From an uncultured Selenomonadales bacterium (GTDB lineage: Bacteria; Bacillota; Negativicutes; Selenomonadales; Selenomonadaceae): a DNA stretch of 48,283 nucleotides. Numbering within the stretch: the first letter of the stretch is position 1; each line of letters begins with the position of its first letter. The notes beneath the pieces are model-generated. The model had not been told where the DNA came from. It made no database searches and saw nothing but the letters and a program-made list of their open reading frames with translations. The stretch is from NCBI GenBank assembly GCA_946408355.1, contig CAMJRX010000017.1:1-48283 (forward strand), in the 5' to 3' direction. Made by a program: the position numbers and the translations under genes. Shown piece by piece: positions 1-48,283 of this stretch.

Positions 1-678
1 TTGATTGCCACGATTCCTTGGACTTTTAACAACTATCAAGAGGCTCGTGAAATTATCGACACGACGGGCGGCGAATATTACAAAAAAATTCTCGCTCAAC
101 AAGGTATGACTTTCCTCGCGTCAGCGCATAACGGATTCAGACAGATTACAAACGGTAAACACCCGGTTATGAAACCGGAAGATGTTGCCGGTCTGAAAAT
201 CCGCGTGCCTGGTGGCGAGGTTTATTTTAAGTTTTGGAGAGCATTTGGAGCCGACCCTGTTGCAATGAGCTGGTCTGAAGCTTTTACCGCGATTCAGCAA
301 GGCACGATTGACGGGCAGGAGAACGGCTTTTCCGTCACCAATTCCGCCAAAGTCAACGAGATTCAGCAGTACATGACAGTTTGGAATTACACTTACGAAA
401 ATTATCTGTTCGTAGCCAATACTAAAATTTTTGAAAATCTTGAGCCTAAGACGCAAGAACTTATCCGCGCCAAAGCTAAAGAGGCTTGCGAGTGGGGACG
501 CGATTTAGTTGAAAACGACGAAGAAAATCTGCGCAAGAAATTTGAACAGGGCGGCATGGAAGTTATCGTCCTCACGCCCGAACAGTTGAAACCGTTCCAA
601 GATAAAGTTCAAGGCGTCCGTCAAGAACTTATGGAAAAATACGGCGACGAGGCTTGCAAAGCCTTCCGCATGAAGTAA
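1..678 (+). CDS. dctP: TRAP transporter substrate-binding protein DctP, 5' end missing
   Basis: The periplasmic solute receptor of a TRAP transporter binds an organic acid or sugar acid and delivers it to the DctQM membrane subunits. The frame is open from the first base, so the gene is cut by the window edge; 225 residues remain of a family that is usually about 320-340, so roughly the first 100, including the signal peptide, are missing. The remaining part shows typical family sequence: a GLKIRVPGGE segment (residues 64-73) whose arginine normally pairs with the ligand carboxylate, followed by FGADPVAMSWSEAFTAIQQG and DGQENG. The gene lies 13 nt before dctQ, so it is the first of a dctPQM operon. 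The ligand cannot be read from the sequence. Family assignment is firm. Confidence 0.93.
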   Translation: MIATIPWTFNNYQEAREIIDTTGGEYYKKILAQQGMTFLASAHNGFRQITNGKHPVMKPEDVAGLKIRVPGGEVYFKFWRAFGADPVAMSWSEAFTAIQQGTIDGQENGFSVTNSAKVNEIQQYMTVWNYTYENYLFVANTKIFENLEPKTQELIRAKAKEACEWGRDLVENDEENLRKKFEQGGMEVIVLTPEQLKPFQDKVQGVRQELMEKYGDEACKAFRMK

Positions 679-691
679 GGAGGCAGTCGAT

Positions 692-1168
692 ATGCGATAT
701 ATTCTAGGAAAAATCGAAGACATAATCTGCGCGATCTGCCTAATCGTTATGACGGCGTTAACCTTTGCAAACGTCATCGCCCGTTACGTCTTCAGCGCGT
801 CATTCTCGTTTTCGGAAGAAATTACAACTTATCTGTTCGTGTTGCTTAGCTTAATCGGCTCGGCGGCGGCGGCAAGAAGAAAAGCGCATTTAGGCTTTAC
901 CGCGATATTAGATTTAATGCCTGCGGGAATTCGTCGTGCAATTCAAATCATGAGCTACGCGCTTGCAACATTTTTCTCCGCCGCGCTGTTCTGGTACGGA
1001 ATCAGCATGGTGCAGAGCCAAATTTTTCACGGACAAGTTACAGCGGGTATGCAGTGGCCGGAATGGATTTTCGGTTCGTTCGTACCGATTGGAGCATTTT
1101 TTATCACAATAGAATTTTTATTCATGTTACTTGACACGATAAACGGCAAGGAGGACGACGCGAAATGA
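692..1168 (+). CDS. dctQ: TRAP transporter small permease DctQ
   Basis: The small membrane subunit of the TRAP transporter, 158 residues with four predicted hydrophobic segments (about residues 10-32, 45-63, 83-105 and 122-145), the usual size and topology. It bridges the periplasmic receptor and the DctM channel subunit and is needed for sodium-coupled uptake. The start is supported by a strong AAGGAGG about 8 nt upstream. Its last codons overlap the dctM start by 4 nt (ATGA), which indicates translational coupling. RKAHLGF, in the second cytoplasmic loop, is characteristic of DctQ proteins. Confidence 0.93.
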   Translation: MRYILGKIEDIICAICLIVMTALTFANVIARYVFSASFSFSEEITTYLFVLLSLIGSAAAARRKAHLGFTAILDLMPAGIRRAIQIMSYALATFFSAALFWYGISMVQSQIFHGQVTAGMQWPEWIFGSFVPIGAFFITIEFLFMLLDTINGKEDDAK

Positions 1169-2448
1169 TTGGTCCTGTAATTTTCTTGAGCTTTGCGGTC
1201 TTCCTCTTAGTCGGTACGCCAATTGCAATTTGTTTAGGCGTCTCTAGCGTCTTCGGTATGTTAATTGACGGTGCGGGGCGTCCGCTCGATACGATTATGA
1301 CAATGTTGCCGCGTATCTTCTCTTCTGCGACAAGTAAATTTGTCTTATTGGCGGTTCCGTTTTTTATCTTAGGCGGTAACGTCATGGAGAAGGCTGGCAT
1401 TTCCGAACGCTTGATTAATTTTGCGCAAAGTTGCGTTGGACATCTGCGCGGCGGCTTAATCGTCGTTATGGTCTCGGTTGCGTGTTTCTTCGCGGCAATT
1501 TCCGGTTCCGGTCCTGCGACGGTTGCGGCTCTCGGCATGATTCTTATCCCCGCAATGGTTAAAGTCGGTTATCCGCCGGCGTTCAGTGCGGCGTTAATGG
1601 CGGCGGCTGGTGCAACTGGTATTGTTATTCCGCCGTCGATTACATTCGTCGTTTACGGTTCAGTCGCTGATACTTCAATCGGCAAATTGTTCTTATCTGG
1701 TATCGTTCCTGGCGTCATGATTGGCGTTGCGTTGATTGTCGTTGCAATGTGGACGACGCGCAATCTTAAAATTGAACTTTTGCCCAAAGCTTCAAGCGAG
1801 GAACGTTGGAAATCTTTTAAAGAGGCGTTCTGGGGATTGCTCATGCCGGGTATCATTTTGGGCGGCATTTACGGCGGTATCTTCACCCCGACTGAAGCGG
1901 CTGCTGCCTCTGCGGTTTACGGTTTGTTTGTTGGATTCTTTATCTACAGAACTTTGAAACTTAAAGACCTCTACGAGATTTTTGTTAACTCTACGACGAC
2001 TACAGCAGTTGTTATGTTCATTACGGCTACGGCGTCATTGTTCGCTTATATCTTAACTAGAGCGCGCCTCGACCTTGCGATAAGTGACGGCTTGATTGAG
2101 ATAACGGGCGGCAATTACATAATGTTCTTGCTTATCGCCAACATTATCTTCCTAATCGCGGGCTGTTTCATGGACGCAACTTCGGCAGTCTTAATCTTTA
2201 CGCCGTTGTTCCTGCCGGTCGCATTGAGTTTGGGCATTGATCCGATTCACTTCGGCGCGGTTATGGTTCTCAACTTGTCAATCGGTTTGGTGACGCCACC
2301 AGTTGGAATAAATCTATTCGTCGGGTGCGGTATAGCGAACGTCTCACTAAAAGATATTTCAATCGCAGTCATTCCGCTAATTATCGCTTGCTTGATAGTC
2401 TTACTAATGGTAACATACATTCCGCAACTCCCGTTGTTATTCGTCTAG
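1165..2448 (+). CDS. dctM: TRAP transporter large permease DctM
   Basis: The large channel subunit of the TRAP transporter, 427 residues and almost entirely hydrophobic, as expected for a 12-helix DctM/SiaM-type sodium symporter. Family hallmarks include VPFFILGGNVMEKAG, the glycine-rich stretch AAISGSGPATVAALG, GATGIVIPPSI and GLVTPPVGINLF. It starts inside dctQ with a 4-nt overlap. Next comes a lipoprotein gene 32 nt downstream with its own Shine-Dalgarno sequence. The substrate is unknown; the transketolase and SDR genes nearby suggest a sugar acid or polyol-derived acid. Confidence 0.95.
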   Translation: MIGPVIFLSFAVFLLVGTPIAICLGVSSVFGMLIDGAGRPLDTIMTMLPRIFSSATSKFVLLAVPFFILGGNVMEKAGISERLINFAQSCVGHLRGGLIVVMVSVACFFAAISGSGPATVAALGMILIPAMVKVGYPPAFSAALMAAAGATGIVIPPSITFVVYGSVADTSIGKLFLSGIVPGVMIGVALIVVAMWTTRNLKIELLPKASSEERWKSFKEAFWGLLMPGIILGGIYGGIFTPTEAAAASAVYGLFVGFFIYRTLKLKDLYEIFVNSTTTTAVVMFITATASLFAYILTRARLDLAISDGLIEITGGNYIMFLLIANIIFLIAGCFMDATSAVLIFTPLFLPVALSLGIDPIHFGAVMVLNLSIGLVTPPVGINLFVGCGIANVSLKDISIAVIPLIIACLIVLLMVTYIPQLPLLFV

Positions 2449-2480
2449 CGCGGAGAAAAAATTTGTGGAGGTATGTTTCA

Positions 2481-3212
2481 ATGAAAAAAACATTTGCGCT
2501 GTTAATGCTCGCGACGATGCTGTTTTCCGTTGGTTGCGGCAATCAGGCACAGGACGCGGCTAAGGACACTCAACAGAAAGTCGAGCAGAAAGCTGACGAG
2601 GCTAAGGCAAAAGTCGATGAGGCTAAGGACGCGGCTAAACAAACAGCTGACGACGCCGCTAAAAAAGCCGAAGAGATAAAAGCTGACGCCAACGCTAAAA
2701 TGGACGAGGCTAAGGACGCCGCGAACAAAGCCGCTGGTGACGCTACCGCTAAAGTCGACGCGATGAAGTCTGACGCCGACAAAATGGCTAAAGACGCCGC
2801 CGCTAAAGTTGACGAAATGGCAACTGATATGACGAGCATGATGAACGAACGAGTTATCGCGCTCAACGGTATCAAGCCTGGTGCGTCGCTTGAAGAGTTA
2901 AAAACGGTGTTCGGCGAGGCGACTTCAGTTGACGGCAACACTATGACCTTTGCTGACGGTTTAAAAGTCGTGCTTGACGGCGCAAACAAAATTAAATCCA
3001 TTTCCACGACGGCAGACGCTTTCGACACGGCTGAAGGCGTTTACGTCGGCGCAAGTGAATATTCACTTAACGACGCATGCGGTCCGGCTGATGCTGTTCG
3101 TGTAGCTAATGGCGTTGCAGAATATGAGTACAACAGCGGCGACAAAAAATCTATCATCGTGTACAAGGCTCAAAATGGCGTTATCACCGAAATAATCTGC
3201 TCACTCAAATAA
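2481..3212 (+). CDS. Lipoprotein with Ala/Lys/Asp coiled repeats and a C-terminal SmpA-like domain
   Basis: A 243-residue secreted protein. The start was placed at the ATG following GTGGAGGT rather than further upstream inside dctM. The N-terminus is a signal peptide ending in a lipobox-like SVGC, so the mature protein probably begins with a lipidated cysteine. Residues 22-120 form an alanine/lysine/aspartate-rich amphipathic helical region with recurring AKVDEAKDAA-type 11-residue units, like LEA or apolipoprotein-type repeats. The last 120 residues form a compact domain starting ALNGIKPGASLEEL and containing a second, related half (VYVGASEYSLNDACGPAD), resembling the small BamE/SmpA or copper-amine-oxidase-like folds; this resemblance is weak. 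It follows the TRAP genes and may be cotranscribed. Function unknown. Confidence 0.8.
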   Translation: MKKTFALLMLATMLFSVGCGNQAQDAAKDTQQKVEQKADEAKAKVDEAKDAAKQTADDAAKKAEEIKADANAKMDEAKDAANKAAGDATAKVDAMKSDADKMAKDAAAKVDEMATDMTSMMNERVIALNGIKPGASLEELKTVFGEATSVDGNTMTFADGLKVVLDGANKIKSISTTADAFDTAEGVYVGASEYSLNDACGPADAVRVANGVAEYEYNSGDKKSIIVYKAQNGVITEIICSLK

Positions 3213-3227
3213 AATTTTGTCGGTACT

Positions 3228-3270
3228 AACAAAGGGCGTTGCTCGTTAACTGCGCGTCGTGCCCTTCGTT
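3228..3270 (+). terminator. Hairpin between lipoprotein and transketolase genes
   Basis: An inverted repeat with ten-base arms (3228-3237 and 3261-3270, one internal mismatch) around a 23-nt loop, containing AAGGGC and GCCCTT. Only a short T run follows, so it may be a weak terminator, an attenuator or an mRNA processing site separating the TRAP/lipoprotein genes from the transketolase genes. Confidence 0.4.
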
Positions 3271-3291
3271 TTAACATAAGGAGGTTTAATC

Positions 3292-4122
3292 ATGAAGAAA
3301 AGGTCAGTCGAGGAACTCAAGAAGATTGCAAAAGATTTGCGCAAAAAAGTTGTGACAATGATTTACGAGGCGCAGTCGGGACACCCCGGCGGATCGCTTA
3401 GCGCGGCGGATTTCGTTACGGCTTGTTATTTCCGCGAAATGAACGTGGATCCGAAAAATCCTAAGTGGGAAGATCGCGACCGTTTTGTTCTGTCGAAAGG
3501 TCACGTTTGCCCGATTCAATATGCGGCACTCGGAACGCTCGGTTTCTTCCCCGAAGAAAAATTGCACACGCTCCGTCAAGAAGGCTCGCCGCTTCAAGGT
3601 CATCCGAATCATCATTGCCCCGGCATTGACATTCCAACGGGTTCACTCGGTCAAGGTTTCGCCTGCGCGGTTGGCATGGCTATCGGCTTGAAAATCGATA
3701 AGAAAGCTTCCCGCGTCTTTACAGTACTCGGCGATGGCGAATGTCAAGAGGGCGAAGTTTGGGAGGCGGCGGCTACTGCTAACAAATATCAGCTCGACAA
3801 TCTGATTGCTTTTGTCGACGTAAACAATCTGCAAATCGACGGAACGACTGATGAAGTTATGCCTAACCTCGACTTGGGAGAAAAGTTTAGAGCTTTTGGT
3901 TGGGAAATTTACAACATTGACGGCAACGACATGGCGCAAATCGTCCGCACGCTCGATACAATCAAAATGCACAGCCACGACCATAAGCCCAAATGCATTA
4001 TCGGACAGACGACTAAGGGCAAGGGCGTTTCTTATATGGAAAATGTCGGCTCATGGCACGGCGTCGCCCCCAATAAAGAGGAATGGGAACAGGCGTTAAA
4101 AGATATTGAGGAGGGCTTCTGA
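3292..4122 (+). CDS. Transketolase, N-terminal (TPP-binding) subunit
   Basis: The first half of a two-subunit transketolase, 276 residues, the normal size for the split form. It transfers a two-carbon ketol unit between sugar phosphates using thiamine diphosphate. Visible motifs are SGHPGGSLSAADF near the N-terminus, LSKGHVCPIQYAAL, GSLGQGFACAVGMAIG and the TPP/Mg motif GDGECQEGEVWEAA followed by VDVNNLQIDG. An AAGGAGG Shine-Dalgarno precedes the ATG. The C-terminal partner starts 1 nt after the stop. The split form occurs in general pentose phosphate metabolism but also in dedicated catabolic clusters such as sulfo-transketolase and apulose-phosphate pathways, so its substrate may be special here. 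Confidence 0.95.
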   Translation: MKKRSVEELKKIAKDLRKKVVTMIYEAQSGHPGGSLSAADFVTACYFREMNVDPKNPKWEDRDRFVLSKGHVCPIQYAALGTLGFFPEEKLHTLRQEGSPLQGHPNHHCPGIDIPTGSLGQGFACAVGMAIGLKIDKKASRVFTVLGDGECQEGEVWEAAATANKYQLDNLIAFVDVNNLQIDGTTDEVMPNLDLGEKFRAFGWEIYNIDGNDMAQIVRTLDTIKMHSHDHKPKCIIGQTTKGKGVSYMENVGSWHGVAPNKEEWEQALKDIEEGF

Positions 4123-4123
4123 T

Positions 4124-5047
4124 ATGGAAAAAAAGGCAACTCGTAACGGTTTCGGCGAGGAAATGATTATTCTCGGCGCGGAAAATAAAAATATCTTTGT
4201 CGTTGACGCTGACATCGGCAAATCCTGCAGAACTGACGGTTTCACGAAAGCACACCCCGAACAGCACATCAACGTTGGCATTGCTGAACAGAACGCGGCG
4301 GGCGTTGCGGCAGGTATGGCTACTACCGGTAAAATTCCGTTCGTCGTAACTTATGCGGTTTTCGGCTCGCTCCGTATGTGCGAAATGATTCGTCAGGAAA
4401 TTGCTTATCCGCGTCTCAATGTCAAAATTGCTTGCTCGCACGGCGGCTTTACTCCTGCTAACGACGGCGCAAGTCATCAAGCTATCGAGGATATGGGCGT
4501 TATGCGCACTATCCCCAACATGACGGTTATTATGCCGGCTGATTATTGGGCGGCTCGCAAATTAACCCGCGCCATTGCCGAATATGACGGTCCTGCGTTT
4601 ATCCGCTTTACTCGCGACGCTATTCCGATTATCTACGACGAAAACACCGAATTTGTTATCGGCAAGGCGCACATTGCCCGCGAAGGCACCGACATTGCGA
4701 TTATTGCTAATGGCGACATGGTTTGCTACGGACTCGACGCGGCGGCTAAACTCGCTGAAGAGGGCATTTCTGCTAAAGTCGTCGACATGCACACGATTAA
4801 ACCGCTCGACGTTGACGCCGTTAAAGATTGCGTCGAAAAAATCGGCAAAATCATCACGATTGAAGACCACAACATTATTAACGGGCTTGGCTCGGCAGTG
4901 TGCGAAGTCGTCGCCGAAATGGGCAAAGGTAAAGTTAAACGTTTCGGCATTCAAGACCAATTCGGCGAATCTGCTCCGTATCACCGCTTGCTTGAGAAAA
5001 ATGGTATAACCGTCGACGCTATTGTTGCGGCGGCTAAAAATTTCTAA
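4124..5047 (+). CDS. Transketolase, C-terminal subunit
   Basis: The second half of the split transketolase, 307 residues, carrying the pyrimidine-binding and C-terminal domains. The start was placed at the ATG 1 nt after the upstream stop, with GAGGAGGG 8 nt before it inside the N-subunit gene, so the two subunits are translationally coupled. Family motifs are VVDADIGKS, HINVGIAEQNAAGVAAGMA (the catalytic glutamate is in GIAEQN), CSHGGFTPANDGASHQ and the C-terminal-domain segment VVDMHTIKPLD. Together with the preceding gene it forms a heteromeric enzyme. Confidence 0.95.
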   Translation: MEKKATRNGFGEEMIILGAENKNIFVVDADIGKSCRTDGFTKAHPEQHINVGIAEQNAAGVAAGMATTGKIPFVVTYAVFGSLRMCEMIRQEIAYPRLNVKIACSHGGFTPANDGASHQAIEDMGVMRTIPNMTVIMPADYWAARKLTRAIAEYDGPAFIRFTRDAIPIIYDENTEFVIGKAHIAREGTDIAIIANGDMVCYGLDAAAKLAEEGISAKVVDMHTIKPLDVDAVKDCVEKIGKIITIEDHNIINGLGSAVCEVVAEMGKGKVKRFGIQDQFGESAPYHRLLEKNGITVDAIVAAAKNF

Positions 5048-5073
5048 TAAAAATTTTCTGGAGGTAATTTACA

Positions 5074-5838
5074 ATGTTTGATTTTAAAGACCAGGTTGTT
5101 ATCGTAACGGGTTCCGGCTCCAAGCGCGGTATCGGACGCGGAATTGCCAATATGTTCGCTGAGGCGGGCGCGCAAGTCATTATCGCCGACATGAACGAGC
5201 AGGGTTGCAAAGATACTGTTGCCGAAATTAAAGCCGCTGGTTACAAGGCTGATGGTTTCGTCCTCAATATCGCCGACGAAGATTCCGTTAACGCTTTTGT
5301 CAAAAATGTTAAGGATAAATACGGCAAGATTGATGTTTTGGTTAACAACGCCGGCATTACCCAGCGTGTAACCGTTCACGATATGACGCTTGCCGATATG
5401 AAGAAAATTTTCACCGTTAACATGTTCGGTACGTTCCTCATCACCAAAGCCGTTGTTGAAGTCATGAAGGAGAAAAAATACGGGCGTATCGTTAGCTTGT
5501 CCTCCGTTTCGGCTAAACGTGGCGGCGGCGTCTTCGGTGGTGCTCATTATAGCGCGTCGAAAGCTGCTCTGCTCGGTTTCAGCAAAAACTTGGCTCGTGA
5601 AGTCGCCGAATATGGAATTACCGTTAACTGCGTCTGTCCCGGCGCGATTAATACCGACATTCGCAAGAACATGAACGGCACCGAAGAAGACGACATTAAA
5701 CTCGCGCAAGAAATCCCGATGAAACGTATCGGCGAAGTCTTCGAGGTCGCAGGTCCGATTGTCTTCCTCGCGTCCAAAGAGGCAGGCTACATTACGGGCG
5801 AAGACATTGACATCAACGGCGGCTCCCACATGGACTAA
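5074..5838 (+). CDS. Short-chain dehydrogenase/reductase (SDR)
   Basis: A 254-residue classical SDR oxidoreductase. It has the cofactor-binding TGSGSKRGIGRG motif near residue 13, DVLVNNAGIT in the middle, the catalytic serine in SLSSVS and the YxxxK pair in HYSASKAA, then CPGAI, and ends with the typical GEDIDINGGSHMD. An aspartate at the end of the second strand (IIADMN) suggests NAD rather than NADP. It follows the transketolase pair by 26 nt with its own Shine-Dalgarno, and a terminator follows. It probably oxidises a polyol, sugar or sugar-acid intermediate before or after the transketolase step; the exact substrate is not readable. Confidence 0.92.
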   Translation: MFDFKDQVVIVTGSGSKRGIGRGIANMFAEAGAQVIIADMNEQGCKDTVAEIKAAGYKADGFVLNIADEDSVNAFVKNVKDKYGKIDVLVNNAGITQRVTVHDMTLADMKKIFTVNMFGTFLITKAVVEVMKEKKYGRIVSLSSVSAKRGGGVFGGAHYSASKAALLGFSKNLAREVAEYGITVNCVCPGAINTDIRKNMNGTEEDDIKLAQEIPMKRIGEVFEVAGPIVFLASKEAGYITGEDIDINGGSHMD

Positions 5839-5888
5839 GCTATTATCTCATTAACCTCCACCCTTTTACATTAAATAACATTTGAAAG

Positions 5889-5933
5889 GCGGTCGGTTTC
5901 GGAAAAAATTCGTTGCCGACCGCTAACTTTTTG
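5889..5933 (+). terminator. Rho-independent terminator after the SDR gene
   Basis: Eight-base perfect arms GCGGTCGG (5889-5896) and CCGACCGC (5916-5923) followed by a CTTTTT run. It ends the catabolic block. Confidence 0.75.
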
Positions 5934-5949
5934 TAAAGGAGTTGATTAA

Positions 5950-6627
5950 ATGAATGCTGAACAATTCGAGGCAATGCTTGACGCCTATCGCGAACAAAAT
6001 ATCCACTTCCTGCACCTCAAGACAAATTTGCGCGATTGGTTTTTCATAATTGACGACAGTTATTATCTGACTTATCGCGACGACAAAAAAGAAATCGTCG
6101 TTAGCTGGCTTGTTAAACCCAAAGACGATAAGCACGAGGAATTTTATTTTTATAACACTAACAATCGCGGCTTTAATCAGTGGTACGGCGATGTTATTCA
6201 CGAATTCGACAATATGGAAGATAAGGAATTTTACCACGAGCCGTATTACGAAGACCTTTATATCAATTACATGAACGAGGAAGAGAAAGTTCCGCTTAAA
6301 GATTTCTTAGCAGTTATTCCGCGCACAAATTATAAAATTTTTGGATCCTTCCTGCTGTGCGACGAAATTGGCTCTGGCTTTGACAAGAAAGAATTGCCTT
6401 ATAAGACTGATAACTCGACTATTGCTAATCAATTCAAGTTTTGGCTTCGTTTGGAGGACATTGTGCCGTTTAATTATGTTTTGCGCGAACCGGTGAAATT
6501 TCCGGCAATAAATCTCGCTGAAATTGAAGAAATTATCCCTGCGCATACGAATGTTCGCTTTGTATTTGATGACGGCTCTGTTCGTGCGCTTAAACAAATT
6601 CTCGCCGACAAAAATTCGGCAACCTAA
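5950..6627 (+). CDS. Hypothetical cytosolic protein, 225 residues
   Basis: I do not recognise this protein. It starts at ATG 5950 behind AAAGGAG (about 7 nt spacing) and has the compositional signature of a real gene. There is no signal peptide or membrane segment. It is rich in aromatic and acidic residues (for example DDSYYLTYRDDKK and EFYHEPYYEDLYINYMNEE) and ends with a short basic tail. It sits alone between the terminator at 5889 and the terminator at 6753, so it is probably transcribed by itself. Function unknown. Confidence 0.75.
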   Translation: MNAEQFEAMLDAYREQNIHFLHLKTNLRDWFFIIDDSYYLTYRDDKKEIVVSWLVKPKDDKHEEFYFYNTNNRGFNQWYGDVIHEFDNMEDKEFYHEPYYEDLYINYMNEEEKVPLKDFLAVIPRTNYKIFGSFLLCDEIGSGFDKKELPYKTDNSTIANQFKFWLRLEDIVPFNYVLREPVKFPAINLAEIEEIIPAHTNVRFVFDDGSVRALKQILADKNSAT

Positions 6628-6723
6628 CTTAGCGGCAACTTTTAAAAAGTTGACAAACAGCGAGCGCGATTTATTTCTCGACAAATTTTAACTTAATCGC
6701 CGCGCTCCAAACTAACTTAGCGG
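6624..6723. repeat. 12-bp direct repeats flanking a long inverted repeat
   Basis: The 12-mer CTAACTTAGCGG occurs at 6624-6635, overlapping the end of the preceding gene, and again at 6712-6723. Between them are the inverted arms GAGCGCG (6662-6668) and CGCGCTC (6701-6707). No gene is visible here. It could be a small mobile-repeat remnant or an RNA hairpin; there is too little sequence to decide. Confidence 0.45.
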
Positions 6724-6752
6724 TCAAAAAATTTTTTTGTTACATAAAAAGT

Positions 6753-6782
6753 CCCTTCGATTTTGGAAGGGCGATTTTTTTT
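6753..6782 (+). terminator. Rho-independent terminator
   Basis: CCCTTC (6753-6758) and GAAGGG (6766-6771) form a stem with a 7-nt loop, followed by a run of eight T. It ends transcription of the hypothetical gene upstream; the next promoter overlaps it. Confidence 0.75.
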
Positions 6783-6790
6783 GCTATAAT
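6763..6790 (+). promoter_or_regulatory. Sigma-70-type promoter overlapping the terminator
   Basis: TTGGAA at 6763-6768 and a perfect TATAAT at 6785-6790, 16 nt apart, placed 29 nt before the prepilin peptidase start. The -35 box lies in the right arm of the upstream terminator. The same arrangement recurs at 35247 and 41445. Confidence 0.6.
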
Positions 6791-6818
6791 TGGGAAAAAC
6801 TCCTAAGGACGATTATAC

Positions 6819-7418
6819 ATGGCGGAAATAATTGGAAAAATCATCTGCGCGGCAATTTTAAGCTTAGTTGGTTCAATGTGGATAGATAAACTTTACTCGC
6901 AAAGTACGGAGCTGACATTTTCGGACGAAATTTTAAGACGCTCAAAATTTCGCAAGCCGATTTTATTTTTGTCGACGGCAATTTTATTCAACATGACTGA
7001 CGATTTATTTTTAATGGCGGCGATTTTTCTGTTGGTGCTAATGACTTTTACGGACTTTGAACAATACATGCTTTTCGACGCAATGACATTTCCATTTGCT
7101 TTGCTCGGAATATTTTACGCTTGGCAGAATTCGACGTTGCAAGAAAATTTTTTAGCGGCGGCGGTTGGCGGGGGAGTTTTTTTATTGATAGCGATAATTT
7201 CTAAGGGTTCAATCGGCGGCGGCGATATAAAATTAATTTTCGGGCTGGGCATGTGGTTAGGTGCGGAAAAATTGATAAACGTTGTAATTGCAGGAACGAT
7301 TTGCGGAGGCGTGGCGGCGATTGTAATGATTTTATCTAAAAAAAAGAATCGTGGCAGTTATTTTGCCTATGGACCTTACTTTACTATTAGTGCACTGTAT
7401 TTTTTACTCGCTTTGTAA
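6819..7418 (+). CDS. Prepilin peptidase (A24 family) without methylase domain
   Basis: A membrane aspartyl protease of 199 residues that would cleave the leader of type IV pilins or related pseudopilins. The two catalytic aspartates are visible in FTDFEQYMLFD (D79) and in the family signature GGGDIKL (D136), and the loop FAYGPYF corresponds to the usual PFGPF. Hydrophobic segments cover most of the protein. It lacks the zinc-binding N-terminal methyltransferase domain of PilD and so resembles the short CpaA/TadV or FlaK-like forms. A promoter lies directly upstream. No pilin or secretion genes are next to it, so its substrate must be encoded elsewhere. Confidence 0.85.
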   Translation: MAEIIGKIICAAILSLVGSMWIDKLYSQSTELTFSDEILRRSKFRKPILFLSTAILFNMTDDLFLMAAIFLLVLMTFTDFEQYMLFDAMTFPFALLGIFYAWQNSTLQENFLAAAVGGGVFLLIAIISKGSIGGGDIKLIFGLGMWLGAEKLINVVIAGTICGGVAAIVMILSKKKNRGSYFAYGPYFTISALYFLLAL

Positions 7419-7516
7419 AACGTTGCGAAAAAAATTTTAAGCTGTGAAGGAAAATTTTTTTATTAGCAGAAATGGCAAGCGCAAAAATTATTTTAATACG
7501 ACAGGAGTAAATTTTT

Positions 7517-8764
7517 ATGATAAAGAAATTTTTAGCGTTAATTATAGCGGGAATGTTTTTTTTAGCCCCGCTAAGTTCAGCGCAAGCAGAAGAGGAGCAG
7601 GAGACAAATTTAGTCGATAATCCCTTTTCAGAACCCACAACAACTACTGAAGAGTCGCCAGCCGATGACAAGCCGGCAGAAGATACTCACAATCTAGACC
7701 CTGAATATTATGATCCGCCGACTTACGGACCCGGTGAAAAACCGCCGCAAACTGTCGCGCCGCCACCCGTCGAGGAAGTCGAGGGCTTAGAATTTTTAAT
7801 GTACAATCAAAATGGCGTTATGGCGTTCGCGATTATCGCTGACCACGAGAAATATCAACTGCGCCCCGTGTTAGCTCGTGGACAAGTTTTAGGACGTGCA
7901 ACCGTTTCGCAAATGAATGCACCCGACGCAATCGCTACGATTAACGCAAGCTATTTTGCTCCAAACGGCGTTATACTAGGCAATACCAAAATTGACGGGC
8001 TGACAGTGGGCACAACTTATTTTATTCGTTCGGCGATTGGTATACGGGCGGACGGCTCCACGATTTTTGCGCGGCAAAGTTATCATGGCGTCTTACAATT
8101 CAACGGCGAAGAGGTTGTTATCAACGGCGTAAACTGCGAGCGCAATTCAGATAGCGTCGTCGTCTACAATGGCTGGTATGGTGCAACGACCGGCACAAAT
8201 AATTTCGGCGTCGAATTAGTCGTTCAAGACGGCGTTGTTGTAAATATTTTCCGCGATAAGGGCAATAATTATATTCCGCCCGATGGTTTTATAGTAAGTG
8301 CGCACGGCACCGCCGCAGAAAATTTCAAAGACGTTTATGTTGGCGATAAGATAACTTTCGAGGAAGATTATGTAAATGTGGAGCACGGCGACGACTTCAA
8401 CGAAGCAATTCATATTATCGGCGCGGGACCTACTCTAGTTAAAGACGGCGAAATTTATGTTACGGCTGACGCGGAACAATTTCCTCCCGATATTCGCGTA
8501 GGACGTGCGCCTCGTTCGGCTGTCGGTATAACTCAATACGGCGATTATATTTTTGCGGTCGTTGACGGGCGGCAAGCTCACAGCAAAGGCTGCACGTTAA
8601 CCGAATGGGCGCGGATTCTCAAAAATAATTTTGGCGCGATTGAGGCGATTAATTTGGACGGCGGCGGCTCAACGGAATTAATTTTTAAGGGCAGTTTAGT
8701 AAACAAACCCAGCGACGGTCGAGAACGCCTTGTTGGTGATGCTTTGACTATTATAAAAAAATAA
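7517..8764 (+). CDS. Secreted phosphodiester glycosidase family protein
   Basis: A 415-residue exported protein with an N-terminal signal peptide ending SSAQA at residue 24, an acidic/proline-rich linker (about residues 25-85, with PPTYGPGEKPP), and a C-terminal NAGPA/DUF2233 domain. Family motifs are ATINASYFAPNG, PRSAVGITQYGDYIFAVVDG and INLDGGGSTELI near the C-terminus. Members hydrolyse phosphodiester-linked sugars, as in uncovering enzyme or exopolysaccharide processing. The Shine-Dalgarno CAGGAG is about 9 nt upstream. The gene stands alone and its 3' end is shared with the terminator of the convergent aldehyde dehydrogenase gene. The natural substrate is unknown. Confidence 0.88.
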   Translation: MIKKFLALIIAGMFFLAPLSSAQAEEEQETNLVDNPFSEPTTTTEESPADDKPAEDTHNLDPEYYDPPTYGPGEKPPQTVAPPPVEEVEGLEFLMYNQNGVMAFAIIADHEKYQLRPVLARGQVLGRATVSQMNAPDAIATINASYFAPNGVILGNTKIDGLTVGTTYFIRSAIGIRADGSTIFARQSYHGVLQFNGEEVVINGVNCERNSDSVVVYNGWYGATTGTNNFGVELVVQDGVVVNIFRDKGNNYIPPDGFIVSAHGTAAENFKDVYVGDKITFEEDYVNVEHGDDFNEAIHIIGAGPTLVKDGEIYVTADAEQFPPDIRVGRAPRSAVGITQYGDYIFAVVDGRQAHSKGCTLTEWARILKNNFGAIEAINLDGGGSTELIFKGSLVNKPSDGRERLVGDALTIIKK

Positions 8765-8792
8765 GCAACTCCCTGTTAAAAGGAATTGCTTA
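8755..8792 (-). terminator. Terminator of the aldehyde dehydrogenase gene, overlapping the neighbour's stop
   Basis: Arms at 8762-8772 and 8782-8792 pair over 11 positions with one mismatch (TTGCTTA/TAAGCAA ends). Read on the minus strand, the stem is followed by TTTTTTAT. The stop codon of the plus-strand glycosidase gene lies within the arm. Confidence 0.7.
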
Positions 8793-8833
8793 TGCAAATT
8801 ATTTACTGTAATTTTAACGGTATGTTGCGTTTC

Positions 8834-10321
8834 TTAGTACAGACCGGTTGGTTTTTCGCCGAGACTGATAAAAATATTTTTCTTTTGGGTATAGGCATTC
8901 ATTATCAGCTTGTGAGTTTCGCGCCCGATGCCAGATTTTTTATAGCCTCCGAAAGGTGCGCCCGCCGGCAACTCGTTATAGGTGTTAACCCACATTCTGC
9001 CGGTTTCGATAGCGCGAGCCACTCTTAAGGCGCGATTGATGTCTTTCGTCCAGACTGCGCCGCCCAAACCATATTCGCTGTCGTTAGCCATTTTAATAAC
9101 TTCGTCCTCATCGTGGAACTTAACTACAACTGCGACCGGACCGAAAATTTCTTCGCAAGCAACGCGCATATTGTTATTAACGTCGGCGAGGATTGTCGGT
9201 TGCATGAACGCGCCATTTTCGCCGCCCTCGACAACAGCTTTTGCGCCGCCCGTGATGACTTGTGCGCCCTCCGCCTTGCCGATTTCTACGTAATTCAAAA
9301 TCTTTTCAAGCTGGCGATTGTCAATCTGGCTACCCATTTGCGTATCGGGTTCCCACGGCAAGCCAACTTTGACAGACTCGAATTTTTCTTTAATCGCCGC
9401 GAGGAATTTGTCGTAAATGGTATCCTGCACGAAAATTCTGGAGCCTGCGCAACAAACTTGTCCTTGATTGAAGAGGATTCCCAGACACGCGCCTTCGACG
9501 CCTTTTTCCCACGGCATATCGTCAAAGTAAATGTTAGCAGATTTGCCGCCGAGTTCCAACGTCGCAGGAATAAGTTTTTTAGCAGCCGCATCAGCCACGC
9601 TGTAGCCAACTTCTGTTGAGCCGGTGAACGCAAGCTTGCAAATGTCGGGGTGGTCGAGGAGGAATTGTCCAGTTTTGCCGCCTGAACCTGTAACGATATT
9701 GAGGACGCCGGGGGGCAATTCTTTCTCAATAAGTTTCATAAGCTCAAGGACGCTTAAACTTGTCGTACTTGACGGCTTAAAGACGATACAATCGCCCGCG
9801 CCGAGTGCAGGTGCCAATTTCCACGCCGCCATAAGGTACGGGAAATTCCAGGGAACAATTTGTCCGACGACACCAATCGGCTCATTGAGGATAAGGCTCA
9901 AGGTGTTGTCGTTTATCATGTTCGCGGAGCCTTCCTCCGAGCGAATGACGCCCGCAAAATAGCGGAAGTGGTCGGAGCCCATTGGAATATCGATATTCAT
10001 AGTTTCGCGAATGGGCTTGCCGTTGTCGAGCGTCTCAATCATGGCGAGATGTTCTTTGTTCGCGTCGATAATGTCAGCGATTTTGAGGAGAATATTTGCG
10101 CGTTCGGTGATTGAAGTTTTCTTCCACGCAGGGAACGCCTTCCACGCCGCCTTAACTGCGTCGTCAACGTCCTGTTTGCTAGCAGCGGCAACTTTGCACA
10201 TGAATTCGCCGTTGGCGGGGTTGTAAACGTCAAAAGTTTTTTCGCCTTCAGCGTCGCGCCACTGCCCACCAATGTAGAGCTGATAGCTATCTTGCCAAAT
10301 TTTCTTCGGAACCGATGCCAT
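8834..10321 (-). CDS. NAD(P)-dependent aldehyde dehydrogenase
   Basis: A 495-residue aldehyde dehydrogenase of the betaine-aldehyde/retinal-dehydrogenase type, oxidising an aldehyde to its acid. Visible landmarks are GVVGQIVPWNFP (residues 150-161), FTGSTEVG in the cofactor site, the general-base glutamate E257 in LELGGKSAN, and the catalytic cysteine C290 in FNQGQVCCAGSR, followed by EIFGPVAVV. The length is normal. A good GGGAGGG Shine-Dalgarno and a promoter lie just upstream, and the orphan sulfate-binding lipoprotein gene precedes it. The specific aldehyde cannot be inferred. Confidence 0.95.
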   Translation of the reverse strand: MASVPKKIWQDSYQLYIGGQWRDAEGEKTFDVYNPANGEFMCKVAAASKQDVDDAVKAAWKAFPAWKKTSITERANILLKIADIIDANKEHLAMIETLDNGKPIRETMNIDIPMGSDHFRYFAGVIRSEEGSANMINDNTLSLILNEPIGVVGQIVPWNFPYLMAAWKLAPALGAGDCIVFKPSSTTSLSVLELMKLIEKELPPGVLNIVTGSGGKTGQFLLDHPDICKLAFTGSTEVGYSVADAAAKKLIPATLELGGKSANIYFDDMPWEKGVEGACLGILFNQGQVCCAGSRIFVQDTIYDKFLAAIKEKFESVKVGLPWEPDTQMGSQIDNRQLEKILNYVEIGKAEGAQVITGGAKAVVEGGENGAFMQPTILADVNNNMRVACEEIFGPVAVVVKFHDEDEVIKMANDSEYGLGGAVWTKDINRALRVARAIETGRMWVNTYNELPAGAPFGGYKKSGIGRETHKLIMNAYTQKKNIFISLGEKPTGLY

Positions 10322-10352
10322 TGAAAAATCCCTCCCAAAATAATTTTTATAT

Positions 10353-10383
10353 ATTATACCGCATTGAAGTTATATCTTGTCAA
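10353..10383 (-). promoter_or_regulatory. Promoter of the aldehyde dehydrogenase gene
   Basis: On the minus strand there is a perfect TTGACA (10378-10383) and a perfect TATAAT (10353-10358), 19 nt apart and 32 nt upstream of the start. The spacing is 2 nt above optimum. This suggests the gene is transcribed separately from the lipoprotein gene before it. Confidence 0.6.
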
Positions 10384-10402
10384 GAAAAATTTTTACCACG
10401 TA

Positions 10403-11410
10403 TTACTTATAAATTTGGTCGAAGGTCGCGTCGTCAGCAAAATGGTCGTTATAAGCCTTAACCCAGCCGCCAAACGCCTCATCAATCGTAAACAACTCCA
10501 GCGGCTCAAAAATATCTTGATACTTTGCAAGAATATCTTTATTGCGCGGGCGATAAAAATTCTGCGCGGCAATCTCTTGACCTTCGGGCGAATAAAGATA
10601 ATTCAAATACTCTTCGGCAAGTTCACGAGATCCCTTTTTGTCAACAACACTATCGACAATGGCAACGGATGGTTCCGCGAGGATACTCAAGCTTGGTGTG
10701 ACAATTTCGTATTCTTCTGGATACATTTTCGTAGCGAGCAGGGCTTCATTTTCCCACGCAATCAAAACGTCGCCCTTGCCGCTCTCAAAACTTTTAGTTG
10801 CACCTCTTGCCCCGTCGTTAAGAGCCACGACATTAGCAAAAAGTTTACGCATAAAATCTTTGATAATTTCTTCGTCGTCACCTAAATTTCTGCGAGCAAA
10901 TTCCCACGCGGCAAGGTAATTCCATTGAGCACCGCCAGAAGTTTTCGGATTCGGAGTGACAATTTTAACGTCGTCACGGATTAAATCGTTCCAATCGCGA
11001 ATATTTTTCGGATTGCCTGCGCGGACGAGAAAAACTATAGTAGAGGTATACGGCGAGGAATTATCCGGAAATTCCTTACGCCAACCGCCGCGAATCAGAC
11101 CGGCATTTTTAATTTTAATAACGTCGTACGAAAGGGCGAGTGTCACAACGTCGGCTTCAAGTCCGTCGATAACGGCTTTAGCTTGTTTACCGGAGCCGCC
11201 GTGCGATTGCGTCAAAATAATTTTACCTTTGACAAGCTCGTTTTCCCAATGGGTCTTAAACTTTTTGTTATAATCGGCGTAAAGTTCGCGAGTCGGGTCA
11301 TATGAGACGTTCAAAAGCTCTAGAGTATCGAAATTAGTTTTTGCTCCGCCGCAACCGCTCAAAATCACTGCAAAGCTTATAACTGCTAATAAGATTTTAA
11401 ATCTGGACAT
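10403..11410 (-). CDS. sbp: Sulfate/thiosulfate-binding lipoprotein (Sbp/CysP family)
   Basis: The solute-binding component of a sulfate ABC transporter, 335 residues. It begins with a lipoprotein signal peptide and the lipobox ILSGC, so it would be anchored to the inner membrane. Family motifs are LLNVSYDPTRELY near the N-terminus, QSHGGSGKQA, and NPKTSGGAQWNYLAAWEFA, which holds the sulfate-binding loop. It is unusual that no cysT, cysW or cysA gene is adjacent; the permease and ATPase must be elsewhere or absent. The neighbour is an aldehyde dehydrogenase with its own promoter. Confidence 0.92.
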   Translation of the reverse strand: MSRFKILLAVISFAVILSGCGGAKTNFDTLELLNVSYDPTRELYADYNKKFKTHWENELVKGKIILTQSHGGSGKQAKAVIDGLEADVVTLALSYDVIKIKNAGLIRGGWRKEFPDNSSPYTSTIVFLVRAGNPKNIRDWNDLIRDDVKIVTPNPKTSGGAQWNYLAAWEFARRNLGDDEEIIKDFMRKLFANVVALNDGARGATKSFESGKGDVLIAWENEALLATKMYPEEYEIVTPSLSILAEPSVAIVDSVVDKKGSRELAEEYLNYLYSPEGQEIAAQNFYRPRNKDILAKYQDIFEPLELFTIDEAFGGWVKAYNDHFADDATFDQIYK

Positions 11411-11491
11411 ATCGTCAAGCCTCCCAAATTTTGACAGTGTCGCAGGATTATTTTATAATTAAATGGGAATTTTTCAAGGGTGGTGTTCAAA

Positions 11492-11752
11492 ATGAAAATT
11501 CAAGGCGCAGTAATTATAGAACAGGGCGTAACGTTTGCGATAGTTGTAGTAAATCAAACAGTTACAAATTACACCTCGCGGGCAGTTCGTGTGAGAGCGC
11601 ATTTATCGCAATATTTTCCGAACATGCCAATAATTTTAATGTCGCAAGATTCAAACGGCACGCCACATTATTACGGGCGCAAAGATATTGTAGAGTTTCT
11701 ACGTTCAATTCGATTGGATCAAATTCCGTGGAAGTTTTATCATATTTATTAA
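11492..11752 (+). CDS. Small hypothetical protein, 86 residues
   Basis: I do not recognise the family. The start was placed at ATG 11492 because AAGGGTGGT lies about 7 nt before it; an in-frame GTG at 11480 lies inside that Shine-Dalgarno sequence. The protein is cytosolic, with alternating hydrophobic strands at the N-terminus (GAVIIEQGVTFAIVVVNQTV) and a C-terminal half containing SQDSNGTPHYYGRKDIVEFL. Its stop codon overlaps the stop codon of a degenerate minus-strand TPR remnant. Confidence 0.65.
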   Translation: MKIQGAVIIEQGVTFAIVVVNQTVTNYTSRAVRVRAHLSQYFPNMPIILMSQDSNGTPHYYGRKDIVEFLRSIRLDQIPWKFYHIY

Positions 11753-11886
11753 GCGTCGTTGTCTAATTCACGTCGCCCCTCGCCTTTAATTTTCGAATAA
11801 GAGCGTCGCAAAAAAGTCTCTGCAAGCTCTTTGTAAATTGCAATAGCTTTTTTATAGTTGCCATTGTCGCGAAGATGTTCGGCGTA
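11749..11886 (-). pseudogene. Remnant of a TPR-repeat gene (3' end only)
   Basis: On the minus strand a 45-residue open stretch has no start codon and is closed upstream by an in-frame TAA. It reads through a clear tetratricopeptide helix pair (YAEHLRDNGNYKKAIAIYKE) and then a basic tail ending LDNDA. It is too short to be a working gene and lacks a ribosome-binding site, so I take it for the 3' fragment of a TPR protein gene removed by deletion. Confidence 0.55.
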
Positions 11887-11904
11887 TTATAAGTTAATTT
11901 GTAA

Positions 11905-11932
11905 CAAAAAAAATCCCGTCGCTTTGACGGGA
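11905..11932 (-). terminator. Terminator of the RTX protein gene
   Basis: ATCCCGTC (11913-11920) and GACGGGAT (11925-11932) form an 8-bp perfect stem with a tetraloop. On the minus strand it is followed by a run of eight or nine T. Confidence 0.85.
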
Positions 11933-11952
11933 TAAAATTTTCCGTATAAAAA

Positions 11953-13701
11953 TTATTTTTTGACGAGTTGAGAACCGCTGATTTTGTACGTGGCGTTATT
12001 TATATTGAAAGTCGTTGCGCTGAAGTCTTTAAGAGTAATAGAGCCGCCGCTGACTTTGAAGGTAATCATATCTTTTGAATTGTCGTAGGACGCCGTAAAG
12101 TCGAGATTATCAAGCGTGAGCGTGTCTTTGTTGTCGAAGCCGTAAATTATATCTTTGCCGTCACCCTTAGCGTAGAAAAATTTATCTGCGCCGTCATCGC
12201 CCCAAAGTGAATCGTTACCTGCGCCGCCCCACAGCGAATCTTTGCCGGTTCCGCCTCTTATGCAGTCATTGCCTGCGCCACCGAGTAATCTATCGCTATC
12301 AGCCCCGCCGTCGAGCGTATCATTGCCTTTGCCGCCGTTTAAACTGTCATTGCCTGCATTGCCGAGCAAATTATCATTACCAGCCCCGCCGTCGAGCGTA
12401 TCATTGCCCTTGTCGCCGTTTAAATTATCATTTCCCGCGCCGCCGAGCAATTCATCATCGTCATCGCCGCCAGAGAGCGTATCGTTACCATTTCCGCCGC
12501 TTAAATTATCATAACCCTTGCCGCCGATTAAAATATCATCGTCATCGTCGCCGGAAATCGTATCGTCGCCTTGTCCGCCGCTTAAGCTGTCATTGCCTTC
12601 GTCGCCGATTAAAATATCATCGCCATTATCGCCGGAGAGCGTGTCATTGCCTTCGCCGCCGTAAAGTGAATCGTGTCCGGAACCACCAAGCAAAATATCG
12701 TTGTCATCGCCGCCGTCAAGTGTATCATTGCCCGAACCGCCAGAAAGTGAGTCGTGATTCGTGCCTCCGAGCAATTTATCATTGCCCGAACCGCCGTCGA
12801 GCGTATCTTTACCGTCGCCGCCATAAAGCGAATCATTTCCGCCATTTCCGAGCAGTTTATCGTTGCCAATACCGCCCCACAGCGTATCTTTACCTTTGCC
12901 GCCTTTTATCAAGTTATTATTTTCATTGCCTTTAATTTTAATAGCCTTTGTTCTAGCAGTTGCGTCGACGGTTATCACTATAGAATTGACAGTTACTAAA
13001 GATTTGTCCGAATTCGTGATAGTTTTAAGCGCAGTTTCCGAAGGCGTGCCCTTGATGTTAAGAAGATAGTTACCAGACGCGCCAACCAGAGTAATTTTAC
13101 CTTCGCCGACCGTAACAACGACATCATTGCCGCTTTTCTTGGTTGCATAAGTGCCACTTGCGATTGAGATCGTATCATTATCGTTAAAGCCGTAGATAGT
13201 ATCGTTGCCGTCGCCTTCATTGTAAATAATTACGTCGTTATCAGCATATACATCCAAACTGACTAAATCATTGCCCGCACCAGGATTTATTTTGAATTCA
13301 TCGCCACCGCTATTATTATAAGAAGCAATTATAACTGTATCATTTCCTGCGCTAGTGTTTATTGTGACTTTGTCACTATAAATAATATTAACGAAATCAT
13401 TTCCAGTTCCAGTGTTAATTAAAACAGCACTGTCTTCATTAAGAACGGTATCATTTCCTTCCCCAGTATCTATTGTGACGGAATAGCCACCAGCATAACA
13501 ATCGTTATAAACGGAATCATTGCCATCGCCTGTGTAGATTTGGACTGAATTACCCTGACTTTCGTAATAACCATCATTATGAACGGTATCATCGCCATTT
13601 GCAGCATTAATCGTAACGTTTGAGCCGCTGTTGCGAATATAATCGTCGCTACTCGTGCCTGAAACTAAAGAATTGTTCGTTTCATTATAAAATTCAGCCA
13701 T
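11953..13701 (-). CDS. RTX (haemolysin-type calcium-binding repeat) protein
   Basis: A 582-residue acidic protein. Residues 20-170 contain spaced GxGNDxV units, each followed by a beta strand of about 15-20 residues. Residues 272-505 are a dense run of GGxGxDxLx nonapeptides, and residues 506-582 form a non-repetitive C-terminal domain ([20 protein letters not shown]...) with the last residues LVKK, typical of an uncleaved type I secretion signal region. There is no N-terminal signal peptide, which fits export by a type I system; none is encoded here. The nonapeptides bind calcium and fold as a beta roll outside the cell. No enzymatic domain is visible, so it may be a surface-layer or adhesin-type protein. 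The start follows a purine-rich GGAGGCG. Confidence 0.92.
12241..12888 (-). repeat. Eight 81-bp (27-residue) tandem units in the RTX gene
   Basis: Residues 272-487 fall into eight successive blocks, each made of three nonapeptides in fixed order: a DTLxGG unit, a D[KINER]LLG/DILIG unit and a DSL/DNL unit. A ninth, degenerate block follows at residue 488. The period of three nonapeptides suggests growth by duplication of 81-bp units rather than of single 27-bp units. Confidence 0.85.
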
Positions 13702-13801
13702 AAAAACGCCTCCTAACTAAAAATAACCCGACATCGACAAAATTTTTGCCTAGCATACCTCCTTTTATTGCTTGCACCGCGTCAAAAAAAATCTGACACG
13801 A

Positions 13802-13824
13802 TTTTATGATTTATAGTCATAAAA
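13802..13824. promoter_or_regulatory. Inverted repeat between RTX and XRE genes
   Basis: Perfect 8-base arms TTTTATGA (13802-13809) and TCATAAAA (13817-13824), 7 nt apart, in the intergenic space shared by the divergent RTX gene and the small XRE regulator. The size and place suit an operator for the XRE protein. Function is inferred. Confidence 0.5.
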
Positions 13825-13865
13825 GTCAATCCCGCCCCTGTCCCTTCTATATACTTTTCTCTGTT

Positions 13866-14093
13866 ATGAACAAAGTATGTAGAAAATTCCCGCGTATTCG
13901 TGACCTCAGGGAAGATTCCGACTTAACGCAACAGAAAGTCGCTGATTATCTTCACTGTTCGCAATCGCTTTACGCTTATTATGAATCTGGAAAACGCAAC
14001 TTGCCGGTCGACAATTTGATTGCGCTTGCCGAACTTTACAACGTCAGCACGGATTATATTTTGGGGTTGACCAATAATCCCAGTTCGAAGTAA
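13866..14093 (+). CDS. Small XRE-family transcriptional regulator
   Basis: A 75-residue protein that is essentially one Cro/C1-type helix-turn-helix domain: IRDLREDSDLTQQKVADYLH, SQSLYAYYESGKRNLP, then LIALAELYNVSTDYILGLT. It probably binds DNA as a dimer and represses nearby promoters. The start was put at ATG 13866, where the domain begins; an upstream in-frame ATG at 13806 lies inside an inverted repeat and would add 20 residues of non-family sequence. No clear Shine-Dalgarno is visible for either, so translation may be weak or leaderless. It diverges from the RTX gene and converges with the next XRE gene, only 4 nt between the stops. Confidence 0.8.
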   Translation: MNKVCRKFPRIRDLREDSDLTQQKVADYLHCSQSLYAYYESGKRNLPVDNLIALAELYNVSTDYILGLTNNPSSK

Positions 14094-14097
14094 AAAT

Positions 14098-14481
14098 TTA
14101 CTTGCAATCGTCAGGAATGTCGTAATCGGTATCGTTCAGTTGAGCCATCATGTCGTTAAGTTCGGAGTTGAATTGTTTCATCTCTTCAAACATAGTCCTA
14201 AGCTCGGTAATCTGTTCGCGAACTTCATTTTTGGAATTATCCAAGTCGCTCAAGTCAACCAGCAATGCCAGCTCAACATCGAGAGCCTTAGAAATTCTTA
14301 TGAGCAACGGCAAGGATACAAATTTATGAGCCGAGCCGCTCTCTATGTGCGACAGATAATTTTTGTTGATAGAAACTTTTTCGGCAAGGTCGGCTTGAGT
14401 TAAGTTGCGCAATTTTCGGAAATAAGCTATCCTAAGTCCGATATATTGAATTTCCTTTAAGCAGTCGTCAAATTTTTCCAT
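14098..14481 (-). CDS. XRE-family regulator with C-terminal coiled coil
   Basis: A 127-residue DNA-binding protein. Residues 10-70 form a helix-turn-helix domain (LRIAYFRKLRNLTQADLAEK, NKNYLSHIESG, ISKALDVELALLVD). Residues 75-115 form an acidic heptad-like helix, VREQITELRTMFEEMKQFNS, probably a dimerisation coiled coil. The start was placed at ATG 14481 because GAGGTGAA lies 5 nt before it; the nine upstream residues are poorly supported. It converges with the small XRE gene. Its own promoter region carries a pair of inverted ATTCTAGC elements, consistent with autoregulation. Confidence 0.82.
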   Translation of the reverse strand: MEKFDDCLKEIQYIGLRIAYFRKLRNLTQADLAEKVSINKNYLSHIESGSAHKFVSLPLLIRISKALDVELALLVDLSDLDNSKNEVREQITELRTMFEEMKQFNSELNDMMAQLNDTDYDIPDDCK

Positions 14482-14498
14482 ACGTTCACCTCGAACAC

Positions 14499-14573
14499 AT
14501 TCTAGCATAAAATCAATAAAAGAACGTGTACCTTGTAGGTAGATTTTTTACCAGAATAGATACACGCTAGAAT
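14499..14573. promoter_or_regulatory. Paired inverted ATTCTAGC elements upstream of an XRE gene
   Basis: ATTCTAGC at 14499-14506 and its exact complement GCTAGAAT at 14566-14573 flank the leader of the coiled-coil XRE gene. On the minus strand the first site contains TGCTAGAAT, which could serve as an extended -10. These are candidate operator half-sites; the role is inferred. Confidence 0.4.
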
Positions 14574-14574
14574 A

Positions 14575-14606
14575 AAATTTTAGCCCTCGCCAAATTCGGT
14601 GAGGGC
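14575..14606 (-). terminator. Terminator of the tyrS-dnaB operon
   Basis: Nine-base arms (14583-14591 and 14598-14606, one G-T pair) with a 6-nt loop. On the minus strand AAAATTTTAT follows. It lies 41 nt after the dnaB stop. Confidence 0.65.
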
Positions 14607-14646
14607 TTATTGTTATGAGGATTAATAAAATTCATTAAATAAATTT

Positions 14647-15969
14647 TTAGTGCTCTTCGGCTATAAAATTATCAAAGCGCACACATTCCTTGTCGAAACG
14701 CAACCTTATCGATGTCGTCGGACCATTACGATTTTTAGCTATGATTAGCTCGGCGATATTTTGATTGTTAGTGTCGTCTCGATTATAATATTCGTCGCGG
14801 TAGAGGAACATAACAATATCGGCGTCCTGCTCCAAACTGCCCGATTCCCTTAAGTCGCTAAGTTGCGGCTTTTTTTCTGCTCTAAGCTCCACACTGCGCG
14901 ACAGCTGACTTAATGCCAATATCGGCACGTTCAATTCCCGCGCCAAAGCTTTCAAGCCACGACTTATTTCTGAAATTTCTTGTTGACGATTTTCCGCACG
15001 TCCACCTTGCATTAACTGCAAATAGTCAATTATTATCATATCTAAGCCGTGATCGTGCTTAATCCGTCGAACTTTGCTACGCATTTCTAAAAGTCCTATG
15101 CCCGCTGTGTCGTCTATGTATATTTCAAATTTACTCAGCTCATTAAGCGCATTTACCACCTTAGTTAAATCGTCGTCGCTTATATTTCCCGTGTTCAAAT
15201 AATGGCTGTTCACTCTGCTGGCTGAACTTAATAATCTTATACCAAGTTGCGATTTGCTCATCTCCAACGAAAAAATTGCTATTGTTTTGCCTTCCTTCGC
15301 CGCATTTGTCCCTATATTTAATGCCAATGCTGTTTTGCCCATTGAAGGACGCGCCGCCAAAAGTATCAAATCCGTTTTCTGAAAACCATTTAATACTTTG
15401 TCCAAGTCTACAAGTTTACTTGGAACGCCCGATTGTTTTCCGGGATTATTTAACATGTAATTTATCCGCTCAAACGATTCGGACAAAACCGTTGAAATTT
15501 GTTCAAATCCTTTTTGCGTCGTCTTGCCTGCCACAGCTAAAATTTGTTTCTCTGCTGATTCTAATAATTCTTCTATTGACACGTTGTCTTTGTGTGCCTT
15601 GTTTACCAATTCGCGCCCTAATTCCGTTAAACGCCGTAGCAGTGCTTTTTCCTTGATTATTTGAGCATATTCTATTACTCGTCCCGTCGTGTGTTCACGA
15701 ATCAATAGCGAATATAAATAATTACGTGTCACCTTTTTTAGTTCGCCCGTAATCCTTAATTCGTTCTCCAGCACTAAAATATTTACTTTCGTCCCTTGCC
15801 CATTTAATTTTAGCAGTGCCGTATAAATTAATTTATGCTCTGGGCGATAAAAATCATCCGCATTTAAATCTTCCGCTACGTCCGATATTGCTACGCCGTC
15901 TTTAAGCAATAGTGCACTTAACAGCGATTTTTCTACCTCAACATCTGCTACAACTTGGTCTAAGCCCAT
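14647..15969 (-). CDS. dnaB: Replicative DNA helicase DnaB
   Basis: The hexameric helicase that unwinds DNA at the replication fork, 440 residues, normal length. The N-terminal domain starts with EVEKSLLSALLL; the RecA-like domain has Walker A in ARPSMGKTALAL, IFSLEMSKSQL, Walker B in MIIIDYLQLM, SQLSRSVELR and DLRESGSLEQDADIV. The start ATG touches the stop of the DUF116 gene (TGAATG) and its Shine-Dalgarno GAGGTGA lies inside that gene. It is the last gene of an eight-gene operon headed by tyrS. In many Firmicutes dnaB follows rplI, so the present setting is atypical. Confidence 0.97.
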   Translation of the reverse strand: MGLDQVVADVEVEKSLLSALLLKDGVAISDVAEDLNADDFYRPEHKLIYTALLKLNGQGTKVNILVLENELRITGELKKVTRNYLYSLLIREHTTGRVIEYAQIIKEKALLRRLTELGRELVNKAHKDNVSIEELLESAEKQILAVAGKTTQKGFEQISTVLSESFERINYMLNNPGKQSGVPSKLVDLDKVLNGFQKTDLILLAARPSMGKTALALNIGTNAAKEGKTIAIFSLEMSKSQLGIRLLSSASRVNSHYLNTGNISDDDLTKVVNALNELSKFEIYIDDTAGIGLLEMRSKVRRIKHDHGLDMIIIDYLQLMQGGRAENRQQEISEISRGLKALARELNVPILALSQLSRSVELRAEKKPQLSDLRESGSLEQDADIVMFLYRDEYYNRDDTNNQNIAELIIAKNRNGPTTSIRLRFDKECVRFDNFIAEEH

Positions 15970-16746
15970 TCAGTTCACCTCGCGAATTAATTCGCTTAAT
16001 AGACGTCGAACTTCCGACATGTCAACCCGCGTATTATTGCAAGGTCCATTCGGGCGAATATTTAATAAACCGACTGCCGGCAACGGATATACATCTTGAA
16101 TCCCGCTAAATAAATCTCGCTCGCACGCTATCGCCATTACCAGTTCCGGTCGAATGTCCTTTACAACTTGCCGCGCCAATGTTCCACCTGTCACTACGAA
16201 AAAATTAAAGCCCATTTCCTCTGAAAGTTTTACCAGTTCGCCGATATTACAACGTCCACAGCGTTTGCAATTTCGCGGGTCTCGTGTGATTTTGTGCGGG
16301 CAAGTTGATAGTTGCAAACAATGCGGTGCTAAAAGTAATAATTTGTTCGCCGGAACTTTCAGCCCACTTTTACGAAACAGGGCATTGCTCACTGTCACGA
16401 AGGAACCTTCTAATTGGCGACGACGCACGCCGAATATTTTTCCGATACGCACTGCCAACGGGAATAAAAATTTTATAATTGCAAAGCTGTAGCGATGAAA
16501 TAATTTCAGCGTAGGAAAACCTTTGAGTGCCAAAACCATATTGCACACTGCGCCAAATGAAAACGTCGAGATAAAAATTAAAAATGCGCCGACCAGCGCG
16601 GGCAAGTATTCAAAAATATTTTCCAGTCCAGGACGGCAGATTAACCATAAACCGTAAAATGTCAGCGCGACTAAAAGTTCAGACGCAACCAACATTCCCA
16701 GAAATAATCTTTTTTTCGGGCGTGCTATTGCCAATGTCTTTAACAA
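15970..16746 (-). CDS. DUF116 family protein
   Basis: A 258-residue protein of the DUF116 family, whose function is not established. Two hydrophobic segments occupy residues 15-37 and 40-65, giving a membrane-anchored N-terminus. The C-terminal part holds the conserved cysteine cluster CPHKITRDPRNCKRCGRCNI, a possible metal or iron-sulfur site, and then FFVVTGGTLARQVVKDIRPE and a final part with CERDLFSG and GPCNNTRVD. It lies 6 nt after ruvA and is directly joined to dnaB. Confidence 0.88.
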   Translation of the reverse strand: MLKTLAIARPKKRLFLGMLVASELLVALTFYGLWLICRPGLENIFEYLPALVGAFLIFISTFSFGAVCNMVLALKGFPTLKLFHRYSFAIIKFLFPLAVRIGKIFGVRRRQLEGSFVTVSNALFRKSGLKVPANKLLLLAPHCLQLSTCPHKITRDPRNCKRCGRCNIGELVKLSEEMGFNFFVVTGGTLARQVVKDIRPELVMAIACERDLFSGIQDVYPLPAVGLLNIRPNGPCNNTRVDMSEVRRLLSELIREVN

Positions 16747-16752
16747 AAATTT

Positions 16753-17334
16753 TCACCTACCTGTTAAATTTTTTAGAGCGAATTTTATCAGCTGTTCCGT
16801 CGAAGAATTCGGGGGAGCTTTGCTCAATGTCGCAGAAATTTCCGCTGAAGTATATCCCAGTGCCTCTAATGCGTCAAAAGCGTCGTCTTGGGCTGTAGAG
16901 GCTATCTGCGCGGGTTGAAAATTTTCTACGGTGAACGACGGGATTTTATCCTTGAGTTCAAGCAAAATTCTTTCAGCGGATTTTTTGCCGACGCCAGGCA
17001 AGCGCATTAAAGTTTTTATATCCTGCCGAGCTATTGCCGTTGCAAAGTCCGTTGCTGAAATTTTCGACACGATTGCAAGTGCACTCTTCGCGCCAATTCC
17101 GCTAACCGTTAACAGCAATTCAAACAGCTCAAACGTCGATTGATTTTTCATGCCGAATAAAGTTATTGCGTCCTCACGCACCGCCGTATGGATAAATAAT
17201 TCTGCAGTCTCGTCCACTGTCAAAAATTGGCGTGTAGCCTCGTCGATGAAAACTCTATAGCCCACGCCCGCAACGTCGAGTATGCACGAATCATTGGAAA
17301 GAAATTTAACCTTCCCGCGCAGATAGCCTATCAT
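16753..17334 (-). CDS. ruvA: Holliday junction DNA helicase subunit RuvA
   Basis: The Holliday-junction-binding protein that positions RuvB for branch migration, 193 residues. The OB-fold N-terminus is MIGYLRGKVKFLSND with DVAGVGYRVF. Tandem helix-hairpin-helix motifs follow (LLTVSGIGAKSALAIV and LMRLPGVGKKSAERILLELKDK), and the C-terminal UBA-like domain (DDAFDALEALGYTSAEI) is the one that contacts RuvB. It lies 3 nt after ruvC. ruvB, normally next, is replaced here by a DUF116 gene. Confidence 0.97.
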   Translation of the reverse strand: MIGYLRGKVKFLSNDSCILDVAGVGYRVFIDEATRQFLTVDETAELFIHTAVREDAITLFGMKNQSTFELFELLLTVSGIGAKSALAIVSKISATDFATAIARQDIKTLMRLPGVGKKSAERILLELKDKIPSFTVENFQPAQIASTAQDDAFDALEALGYTSAEISATLSKAPPNSSTEQLIKFALKNLTGR

Positions 17335-17337
17335 TTA

Positions 17338-17838
17338 TTAGCCTCCAAAAAAATTGCGGCGAGCCAAAGAATTCGCCTCGAAACACGCGGCAACCGCGAT
17401 TGCTAAAGCATCTGCCGCATCGTCGGGCGTTGGCTCCTCCGCCAAATTTAATTGTTTCGTCACCATGTAAATAACTTGTTCCTTAGTCGCGGCTCCGTAG
17501 CCCGTGATTGACTGCTTGACCTCGTTAGGCGTAATTTCTATTATGTCGAGATTATTTTGCGCCGCACATAACAGGACTACGCCGCGTGCTTGTCCAACGG
17601 GTATTGCCGTCGTCGAGTTCTTGCCGAAAAATAATTTTTCAATGCCCATAACTTGCGGCTGATACTCTTTAATCAATCCGTCAAGCTCCGTGTGAATTTT
17701 TAGCAATCGGTCTTGCATACGAGCTTGCGGCTTGGTAGTTATAACGCCGAAATTTTTTGCTATCAAGTTCCCGTCAACTTGCTCAACTAAGCCGTAGCCG
17801 CAAATCGCCGTGCCAGGATCGATACCTAGTGCCAACAT
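17338..17838 (-). CDS. ruvC: Crossover junction endodeoxyribonuclease RuvC
   Basis: The resolvase that cuts Holliday junctions, 166 residues, full length. Catalytic acidic residues are visible in LGIDPGTAICGYG (D7), GIEKLFFGKN (glutamate) and PDDAADALAIA (two aspartates). It begins directly after the yebC stop and ends 3 nt before ruvA, so it is translated as part of the operon. Confidence 0.97.
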   Translation of the reverse strand: MLALGIDPGTAICGYGLVEQVDGNLIAKNFGVITTKPQARMQDRLLKIHTELDGLIKEYQPQVMGIEKLFFGKNSTTAIPVGQARGVVLLCAAQNNLDIIEITPNEVKQSITGYGAATKEQVIYMVTKQLNLAEEPTPDDAADALAIAVAACFEANSLARRNFFGG

Positions 17839-18561
17839 TTAAAATTCGTAATTGCCGTAAACGTTCTGAACGTCATCATCTTCGTCGAGCGCGTCGAGGA
17901 GCTTTTGCATTTTCTCGGCGTCTTTATCGGCAAGCGCAACCGTCGTATCCGGAACTTGGGTAATTTCAGCGGAGGCAGTTTCAATGCCCTTCTCGGCGAG
18001 CGCGGTTTCAATCGCGTTAAAGTCGTCGGGGGCGGCAGTTATCTCAAAAGAATCCTCGTCAGCTTCAAAATCCTCTGCGCCGGCGTCCATTGCAATTTCC
18101 ATAAGCGCGTCCTCGTCATCGAAAGTTTCTTTGTCAACGGTGAAGACAGCTTTTTTCTTAAACATCCACGCGACGCAACCATTTTCACCGAGATTGCCAC
18201 CGTGCTTGCTAAATATATGGCGAATGTTAGCCGCTGTGCGATTACGATTGTCCGTTAAAATGTCGAGCATGAGAGCCGCGCCGCCGGGACCATAGCCCTC
18301 GTAAGTAATTTCCTCGTAATTGGAAGTATCAGAAGTTCCAAGCCCCTTTTGAATTGCGCGGTTAATGTTGTCTTTGGTTACGTTGTTCGCCTTAGCCTTA
18401 GAAAGCGCGAGCTTGAGGCGCATGTTGCCGGTCGGGTCTGCGCCGCCCATCTTCACTGCGATTGTAATTTCGCGGCTGATTTTTGTCGTCATTGCTCCGC
18501 GAATTGCATCGTTGGCTCCTTTCTTGCGTTTAATCGTCGCCCACTTTGAATGTCCTGACAT
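17839..18561 (-). CDS. yebC: YebC/PmpR-family regulatory protein
   Basis: A 240-residue member of the YebC family, associated with transcription control and more recently with translation of difficult proline stretches. It begins MSGHSKWATIKRKKGAND and contains GRNRTAANIRHIFSKHGGNLGENG and the acidic C-terminal domain ending DEDDDVQNVYGNYEF, all typical. The start was placed at ATG 18561 because AAGGAG is 8 nt upstream; a GTG two codons earlier is also in frame. It is followed without gap by ruvC, the usual yebC-ruvC order. Confidence 0.96.
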   Translation of the reverse strand: MSGHSKWATIKRKKGANDAIRGAMTTKISREITIAVKMGGADPTGNMRLKLALSKAKANNVTKDNINRAIQKGLGTSDTSNYEEITYEGYGPGGAALMLDILTDNRNRTAANIRHIFSKHGGNLGENGCVAWMFKKKAVFTVDKETFDDEDALMEIAMDAGAEDFEADEDSFEITAAPDDFNAIETALAEKGIETASAEITQVPDTTVALADKDAEKMQKLLDALDEDDDVQNVYGNYEF

Positions 18562-18563
18562 AA

Positions 18564-19028
18564 TCACAACTCCTTAATAAAATAAATAACGTCGCTCATC
18601 GGATTTTCGTAATAAGGTTCGGTCTCGACGAAGCCAAATTTTTTATAAAGACGAATCGCACTTTTCAGCGGCGTTATCGTGTCCAAAACAATTTCCTTGA
18701 AGCCGTCGGAGCGCGCGGAATTTATAATTTCCTCGACGAGTTTGCTGCCCGCGTGAAAATTTCTGAAGCCTTCACGGACGAAAAGCCGTTTCATCTCGCA
18801 ACGTTCGCGCGTGTGTTTGTGATAAGCGACGCAGCCGATAATTTTTCCGTCGACTTCAGCGCAAAGCAATCTTCCTTCGGGCGGCATGTACTTGGCGGAC
18901 AAATCGTTCAATTCGTCGTCGAGGTGCTGAAAAGATAAATCGCGCCCCAAAAATTTTGTGTATTCAATCACGAGCCGTTTAACTTCGTCGAGGTGAGTCG
19001 CGCCGTCGATAATTTCAATTTCCGACAT
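18564..19028 (-). CDS. GNAT family N-acetyltransferase
   Basis: A 154-residue acetyltransferase of the GNAT fold. The acetyl-CoA-binding motif A is in MKRLFVREGFRNFHAGSKLV, and the C-terminal part IRLYKKFGFVETEPYYENP is typical of the family. The start was placed at ATG 19028, preceded by AGAGGT; upstream sequence belongs to the 3' end of the peptidase gene, with which it overlaps by 14 nt. The substrate is unknown. It lies 2 nt before yebC. Confidence 0.9.
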   Translation of the reverse strand: MSEIEIIDGATHLDEVKRLVIEYTKFLGRDLSFQHLDDELNDLSAKYMPPEGRLLCAEVDGKIIGCVAYHKHTRERCEMKRLFVREGFRNFHAGSKLVEEIINSARSDGFKEIVLDTITPLKSAIRLYKKFGFVETEPYYENPMSDVIYFIKEL

Positions 19029-19602
19029 AACGATAGACCTCTGTCCAGCCGCGGCCTTGCGCAGGATAAAAATCAATTTCGCCGCCCTGGTCGCCCGTCT
19101 CGTAGCGTCCAAGTCCGGTCGGATTGTTTACGCCGCGAGCCTCAACCGTTTTGCCGTCGCCGATATAAATTGCCACGTGAAATTGCGGACGGCAGAGAAT
19201 GTCGCCGCGCTGAAGGTTATCTTTAATTTCGTTCCACGAAAATTTTTGCCAGCCGCCGTCGACGCTCAAATCGTCCCAAATCGTATCGGCATCGCCGGAA
19301 TATTGCCTGCCATTGTAGCGATTCACGTATTTGGGATTTTTGTGCCAATTATCAATGATGTTAAAGCCGCCGTGATTGAAGGCGTGATAAACCAGCGACG
19401 AGCAATCATAATCGGGACCTTCACGCGAGCCGGTGTAAGGATTGAGCGCAGTAGCATTTTCCGCCCCCTGTGAATAGCCGTGAGTTTCGTCTTCGGCAAT
19501 TTCGCAAGCCCACTGAACGGCATTTTCGACGCGAGAATCAATCGCCTGTGCTGAATTCATAAGCAAACACCCCGCAATCATCGCCATTAAAAATTTCTTC
19601 AT
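19015..19602 (-). CDS. Secreted C40-like (NlpC/P60-like) peptidase
   Basis: A 195-residue exported protein with the signal peptide [20 protein letters not shown]. The domain resembles NlpC/P60-type cysteine peptidases or amidases: catalytic cysteine in [19 protein letters not shown], histidine in [15 protein letters not shown] after the RGDILC segment. Such enzymes cut peptidoglycan stem peptides. It overlaps the end of tyrS by 4 nt (ATGA) and the start of the GNAT gene by 14 nt, so it is embedded in an otherwise housekeeping operon. The GDIL-Cys-RP sequence and the RGWTEVYRY end resemble phage-type lysins. Confidence 0.85.
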
Positions 19603-20807
19603 GAGGCAATCACCTTGTAAAATTTCTTTTTACCTTTGCGAATGACGGCGGGGAAGTCGTCAGCTTGCAAAATATAATCAACGTCGGAAACTTTTTTGTC
19701 GTTGAGTGTCAAGCCGCTCTGATTGATAAGTCTGCGCCCTTCCGATTTGGAATCAATAATTTTAACGGCGGCGAGTACGTCCAAAAGTTTTTTCCCGACG
19801 GCGTTTGCAACTTCAACGGTTGGCATGTTGTCGGAAGATTGATTAGAAAAAATTTCGGCGGCAGATTGTCTAGCTTGATTGGCGGCGTCTTCACCGTGCA
19901 CGAGCTTTGTAACTTCATAAGCCAAAACTTTTTTAGCCTCGTTAATTTCCGCGCCTTCCAAACTTGACAGGCGATTAACTTCGTCCATTGGCACGAACGT
20001 TAACAAGCTAAGGCAAGTTTTAACGTCCGCGTCGTCGACATTGCGCCAGTATTGATAGAAATCGTAAGGCGAAACTTTATCCGCGTCAAGCCAAAGTGCG
20101 CCGCCCGCCGTCTTGCCCATTTTCGAGCCGTCACTCTTGAGCAAAAGTTTATTTGTCAAGCCGTAAGCCGCCCTGCCAGTTTTACGCCGCGTCAACTCAA
20201 CGCCCGCGATAATGTTAGACCATTGGTCGTCGCCGCCCATTTGCAAAATACAATCGTAATCGCCGTTGAGCTTGTAAAAGTCGTAAGCCTGCATAACCAT
20301 ATAATTGAATTCGAGGAACGTTAAGCCCTTATCCCAACGTTGCTTGTAACATTCGGCGGCGAGCATGCGATTAACGGTAAAATGTGCGCCAACTTCGCGG
20401 AGCAAATCAATATAGCCTAATTTGCGAAGCCAGTCGCCGTTGTTAACCATTAAAGCTTTGCCGTCGCTGAAGTCGATAAAGCGTGCCATTTGCTTTTTAA
20501 AACATTCGCAGTTGTGGTGAATAACCTCGTCCGTCATAACCTTGCGCAAGTCAGAACGTCCGGACGGGTCGCCGATTGTGCCGGTACCGCCGCCAACTAA
20601 GCAAATCGGGCGGTGTCCTGCGCGTTGCATGTGAGCCATTGCCATAAGCGCGATAAAATGTCCAGCGTGCAAACTGTCAGCCGTCGGGTCAAAGCCGATA
20701 TAGAACGTAACTTTTTTTTCACCAAGCAATTTTTTTACCTCGTCAACGTCGGTGCATTGCGCGATAAAGCCGCGTTCGGTCAAAGTGTCGAATACATTTT
20801 CTGCCAA
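19599..20807 (-). CDS. tyrS: Tyrosyl-tRNA synthetase
   Basis: Charges tRNA-Tyr with tyrosine. The class I signature HIGH is present as HAGH (residues 47-50) in [12 protein letters not shown], and KMSKS as KMGKT (229-233); the C-terminal S4 RNA-binding domain follows ([19 protein letters not shown]). The start was placed at TTG 20807, because AAGGAGG lies 8 nt before it; an upstream ATG would add 11 residues that cover that Shine-Dalgarno sequence. This gives 402 residues. It is the first gene of the eight-gene operon. No T-box leader fits in the short gap to rodA. Confidence 0.96.
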
Positions 20808-20830
20808 ATTAATTGCCTCCTTTTTGACGA

Positions 20831-20859
20831 ATTGTATCAAAAAATATCCTTAACTGCAA
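20831..20859 (-). promoter_or_regulatory. Promoter of the tyrS operon
   Basis: On the minus strand TTGCAG (20854-20859) and TACAAT (20831-20836) are 17 nt apart, 24 nt before the tyrS start. The leader would be under 20 nt. Confidence 0.6.
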
Positions 20860-20919
20860 TGCAGGAAAATCGTTAAGCTAGAAGAATCACGATTTAGGTT
20901 TTTTTAAGGAGTGAAGAAT

Positions 20920-22041
20920 TTGGCAATACTATCTGCAGACACAAAACGAATTTTGCGCCGCGTCGACTTTGCGCTGATTTTGTCGGCGGCGGCGATAGTC
21001 ATATACGGTTTAGTAACCATTTCTAGCGCAACACACATAAACACACCCGGAGAAGAGCGATTTTGGTTTGTACAACGTCAGGGCATATTCGCTGTTGTTA
21101 ATGCAGTTTTAGGAATTTTATTTATGAATTTCGATTATCGCGGGCTAAGTCAGCACGGCAAGAAACTTTACGTCTTCAATCTAATAATGCTCGTGGCAGT
21201 AATGTTATTTGGGCACGCGGCATTAGGCGCACAGCGTTGGATACAAATAGGACCGATAAGCGTACAGCCGTCGGAGTTTTCAAAACTAATCATGATAATT
21301 TGCATGGCGTCGGTTTTGGAAGAGCGCATGGGAAAGTTAAATTCTCTGCAAGATATTTTGCCAATCGCGGCGTACGTGGGAGTTCCATTTATCTTAGTGT
21401 TAAAGCAACCGGATTTAGGCACGTCGTTGGTATTTATGGCAATTTTTTTCGGAATGGTAATTGCTTGTGGCATGCCTTGGAAGTATTTTTTCGGGATAAT
21501 TTTCGCGGGAATAGCGACGTTCCCGTTGTTGTGGCAATTCATGAAAGACTATCAAAAAATGCGAATCATGGTTTTCATTGACCCAAATGTTGACCCGTTG
21601 GGGAGCGGCTATCACATAATCCAATCGAAAATTGCAATCGGTTCAGGAATGTTATTCGGCAAAGGATTATTCGAGGGAACACAGAGCCAACTGAACTTTT
21701 TGCCGGAGAATCACACGGATTTTATATTCGCGGTGGTCGGCGAGGAATTCGGTTTTGTGGGCGCGGTTATTTTATTGCTGTTGTACTTAATCGTATTTTG
21801 GCGAGGAATTATTATCGCAAAAGAGGCGGGCGACGTATTCGGGCGGTTGCTTGCAGTCGGGATAACTTCAATGTTGGCGTTCCATGTGCTGGTTAATGTG
21901 GGAATGACGACAGGAATAATGCCGGTTACAGGAATTCCTTTGCCGCTGATGAGCTACGGAATAAGCTCGTTGACGACGAACATTTTAGCAATAGCAATCC
22001 TTTTGAATATAAACATGCACAAACAAAAATTCCTATGGTGA
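20920..22041 (+). CDS. rodA: Rod-shape-determining protein RodA (SEDS glycosyltransferase)
   Basis: A polytopic inner-membrane protein of 373 residues that polymerises peptidoglycan during elongation. Ten or so hydrophobic segments fill the length. SEDS motifs are ALGAQRWIQIGPISVQPSEF, LKQPDLGTSLVF, FLPENHTDFIFAVVGEEFGF and GIPLPLMSYGISSL. The start was placed at TTG 20920: an in-frame GTG at 20911 overlaps the AAGGAG ribosome site, and TTG is 8 nt from it. FtsW is a paralogue; the QPSEF/NHTDFIFAVVGEE pattern and length favour RodA. It is divergent from tyrS. Confidence 0.93.
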   Translation: MAILSADTKRILRRVDFALILSAAAIVIYGLVTISSATHINTPGEERFWFVQRQGIFAVVNAVLGILFMNFDYRGLSQHGKKLYVFNLIMLVAVMLFGHAALGAQRWIQIGPISVQPSEFSKLIMIICMASVLEERMGKLNSLQDILPIAAYVGVPFILVLKQPDLGTSLVFMAIFFGMVIACGMPWKYFFGIIFAGIATFPLLWQFMKDYQKMRIMVFIDPNVDPLGSGYHIIQSKIAIGSGMLFGKGLFEGTQSQLNFLPENHTDFIFAVVGEEFGFVGAVILLLLYLIVFWRGIIIAKEAGDVFGRLLAVGITSMLAFHVLVNVGMTTGIMPVTGIPLPLMSYGISSLTTNILAIAILLNINMHKQKFLW

Positions 22042-22081
22042 GCCGCGCTTGAATTAAGTAAAAAATTTTATGGTGATGACA

Positions 22082-24625
22082 ATGAATCTTTACGAACTTA
22101 TGAAACCGGCGCGATATACGGGCGGTGAATTTAATAGTGTCGTGAAAAATTTTGACGAAACTGCTTGCCGAATAGTTTTGGCGTTGCCTGACGTTTACGA
22201 GGTCGGCATGTCGAATTTAGGCTTAGCGATTTTGTATTCGATACTCAACCGTCGCGCAGATACTTTATGCGAACGAGTTTATGCGCCGTGGATAGATGCC
22301 GAAGCCGTTATGCGCGAGAAAAATATTCCGCTGTTCGCGCTTGAATCCAAACGACCTGCGCGGGATTTTGACTTCTTAGGATTTTCTCTGCAATACGAAA
22401 TGATTTATACAAACGTCCTCAACATGCTTGACTTAGCTAAAATTTCTTTGCACAGTTGGGAGCGCGGCGAAGACGAACCTTTTATAATTGGCGGTGGACC
22501 TTGCGTTTACAATGTAGAGCCTGTCGCAGATTTTTTTGACTTCTTTATTGTCGGCGAGGCAGAGGAAGTTTTTGGCGAGGTCGTCGACGAATTTATTGCT
22601 TGGAAAAATTCCGGCAAAGTCGGAGGGCGTAAAGAATTTTTGAGACGACTTTTAAACGTTCAAGGAATTTACGTGCCGTGTTTTTATGAGCCGCTGTATT
22701 CGGGCGAAAAGTTTTTAGGCTTAAAAGTTTTGGAGGGAGCACCGCGAAAAATTTTAAAGCGCGTGGTTAGAAATTTCGATGCGACGCCGACGGTTGATAA
22801 TCCTGTTGTGCCTTTTATAGAAATTGTTCACGATAGGGCTATGTTGGAATTGTTTAGAGGTTGCAGTCGTGGCTGTCGATTTTGTCAAGCGGGCATGACT
22901 TATCGCCCCGTTCGCGAGCGCAAGACAGAAACTTTACGAACTATAGCGAGGCGATTAATTGATTCGAGCGGCTGGGACGAAATTTCTTTAACGTCGCTGT
23001 CGAGTGCAGATTATTCTTGTCTTAGCCGATTGATTGACGAATTACAAAACGACTTCCGCGCAGAAAAGGTAAGTTTCTCGTTGCCGAGCTTGAGGATTGA
23101 TAGTTTTTCAATAGAACTTGCCGAACGTGTTCAATCGGTGCGGAAAAGTGGTTTGACGTTCGCGCCGGAGGCAGGGACGCAAAGATTGCGCGACGTGATA
23201 AATAAAAACGTGACGGAAGAAAATTTATTAGAGGCGTGCAGTGCGGCGTTCGCTAAAGGTTGGCGTGCAGTCAAATTATATTTTATGATGGGCTTGCCGA
23301 CGGAGACTGACAAAGACATTGTGGGCATAGCTGATTTGGCAAAAAAAGTTGCGAACCTTAAACGCGGCGTCAAAGTTACAATCAGCGTGTCATGTTTTGT
23401 TCCTAAGCCGTGGACGCCGTTTCAATGGGCGGCGCAAATTTCAACAGCAGAATTTGAGCGTCGTCAACAACTCTTAAAAAATTTAATCACGAACAGGGCG
23501 ATAACTTATAACTACCACAACGCAAAATTGTCTGTGTTGGAGGGCGCGTTGGCACGTGGCGACAGACGGCTTGCCAAAGTTATTGAGACGGCTTGGAAGT
23601 CGGGTGCTAAGTTTGACGGCTGGAGCGATTTATTTAAGCCTGATATTTGGGCGGAGTCGTTCGAGGCTTGCGGAATAAATCCCGAATATTACAGCGGGCG
23701 TGAACGTGATTTTTGGGAGCCGTTAGCATGGGAACATATCTCGCCGGGCGTCGATAAAAATTTTCTGATTGCAGAGTGGGAAAAATCTCAAGAGGGTAAA
23801 ACTACTCGCGACTGTAGACGGACAAGTTGCACGGGTTGCGGCGTCTGCATGAATTTAGGCGTTAACGTCGTCGACTTTGACAAAGAAAAAAATATAACTA
23901 ACAATCGCCAAATTCTAACCACTAACCACCAACCACTAATCACTAAATATCGTGGTCAGATTCGCAAGGGCGCGGAAATTGCTTTGCTAAGTCACCTCGA
24001 TTATATGAACGTGTTCATGCGGGCGTTGCTAAGGAGCAAATTACCTGCCGCGTGGAGCGAAGGTTTCAATCCGCATTTAAAAGTTTCGTTTGCAAGCGCG
24101 TTGAGCGTCGGAGTTACCAGCGATTGCGAATACGTCGACTTTGAATTGACCGCGCCGATTAACGAGCTGGAAGTTTTACGAAGATTAAACGCGCAACTAC
24201 CAAAGGGCGCGGAAATTTTGCGGATAAAAAAATTACGCGGAAAAGTTCAGCCGGTAATGTCACTGGTAGACTTATCGCGCTATGAAGTTCGTTTACCGTT
24301 TGATAAAAAATATTTGGACGCCGCGCAGATTTCAGTAAAAATTTTTAACGCAACGCCCGAAATAAATTTTACGCGAATCACGCCAAAAAAGACGCGGGAG
24401 CTTGAAATAAAAAAATATATCGCCGAGCCAATAAAAATAGCTTTATTCGGCGAGGAAGTTGTGATAAAATTAGCAATCAGAATCACACCTACAGGAAGTG
24501 TCAAGCCGAGCGAAATATTACAAATCTTGCACGAACGATTTAAATTCCCCGTCGACGTAGCGAGTGCGCGGATAAATCGAACGGCACTTTTGAGCAAAGG
24601 AAAAAATTTATTAGGAGGAATATAA
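22082..24625 (+). CDS. Fused B12-binding radical SAM protein and DUF2344 protein
   Basis: An 847-residue protein joining two families that are often separate adjacent genes. Residues 1-600 match the TIGR03960 radical SAM family: an N-terminal cobalamin-binding-like part (ALPDVYEVGMSNLGLAIL; IIGGGPCVYNVEPVADFF), the [4Fe-4S]/SAM motif RGCSRGCRFCQAGMTYRPVR and a cysteine group CRRTSCTGCGVC. From about residue 625, KYRGQIRKGAEIALLSHLDY begins a DUF2344 (TIGR03936) domain. The join is a low-complexity Asn/Thr/His segment. The start was put at ATG 22082 behind GGTGAT; ATG 22070 is possible. It is followed directly by rpe. The reaction is unknown; the two families are usually linked with ribosome/RNase G loci. 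Confidence 0.9.
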   Translation: MNLYELMKPARYTGGEFNSVVKNFDETACRIVLALPDVYEVGMSNLGLAILYSILNRRADTLCERVYAPWIDAEAVMREKNIPLFALESKRPARDFDFLGFSLQYEMIYTNVLNMLDLAKISLHSWERGEDEPFIIGGGPCVYNVEPVADFFDFFIVGEAEEVFGEVVDEFIAWKNSGKVGGRKEFLRRLLNVQGIYVPCFYEPLYSGEKFLGLKVLEGAPRKILKRVVRNFDATPTVDNPVVPFIEIVHDRAMLELFRGCSRGCRFCQAGMTYRPVRERKTETLRTIARRLIDSSGWDEISLTSLSSADYSCLSRLIDELQNDFRAEKVSFSLPSLRIDSFSIELAERVQSVRKSGLTFAPEAGTQRLRDVINKNVTEENLLEACSAAFAKGWRAVKLYFMMGLPTETDKDIVGIADLAKKVANLKRGVKVTISVSCFVPKPWTPFQWAAQISTAEFERRQQLLKNLITNRAITYNYHNAKLSVLEGALARGDRRLAKVIETAWKSGAKFDGWSDLFKPDIWAESFEACGINPEYYSGRERDFWEPLAWEHISPGVDKNFLIAEWEKSQEGKTTRDCRRTSCTGCGVCMNLGVNVVDFDKEKNITNNRQILTTNHQPLITKYRGQIRKGAEIALLSHLDYMNVFMRALLRSKLPAAWSEGFNPHLKVSFASALSVGVTSDCEYVDFELTAPINELEVLRRLNAQLPKGAEILRIKKLRGKVQPVMSLVDLSRYEVRLPFDKKYLDAAQISVKIFNATPEINFTRITPKKTRELEIKKYIAEPIKIALFGEEVVIKLAIRITPTGSVKPSEILQILHERFKFPVDVASARINRTALLSKGKNLLGGI
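23891..23947 (+). repeat. Low-complexity CTAAC-rich linker at the fusion joint
   Basis: A stretch of variants of CTAACCAC/CTAACCACCAAC (for example CTAACCACTAACCACCAACC at 23918-23937) encodes the Asn/Thr/His linker between the radical SAM and DUF2344 domains. It looks like an intergenic repeat that became coding. Confidence 0.6.
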
Positions 24626-25303
24626 ATGCAAACAATAATAGCCCCGTCAATACTTTCAGCGGATTTTGCGTGTCTTGCCGACGAGGTAAAAAAAGTTACG
24701 GCGGCGGGCGCGGAATATGTTCATGTTGACGTAATGGACGGGACATTTGTACCCGAAATAACAATCGGGGCGGGCGTCGTCAAAAGCTTGCGCAAAGTTA
24801 CCGAAGCAGTTTTGGACGTTCATTTAATGGTTGAACACCCCGAAACGCAACTGGAAAGTTTCGCTAAAGCGGGCGCGGACATTATAACTTTCCACGTGGA
24901 AGCAACGCGCCACCCTCACAGAGTGATTCAAAGAATCCACGAACTCGGTTGCAAGGCAGGCGTCGCACTTAATCCCGGCACGTCGCTTTCTGCTGTCGAG
25001 GAGCTTGTCGAAGATGCCGATATGATTTTGGTTATGACGGTTAATCCTGGCTACGGCGGGCAAAAATTTATCGAATCAATGCTCGGCAAAATTCACATGC
25101 TTTATCACATGATAGAGGAAATGGAGACCGAATGCGACATTGAAGTTGACGGCGGCATAAACTCTAAAACTTCCGAATTGGTTAGGGAAATGGGGGCAAA
25201 TGTTTTAGTAGCTGGCTCGGCTATTTACGGGGCGGCTGACGTTGCTCAAGCAATTAAAGATATTCGCGGCGAAGAAATAATTCATCATCACCACGCCGAT
25301 TAA
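24626..25303 (+). CDS. rpe: Ribulose-phosphate 3-epimerase
   Basis: Interconverts ribulose 5-phosphate and xylulose 5-phosphate in the pentose phosphate pathway, 225 residues. Motifs are APSILSADF, EYVHVDVMDGTFVPEIT, LDVHLMVEHPE, MTVNPGYGGQKFIE and EVDGGIN, which carry the metal-binding histidines and aspartates of the TIM barrel, and VLVAGSAIYG for the phosphate. The ATG follows the previous stop directly, with AGGAGG 7 nt before. The C-terminal HHHH is natural. It provides substrate for the transketolase encoded in the window, although they are not in one operon. Confidence 0.97.
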   Translation: MQTIIAPSILSADFACLADEVKKVTAAGAEYVHVDVMDGTFVPEITIGAGVVKSLRKVTEAVLDVHLMVEHPETQLESFAKAGADIITFHVEATRHPHRVIQRIHELGCKAGVALNPGTSLSAVEELVEDADMILVMTVNPGYGGQKFIESMLGKIHMLYHMIEEMETECDIEVDGGINSKTSELVREMGANVLVAGSAIYGAADVAQAIKDIRGEEIIHHHHAD

Positions 25304-25372
25304 CAAATATTTACAGCTAACGACCGCATTAATTCCAAAAGGATTTGATTATTATTCAAAGGATGATGCTTT

Positions 25373-27268
25373 ATGGTAATGACGGTTACAAATAAATTTA
25401 CGTCGATAAATTTTCTGAATTTGTTAGATAGAACTGGCAATCGACTTGATAAATCGTTAACAAAAATTTCAAGCGGTCAGAAAATAAATTCTGCGGCAGA
25501 TAACGCCTCCGATTATACAATTTCGGAAAAAATGAGGGGGCAACTTCGCAGTTTAAATCAGACGGATCAAAATGTTCAAAATGGTTTATCTATGGTTAAA
25601 GTCGCGGAGGGCGGCGTTCAGAGAATTGTTGATATTTTGCGCGACATGAAAAACCTTGCCATTAATGCCGCTAATGATTCCAATACCGACGCAGACAGGA
25701 TAATCATTCAAAACGAGCTGACCAAACGCCTTGCGACGATTAACGACATAGCGATTGGGACAAAATACAACCAAAGATCTGTAATAGACGGCACTTTCGA
25801 GCCAGGTACGGTACTTGAGGATCAAGTTGTCAACGTGCGTAAATTTAATCTGCAAAGCATTAATATGACATCGACCAAAGATTATATCAAGCAAGTTTCT
25901 CCCGACGGCTCGCGAGTTATTATCGGAGAAAATAAGATTAAATATCTTGCACACGAATTTAATCAAACAGATGCCACCATTACGAAAATAGAATCAGGCT
26001 ATGGATTAAGGGCATATACTCAACCGCCAATGAACGCCGATTTTGGTTTCAATGGAAATAGTTCTACGTGGAATTGGTCTACAGCTTACGAAAATGCAGG
26101 GGTTACAGATTTATCAAGAAAATTTAATGGTAACGAAATCGGCGTAGAAATTAAATTCAGCGGTGATATAGCTTACTTCGACGGACAAGGCTTTAGTATT
26201 TTATGTGGCGGTTGTTCGCAGTATATAAATGTTACTTTCGATATGAGTATGAGTATTGGGCAAGGAACGCTTACAACTTTTACGGATAACACTTTGAGAA
26301 AAGATTATCTTATCGGGATAAATGGTGCTAAAAATACAGCTGATTTGGGCAGAGCAATTTTTGAGGGAATAAAAAATTCTGGTCGTAAACCTTGGGATTC
26401 AGCTTTTGATGTTTCAGGCACGGTTAACGGCAACAATGAAGTTCTTTCCGTGACAATTGATTATGCAAGGCACAATTTACGTATCGCCAAAAATCCTAAC
26501 TACGACGGTAACAATGCAGAATATCTTTTCGTGAAAGAAAATAATCCTTCTCTGCTGATTTTAGATTCGGGCACAATCATGGCGACGGGTGGTCCTGGTT
26601 CAAAAGATGACCTACCTGCCCCACAGAGCACGCAAATTGTCGACAATAAGGAAATTCAAACGATAAATGTTGATACAGCAACGGTTGGACACATTTGGGA
26701 CAAAGAGGAAGCGGTTTTGGAAACGGTTATCGTAGGCTACGGTTCGCCGCTCACCATTCAAGACGGCACGCAAAAAGGAGAATACAACCTTTATATAATC
26801 AAGAACATGCAAACCAAAGCATTAGGTATTGGAAATATCCTCGATGATGACGGAGATTTTGTAAATTCTAGAGACCGCGCCAAATACAACGCTTTGAGTG
26901 CTCACCCTGACAAACAAGCAGAATTTCTTGCTCAATTACAAGAGGCGGTAGCTTTAGCGGGCAACGAGATTTCTGTTAAAACTTCCGAAGATGCGCAACT
27001 TGCGATTACAATTTTAGATAAAGCACTCAACTACGCCCTCGATAATGCGACTAAACTTGGCTCATATCTTCAACGTATGGAAAGTATGGAAAATACTATC
27101 TACACTATGGAAGAAAATACCGAAGCGTCTAAGTCCGTGATTCGTGATAGCGATATGTCTAAGGAAATGATTGCTTATACAAGGTCGAATGTTTTATCGC
27201 AATCCGTGCAGTTTATGCTCGCTCAATCCAATAACAATTCTTTTATGGTATTAAATTTACTGAGGTGA
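25373..27268 (+). CDS. fliC: Flagellin with large central domain
   Basis: A 631-residue flagellar filament protein. The conserved N-terminal D0/D1 part is about residues 1-165 (KISSGQKINSAADNASDYTI, RDMKNLAINAANDSN). The C-terminal D1/D0 part is about 540-631 (LGSYLQRMESMENTIYTMEE, MSKEMIAYTRSNVLSQSVQF) and ends NLLR. The middle 370 residues are a variable surface region with a CGGC motif at residues 278-281, unusual because flagellins normally lack cysteine. The start ATG is 9 nt from AAAGGA. It stands alone, without other flagellar genes, and I saw no clear sigma-28 promoter. A terminator follows. Confidence 0.93.
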   Translation: MVMTVTNKFTSINFLNLLDRTGNRLDKSLTKISSGQKINSAADNASDYTISEKMRGQLRSLNQTDQNVQNGLSMVKVAEGGVQRIVDILRDMKNLAINAANDSNTDADRIIIQNELTKRLATINDIAIGTKYNQRSVIDGTFEPGTVLEDQVVNVRKFNLQSINMTSTKDYIKQVSPDGSRVIIGENKIKYLAHEFNQTDATITKIESGYGLRAYTQPPMNADFGFNGNSSTWNWSTAYENAGVTDLSRKFNGNEIGVEIKFSGDIAYFDGQGFSILCGGCSQYINVTFDMSMSIGQGTLTTFTDNTLRKDYLIGINGAKNTADLGRAIFEGIKNSGRKPWDSAFDVSGTVNGNNEVLSVTIDYARHNLRIAKNPNYDGNNAEYLFVKENNPSLLILDSGTIMATGGPGSKDDLPAPQSTQIVDNKEIQTINVDTATVGHIWDKEEAVLETVIVGYGSPLTIQDGTQKGEYNLYIIKNMQTKALGIGNILDDDGDFVNSRDRAKYNALSAHPDKQAEFLAQLQEAVALAGNEISVKTSEDAQLAITILDKALNYALDNATKLGSYLQRMESMENTIYTMEENTEASKSVIRDSDMSKEMIAYTRSNVLSQSVQFMLAQSNNNSFMVLNLLR

Positions 27269-27287
27269 TTCCGGTTATACTTTTGCA

Positions 27288-27327
27288 TAAAAAAATCCCC
27301 GACGCTTAATCGGGGATAATTTTTTTG
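27288..27327. terminator. Bidirectional terminator between flagellin and GltD-like genes
   Basis: ATCCCCGA (27295-27302) and TCGGGGAT (27310-27317) form a perfect 8-bp stem with a 7-nt loop, flanked by an A run on the left and a T run on the right. It serves both convergent genes. Confidence 0.85.
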
Positions 27328-27338
27328 TCGTTAAAAAT

Positions 27339-28574
27339 TTATTTAGTGGCACGTTTAGCGGATAAATATTCGTCCATAGCTTTAGCGACGATTTTAGAAT
27401 ATTTGACGGCAAGCACGACATTTTTTGCGCCAATAACAACGTCACCACTGGAGAAGACGCCTTCGCGGGTTGTGCGCCCTTCCTCGTCAACGACAATCAA
27501 GCCGTTCTTATCAACGGTTAAATCGTGCGTCGTGTTTACAATTTTATCTTTTGGACCTTGACTAATGGCGATAATCGTACTGTCGGCGGGCATGAGAACG
27601 GGTTCTTCCTCGCGAATGAGATTGCCATGTTCGTCGTAAATTCTCGGCGTGAAAATGGGACCTTCCTCTGTGAATTCTTTAATCGCCATGCCCTGTTGAA
27701 GTTCAATCCCGTCGACGGCAGCATAATCGAGTTCGCGTTGACTGGCGGCGATTCTTTGCCGGCGGGCATAAAGAGTTACGTGACGAGAGCCTTGACGAAC
27801 GACAGTACGCGCAACATCAATAGCGGAATTACCCGCGCCAATAATCGCAACGTTATCGCCTAAGTCATAAGCGTCGGGGTTTTGCAGATAATCAATCGCG
27901 TAGTGGACATTGCCAAGAGATTCGCCCTTAACGTGTGGTCTGCGCGGACGCCAAACGCCGGTTCCGATAAAAATTGCTTCGTAGCCGTCGTTAAATAAAT
28001 CGTCGAGGTGAAGTGCGCCGCCTATCGCGGTATTGGGGCGGAAGTGAATTCCCATTTGGCGGAGCTTAACTTGATAGCGGTCAAGAATTTTTTTCGACAG
28101 ACGGAAAGCGGGAATTCCATAGCGCATCATGCCGCCGACTTTATCCATGCGTTCAAAAATGGTGATACGATAGCCGAGCGCGGCAAGTTTGATAGCAATA
28201 GTGATACCAGCGGGACCAGAACCGATAATCGCGACGCGCTGACCATTATCCGGCAAGCGTTCAATGCTTATCTTATCAAAATAAAAATCGGAGATATAAT
28301 TTTCAATGCTGGGGATTTGAACTGCCGCGGCGTCTTTGCGCTTACCTTGAATACAGTTGCCCTCGCATTGATTTTCATGATCGCAAACTAGCGAACAGAC
28401 GACACTAAGCGGATTATTTTCAAAGAGCATGCGCCCCGCTTCCACCGTTTGACCGGCAAGGAATAAGCGAATCATTTCGGGAATATTGGTTTCAATCGGG
28501 CAACCTTTGATTCTGCAGAGTGGTTTTTTGCATTGCAGACATCGACGAGCCTCTTCAATAACGTGTGCAGCCAT
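27339..28574 (-). CDS. Glutamate-synthase small-subunit-like NADPH:acceptor oxidoreductase
   Basis: A 411-residue flavoprotein of the GltD/NfnB/SudB family. The N-terminus has cysteine groups for iron-sulfur clusters (EEARRCLQCKKPLCRIKGCP; CSLVCDHENQCEGNC). An FAD-binding GSGPAG (about residue 118) and an NAD(P)-binding GAGNSAIDVART (about residue 247) follow, then EGVFSSGDVV. Such proteins move electrons between NADPH and a partner: the glutamate synthase large subunit, NfnA or sulfide/polysulfide. No partner gene adjoins it, so the exact reaction is open. The start ATG has AGGAGGG upstream. The last gene of a possible minus-strand group with the CAP and gmhB genes. Confidence 0.88.
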   Translation of the reverse strand: MAAHVIEEARRCLQCKKPLCRIKGCPIETNIPEMIRLFLAGQTVEAGRMLFENNPLSVVCSLVCDHENQCEGNCIQGKRKDAAAVQIPSIENYISDFYFDKISIERLPDNGQRVAIIGSGPAGITIAIKLAALGYRITIFERMDKVGGMMRYGIPAFRLSKKILDRYQVKLRQMGIHFRPNTAIGGALHLDDLFNDGYEAIFIGTGVWRPRRPHVKGESLGNVHYAIDYLQNPDAYDLGDNVAIIGAGNSAIDVARTVVRQGSRHVTLYARRQRIAASQRELDYAAVDGIELQQGMAIKEFTEEGPIFTPRIYDEHGNLIREEEPVLMPADSTIIAISQGPKDKIVNTTHDLTVDKNGLIVVDEEGRTTREGVFSSGDVVIGAKNVVLAVKYSKIVAKAMDEYLSAKRATK

Positions 28575-28593
28575 AGTTAATCCCTCCTAAATT

Positions 28594-29034
28594 TTATCCT
28601 CTAAACAGTTGAATCCAATAATGATGATAAGTTGAATAGTCTTCGTAAGCGTAGCCGACGCCAAGTTCAGTGAACGCAGGATTTAAAATATTTTCGCGGT
28701 GCCCGTCGGAATTCATCCATTGTTCGACAGTTTCATGAGCTGAAGAATGCCCTGCCGCGATATTTTCTCCACAAGTTCTGCCTCGATATTGCATGACTGT
28801 AAAACAATCCGAGCCGTCGGGGCGCGTATGCGAAAAACTTTGAACGATTTCTTGCGCTCTAATATTTGCCGCCTCTTGTAAATCGTCAGCCAATCTAAGC
28901 GGCGCGGCTCCGACTTTTGCCCGTTCCTCGTTTACCAAATTTAAAACCTCGACAGCGAAATTTTCTGCGGCATAAGCATTGCTCATTCCTAACAAAACAA
29001 AAACTGCCGCGCAGATTAGAAGAAATTTTTTCAT
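28594..29034 (-). CDS. Secreted CAP-domain protein
   Basis: A 146-residue exported protein of the CAP/SCP superfamily. The signal peptide is about residues 1-23, ending NAYA. The domain is minimal but complete: LNLVNEERAKVGAAPLRLAD, AANIRAQEIVQSFSHTRPDG, GENIAAGHSSAHETVEQWMNS and HRENILNPAFTELGVGY. The two histidines and acidic residues form the usual CAP cavity. The molecular role in bacteria is generally not established. Its start overlaps the gmhB stop by 4 nt. Confidence 0.92.
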   Translation of the reverse strand: MKKFLLICAAVFVLLGMSNAYAAENFAVEVLNLVNEERAKVGAAPLRLADDLQEAANIRAQEIVQSFSHTRPDGSDCFTVMQYRGRTCGENIAAGHSSAHETVEQWMNSDGHRENILNPAFTELGVGYAYEDYSTYHHYWIQLFRG

Positions 29035-29540
29035 GACGCTCCCTCCACGTGTTTATAAACTTCCTCGAAAAGATTTCCGCCTGTAAAAAAAATTCCAGAC
29101 CGAAGACCCGCCGCCTTAGCCGCCTCAATGTCGCGTTCGCTGTCACCGAATAAAATTGCCTGCGCGGGCTTGATATTAAAATTTTTGCACGCCTGCAGAA
29201 TCATTCCGGGCTTAGGCTTGCGGCAGTTGCATTCGACGCTGAATTCTTTTACGCAACCTTTTATATGATGTGGACAATAATAAAAGGCGTCGATATGTGC
29301 GCCAATTTCGGACAAACTTTTTTGCATAAAATTATGAAGGACGTCGACTTTCCGCGCCGTGTATAAACCTTTGGCAATGCCGCCTTGATTAGTGACGACG
29401 ATTGTTAAAATGCCGCGCTCGTTGCAAAATTTAATGGCGTCGCGTGCACCGTCAATCCACTTGAATTTATCGACTTCCCAAAGATAGCCGACCTCTTCAT
29501 TTAAAACACCGTCTCTGTCGAAAAAAATCGCTTGAATCAT
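29031..29540 (-). CDS. gmhB: D-glycero-D-manno-heptose 1,7-bisphosphate 7-phosphatase
   Basis: A HAD-superfamily phosphatase of 169 residues that removes the 7-phosphate in ADP-heptose synthesis for lipopolysaccharide inner core. Motifs are FFDRDGVLNEEVGYL (nucleophile aspartate), VVTNQGGIAKG, the zinc-binding cysteines and histidines of CPHHIKGCVKEFSVECNCRKPKPGM, and FGDSERDIEAAKAAG. The start was placed at ATG 29540 with GGAGAG upstream; 20 further in-frame residues upstream are not family-like. Its presence argues for a diderm cell. The other heptose genes are not in the window. Confidence 0.92.
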   Translation of the reverse strand: MIQAIFFDRDGVLNEEVGYLWEVDKFKWIDGARDAIKFCNERGILTIVVTNQGGIAKGLYTARKVDVLHNFMQKSLSEIGAHIDAFYYCPHHIKGCVKEFSVECNCRKPKPGMILQACKNFNIKPAQAILFGDSERDIEAAKAAGLRSGIFFTGGNLFEEVYKHVEGAS

Positions 29541-29638
29541 GTTATTGCTCTCCAAAATTTTTAAAAGTAAGTTCTTCGTTGCATAGAAATTTTCCTGCAA
29601 ACTAATTCCTCATTCCTACTTCCTAATTAAAAAAAGTC

Positions 29639-29667
29639 TTGCCTATTTGCTTTTTTGAAAGTATAAT
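29639..29667 (+). promoter_or_regulatory. Promoter of ctsR
   Basis: TTGCCT (29639-29644) and a perfect TATAAT (29662-29667) are 17 nt apart, 26 nt before the ctsR start. A single GTCAAA half-site overlaps its end; the second heptad of a CtsR box is not visible. Confidence 0.65.
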
Positions 29668-29692
29668 GTCAAAATATCAAGAGGTGATAATT

Positions 29693-30169
29693 ATGCTGAA
29701 TAATAAAGCAGACACGATTGAACAATACATACGTAAGCTACTGGCGCAGAATGCGAACGGGCAAATTGAGTTGAAACGCACGGCATTGGCGGACGAGGTA
29801 AGTTGTGCGCCGTCGCAGATAAGTTACGTTTTGAGCACGCGCTTTACGCCGGATAGAGGTTTTGTTGTGGAGTCGCGGCGCGGCTTAGGCGGTTACATTC
29901 GCATTGCGCTGATAACTGAGGAAATCGACCGCAAGCAACTTTTATATCAAGATATGCTGAACTCAATCGACGAGGATACGTCGTTCGCGGAAATGGAAGA
30001 CATGATAGATTTTCTGCTGGATAACAAAATAATTACACGGCGCGAGGCGGCACTTGTCGCACAGATGACGGCAAATCTCTATCAGTCGGAAGCGGCAAAA
30101 CAAATCGCGCCCTCCGAACGTGCAAGATTAATTCGTTCGCTCTTCGTGACACTGGCTAAAATAACCTAA
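29693..30169 (+). CDS. ctsR: CtsR heat-shock transcriptional repressor
   Basis: A 158-residue repressor of clp and other stress genes in Firmicutes. The N-terminal winged helix-turn-helix has ADTIEQYIRKLLAQ, SCAPSQISYVLSTRFT and the wing VESRRGLGGYIRI; the C-terminal part (LDNKIITRREAALVAQMTAN) is the dimerisation/McsB contact domain. The start was placed at ATG 29693 behind GAGGTGAT. The wing normally carries a tetraglycine loop, which is the heat sensor in Bacillus; here it reads GLGG, with leucine at residue 65. mcsA, mcsB and clpC, which usually follow, are absent. Confidence 0.93.
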   Translation: MLNNKADTIEQYIRKLLAQNANGQIELKRTALADEVSCAPSQISYVLSTRFTPDRGFVVESRRGLGGYIRIALITEEIDRKQLLYQDMLNSIDEDTSFAEMEDMIDFLLDNKIITRREAALVAQMTANLYQSEAAKQIAPSERARLIRSLFVTLAKIT

Positions 30170-30191
30170 AGATACGTTTAAAAATTTGCAA

Positions 30192-30230
30192 CAAAAAAGC
30201 TCCCGTCAACATGGCAGGAGCAATTTTTTT
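30192..30230. terminator. Bidirectional terminator between ctsR and the symporter
   Basis: GCTCC (30199-30203) and GGAGC close a nine-pair imperfect stem, with an A run before it and a run of seven T after it. It fits the two convergent genes. Confidence 0.7.
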
Positions 30231-30231
30231 G

Positions 30232-31770
30232 TTATTTTTCGCTGTTGAGTGATGTACTAAGCGGCACAAGAATTTTTTCATCGTAGCATTTAAATGCATT
30301 GTCTACCAATTTTTTATCGGGCTTAGGAGTTATCGCGCTGACAATCGGCACGATGATTAATCCGGCTAACATGGCAATTGCGCCCGAATTAATCGGCGAT
30401 TGCAATATCGCGGGAAATGCGGGACGAATTAACATGTTTGCTGACATTAACACGCTTGCGAATATAAAGCACGTCCAGCAAGCCGCCGTTGAAACTTTTT
30501 TCGAGTAAAGCGAATACATGAACGGCGCGAGGAAAGCTCCAGCCATTGCGCCCCAAGATATGCCCATTAACTGCGCGATAAAGTTCACCGAACTTTTGTA
30601 TTGAACCAACGCCAGCACCGCCGAAATTGCGATAAACACAACGACTAAAGCTCTTATCAGCAAAACTTGTCGCGGCTCCGTCATATCCTTAGCAAAGTTG
30701 TCGCGGATTAAGTCTAGCGTTAAAGTCGACGCCGAAACAATTACCAGCGAGGAAAGCGTTGACATTGACGCCGATAAAACTAAAATTACGACTAAAGCAA
30801 TCATTCCGTCCGATAATCCGCTTAACATTGTAGGAACGACAGAATCGAAGCCGTTAGCTTTAATATCTATCTGGTCTGAGAATAATCTTCCGAATCCGCC
30901 TAAAAAATAACAGCCGCCAGCCACTACGAACGCAAATAACGTTGAAATGACGGTGCCCTTTTGAATCGCCTGTTCGTTTTTAATGGCGTAGAATTTCTGA
31001 ACCATTTGCGGCAAACCCCAAGTGCCCAGCGAAGTTAGAATCACTACGAATAATAAATTCAACGGATCCGTTCCGAAAAACGACGCGAAAATTCCAGGCG
31101 TCGCAGAAACTTTATCGTCAGTGATTCGCGCTAATCCGTCGAGCGCAGACATAAAACCGCCTTTAGTCTCAAGCACAGCATAAATAACTGCAGAAATACC
31201 AACGAGCATGACGACGCCTTGAATAAAATCGTTAATCGCCGTTGCCATGTAGCCGCCCGCTATAACGTAAACCGCCGTCAAAACCGCCATTAGCAGAATA
31301 CAAACGGAATAATCAATGCTGAACGCCATACCAAATAATCTGGAAAGCCCGTTGTAAAGCGAGGCGGTATAAGGTATCATGAAAATAAAAATTATGATAG
31401 CCGCGCCGATTTTCAAGGACGGCGAGCCAAAACGCTTTTCAAAAAATTGGGGCATAGTCGCCGTATCAAGATGACGTGTCATAACGCGAGTCCTTCTACC
31501 TAAAATAAACCACGCCATAAGCGAGCCGATTAGCGCGTTGCCAATGCCAGCCCACGTCGCCGCAATGCCGTATTTCCAACCGAATTGCCCCGCGTAGCCA
31601 ACGAACACGACCGCAGAAAAATAACTTGTGCCGTAAGCAAAAGCCGTTAACCAAGCTCCAACATTGCGCCCGCCCAATACAAAGCCGTCAACGTCGGTGG
31701 CGTGCTTGCGACAATATAAACCAATGCCAATCAGAACTGCAAAATACAAAACGAGTAAAGCAACTTTCAT
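30232..31770 (-). CDS. Sodium:solute symporter (SSS family)
   Basis: A polytopic membrane protein of 512 residues with about 13 hydrophobic segments, related to PutP and PanF. Hallmarks are FVLGGRNVGAWLTAFAYGTSYFSA in the first helices and VYVIAGGYMATAINDFIQGV, which is the SSS signature region, then LSASMSTLSSLVIVSASTLT for the sodium site. The start was placed at ATG 31770, with GGAGG 8 nt before it; the upstream 37 in-frame residues are not hydrophobic and overlap the next gene's leader. The substrate is unknown. It is divergent from the amidohydrolase gene, 39 nt away. Confidence 0.92.
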   Translation of the reverse strand: MKVALLVLYFAVLIGIGLYCRKHATDVDGFVLGGRNVGAWLTAFAYGTSYFSAVVFVGYAGQFGWKYGIAATWAGIGNALIGSLMAWFILGRRTRVMTRHLDTATMPQFFEKRFGSPSLKIGAAIIIFIFMIPYTASLYNGLSRLFGMAFSIDYSVCILLMAVLTAVYVIAGGYMATAINDFIQGVVMLVGISAVIYAVLETKGGFMSALDGLARITDDKVSATPGIFASFFGTDPLNLLFVVILTSLGTWGLPQMVQKFYAIKNEQAIQKGTVISTLFAFVVAGGCYFLGGFGRLFSDQIDIKANGFDSVVPTMLSGLSDGMIALVVILVLSASMSTLSSLVIVSASTLTLDLIRDNFAKDMTEPRQVLLIRALVVVFIAISAVLALVQYKSSVNFIAQLMGISWGAMAGAFLAPFMYSLYSKKVSTAACWTCFIFASVLMSANMLIRPAFPAILQSPINSGAIAMLAGLIIVPIVSAITPKPDKKLVDNAFKCYDEKILVPLSTSLNSEK

Positions 31771-31809
31771 ACAAAAAACCTCCGTAAAACTAAAAAGGAG
31801 TTGACCGCC

Positions 31810-32658
31810 ATGATAATCGATATGCACACGCACATTTTTCCCGACGAAATTTCTGCCGCCGTCATTGATAAGCTTAGTCACGTCAGTCGAACGCCCGCTT
31901 TTACAGACGGAACTTTGAACGGCTTAAAAAAATCTATGGACGCCGCGCAGATAAATTTCTCGGTGATATTGCCGGTTGCGACGAATACAAAGCAGGTCGA
32001 AAAAATAAATTCCGCCTCCGCCGCGCTCAATGAGAAAAATTTCGACGAAGGAATAATTTCATTTGGTTGTATTCACCCCGATTTTACGAATTATCGAGAG
32101 GAATTGAGCCGCGTGAAAAATTTCGGGCTAAAAGGTATCAAAATTCACCCGGTTTATCAAGATGTAAATTTGGACGACGTGAAATTTTTACGAATCCTCG
32201 ACCGCGCCGCCGAACTGGATTTAATCGTCGTCACTCATGCGGGGCTTGATATAGGCTTTCCTGGAGTTGTTCGCTGTTCGCCGCAAATGGCGTGTAATGT
32301 AGTCGAGGAAATCGGCGAGTTTAAATTTATATTGGCGCACATGGGCGGCTGGAAAAATTGGTCGGAAGTCTTAAAAATTTTGGCGGGCAAAAAAATTTAT
32401 CTGGACACTTCATTTTCGACTGGTAAAATAATTCCGCGCAATGATTCACATTGGCAAGAAGAAGATTTAAAACTTTTAGACGCCGCGAAGTTCATGAGCT
32501 TTGTAGAAACCTTTGGAGCAGAGCGGCTTTTATTCGGAACGGATAGCCCGTGGACTTCACCAAAAGTTTCGATTGAGTTTATTAAAAATTTACCGCTAAG
32601 CGACGATGATAAAAATAAAATACTCGGAGATAATGCCCAACGTTTGCTGAAAGTTTGA
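31810..32658 (+). CDS. Amidohydrolase family protein (TIM-barrel)
   Basis: A 282-residue metal-dependent hydrolase of the amidohydrolase_2 type. The metal-binding HTH is in IIDMHTHIFPDEI, further ligands are likely in GIKIHPVYQD, VVTHAGLD and FILAHMGG, and the aspartate in LLFGTDSPW. Family members hydrolyse or decarboxylate small cyclic or amide substrates. The start was placed at ATG 31810, which is 9 nt from AAAAAGGAG; an in-frame TTG at 31801 sits directly on it. It may share regulation with the divergent symporter, which could import its substrate. Confidence 0.9.
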   Translation: MIIDMHTHIFPDEISAAVIDKLSHVSRTPAFTDGTLNGLKKSMDAAQINFSVILPVATNTKQVEKINSASAALNEKNFDEGIISFGCIHPDFTNYREELSRVKNFGLKGIKIHPVYQDVNLDDVKFLRILDRAAELDLIVVTHAGLDIGFPGVVRCSPQMACNVVEEIGEFKFILAHMGGWKNWSEVLKILAGKKIYLDTSFSTGKIIPRNDSHWQEEDLKLLDAAKFMSFVETFGAERLLFGTDSPWTSPKVSIEFIKNLPLSDDDKNKILGDNAQRLLKV

Positions 32659-32736
32659 ACGTTACAAATTTTTTTCATTAAGATATGCTAAACTTGCACA
32701 GCTTACGTAGAAAATTTTTTCACGGGGGGAAAGCAG

Positions 32737-34002
32737 ATGTTTGAATTCGACGAGAATACACTAGACCAACTGGCGAAAATAAAAGTAATTGGCATAGGCG
32801 GGGGCGGCTCGAATGCGGTAAATAGAATGATTGAATCGGGCTTGGAGGGCGTGGAATTTATCGCAGTCAACACCGACTCGCAGGCTTTATTGATGAGTAA
32901 ATCACCTAAGAGAATGCAAATTGGGGAAAAATTAACTCGTGGACTTGGAGCAGGTGCACGTCCCGACATTGGCGAACGCGCCGCGCAGGAAAGTCGCAAT
33001 GATATTCTGGAGGCTCTGCGCGGTTCGGATATGGTATTTATAACGGCGGGCATGGGCGGCGGTACGGGAACGGGTGCGGCTCCTGTTGTTGCGGAATGTG
33101 CTCGCGAAGTAAACGCTTTGACGGTCGCAGTTGTTACACGTCCTTTTTCATTTGAGGGACCTAAGCGCAAAAAAAATGCTGATATGGGCATTGAAAAACT
33201 TAAACAGCACGTCGACGCGATTATAACCATTCCGAACGATAGACTGTTGCAGGTCGTTGATAAAAAAACTCCGATGACTAAGGCGTTCGTGATTGCTGAT
33301 GATATTTTGCGTCAAGGCGTCAAAGGTATTTCCGATTTAATCGCTGTTCCTGGCGTTATAAATTTGGACTTTGCAGACGTTCAATCAATAATGAACAATG
33401 CAGGAGCCGCGCTAATGGGCGTTGGCGAAGCGTCGGGCGATAATGCGGCAGTTGAGGCAGTTAAGCAAGCTATTGCCTCGCCTCTGCTTGAAACAAGTAT
33501 CGACAGCGCACGCGGAATTTTGCTGAACTTCATGGGCGCACAAGATAATTTGCCGATGATGGAGATAAATGAAGCCTCAACCACGATTCAAGAGGCGGCG
33601 CACCCCGACGCGGAAATTATTTGGGGCGTCAGCGTCGACGAATCTTTGGGCGATACGATTATCGTTACGATTATTGCTACGCGCTTTGGCGAAGAAAATG
33701 CCGCTCCCGTTGAAGAAAAAATTCCCCCGACAAAATTTTATCCGCCGCCCGCGCAGAAGAATCAGCCGCAATTCAATCAACAACAGCAACCATACAATCA
33801 ACAGCAGTACAATCAGCAACCATCTAATCAACAATTCAATCAACAGCAGTATAATCAACAACAATATAACCAGCAAGATTATAATCAGCAAGAGCCGCCG
33901 CCATACAATAGAACTGCTCAACCTCGACAAGAGGAGCCGCCCAAGTCAAATAATCCTTTCCCGAATATAATTCCCGACTTCTTTAACAGGCGTAGGAGAT
34001 GA
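32737..34002 (+). CDS. ftsZ: Cell division GTPase FtsZ
   Basis: The tubulin homologue that forms the division ring, 421 residues. The GTP-binding signature GGGTGTG is at residues 107-113, the N-terminal [13 protein letters not shown] loop at 19-31 and the catalytic T7 loop NLDFADV at 209-215. Residues 345-385 are a Gln/Asn-rich linker made of repeated YNQQ units. The C-terminal tail ends [12 protein letters not shown] and would contact FtsA or other anchors. It is not in a dcw cluster; an amidohydrolase lies upstream and a degenerate FtsZ paralogue follows 24 nt downstream. Confidence 0.98.
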
Positions 34003-34026
34003 ATTTTCGACGGAGGGTTGATGATT

Positions 34027-34842
34027 ATGTTAGGAAAAAGTTTAGATAATCAGTTTGTAAAAGTAAAAGTCGTTGGCGTCAACACTGCGAACAATGAAAA
34101 ACTTTCGGGCGGGCTTTCCGCCCTTAATTATATGTTAGAACAAAATTTGCAGGGCGTGAACTATTTGGCGGTCGACAGGCAAGACGTTAAAAATCTTGAC
34201 GATTGCAAAGCAATTCACAAATTAAGACTGCTGGACACGGCGGACGAGATAAATTTAGTCGAAACTCTGCGCGGCGCGGATTTAATTTTTATCGTAGCTG
34301 ATGAGGTTTGGGAAAATATCAAGGTCGTCGCACTTGTCGCGCATTGTGCTAAAAAAGTTGGCGTGCCGGTGATTTTTATAGCAGGAGGGAATTTTGAGGA
34401 CGCGGAGGATGAAATAATTTTCGACGTGCTGATAAAGTTACCGAGCAAAAATTTTGAGTTTGATTCTTGCAAAGTTGTCAAGAATTTTATCGAGGCGGTG
34501 ACGCTTGACGGACAGCCGAAAATTGACGTGAAAACAATTTCAGAGCTTGTAAAAGATTCTGCGGCGATTATGGGCTATGGCGAGCGCGAAGGTAAAAATT
34601 CCGTCATGAAAGCCGCCAAAGCCGCCCTTGAGCATGCGGAAAATTCTACGGACAATTTCAAAGTCGCCAATAAAATTTTATTCAACGTGACAGCTTCCAG
34701 AGGAAATCTTTCATTGGAAGAGGCGCAGAAACTTTCCAAAATTTTTAAACGTCACGCGCCCAAAGCAGAAATTTCATTTGGCTTTTCAATCGACGATTGG
34801 TTAGTTGATAAAGTAAAATTTTTACTCGTCGCTTCCGTTTGA
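34027..34842 (+). CDS. FtsZ-like protein with lost GTP-binding signature
   Basis: A 271-residue protein that aligns with the whole folded part of the adjacent Fts[19 protein letters not shown] at the N-terminus, [46 protein letters not shown], and [36 protein letters not shown] near the end. The GGGTGTG loop is replaced by DEVWENIKVVAL (residues 92-103), and the T7 loop reads PKIDVKT, keeping one aspartate but losing the asparagine and second aspartate. It has no linker or C-terminal peptide. It probably cannot bind or hydrolyse GTP in the usual way and could be a regulator or capping partner of FtsZ. The start is the ATG 9 nt after GGAGGG; two nearer in-frame starts exist. Confidence 0.8.
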   Translation: MLGKSLDNQFVKVKVVGVNTANNEKLSGGLSALNYMLEQNLQGVNYLAVDRQDVKNLDDCKAIHKLRLLDTADEINLVETLRGADLIFIVADEVWENIKVVALVAHCAKKVGVPVIFIAGGNFEDAEDEIIFDVLIKLPSKNFEFDSCKVVKNFIEAVTLDGQPKIDVKTISELVKDSAAIMGYGEREGKNSVMKAAKAALEHAENSTDNFKVANKILFNVTASRGNLSLEEAQKLSKIFKRHAPKAEISFGFSIDDWLVDKVKFLLVASV

Positions 34843-34867
34843 CAGGGGCGGCGTATTTTTATAAAAT
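34839..34867 (+). promoter_or_regulatory. Promoter for the 105-residue hypothetical gene
   Basis: TTGACA (34839-34844) overlaps the stop of the FtsZ-like gene; TAAAAT (34862-34867) lies 17 nt further, 24 nt before the next start. Confidence 0.65.
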
Positions 34868-34890
34868 CAACTTTTAAGGAGGGAAATTTT

Positions 34891-35208
34891 ATGGACGCTA
34901 ATTTGAAAATCGTTTTAGACCAATATTTTGAGGGAGCCTCGAAACTCCAGCCGAATGTTTTTGTACCTGTGCGCGATAATCGTGTTATTGAGCCGCTGGT
35001 TGACGCTTTTTTCAGCGAAACCGAACAGAGTACGCTAATCATGAGTGACAGGCAGGACATTTTGGAGGGCGATATTTTGGTTTATCCGAAGACGCGCCAG
35101 TTCTGCTACATTGACGACATTCGTCACATCACCGGCAAAAATATTTACGTCGTCCACTATCACACGAAATATCAGCGTAAAGCTATCACGCCTTTTGAGA
35201 CAGAGTAA
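34891..35208 (+). CDS. Small hypothetical protein, 105 residues
   Basis: I do not recognise this family. The ATG follows TAAGGAGGG at good spacing, and a strong promoter lies upstream, so it is likely a real gene. It has no signal peptide or membrane segment. The composition is mixed, with segments such as LQPNVFVPVRDNRVIEPLVD and GDILVYPKTRQFCYIDDIRH, suggesting a small beta-rich domain. A terminator follows 22 nt after the stop. Confidence 0.7.
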   Translation: MDANLKIVLDQYFEGASKLQPNVFVPVRDNRVIEPLVDAFFSETEQSTLIMSDRQDILEGDILVYPKTRQFCYIDDIRHITGKNIYVVHYHTKYQRKAITPFETE

Positions 35209-35229
35209 TTTTTTCTCATCAATAAAAAA

Positions 35230-35263
35230 TCCCGCAAGAAATTTTTTTGCGGGAAATTTTTTT
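35230..35263 (+). terminator. Rho-independent terminator, first copy of a duplicated cassette
   Basis: TCCCGCAA (35230-35237) and TTGCGGGA (35247-35254), a perfect 8-bp stem, then seven T. The next promoter begins in its right arm. An almost identical cassette is at 41428. Confidence 0.85.
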
Positions 35264-35275
35264 GTGTGCTATAAT
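35247..35275 (+). promoter_or_regulatory. Promoter of the first TagF-like gene
   Basis: TTGCGG (35247-35252) and a perfect TATAAT (35270-35275) with a 17-nt spacer. The -35 lies inside the terminator's right arm. The start codon is 49 nt downstream. Confidence 0.65.
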
Positions 35276-35404
35276 TTACTAAACTCGTTTTTATTTTTAC
35301 AGAAAATTTTTGAGGTGATGTTTATGGGAAAGATTGATTTACAGCTTATCAAGGAGCGCGCCGCAGATTTTTTTGTGACAGGCAACGAATACATGCGCGA
35401 CAGT

Positions 35405-35530
35405 TTGAATTTAAAATTCATTCCTTGTGGACGCGCAGATAAAATTGCTTATGGTGGTGGTCTAATCCTTGATTTAAAATTTATCCCCTACGACTCTGAA
35501 GGTGTTCATAGGGGGGGGTAGTTCTTGCCG
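35405..35530 (+). repeat. Internal 63-bp duplication next to the poly(G) tract
   Basis: The segment beginning LNLKFIP (codons from 35405) is followed 63 nt later by a diverged second copy beginning LDLKFIP (from 35468), which ends in the G tract. The paralogue at 41521 has only one copy (LNLEFIP). Confidence 0.55.
35511..35518 (+). repeat. Poly(G)8 tract inside a coding region
   Basis: Eight consecutive G, far longer than expected in this A+T-rich context, at the exact point where the reading frame of the TagF-like gene breaks. Nine G restores the frame. Homopolymer slippage would switch the gene on and off. Confidence 0.85.
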
Positions 35531-37448
35531 ACGCTAATCAAGATTTGCCCCAAAGTTATTCGATTGCCAAAAATGTTTTCGAGCACGTCGAAAGCGGCAC
35601 GATTAAATTTGTCCTTATTGGTCTGTCTCCGTATATCTTGCCGCAAAATGATACGGAACCTTTAGTTGCTTGGGACGTTAAAACAAATGCGTCCGTCCTT
35701 GAAGATTATTTCAAACTTTGTCTTGACAACGGGGCGAAACCTGTCGTTGTCGTCCTTCCCGTTCATTCATCCCTCAAAAAAAATTACAATGCAGATGTTT
35801 TGAAGACTTTTCGCGACACAATCAATCAAGTCGTGAGAAAGTTTCAATCGTCTGCATTTATTGACTTACTCGATATTGGTCTCTCCAATGTGCGCTTTCA
35901 AGACAAGACGCATTTGAACTCGGAGGGCACAGCGATAGTTACCGTTTTGCTCAGCGTGCGGCTTTATCTCAAGGGGATTCTTTATCCTAAAGACCTTTGC
36001 GCTGCAGACGACGAATTTTTCAATGTGTTCGCGAAATATTTTCCGCGAGATGCCAATTTCCCGAACGACGACAAACCATTGATTCATCTCGTCTTCTGTA
36101 TATTAGCATGCGAGGATTTCAATCGCCTTTCCAAAACTATGCCAAAAGAAAATTGTATGGATTTAATGGCGCGTGTTTTCTCCGAGTTAACTTACAGTTA
36201 TCTCGCGAATTTGGCGGACGTATTTCCAAAAGACGATTTCAACGAACTTATGAATCGTATTTTCAAGATGACTGTAGAAAATATTTGTCGCAAAGATAAA
36301 ATTAAAGTCGGTTTTTATTTTGATTTTTCTGCCCATTGGTGTGGCGATGACCTGTATAATTTTTTTGCTCAAGATAAACGTTTCGACCCCGTAATCTTCA
36401 TGCCCGTAGATGGTTGGTATAATAACGAATCTGATCGCAAAGATTTCCAAAAAGATGCAGAGAAATTCAAAGCACGTGGTTTAAATGTATGTGATATGAA
36501 GAGAGCTTCTTTTGATACTCCTGTACAGGGTATTCTATTTCGCTTTAGACCGTATCCAGAATTCATACCGCCTGCTTTCAAACTTGCAAATATTAGAGTA
36601 AAAGAAACTTTGGTACTTTACGTTTCTTACTCGTTTGATATAGTTGGTGGTCTATCCAGTTCGTATATCGACCTTCCGCTATTTATAATTTTATGGAAGA
36701 TGTTCTTTAATTCTGTTCCCCAGATGGAAAGCGGAAAAAAAGTAAGTAAAATCGCTATGCCACGCGGAATATACAGCGGATATCCTAAATTAGACGTTTT
36801 CTTTAAGTCCGATTCAAAATTTCATTTCGATTGGAAAATGGCACGTCCCGACGCAAAGAAAATCATTTATGCGCCGCATTGGTCGATAAATAATTTTGGA
36901 ATTCGAACTTCCACTTTCCATTGGAATTATCAATTCATGTACGAATTTGCTAAAGCGCATCCCGAAATTTCTTGGGTAATCAAACCACATCCTTTGTTAT
37001 TTCACTCGACAAGATGGACAGGACTTTTCCCTTCCGATGAAGCCTTGAATGAGTATTTTCAAAAATGGGACGACTTGCCCAACGCTCGATTTTATTCGGG
37101 AGCCTATTATCAGGATATTTTTGCCACAAGTGACGGCATGATTCAAGACTGTGGTTCTTTTATCGCCGAATATCAGTATGTGGATAAGCCAATGATTTAT
37201 TTAATGCGTCCGGGAAGAAAATTTAACGAATTCTGTCAAAAAATATTAGAAACAACTTACCTTGTCGTCGGGAAAAATTTTGACGAAATTACCGCGATGA
37301 TACAGAGAGTTTTTATCGAGGGCGATGATTACAAAGCCGCCGAGCGCAAGGCAGTTTTTGATGAACATCTCAACTACCAAAAACATAACGGTATGTTAGC
37401 AAGCGAATTCATTTACAAAAATATTATCGAAGAATTGGGGTTATCTAA

Positions 37449-39278
37449 ATGCAAGCAATAATTCTCGCAGCGGGCATGGGCAAACGACTTAAAGAATTGA
37501 CGCAGGACAATACCAAATGCATGGTTAAAGTCAACGGCGTCACCTTGATTGATAGAATGCTTCATCAGCTTGAACAACAGCACCTGTCCCGTATCGTTAT
37601 CGTCGTAGGTTATAAAGGGCAAAAATTAATCGACTACATTTCCACGCTTGATATTCAAACGCCTATCGTTTACGTCAGCAATCCGATTTACGACAAGACA
37701 AATAATATTTACTCGCTCTTTCTGGCACGGGAATATCTTTGCAAGGAAGATACGCTTTTGCTGGAGTCCGATTTAATTTTTGAAGACAGCGTATTGGAAG
37801 AATTAGTTAATGACCCTCGCGAAACTCTTGCACTTGTCGACAAGTACGAAAGTTGGATGGACGGCACATGCTTAAAAATTACAAACGACGATCGAATCGA
37901 AAAGTTCATCTCCGGCAAAAATTTTAATTTTAAGGATACGAACGACCTTTACAAGACCGTAAATATTTACAAATTCAGCAAGCATTTTTCCGAAAATCTT
38001 TACGCGCCTTTTCTCAACGCCTACTCAACAGCTTTAGGCAATAACGAATATTACGAACAAGTTCTGCGCGTCATAATGATTCTTGACGAACCGGAGATTC
38101 GCGTTAAGCGTTTGGATACACTTCGCGACACGGTAAAAACTTTGCGTTGGTATGAAATTGACGATATTCAAGATTTAGATATTGCCGAGTCGATGTTCGC
38201 TCTCGACGACTATGACAAGCTCGCGAAAATTCAGTTGCGTTATGGCGGCTATTGGCGTTATCCTAAATTGCTTGACTTTTGTTATCTGATTAATCCTTAC
38301 TTCCCGCCGCAAAAGTTGATTGATGAAATTACTGCCAACGCGAAAAATCTTTTGACGCAATATCCTTCAGGCATGCGGGTAAACTCTTTACTTGCGGCAA
38401 AAAATTTTGTTGTCCATGAAGAAAATATCTTGGTTGGCAATGGCGCGGCTGAGTTGATTAAGTCGCTAATGGAAAAATTATCTGGGAAAGTCGGTTTTGT
38501 CCGTCCGACATTCGAGGAATATCCCAATCGCTATGATAAAGCTGATTCTATTTACTTCACGCCGCAAAATGAAAATTTCTCTTACAACGTTGACGACCTG
38601 ACAAATTTCTTCGGAGATAAAGAGATAACTTCGCTCGTCGTTGTCAATCCTGATAATCCGTCGGGCAATTTCATTCCCAAATTCGAATTAATCCGGCTGA
38701 TTGATTGGGCAACGCAAAAAAATATTCAGCTGATTATCGATGAAAGTTTTGCCGACTTCGCGGACGAGAACGAAACTTTAATTGAGCAAAAAATTTTAGA
38801 CACGAATAAAAATCTCTGCGTTATCAAGAGCTTGTCGAAATCTCACGGCATTGGCGGATTGCGGCTGGGCGTTATGGCGTCGGGTAATCAAGAACTTATC
38901 GCCGCGCTGAAAAAAGACGCCGTCATCTGGAATATAAATTCTTTCGCGGAATTTTATATGCAAATTTTTGAGAAATACAAACGTACTTATATTGATTCAC
39001 TCCAAAAACTTCGCGAGGAACGCAAAAGATTTTCCCATGAGCTTGAAAAAATTTCCGGTGTTCGCGTCGTTCCGAGTTCAGCGAATTTTATTATGATCGA
39101 ACTTGACGATAAAGTTCCTGCAAAAGAACTCTGTAAAAATCTCTTAATCGGTTACAACATTTTGCTCAAAGATTTGTCGCCAAAAGTTAGCGGGAAAAAT
39201 TACCTGCGCTTGGCGGTGCGCTTGACTGAAGACAATGATAAATTAATCGAATCTCTTAAAAAGGAGTTGTCGACATGA
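37449..39278 (+). CDS. Nucleotidyltransferase fused to CobD/HisC-type PLP enzyme
   Basis: A 609-residue bifunctional protein. Residues 1-240 are a sugar/alcohol-phosphate nucleotidyltransferase (LAAGMGKRLKELTQDNTKCM, with LLLESDLIFED as the metal site), of the LicC/choline-phosphate cytidylyltransferase kind. Residues 265-609 are a fold-type I PLP enzyme: NPDNPSG at 400-406 and the PLP lysine K464 in SLSKSHGIGGLRLG. Its nearest types are HisC aminotransferase and CobD threonine-phosphate decarboxylase; CobD-like serine-phosphate decarboxylases are known in capsule loci. A plausible activity is to make an amino-alcohol phosphate and activate it with CTP. It overlaps the preceding gene by 13 nt and the next by 4 nt. 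Confidence 0.88.
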   Translation: MQAIILAAGMGKRLKELTQDNTKCMVKVNGVTLIDRMLHQLEQQHLSRIVIVVGYKGQKLIDYISTLDIQTPIVYVSNPIYDKTNNIYSLFLAREYLCKEDTLLLESDLIFEDSVLEELVNDPRETLALVDKYESWMDGTCLKITNDDRIEKFISGKNFNFKDTNDLYKTVNIYKFSKHFSENLYAPFLNAYSTALGNNEYYEQVLRVIMILDEPEIRVKRLDTLRDTVKTLRWYEIDDIQDLDIAESMFALDDYDKLAKIQLRYGGYWRYPKLLDFCYLINPYFPPQKLIDEITANAKNLLTQYPSGMRVNSLLAAKNFVVHEENILVGNGAAELIKSLMEKLSGKVGFVRPTFEEYPNRYDKADSIYFTPQNENFSYNVDDLTNFFGDKEITSLVVVNPDNPSGNFIPKFELIRLIDWATQKNIQLIIDESFADFADENETLIEQKILDTNKNLCVIKSLSKSHGIGGLRLGVMASGNQELIAALKKDAVIWNINSFAEFYMQIFEKYKRTYIDSLQKLREERKRFSHELEKISGVRVVPSSANFIMIELDDKVPAKELCKNLLIGYNILLKDLSPKVSGKNYLRLAVRLTEDNDKLIESLKKELST

Positions 39279-40363
39279 AAATTTGCATTGTCGGCGGCGG
39301 CAATCTCGGAACAGCTATGGCGGCTGAATTCGCCTCGAAAAATCACGCGGTTAATATTTTGACATCAAAACCCGAAGCTTGGCAAAAGAATATTGAGGCT
39401 GACGAAATCGTTCGGGGGGGGGGATTATTAAAATTAAAAGCTAAGTTAAATTTGGTGACGGCAGACGCGGCTGAGGCTTTTGATTCAACCGATTACATTT
39501 TTGTAACCTTGCCGTCTAATGTTCAAAAAGATTTTGCAAAAAGAGTAGCTCCCCTTGTAAGCGATAAAATGAAATTCGTTATGATACCTGGCTTTGGCGG
39601 CGTAGAATTTTTAATGCAACCAGTTTTAAAAAGCGGCGCAGAATTATTTGGTTTTCAGCGCGTGCCATTCATAGCTCGCTTAAAAGAATATGGAAAAAGC
39701 GTTTGGTTTGAAAAAAAAGCTCGCTTGCACCTCGCAAAATTTTCCGGCGGAGATATTATTTCAACCTGTCGCGAAATGGAAAAGCTTTTTTCTATCCCCT
39801 GTGAAGCGTTGAATAATTATCTGTGTATTACGTTGACGCCTTCCAACCCTGTACTGCATACCTCGCGACTTTATTCGATGTTGAAAGACGCCGATTCAGC
39901 GATTGAGCAGAATAAATTTTTCTATGCGGACTGGAATGACGCGGCTTCAGAAGTTTTATTTAAGCTCGACGACGAAGTTCAAGCAATTTGCCATGCGTTG
40001 AAGGAAGTAGATTTGCATTCGGTGCTTTCTTTGAAAGTTTACTACGAGAGCAAAACTATTTCCGCGTTGACTAAAAAAATCCGTAGTATCCCGTCGTTGA
40101 GCAAAATTTCTTCGCCATTTAAACATATTGCTCAAGGTTTGTTGCCGGACTATGAAAATCGATACTTCAAGTGCGATTTTGAATTCGGATTAGATATTTT
40201 TCTGCAATTCGCCGAGATATTGAAATTAAACGTGCCGACAATGCAAAACGTTATGAACTGGTATCGGCAACGAACAAAGAATTTTACTCGTGCAGTAAAT
40301 CTTGCAGAATATGGAATAAAATCCGAGCGAAATATTTATAAATTTTACAGCACGACGAATTAA
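39275..40363 (+). CDS. Opine/octopine dehydrogenase family protein, with in-frame poly(G)10
   Basis: A 362-residue NAD(P)-dependent dehydrogenase. The Rossmann motif GGGNLGTAMA is at residues 7-16, and the C-terminal part (NNYLCITLTPSNPVLHTSRL; NRYFKCDFEFGLDIFLQFAE) matches the opine dehydrogenase catalytic domain. Such enzymes reductively join an amino acid to a keto acid. Ten G at 39414-39423 encode R47-G50, so the frame is open at this length but any change of 1 or 2 G would close it. The start overlaps the previous stop by 4 nt and has AAAAGGAG upstream. Confidence 0.87.
   Translation: MKICIVGGGNLGTAMAAEFASKNHAVNILTSKPEAWQKNIEADEIVRGGGLLKLKAKLNLVTADAAEAFDSTDYIFVTLPSNVQKDFAKRVAPLVSDKMKFVMIPGFGGVEFLMQPVLKSGAELFGFQRVPFIARLKEYGKSVWFEKKARLHLAKFSGGDIISTCREMEKLFSIPCEALNNYLCITLTPSNPVLHTSRLYSMLKDADSAIEQNKFFYADWNDAASEVLFKLDDEVQAICHALKEVDLHSVLSLKVYYESKTISALTKKIRSIPSLSKISSPFKHIAQGLLPDYENRYFKCDFEFGLDIFLQFAEILKLNVPTMQNVMNWYRQRTKNFTRAVNLAEYGIKSERNIYKFYSTTN
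39414..39423 (+). repeat. Poly(G)10 tract in the opine dehydrogenase gene
   Basis: Ten G in a row, in frame, near the 5' end of the coding region. It is the longest G run in the window and lies 3.9 kb from the poly(G)8 tract in the same locus. This is a typical contingency-locus structure. Confidence 0.85.
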
Positions 40364-40423
40364 GAAATAAATTATTCTAAATTGTTTTTACAAAGGGGGC
40401 GATATTGAGAGGAAGTTTTTACG

Positions 40424-41380
40424 TTGAAAATAATTACGCATGACGAAATTAAAGGAGTAATCACGCCGACTGAGGCGTTTGATTTGGTTAAAGAAAATTT
40501 CATTCGCAAGAGTGAATGGATTCTTCCGGCTAAAACAAGTCTCAAGTACGAAACATCTGATTTTTTTAATGTTATGCCGTGCATGATGCCTAAAGAAGGT
40601 TTTGCCGGCGTGAAAATGATTTTCCGCCGCGCCGGACGAATCCCGACTTTGACGAGCAAGATAATTATTTTTGATTACAAGACAGGCGACGCATTGGCTT
40701 TGATTGATGGCGATTATTTGACGGTTTTGCGCACAGGAGCAGTCGCTGCACTTGCCGCTGAAACATTCGCTCTGAAAAATTACAGTCGAATTGGCTTATG
40801 GGGATTGGGCAACACGGCTTATGCGACCTTTGATGTGCTTACAGAGCGCAGAAAAATTTTCAAAAATTCGCCACTCGAAGTTTACCTGTTGCGTTATAAA
40901 AATCAGGCGGAAAATTTCATTGACAGATTTTGTTATTTCGGGAATGTGAAATTTTTTATAGTCGACAGTTACGAGGCAGTCGCTGAAAATTCGCAGATAC
41001 TTTTTTCCTGCGTATCGAATACGGATGATTTATTTTGCGATGCCAAAAAATATCCTCAAGGCATAACGATTATTCCTGTTCATTCTAAAGGCTTTCAGAA
41101 TTGCGATTTGGTGTTTGATAAAATTTTCGCTGACCAAACCGAGCAAATTAAGCCTTTCAAATATTGGTCGCAATTCTCCAAATTAAATTATTGTGGCGAA
41201 CTCACGGACGTCTTAACGGGCAAGATTAAGGGGCGGACGAACGAGCGCGAAAGAATTTTGTCGTATAACGTGGGCATAGCGATTCATGATATACGCTTTG
41301 CCTTTGAAGTTTACAAACGAATTGGGGATAATTGCGCAGAATTTAATTTGAAAAGTCCAACGAATAAATTCTTTTATTAA
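40424..41380 (+). CDS. Ornithine cyclodeaminase/mu-crystallin family protein
   Basis: A 318-residue NAD(P)-binding protein. The N-terminal part carries the family's conserved KTSLKYET/FNVMPCMMP and GVKMIFRRAGRIPTLTSKII; the Rossmann motif is GLWGLGNTAYATFDVL near residue 122; KIKGRTNERERILSYNVGIA is near the C-terminus. The family includes ornithine cyclodeaminase, alanine dehydrogenase and imino-acid reductases, and synthases that make unusual amino acids. The TTG start at 40424 has AGAGGAAG upstream. With the opine dehydrogenase gene before it, it suggests an unusual amino-acid derivative. A terminator follows. Confidence 0.9.
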   Translation: MKIITHDEIKGVITPTEAFDLVKENFIRKSEWILPAKTSLKYETSDFFNVMPCMMPKEGFAGVKMIFRRAGRIPTLTSKIIIFDYKTGDALALIDGDYLTVLRTGAVAALAAETFALKNYSRIGLWGLGNTAYATFDVLTERRKIFKNSPLEVYLLRYKNQAENFIDRFCYFGNVKFFIVDSYEAVAENSQILFSCVSNTDDLFCDAKKYPQGITIIPVHSKGFQNCDLVFDKIFADQTEQIKPFKYWSQFSKLNYCGELTDVLTGKIKGRTNERERILSYNVGIAIHDIRFAFEVYKRIGDNCAEFNLKSPTNKFFY

Positions 41381-41427
41381 ACAAAAATTTAAAAGCTATC
41401 GTCGCTACTATTCCGTCAATAAAAAAT

Positions 41428-41460
41428 TCCCGCAAGAATTTTTTTGCGGGAAATTTTTTT
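41428..41460 (+). terminator. Rho-independent terminator, second copy of the duplicated cassette
   Basis: TTCCCGCAA (41428-41436) and TTGCGGGAA (41445-41453) form a 9-bp stem, followed by six T. It is nearly identical to 35230-35263. Confidence 0.85.
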
Positions 41461-41472
41461 GTGTGCTATAAT
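41445..41472 (+). promoter_or_regulatory. Promoter of the second TagF-like gene
   Basis: TTGCGG (41445-41450) and TATAAT (41467-41472) with a 16-nt spacer. Same arrangement and sequence as 35247-35275. Confidence 0.65.
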
Positions 41473-41520
41473 TTACCGAACTCGTGTTATATTTTCTAAA
41501 AAAATTTTTAGGTGATGTTT

Positions 41521-43551
41521 ATGGAAAAAAAAGACTTACAGAGTATCACAGAAGGTAGCGTAGATTTCTTTGCAACGGGCGATGAATACGTTCGCAACAA
41601 TTTGAATTTGGAATTTATTCCTTATGGACATACCGATAAAAATGCGTCTAGAGGATTAATTCTTGCCGACGCCAATCAAAATTTGTCGCAAAGCTATTCG
41701 ATTGCTAAACAGATTTTCGAGCACGCTACTGTTAAATTTGTACTTATCGGGTTGTCGCCTTATGTCGTTTCGGAAAATAATTCGGAACTTTTGGTTGCTT
41801 GGGACGTCCAAAAAAATGTTTCCGTTCTTGAAGATTATATCCAACTATGCCTCAATAACGGAGCAAAACCTGTTGTTGTCGTCCTCCCCGTCCATGCGTC
41901 TATCAGAAAAGATTATGATTCAAATGTCGTGCTATCCTTCCGCAATACAATTAATAAAGTCGTAGAAAAATATGCTGTATTTATTGATTTACTTGACGTT
42001 AAGATTAACAATAAGCTTTTTAATGGTAATTGGCTTTTGAGTGCGGAAGGTTCAGCGTTAATAAGTGCTTTTCTCGGCGCGAAACTTTATTTTGAAAATC
42101 TTTTCTCCGCAGAAACAGTTTGCAGTATGGACAACGAGTATTTTAATTTGCTTAAGAAATATTTTCCAAGATTTTATAAAAAACTTATACACGACACTTT
42201 CTGCCGCATGGTGTTTGATGACTTCAACCGGTTAGCAAAAACTTTGACTAAAGAAACTCGCCTTGACTTAATGGCAAATGTTTTATCTGGTATGACTTAT
42301 AATCATCTTGTAAATCTGTCAAATATACTGATAAAGGACGATTACAATAATTTGGCGGCGCGTATTTTTAAATTGTCGTTAGAAAAAATTCGCCACAAGG
42401 ATAAAATTACAGTGGCTTTCTATTTTGACAGTACCTCTAAATGGTGCGGTGATGAATTGTACAATCTTTTCGCCAAAGATAAACGTTTTGAGCCTACAAT
42501 TTTTATTTATCCAACTGGCGATAACCTTACGCGCAAAGAATTTCAACAAGATATAGAAAAATTTAAGGCACGCGGGCTAAATGTTTTTGTTGTGAAAAAT
42601 CCTACTGTAGATATTCCCGTTCAAGATATTCTTATTCAAACTTCACCATACGATGATAATGTACCGAGAGATTTTCGCCTTATCAATTTAAAATTCACGA
42701 CTTTATTAGTATATATTCCTTATGCACATACAATATCGTCCAGAGACGGTTTTATTCGTTACAATCCTTTTTTACGTGTTTTATGGAAAGCGTGTTTTCC
42801 GTCAACAATCTCACTCGAATATTATCAAAGAACATGTAGTGTAGGTATGCCACGCGGAATTTTCAGCGGCTATCCGAGAATGGATATTTTCTTCAATAAA
42901 AATGCTGATTTTAAATTCGATTGGAAGATAACGCGTCCCGATTCAAAGAAAATTATTTGGGCACCACATCACACTGTAAGCGATTCCGACACCAGCCTTA
43001 AATATTCAACTTTCCGGTGGAATTATCAGTTTATGTACGAATTCGCTAAGGCTCATCCAGAAATTTCATGGGTCGTCAAGCCACATCCTTGGTTATTTAG
43101 AAATACAGTTCATGCGCATATATTTCCCTCCCTTGAGGCTTGCGAAGAATACTTTCAAAAATGGAATGACTTGCCCAACGCTCAGGTTTATATGGGAGCC
43201 TATTATCAGGATATTTTCGCCACAAGCGACGGCATGATCCACGACAGCGGCTCTTTTATCGCCGAATATCAATACGTGAATAAACCAATGATTTATTTAA
43301 CTCGCGACACGCAAAAATTTAACGCTCTCGGCAATGTAATTTTAAAAGCGTCTTATACTGTCGACGGAAAAAATTTAGACGCCATAGCCGCTATAATGCA
43401 ACGGGTCTTTATCGAGGGTGACGATTATAAAGCCGCCGAGCGCAGGGCAGTTTTCGATAAATATCTCAATTACCCGAAATATCTTGGCATGTCGGCAAGC
43501 GAATTTATTTATAAAAATATTGTTGACGACTTAAAAGAGGTGGCAAAATGA
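41521..43551 (+). CDS. TagF-like glycerophosphotransferase with SGNH-like N-terminal part
   Basis: A 676-residue intact paralogue of the gene at 35324. The N-terminal third resembles an SGNH/GDSL fold, but the DxxH block seen in the paralogue is replaced (FNGNWLLSAEG), so any hydrolase/transferase chemistry there is probably lost. The C-terminal half is of the CDP-glycerol:poly-glycerophosphate transferase type: KIIWAPHHTVSDS, SWVVKPHP (K520-P523) and GMIHDSGSFIAEYQYVNKPM (D575). It would polymerise or add phospho-alcohol units to a surface glycan. The start is ATG 41521 behind AGGTGAT; the stop overlaps tagD by 4 nt. There is no G tract. Confidence 0.85.
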   Translation: MEKKDLQSITEGSVDFFATGDEYVRNNLNLEFIPYGHTDKNASRGLILADANQNLSQSYSIAKQIFEHATVKFVLIGLSPYVVSENNSELLVAWDVQKNVSVLEDYIQLCLNNGAKPVVVVLPVHASIRKDYDSNVVLSFRNTINKVVEKYAVFIDLLDVKINNKLFNGNWLLSAEGSALISAFLGAKLYFENLFSAETVCSMDNEYFNLLKKYFPRFYKKLIHDTFCRMVFDDFNRLAKTLTKETRLDLMANVLSGMTYNHLVNLSNILIKDDYNNLAARIFKLSLEKIRHKDKITVAFYFDSTSKWCGDELYNLFAKDKRFEPTIFIYPTGDNLTRKEFQQDIEKFKARGLNVFVVKNPTVDIPVQDILIQTSPYDDNVPRDFRLINLKFTTLLVYIPYAHTISSRDGFIRYNPFLRVLWKACFPSTISLEYYQRTCSVGMPRGIFSGYPRMDIFFNKNADFKFDWKITRPDSKKIIWAPHHTVSDSDTSLKYSTFRWNYQFMYEFAKAHPEISWVVKPHPWLFRNTVHAHIFPSLEACEEYFQKWNDLPNAQVYMGAYYQDIFATSDGMIHDSGSFIAEYQYVNKPMIYLTRDTQKFNALGNVILKASYTVDGKNLDAIAAIMQRVFIEGDDYKAAERRAVFDKYLNYPKYLGMSASEFIYKNIVDDLKEVAK

Positions 43552-43967
43552 CGATAGGCTATACAACTGGCGTTTACGACCTTTTTCATATCGGACACCT
43601 CAACTTGTTGAAAAATGCCAAAGGACTTTGCGACAAGTTGATTGTCGGCGTGACGGTTGACGAGCTGGTTAAGTACAAACATAAACGCGCAATCATTCCC
43701 TTCGAGGATAGGCTGGAAATTGTTCGTTCAATCAAGTACGTTGACGCGGCAATTCCTCAAGATAATATTGATAAATTCGCGGCGTGGGAAAAGCTTAAGT
43801 TCGATATTCTTTTTGTTGGCGACGATTGGTATCAATCTGAAAGCTGGCAAGAAATGGAAGAAAAATTTAAGCGCGTCGGCGTCAAAATTATTTACTTCCC
43901 TTACACAAAAGGGGTCAGCTCAACCGTCATAAGTCAAGCTTTGAAATTGGTACGGGAGATAAATTAA
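43548..43967 (+). CDS. Glycerol-3-phosphate or amino-alcohol-phosphate cytidylyltransferase (TagD-like)
   Basis: A 139-residue cytidylyltransferase of the TagD/Pcy type, making a CDP-alcohol from CTP and an alcohol phosphate. It shows the nucleotide-binding HIGH (HIGHLNLLKNAKGLC), VGVTVDELV, the RLEIVRSIKYVDAA segment and the C-terminal GVSSTVI motif. Its length equals that of glycerol-3-phosphate cytidylyltransferase; ethanolamine-phosphate enzymes look similar. It overlaps the TagF-like gene by 4 nt, so donor-making and donor-using enzymes are coupled. Confidence 0.92.
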   Translation: MTIGYTTGVYDLFHIGHLNLLKNAKGLCDKLIVGVTVDELVKYKHKRAIIPFEDRLEIVRSIKYVDAAIPQDNIDKFAAWEKLKFDILFVGDDWYQSESWQEMEEKFKRVGVKIIYFPYTKGVSSTVISQALKLVREIN

Positions 43968-43968
43968 C

Positions 43969-45000
43969 ATGATTGATAAAAATTTTTGCATGAGTTCGTT
44001 CCTCATGTATCGATATATTTACGACGAGACTTTTGATTTCGGTTTGCCGCGCAAGAATGTTGATATTTCTTTTGAAAGAACGCCCATTGCCAACGGCGAC
44101 GAATTGATTGATTTTTTGCGTGCACGTGTCGAAGAGGCGACCGTTGACGGAAAGGCGGCTCTTGCGCTAAGCGGCGGGATTGATTCGGCGATTTTAGCTA
44201 AGTTTATGCCTGAAGGTTCGACGGCATATACTTTCCGCTGTCTTGTGCCGGGTAAAAAAGTTGAAGATGAATCCGAACGCGCCGCGCATTGGACAGAAAT
44301 TTGCAAGCTTAATCACAAAGTCATTGATATTTATTGGGAAGATGTCGTAGCGGTCGTCGATAAACTCATGCTCCATAAAGGTGCGCCGATTCATTCGATT
44401 GAAACGCAAATTTACATTGCCGCAAAAAAAATTTTAGAGGACGGCTTTGAAAAATTTATCTTCGGGGAAACGGCTGACATTATTTATGGCGGGCATGACG
44501 GCTTGTTATCAAAAGATTGGCTGTTCGGAGAATTTGTGGAGCGTTATTCTTATATTTTACCCTACAAAGTTTTAAGGGAACCGCAAATGCCGCTTGACCC
44601 CTACCAAGAATTTGAAGTTGACGGACACATTGACCCGTATAAATTTATTAATAAACATTATCTTCAGGAGTCCCCACCTTCATATATCAACGCTTGCGAA
44701 ACAGCGGGAATTGAATTCGTTGCTCCGTTTTTTATGTCGCGCATGGCAAATCCCATTGACTACAAAAAAATTCGCGGCGGTGAACCGAAATATATTGTTC
44801 GCGAGGCGTTCCGAAAACTTTATCCTGGAGAAGAAATCCCGCGTAAAACGCCAATGCCGCGTCCTGTCAACGAGTGGTTTGAAAATTGGCAGGGACCGAC
44901 CCGCAAAGAATTTTTGCCACACTGTCAAGAAAATTTAAACGGTAATCAGCGTTGGATGGTTTGGGCGTTGGAAAGATTTTTGAACTTAATCGAGCCGTAA
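43969..45000 (+). CDS. Asparagine-synthase-like amidotransferase without glutaminase domain
   Basis: A 343-residue ATP-dependent enzyme. It shows only the synthase half of asparagine synthetases: PP-loop ALSGGIDSA (SGGIDSA at 68-74), then FIFGETADIIYGGHDGLLSKD and PRKTPMPRPVNEWF. There is no N-terminal glutaminase domain, so ammonia or another amine must be the nitrogen donor. It probably amidates or adenylates a carboxylate of the cell-surface product. The start is 1 nt after tagD's stop, with GGGAGA about 9 nt upstream. A bidirectional terminator follows. Similar stand-alone proteins occur in O-antigen and capsule loci. Confidence 0.85.
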   Translation: MIDKNFCMSSFLMYRYIYDETFDFGLPRKNVDISFERTPIANGDELIDFLRARVEEATVDGKAALALSGGIDSAILAKFMPEGSTAYTFRCLVPGKKVEDESERAAHWTEICKLNHKVIDIYWEDVVAVVDKLMLHKGAPIHSIETQIYIAAKKILEDGFEKFIFGETADIIYGGHDGLLSKDWLFGEFVERYSYILPYKVLREPQMPLDPYQEFEVDGHIDPYKFINKHYLQESPPSYINACETAGIEFVAPFFMSRMANPIDYKKIRGGEPKYIVREAFRKLYPGEEIPRKTPMPRPVNEWFENWQGPTRKEFLPHCQENLNGNQRWMVWALERFLNLIEP

Positions 45001-45012
45001 AAATAACAAAAC

Positions 45013-45051
45013 AAAAAAAAACTCCTCTGCAAATGCAGGGGAGAATTTTTT
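45013..45051. terminator. Bidirectional terminator between the surface-polymer locus and gyrB
   Basis: CTCCTCTGCA (45022-45031) pairs with TGCAGGGGAG (45034-45043) over ten positions with one G-T pair, with A and T runs on its two sides. Confidence 0.85.
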
Positions 45052-45056
45052 ATCGC

Positions 45057-47135
<2,079 letters not shown>

Positions 47136-47195
47136 TTATCACAAAAAGTCTTTCGTGTATAATGCTTGCGACAAAATTTTATTGGAGGTTTCAAA

Positions 47196-48137
47196 ATGAA
47201 CGAAAAAATTGTAAAAGGAATGTTATTGGGATTGGCGACGGGTGACGCGCTCGGCGTTCCGGTTGAGTTTGAATCGCGTATGACTTTAAAAAATACCCCT
47301 GTGGAAAATATGCGGGCGTTCGGTTCGTGGAGTCAACCGGCGGGCACGTGGTCTGACGATACCAGCTTGACGATTGCGACTATGGAAAGTATTTCGCGGC
47401 TCGGCAAAATTGACTACCAAGACATTATGGAAAATTTTTTGCGCTGGTATGAACGCGAAGACTTCACGGCGACGGGCGAACGCTTTGATATTGGCAATAC
47501 GACACGTGCGGCGATTTTGAGATTTTCGCGCAGAATTTTGCCGCCGACTAAATGCGGTGCGACTGATGACAATACCAACGGCAACGGCTCATTGATGAGA
47601 ATTTTACCTGCGACGCTTTATCTTTACGGCACGCGCGGCAATATTGGCAACGACGAACTTAAAATTATTCACGAATTTTCCGCGTTAACTCACGGGCACA
47701 TTATCAGCCAAATTTCTTGTGGGATTTACTCGTTGATTGCCGCGCAGATTTTAAACGGGAAAAATATTTCCGAATCATTTCTAATTGGCATAAACGACGC
47801 TAAAAATTTCTACAGCACGAACGAGGCTTTTAAAAATTTCTCTCGTCTTTGTGATGAAAATTTTGCCGCGCTCAACGAAGATAAAATTTATAGTTCAGGC
47901 TACGTCGTCGACACGTTGGAGGCGGCTTTGTGGTGCTTGCTTAACACCAGCGATTATAAATCACTTGCGCTTAAAGCTGTTAATCTCGGCGGTGATACAG
48001 ATACCGTTGCGGCAGTTGCAGGTGGATTGGCAGGAATTTTTTACGGCGCAGAATCAATCCCCGCTGAATGGCTTGCAACTCTCAAGAAACGTGACTATTT
48101 GGAAAAAATCTGCGCGGACTTCGTTGCTGTCCTATGA
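47196..48137 (+). CDS. ADP-ribosylglycohydrolase family protein
   Basis: A 313-residue member of the DraG/ADP-ribosyl hydrolase fold, which removes ADP-ribose from proteins or small molecules using two magnesium ions. The metal-binding motifs are LATGDALGVPVEFES, WSDDTSLTIATMES, and GGDTDTVAAVAGGLAG near the C-terminus; NGNGSLMRILPATL is also typical. The start was placed at ATG 47196 behind TTGGAGG. The target is unknown and no ADP-ribosyltransferase gene is adjacent. Confidence 0.93.
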   Translation: MNEKIVKGMLLGLATGDALGVPVEFESRMTLKNTPVENMRAFGSWSQPAGTWSDDTSLTIATMESISRLGKIDYQDIMENFLRWYEREDFTATGERFDIGNTTRAAILRFSRRILPPTKCGATDDNTNGNGSLMRILPATLYLYGTRGNIGNDELKIIHEFSALTHGHIISQISCGIYSLIAAQILNGKNISESFLIGINDAKNFYSTNEAFKNFSRLCDENFAALNEDKIYSSGYVVDTLEAALWCLLNTSDYKSLALKAVNLGGDTDTVAAVAGGLAGIFYGAESIPAEWLATLKKRDYLEKICADFVAVL

Positions 48138-48146
48138 AAAAAAATC

Positions 48147-48175
48147 TTGACATTTTGTTGAATTAGGATTATTAT
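48147..48175 (+). promoter_or_regulatory. Promoter of groES
   Basis: A perfect TTGACA (48147-48152) and TATTAT (48170-48175) with a 17-nt spacer, 66 nt before the groES start. Confidence 0.75.
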
Positions 48176-48189
48176 ACCGCCCGAAAAGT

Positions 48190-48206
48190 TCGACAGAAGA
48201 TGTCGA
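48190..48206. promoter_or_regulatory. Inverted repeat between promoter and groES
   Basis: TCGACA (48190-48195) and TGTCGA (48201-48206), separated by 5 nt, lie in the groES leader. This is where HrcA's CIRCE (TTAGCACTC and its complement) would normally be, but that sequence is absent. It is a candidate operator or leader hairpin. Confidence 0.5.
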
Positions 48207-48240
48207 GCAAGGTTGAATTTCTATAGGAGGCAGATATTTA

Positions 48241-48283
48241 TGATAAAGCCACTTGGAGACAGAGTTGTTGTTGAAGTTGCCGA
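48241..48283 (+). CDS. groES: Co-chaperonin GroES, 5' end only
   Basis: The window ends after 14 codons. The translation MIKPLGDRVVVEVA is the conserved GroES N-terminus, and AGGAGG lies about 10 nt upstream. The small ring co-chaperone caps GroEL; groEL probably follows outside the window. Confidence 0.92.

What the first reader, a model, noticed from the sequence alone, without database searches (positions are those of the whole stretch)
35324..37461. A surface-polymer transferase gene is switched off by a poly(G)8 tract
The TagF-like gene stops after 65 codons exactly behind eight consecutive G. The downstream 640 codons are intact and match the paralogue at 41521 through to the end, and a ninth G would fuse the two frames. 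This is the structure of a reversible contingency gene, not of random decay, since no other stop or frameshift is seen.
Basis: partly seen in the sequence, partly recalled or inferred. Interest (0 to 1): 0.85.

Follow-up and report, generated by a model that had tools for sequence, protein, structure and literature searches.

The report
Poly-G on/off switch in surface-polymer gene
A gut-bacterium gene for building a cell-surface polymer is interrupted at a run of eight Gs, and comparison with relatives indicates a reversible on/off switch of a known kind, one of many such G runs in this little-studied bacterial genus.

Summary
Observation confirmed: G8 at 35511-35518 ends a 65-codon frame; a 649-codon frame starts inside the tract and matches the paralogue to its end. 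Comparison favours a contingency locus over decay. (1) The same codon site carries a G tract in 5 gene copies from 4 of 66 congeneric genomes: one in frame (G9), four out of frame, in both wrong registers; one genome holds an in-frame and an out-of-frame copy. The tract needs at least three gains or losses on the tree. (2) Against the closest relative found, also G8 but in another register, the downstream frame shows dN/dS 0.15. (3) The genome has 22 tracts of G8-G12, eight in polysaccharide-type genes, some in promoter spacers; the genus has a tenfold higher median of G10 windows per Mb than other genera of its family. Against: no reads, so switching itself is not shown; the relative's copy also carries an insertion; four of five copies are off. 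The mechanism is known (Campylobacter, Helicobacter, Neisseria); eight open-access full-text searches listed no report for this bacterial family. New member of a known kind.

The parts
35270..35275 (+). TATAAT, probable -10 of the gene's own promoter; a similar upstream block precedes the paralogue
   Evidence: sequence; alignment of the two upstream regions
35312..35319 (+). GAGGTGAT, probable ribosome binding site
   Evidence: sequence
35324..35521 (+). upstream frame, 65 codons and TAG
35453..35509 (+). about 19 extra residues compared with the paralogue, resembling a partial duplication of the segment before it (boundaries approximate)
35511..35518 (+). G8 tract at the frame junction
35512..37461 (+). 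downstream frame, 649 codons, C-terminal CDP-glycerol:glycerophosphotransferase domain (PF04464)
37449..39278 (+). nucleotidyltransferase fused to a PLP enzyme nearest CobD/HisC, same locus
   Evidence: below NCBIfam cut-offs
39275..40363 (+). octopine/nopaline-dehydrogenase-type gene with an in-frame G10 tract
39414..39423 (+). G10 tract, in frame
41512..43551 (+). intact paralogue without a tract
43548..43967 (+). cytidylyltransferase-like gene (PF01467)

Best explanation
This is a translational contingency (phase-variable) gene. Slipped-strand mispairing in the G tract changes its length. In one register the ribosome reads through an N-terminal region into a glycerophosphotransferase-type domain; in the other two it stops soon after the tract, so no enzyme is made. 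The assembled genome shows an off state while the paralogue 6 kb downstream stays on, so switching would probably change the composition of a surface polymer rather than abolish it. Shown: anatomy, selection on the downstream frame, recurrence of the site with several lengths and all three registers, genus-wide tract abundance. Inferred: slippage in living cells, reversibility, polymer chemistry, and the benefit (escape from phage, protozoa or host recognition).
For:: anatomy; 360 codons against the closest relative found, dS 0.393, dN 0.058, ratio 0.147, Fisher p 1e-21; the two other frames give 1.2 and 2.2; that relative also has G8 but one base less in the block, a different register; 5 copies in 4 of 66 genomes carry the tract at this site (reversed-pattern control 0), with runs of G8, G8, G9, G10 and an interrupted G6AG3; the G9 copy is in frame; 5 of the 18 sites examined have a tract, where 9 of the 13 others encode Gly-Gly and 4 a single Gly; at least 3 changes on the tree; 22 tracts in the own genome; a second gene family (FliB) also has tracts at one site in several genomes, in and out of frame; genus enrichment; promoter-spacer tracts. 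Literature: tracts of 8 or more are reported to mediate switching in C. jejuni (PMC6321876, passages); H. canadensis has (G)9 with a range of 8-10 in reads (PMC2823697, passages).
Against: No read data, so no length mixture was seen. G8 is at the short end of tracts known to switch. 4 of 5 tract copies are off. The closest relative's copy carries an insertion near codon 365 of the downstream part, and its part beyond is only about 69% identical, so that copy may be dead. G058 has an interrupted, off tract. The upstream 62 codons alone give no clear selection (4 synonymous, 9 non-synonymous differences, p 0.48). On the tree the tract label is not significantly clustered (45 of 500 shuffles as low). 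mutS is present (own copy intact; mutL not examined), so no mutator state is indicated.
Confidence: 0.77

Rival explanations
1. The gene is a young pseudogene: the tract slipped once, the gene is not needed because of the paralogue, and it is now decaying.
For: The closest relative's copy is off and also carries an insertion; the interrupted G058 tract is off; 4 of 5 copies are off.
Against: dN/dS 0.147 over 360 codons between two species that both have the tract; no second lesion in the window copy; an in-frame tract copy exists in G039, with an out-of-frame one on the same contig; tract at the same site on separate branches.
Confidence: 0.13
2. The frame break is bridged during expression, by transcriptional slippage or ribosomal frameshifting on the G run, so the full protein is made at a low level all the time.
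For: Three of four off copies are in the same register; the downstream frame is under selection.
Against: The fourth off copy is in the other register and a fifth is in frame, so no fixed shift would serve all; the G058 tract is interrupted; the 13 non-tract sites examined read in frame.
Confidence: 0.05
3. The tract length is a sequencing or assembly error.
For: Homopolymers are error-prone; the own genome is an incomplete (84%) assembly of 85 contigs.
Against: 8 of 12 clearly intragenic, classifiable tracts of the same genome are in frame (my reading); the closest relative found, a separate assembly, also has the tract out of frame.
Confidence: 0.04
4. The copy is a silent donor cassette that recombines with the expressed paralogue.
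For: Similar upstream block and the highest similarity at the 5' and 3' parts; mosaic divergence in the relative.
Against: Nucleotide identity with the paralogue is only 0.44-0.79 in 50-codon blocks, with no block pointing to recent conversion; it has its own promoter, start and ribosome binding site.
Confidence: 0.01

Closest known systems
Poly-G phasome of Campylobacter (PhasomeIt, PMC6321876; passages read)
   Same: G/C tracts mostly of 9-10, mostly (77%) inside ORFs; a cut-off of 7 or more is used, and 8 or more is reported to switch expression in C. jejuni. That many of the genes build surface structures is recalled.
   Different: Different phylum (recalled); tract variability between isolates is documented there, not here.
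Helicobacter canadensis SSR genes (PMC2823697; passages read)
   Same: G tracts at the 5' end of genes and in promoters, including glycosyl transferase and methyltransferase genes; a (G)9 with a range of 8-10 in reads.
   Different: Length range was seen in reads; not available here.
C. jejuni gene 06875, CDP-glycerol glycerophosphotransferase in the capsule locus (PMC8949473; abstract and passages read)
   Same: Frame loss in a glycerophosphotransferase-annotated gene of a capsule locus changes the surface and gives phage resistance.
   Different: There the changes were a deletion in a T8 run and scattered sites; the authors say the latter did not lie in homopolymeric tracts like those of the MeOPN transferases. 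Homology to the window gene beyond the shared annotation was not tested.
Neisseria transcriptional phase variation, fetA and porA (PMC5320596; passages read)
   Same: A homopolymer between -35 and -10 changes spacing and expression, as proposed for the promoter tracts of this genus.
   Different: Not the mechanism of the window tract, which is intragenic.

Membership tests
SSR-mediated translational phase variation | homopolymer at or above the length known to slip (7-8 G) | tested here: met
   G8; thresholds from PMC6321876
SSR-mediated translational phase variation | tract near the 5' end, where a frame change truncates the product | tested here: met
   after codon 62, stop at codon 66
SSR-mediated translational phase variation | coding sequence on both sides otherwise intact and selected | tested here: met
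   downstream; the upstream 62 codons alone are inconclusive
SSR-mediated translational phase variation | different tract lengths and registers among homologues | tested here: met
   5 copies, all three registers
SSR-mediated translational phase variation | length mixture within one population; reversible expression | not testable with these tools
   no reads, no culture
CDP-glycerol glycerophosphotransferase (PF04464, TagF-like) | domain score above the gathering score | tested here: met
   35.8 against 22.1 bits; 8 of 8 members of A2 match
CDP-glycerol glycerophosphotransferase (PF04464, TagF-like) | polymerises glycerol phosphate from CDP-glycerol | not testable with these tools
   no NCBIfam match for the paralogue and no PDB relative by sequence; donor and acceptor unknown
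SGNH/DltD-like N-terminal domain | Pfam DltD or GDSL match | tested here: inconclusive

The most novel reading that the evidence does not exclude
An uncultured genus of gut Selenomonadaceae runs a genus-wide poly-G phasome: translational switches in surface-polymer and surface-modification genes (glycosyltransferases, sugar-nucleotide enzymes, a flagellin lysine methylase, glycerophosphotransferases) and transcriptional switches in promoter spacers of RTX-repeat and other proteins. The glycerophosphotransferase switch was gained or lost at least three times at the same codon site, and the methylase switch also recurs at one site.
Probability: 0.65. Interest if true: 0.62.

Novelty: new member of a known kind. 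Interest (0 to 1): 0.5.

Why it matters
Poly-G contingency loci are well known in host-adapted Campylobacter, Helicobacter and Neisseria. Finding them throughout a genus of gut Selenomonadaceae (diderm Firmicutes, recalled) would extend the strategy to an uncultured part of the microbiome and suggests strong, fluctuating selection on its surface, for example by phages or protozoa. It is directly testable by counting tract lengths in existing metagenome reads. Repeated appearance of a tract at one codon site offers a natural case for how contingency switches arise.

Tried and rejected
Mutator explanation: mutS1 is over the cut-off in 57 of 66 genomes and intact in the own genome; mutL was not examined. 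Tracts conserved everywhere: no; the octopine-dehydrogenase tract is broken or absent in the 4 other copies read (G008, G001, G063, G018; a fifth, G052, was not located by the script), and 13 of 18 transferase sites have none. Recent gene conversion with the paralogue: no supporting block. Non-coding RNA: no Rfam match in the window at gathering scores. Solved relatives: none by sequence. No background rate of polysaccharide-type families among all genes of the genome was computed.

Literature: the absence of a report for this family or class rests on full-text searches of an open-access library, with 41, 43 and 71 listing only part of their hits. One search lists 4 papers holding both 'phase variation' and 'Negativicutes', one on invertons in gut bacteria; I saw these as listings only.

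Mended on checking: a draft said that relatives lack G runs at the FliB site; searches show tracts there in G062, G025 and G007. A draft also called the transferase site 'Gly-Gly' without exception; it is so in 9 of 13 non-tract sites.

Full report
Observation. The G8 tract at 35511-35518 lies at the end of a 65-codon frame that starts at ATG 35324; a second frame begins inside the tract and stays open to 37461. The second frame has the PF04464 glycerophosphotransferase domain and aligns with the intact paralogue at 41512-43551 (57% identity; 347 of 634 columns, 55%). The gene has its own TATAAT and ribosome binding site, in a block similar to that of the paralogue.

Same site in other species. 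A pattern for six G followed by the conserved [VI]L[AS][DN]x[NS]Q codons found 5 distinct places in 4 of 66 genomes of the genus, and none with the pattern reversed. The runs are G8 (window), G8 (G008), G10 and G9 (two copies on one contig of G039) and G6AG3 (G058). Frames read from native DNA: the G9 copy is continuous (ADYFVTGNEY...RRGGVVLADTNQTLQQSY), the other four are broken, three in one wrong register and one in the other. The register script printed only the window and G008 copies; the other registers are read from the frames. Among the 18 distinct family sites that a motif found in the loci I had fetched (a part of the family), 13 have no G run of six or more; 9 of these read Gly-Gly there, 2 Arg-Gly, 1 Glu-Gly and 1 Thr-Gly. 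So the tract replaces codons of a glycine spot. On a tree of the 18 downstream segments the tract needs 3 changes, a single origin appears in 0% of bootstrap trees, and shuffled labels average 4.6 changes, with 45 of 500 shuffles as low, so the label is not significantly clustered; 6 of 15 inner branches are weakly supported.

Selection. Between the window copy and the G008 orthologue, 360 downstream codons give dS 0.393 and dN 0.058, ratio 0.147, Fisher p 1e-21; differences by codon position are 29, 15 and 72. The two wrong frames give ratios 1.2 and 2.2, after dropping codon pairs with stops. Both species carry the tract out of frame in different registers, so the frame was probably translated for much of the time since they parted. 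Caveats: the upstream 62 codons are uninformative (p 0.48); recombination among paralogues could help keep the sequence; and G008's copy leaves homology near codon 365 of the downstream part, close to a contig end. A second contig end carries the same terminal sequence in mirror image before the rest of the gene, which I read as an insertion element.

Genome. The own genome has 22 distinct tracts of eight or more G: 6 G8, 7 G9, 7 G10, 1 G11, 1 G12. By my reading: 8 are inside clearly continuous genes (octopine-type dehydrogenase, flagellin lysine methylase FliB NF038110, two GT2 proteins, FkbM methyltransferase, epimerase, two unassigned); 4 are at clear frame breaks (the window gene, a UDP-glucose-dehydrogenase type, two unassigned); 3 are near a gene end or ambiguous (hexapeptide transferase, GT92, DUF1919); 7 are intergenic or just before a start. 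Eight of the 22 are thus in families common in polysaccharide loci (that association is recalled): this gene, two GT2, GT92, epimerase, UDP-glucose dehydrogenase, FkbM, hexapeptide. No background rate was computed.

A second recurrent site. The own FliB gene has an in-frame G9. At the same place two relatives' FliB copies have G11 (G062) and G9 (G025) with the frame broken at the tract, and a copy at a contig start in G007 has G10 with a stop just upstream in the downstream frame. Of 35 FliB-type sites found by motif, 2 have a tract (own and G007); the G062 and G025 copies, read separately, escape that motif. Most copies have none.

Genus. All 66 of 66 genomes have G9 or longer. Overlapping G10 windows per Mb have a median of 4.67 in 66 genomes of the genus against 0.43 in 123 genomes of other genera of the family; 65 of 66 against 72 of 123 have any (Mann-Whitney p 2.8e-19; one outgroup genome with 2105 windows was kept in the test). 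Abundance is not confined to this genus: three genomes of genus g14 have 15, 26 and 34 windows. Assemblies differ in quality, and windows count long tracts more than once.

Promoter tracts. TTGACA-N(0-12)-G7-N(0-12)-TATA[AC]T was found in 32 of 66 genomes, 64 rows (one place is listed twice), 0 in the reversed control. Spacers range from 13 to 27 with 9 rows at 17 and 23 at 19; in 29 of 64 the tract touches the -10. In 28 of the 30 fetched loci an ORF of at least 70 codons starts within 250 bases (no chance control). Of 20 of these 28 scanned, 5 have RTX-type repeats (one below the gathering score), 2 radical SAM, 1 GT2, 1 AAA, 1 GTPase, 1 DUF5105 and 9 nothing. Before one AAA-type gene (Pfam run on two of four copies; the others share its start) three species have the tract at the same promoter with G9, G8 and G11 (spacers 16, 16, 18); a fourth has its tract at a second TATAAT. 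The excess at 19 is not what a 17-base optimum predicts unless most sampled states are weak; I leave it unexplained.

Comparison with the known. This works like the poly-G contingency genes of Campylobacter and Helicobacter (PMC6321876, PMC2823697, passages read), and frame loss in a glycerophosphotransferase-annotated capsule gene of C. jejuni gives phage resistance, though not through a G tract (PMC8949473, abstract and passages). Membership in SSR phase variation is met for the features tested; population-level length variation could not be tested. Searches listed no report of poly-G phase variation in Selenomonadaceae or Negativicutes; I did not open the 4 papers.

Verdict. A real and probably reversible switch of a known kind, in a lineage where I found none reported. 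The individual gene is ordinary as a mechanism; the genus-wide set and the repeated use of one codon site carry the interest.

Noticed in passing
window 39414-39423: A second tract, in-frame G10, in the octopine-dehydrogenase-type gene; the closest relative has the same length broken by one A (GGGGGAGGGG), still in frame.
   Followed up: yes
L009 1827-1835 (own genome C1); L130, L131, L132: In-frame G9 in a flagellin lysine-N-methylase (FliB) gene beside a second FliB copy; G062, G025 and G007 have G11, G9 and G10 at the same site in FliB copies whose frame is broken there.
   Followed up: partly
L077-L106; own genome L015, L016, L021, L023: Promoter-spacer G tracts upstream of RTX-repeat and other proteins; spacer 19 with the tract touching the -10 is the commonest form, unexplained. 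L015 and L023 were placed by eye with longer spacings and do not match the pattern.
   Followed up: partly
L068 end (G008 C51) and L069 minus-strand start (G008 C60): Mirrored terminal sequences at two contig ends suggest an insertion element inside the relative's copy of the window gene.
   Followed up: partly
window 37449-39278: Nucleotidyltransferase fused to a CobD/HisC-like PLP enzyme in a locus with a cytidylyltransferase-like gene: possibly makes a CDP-activated amino-alcohol phosphate for the polymer.
   Followed up: no
G019 (genome search handle): A nearly complete congener with 370 overlapping G9 windows, the highest count in the genus.
   Followed up: no
G111 contig 9: A family member with 2105 G10 windows; the ones listed are consecutive, so probably one very long G run and an assembly artefact.
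   Followed up: no
own genome C57:731-2413: A third, more distant copy of the transferase that matches in two overlapping pieces.
   Followed up: no
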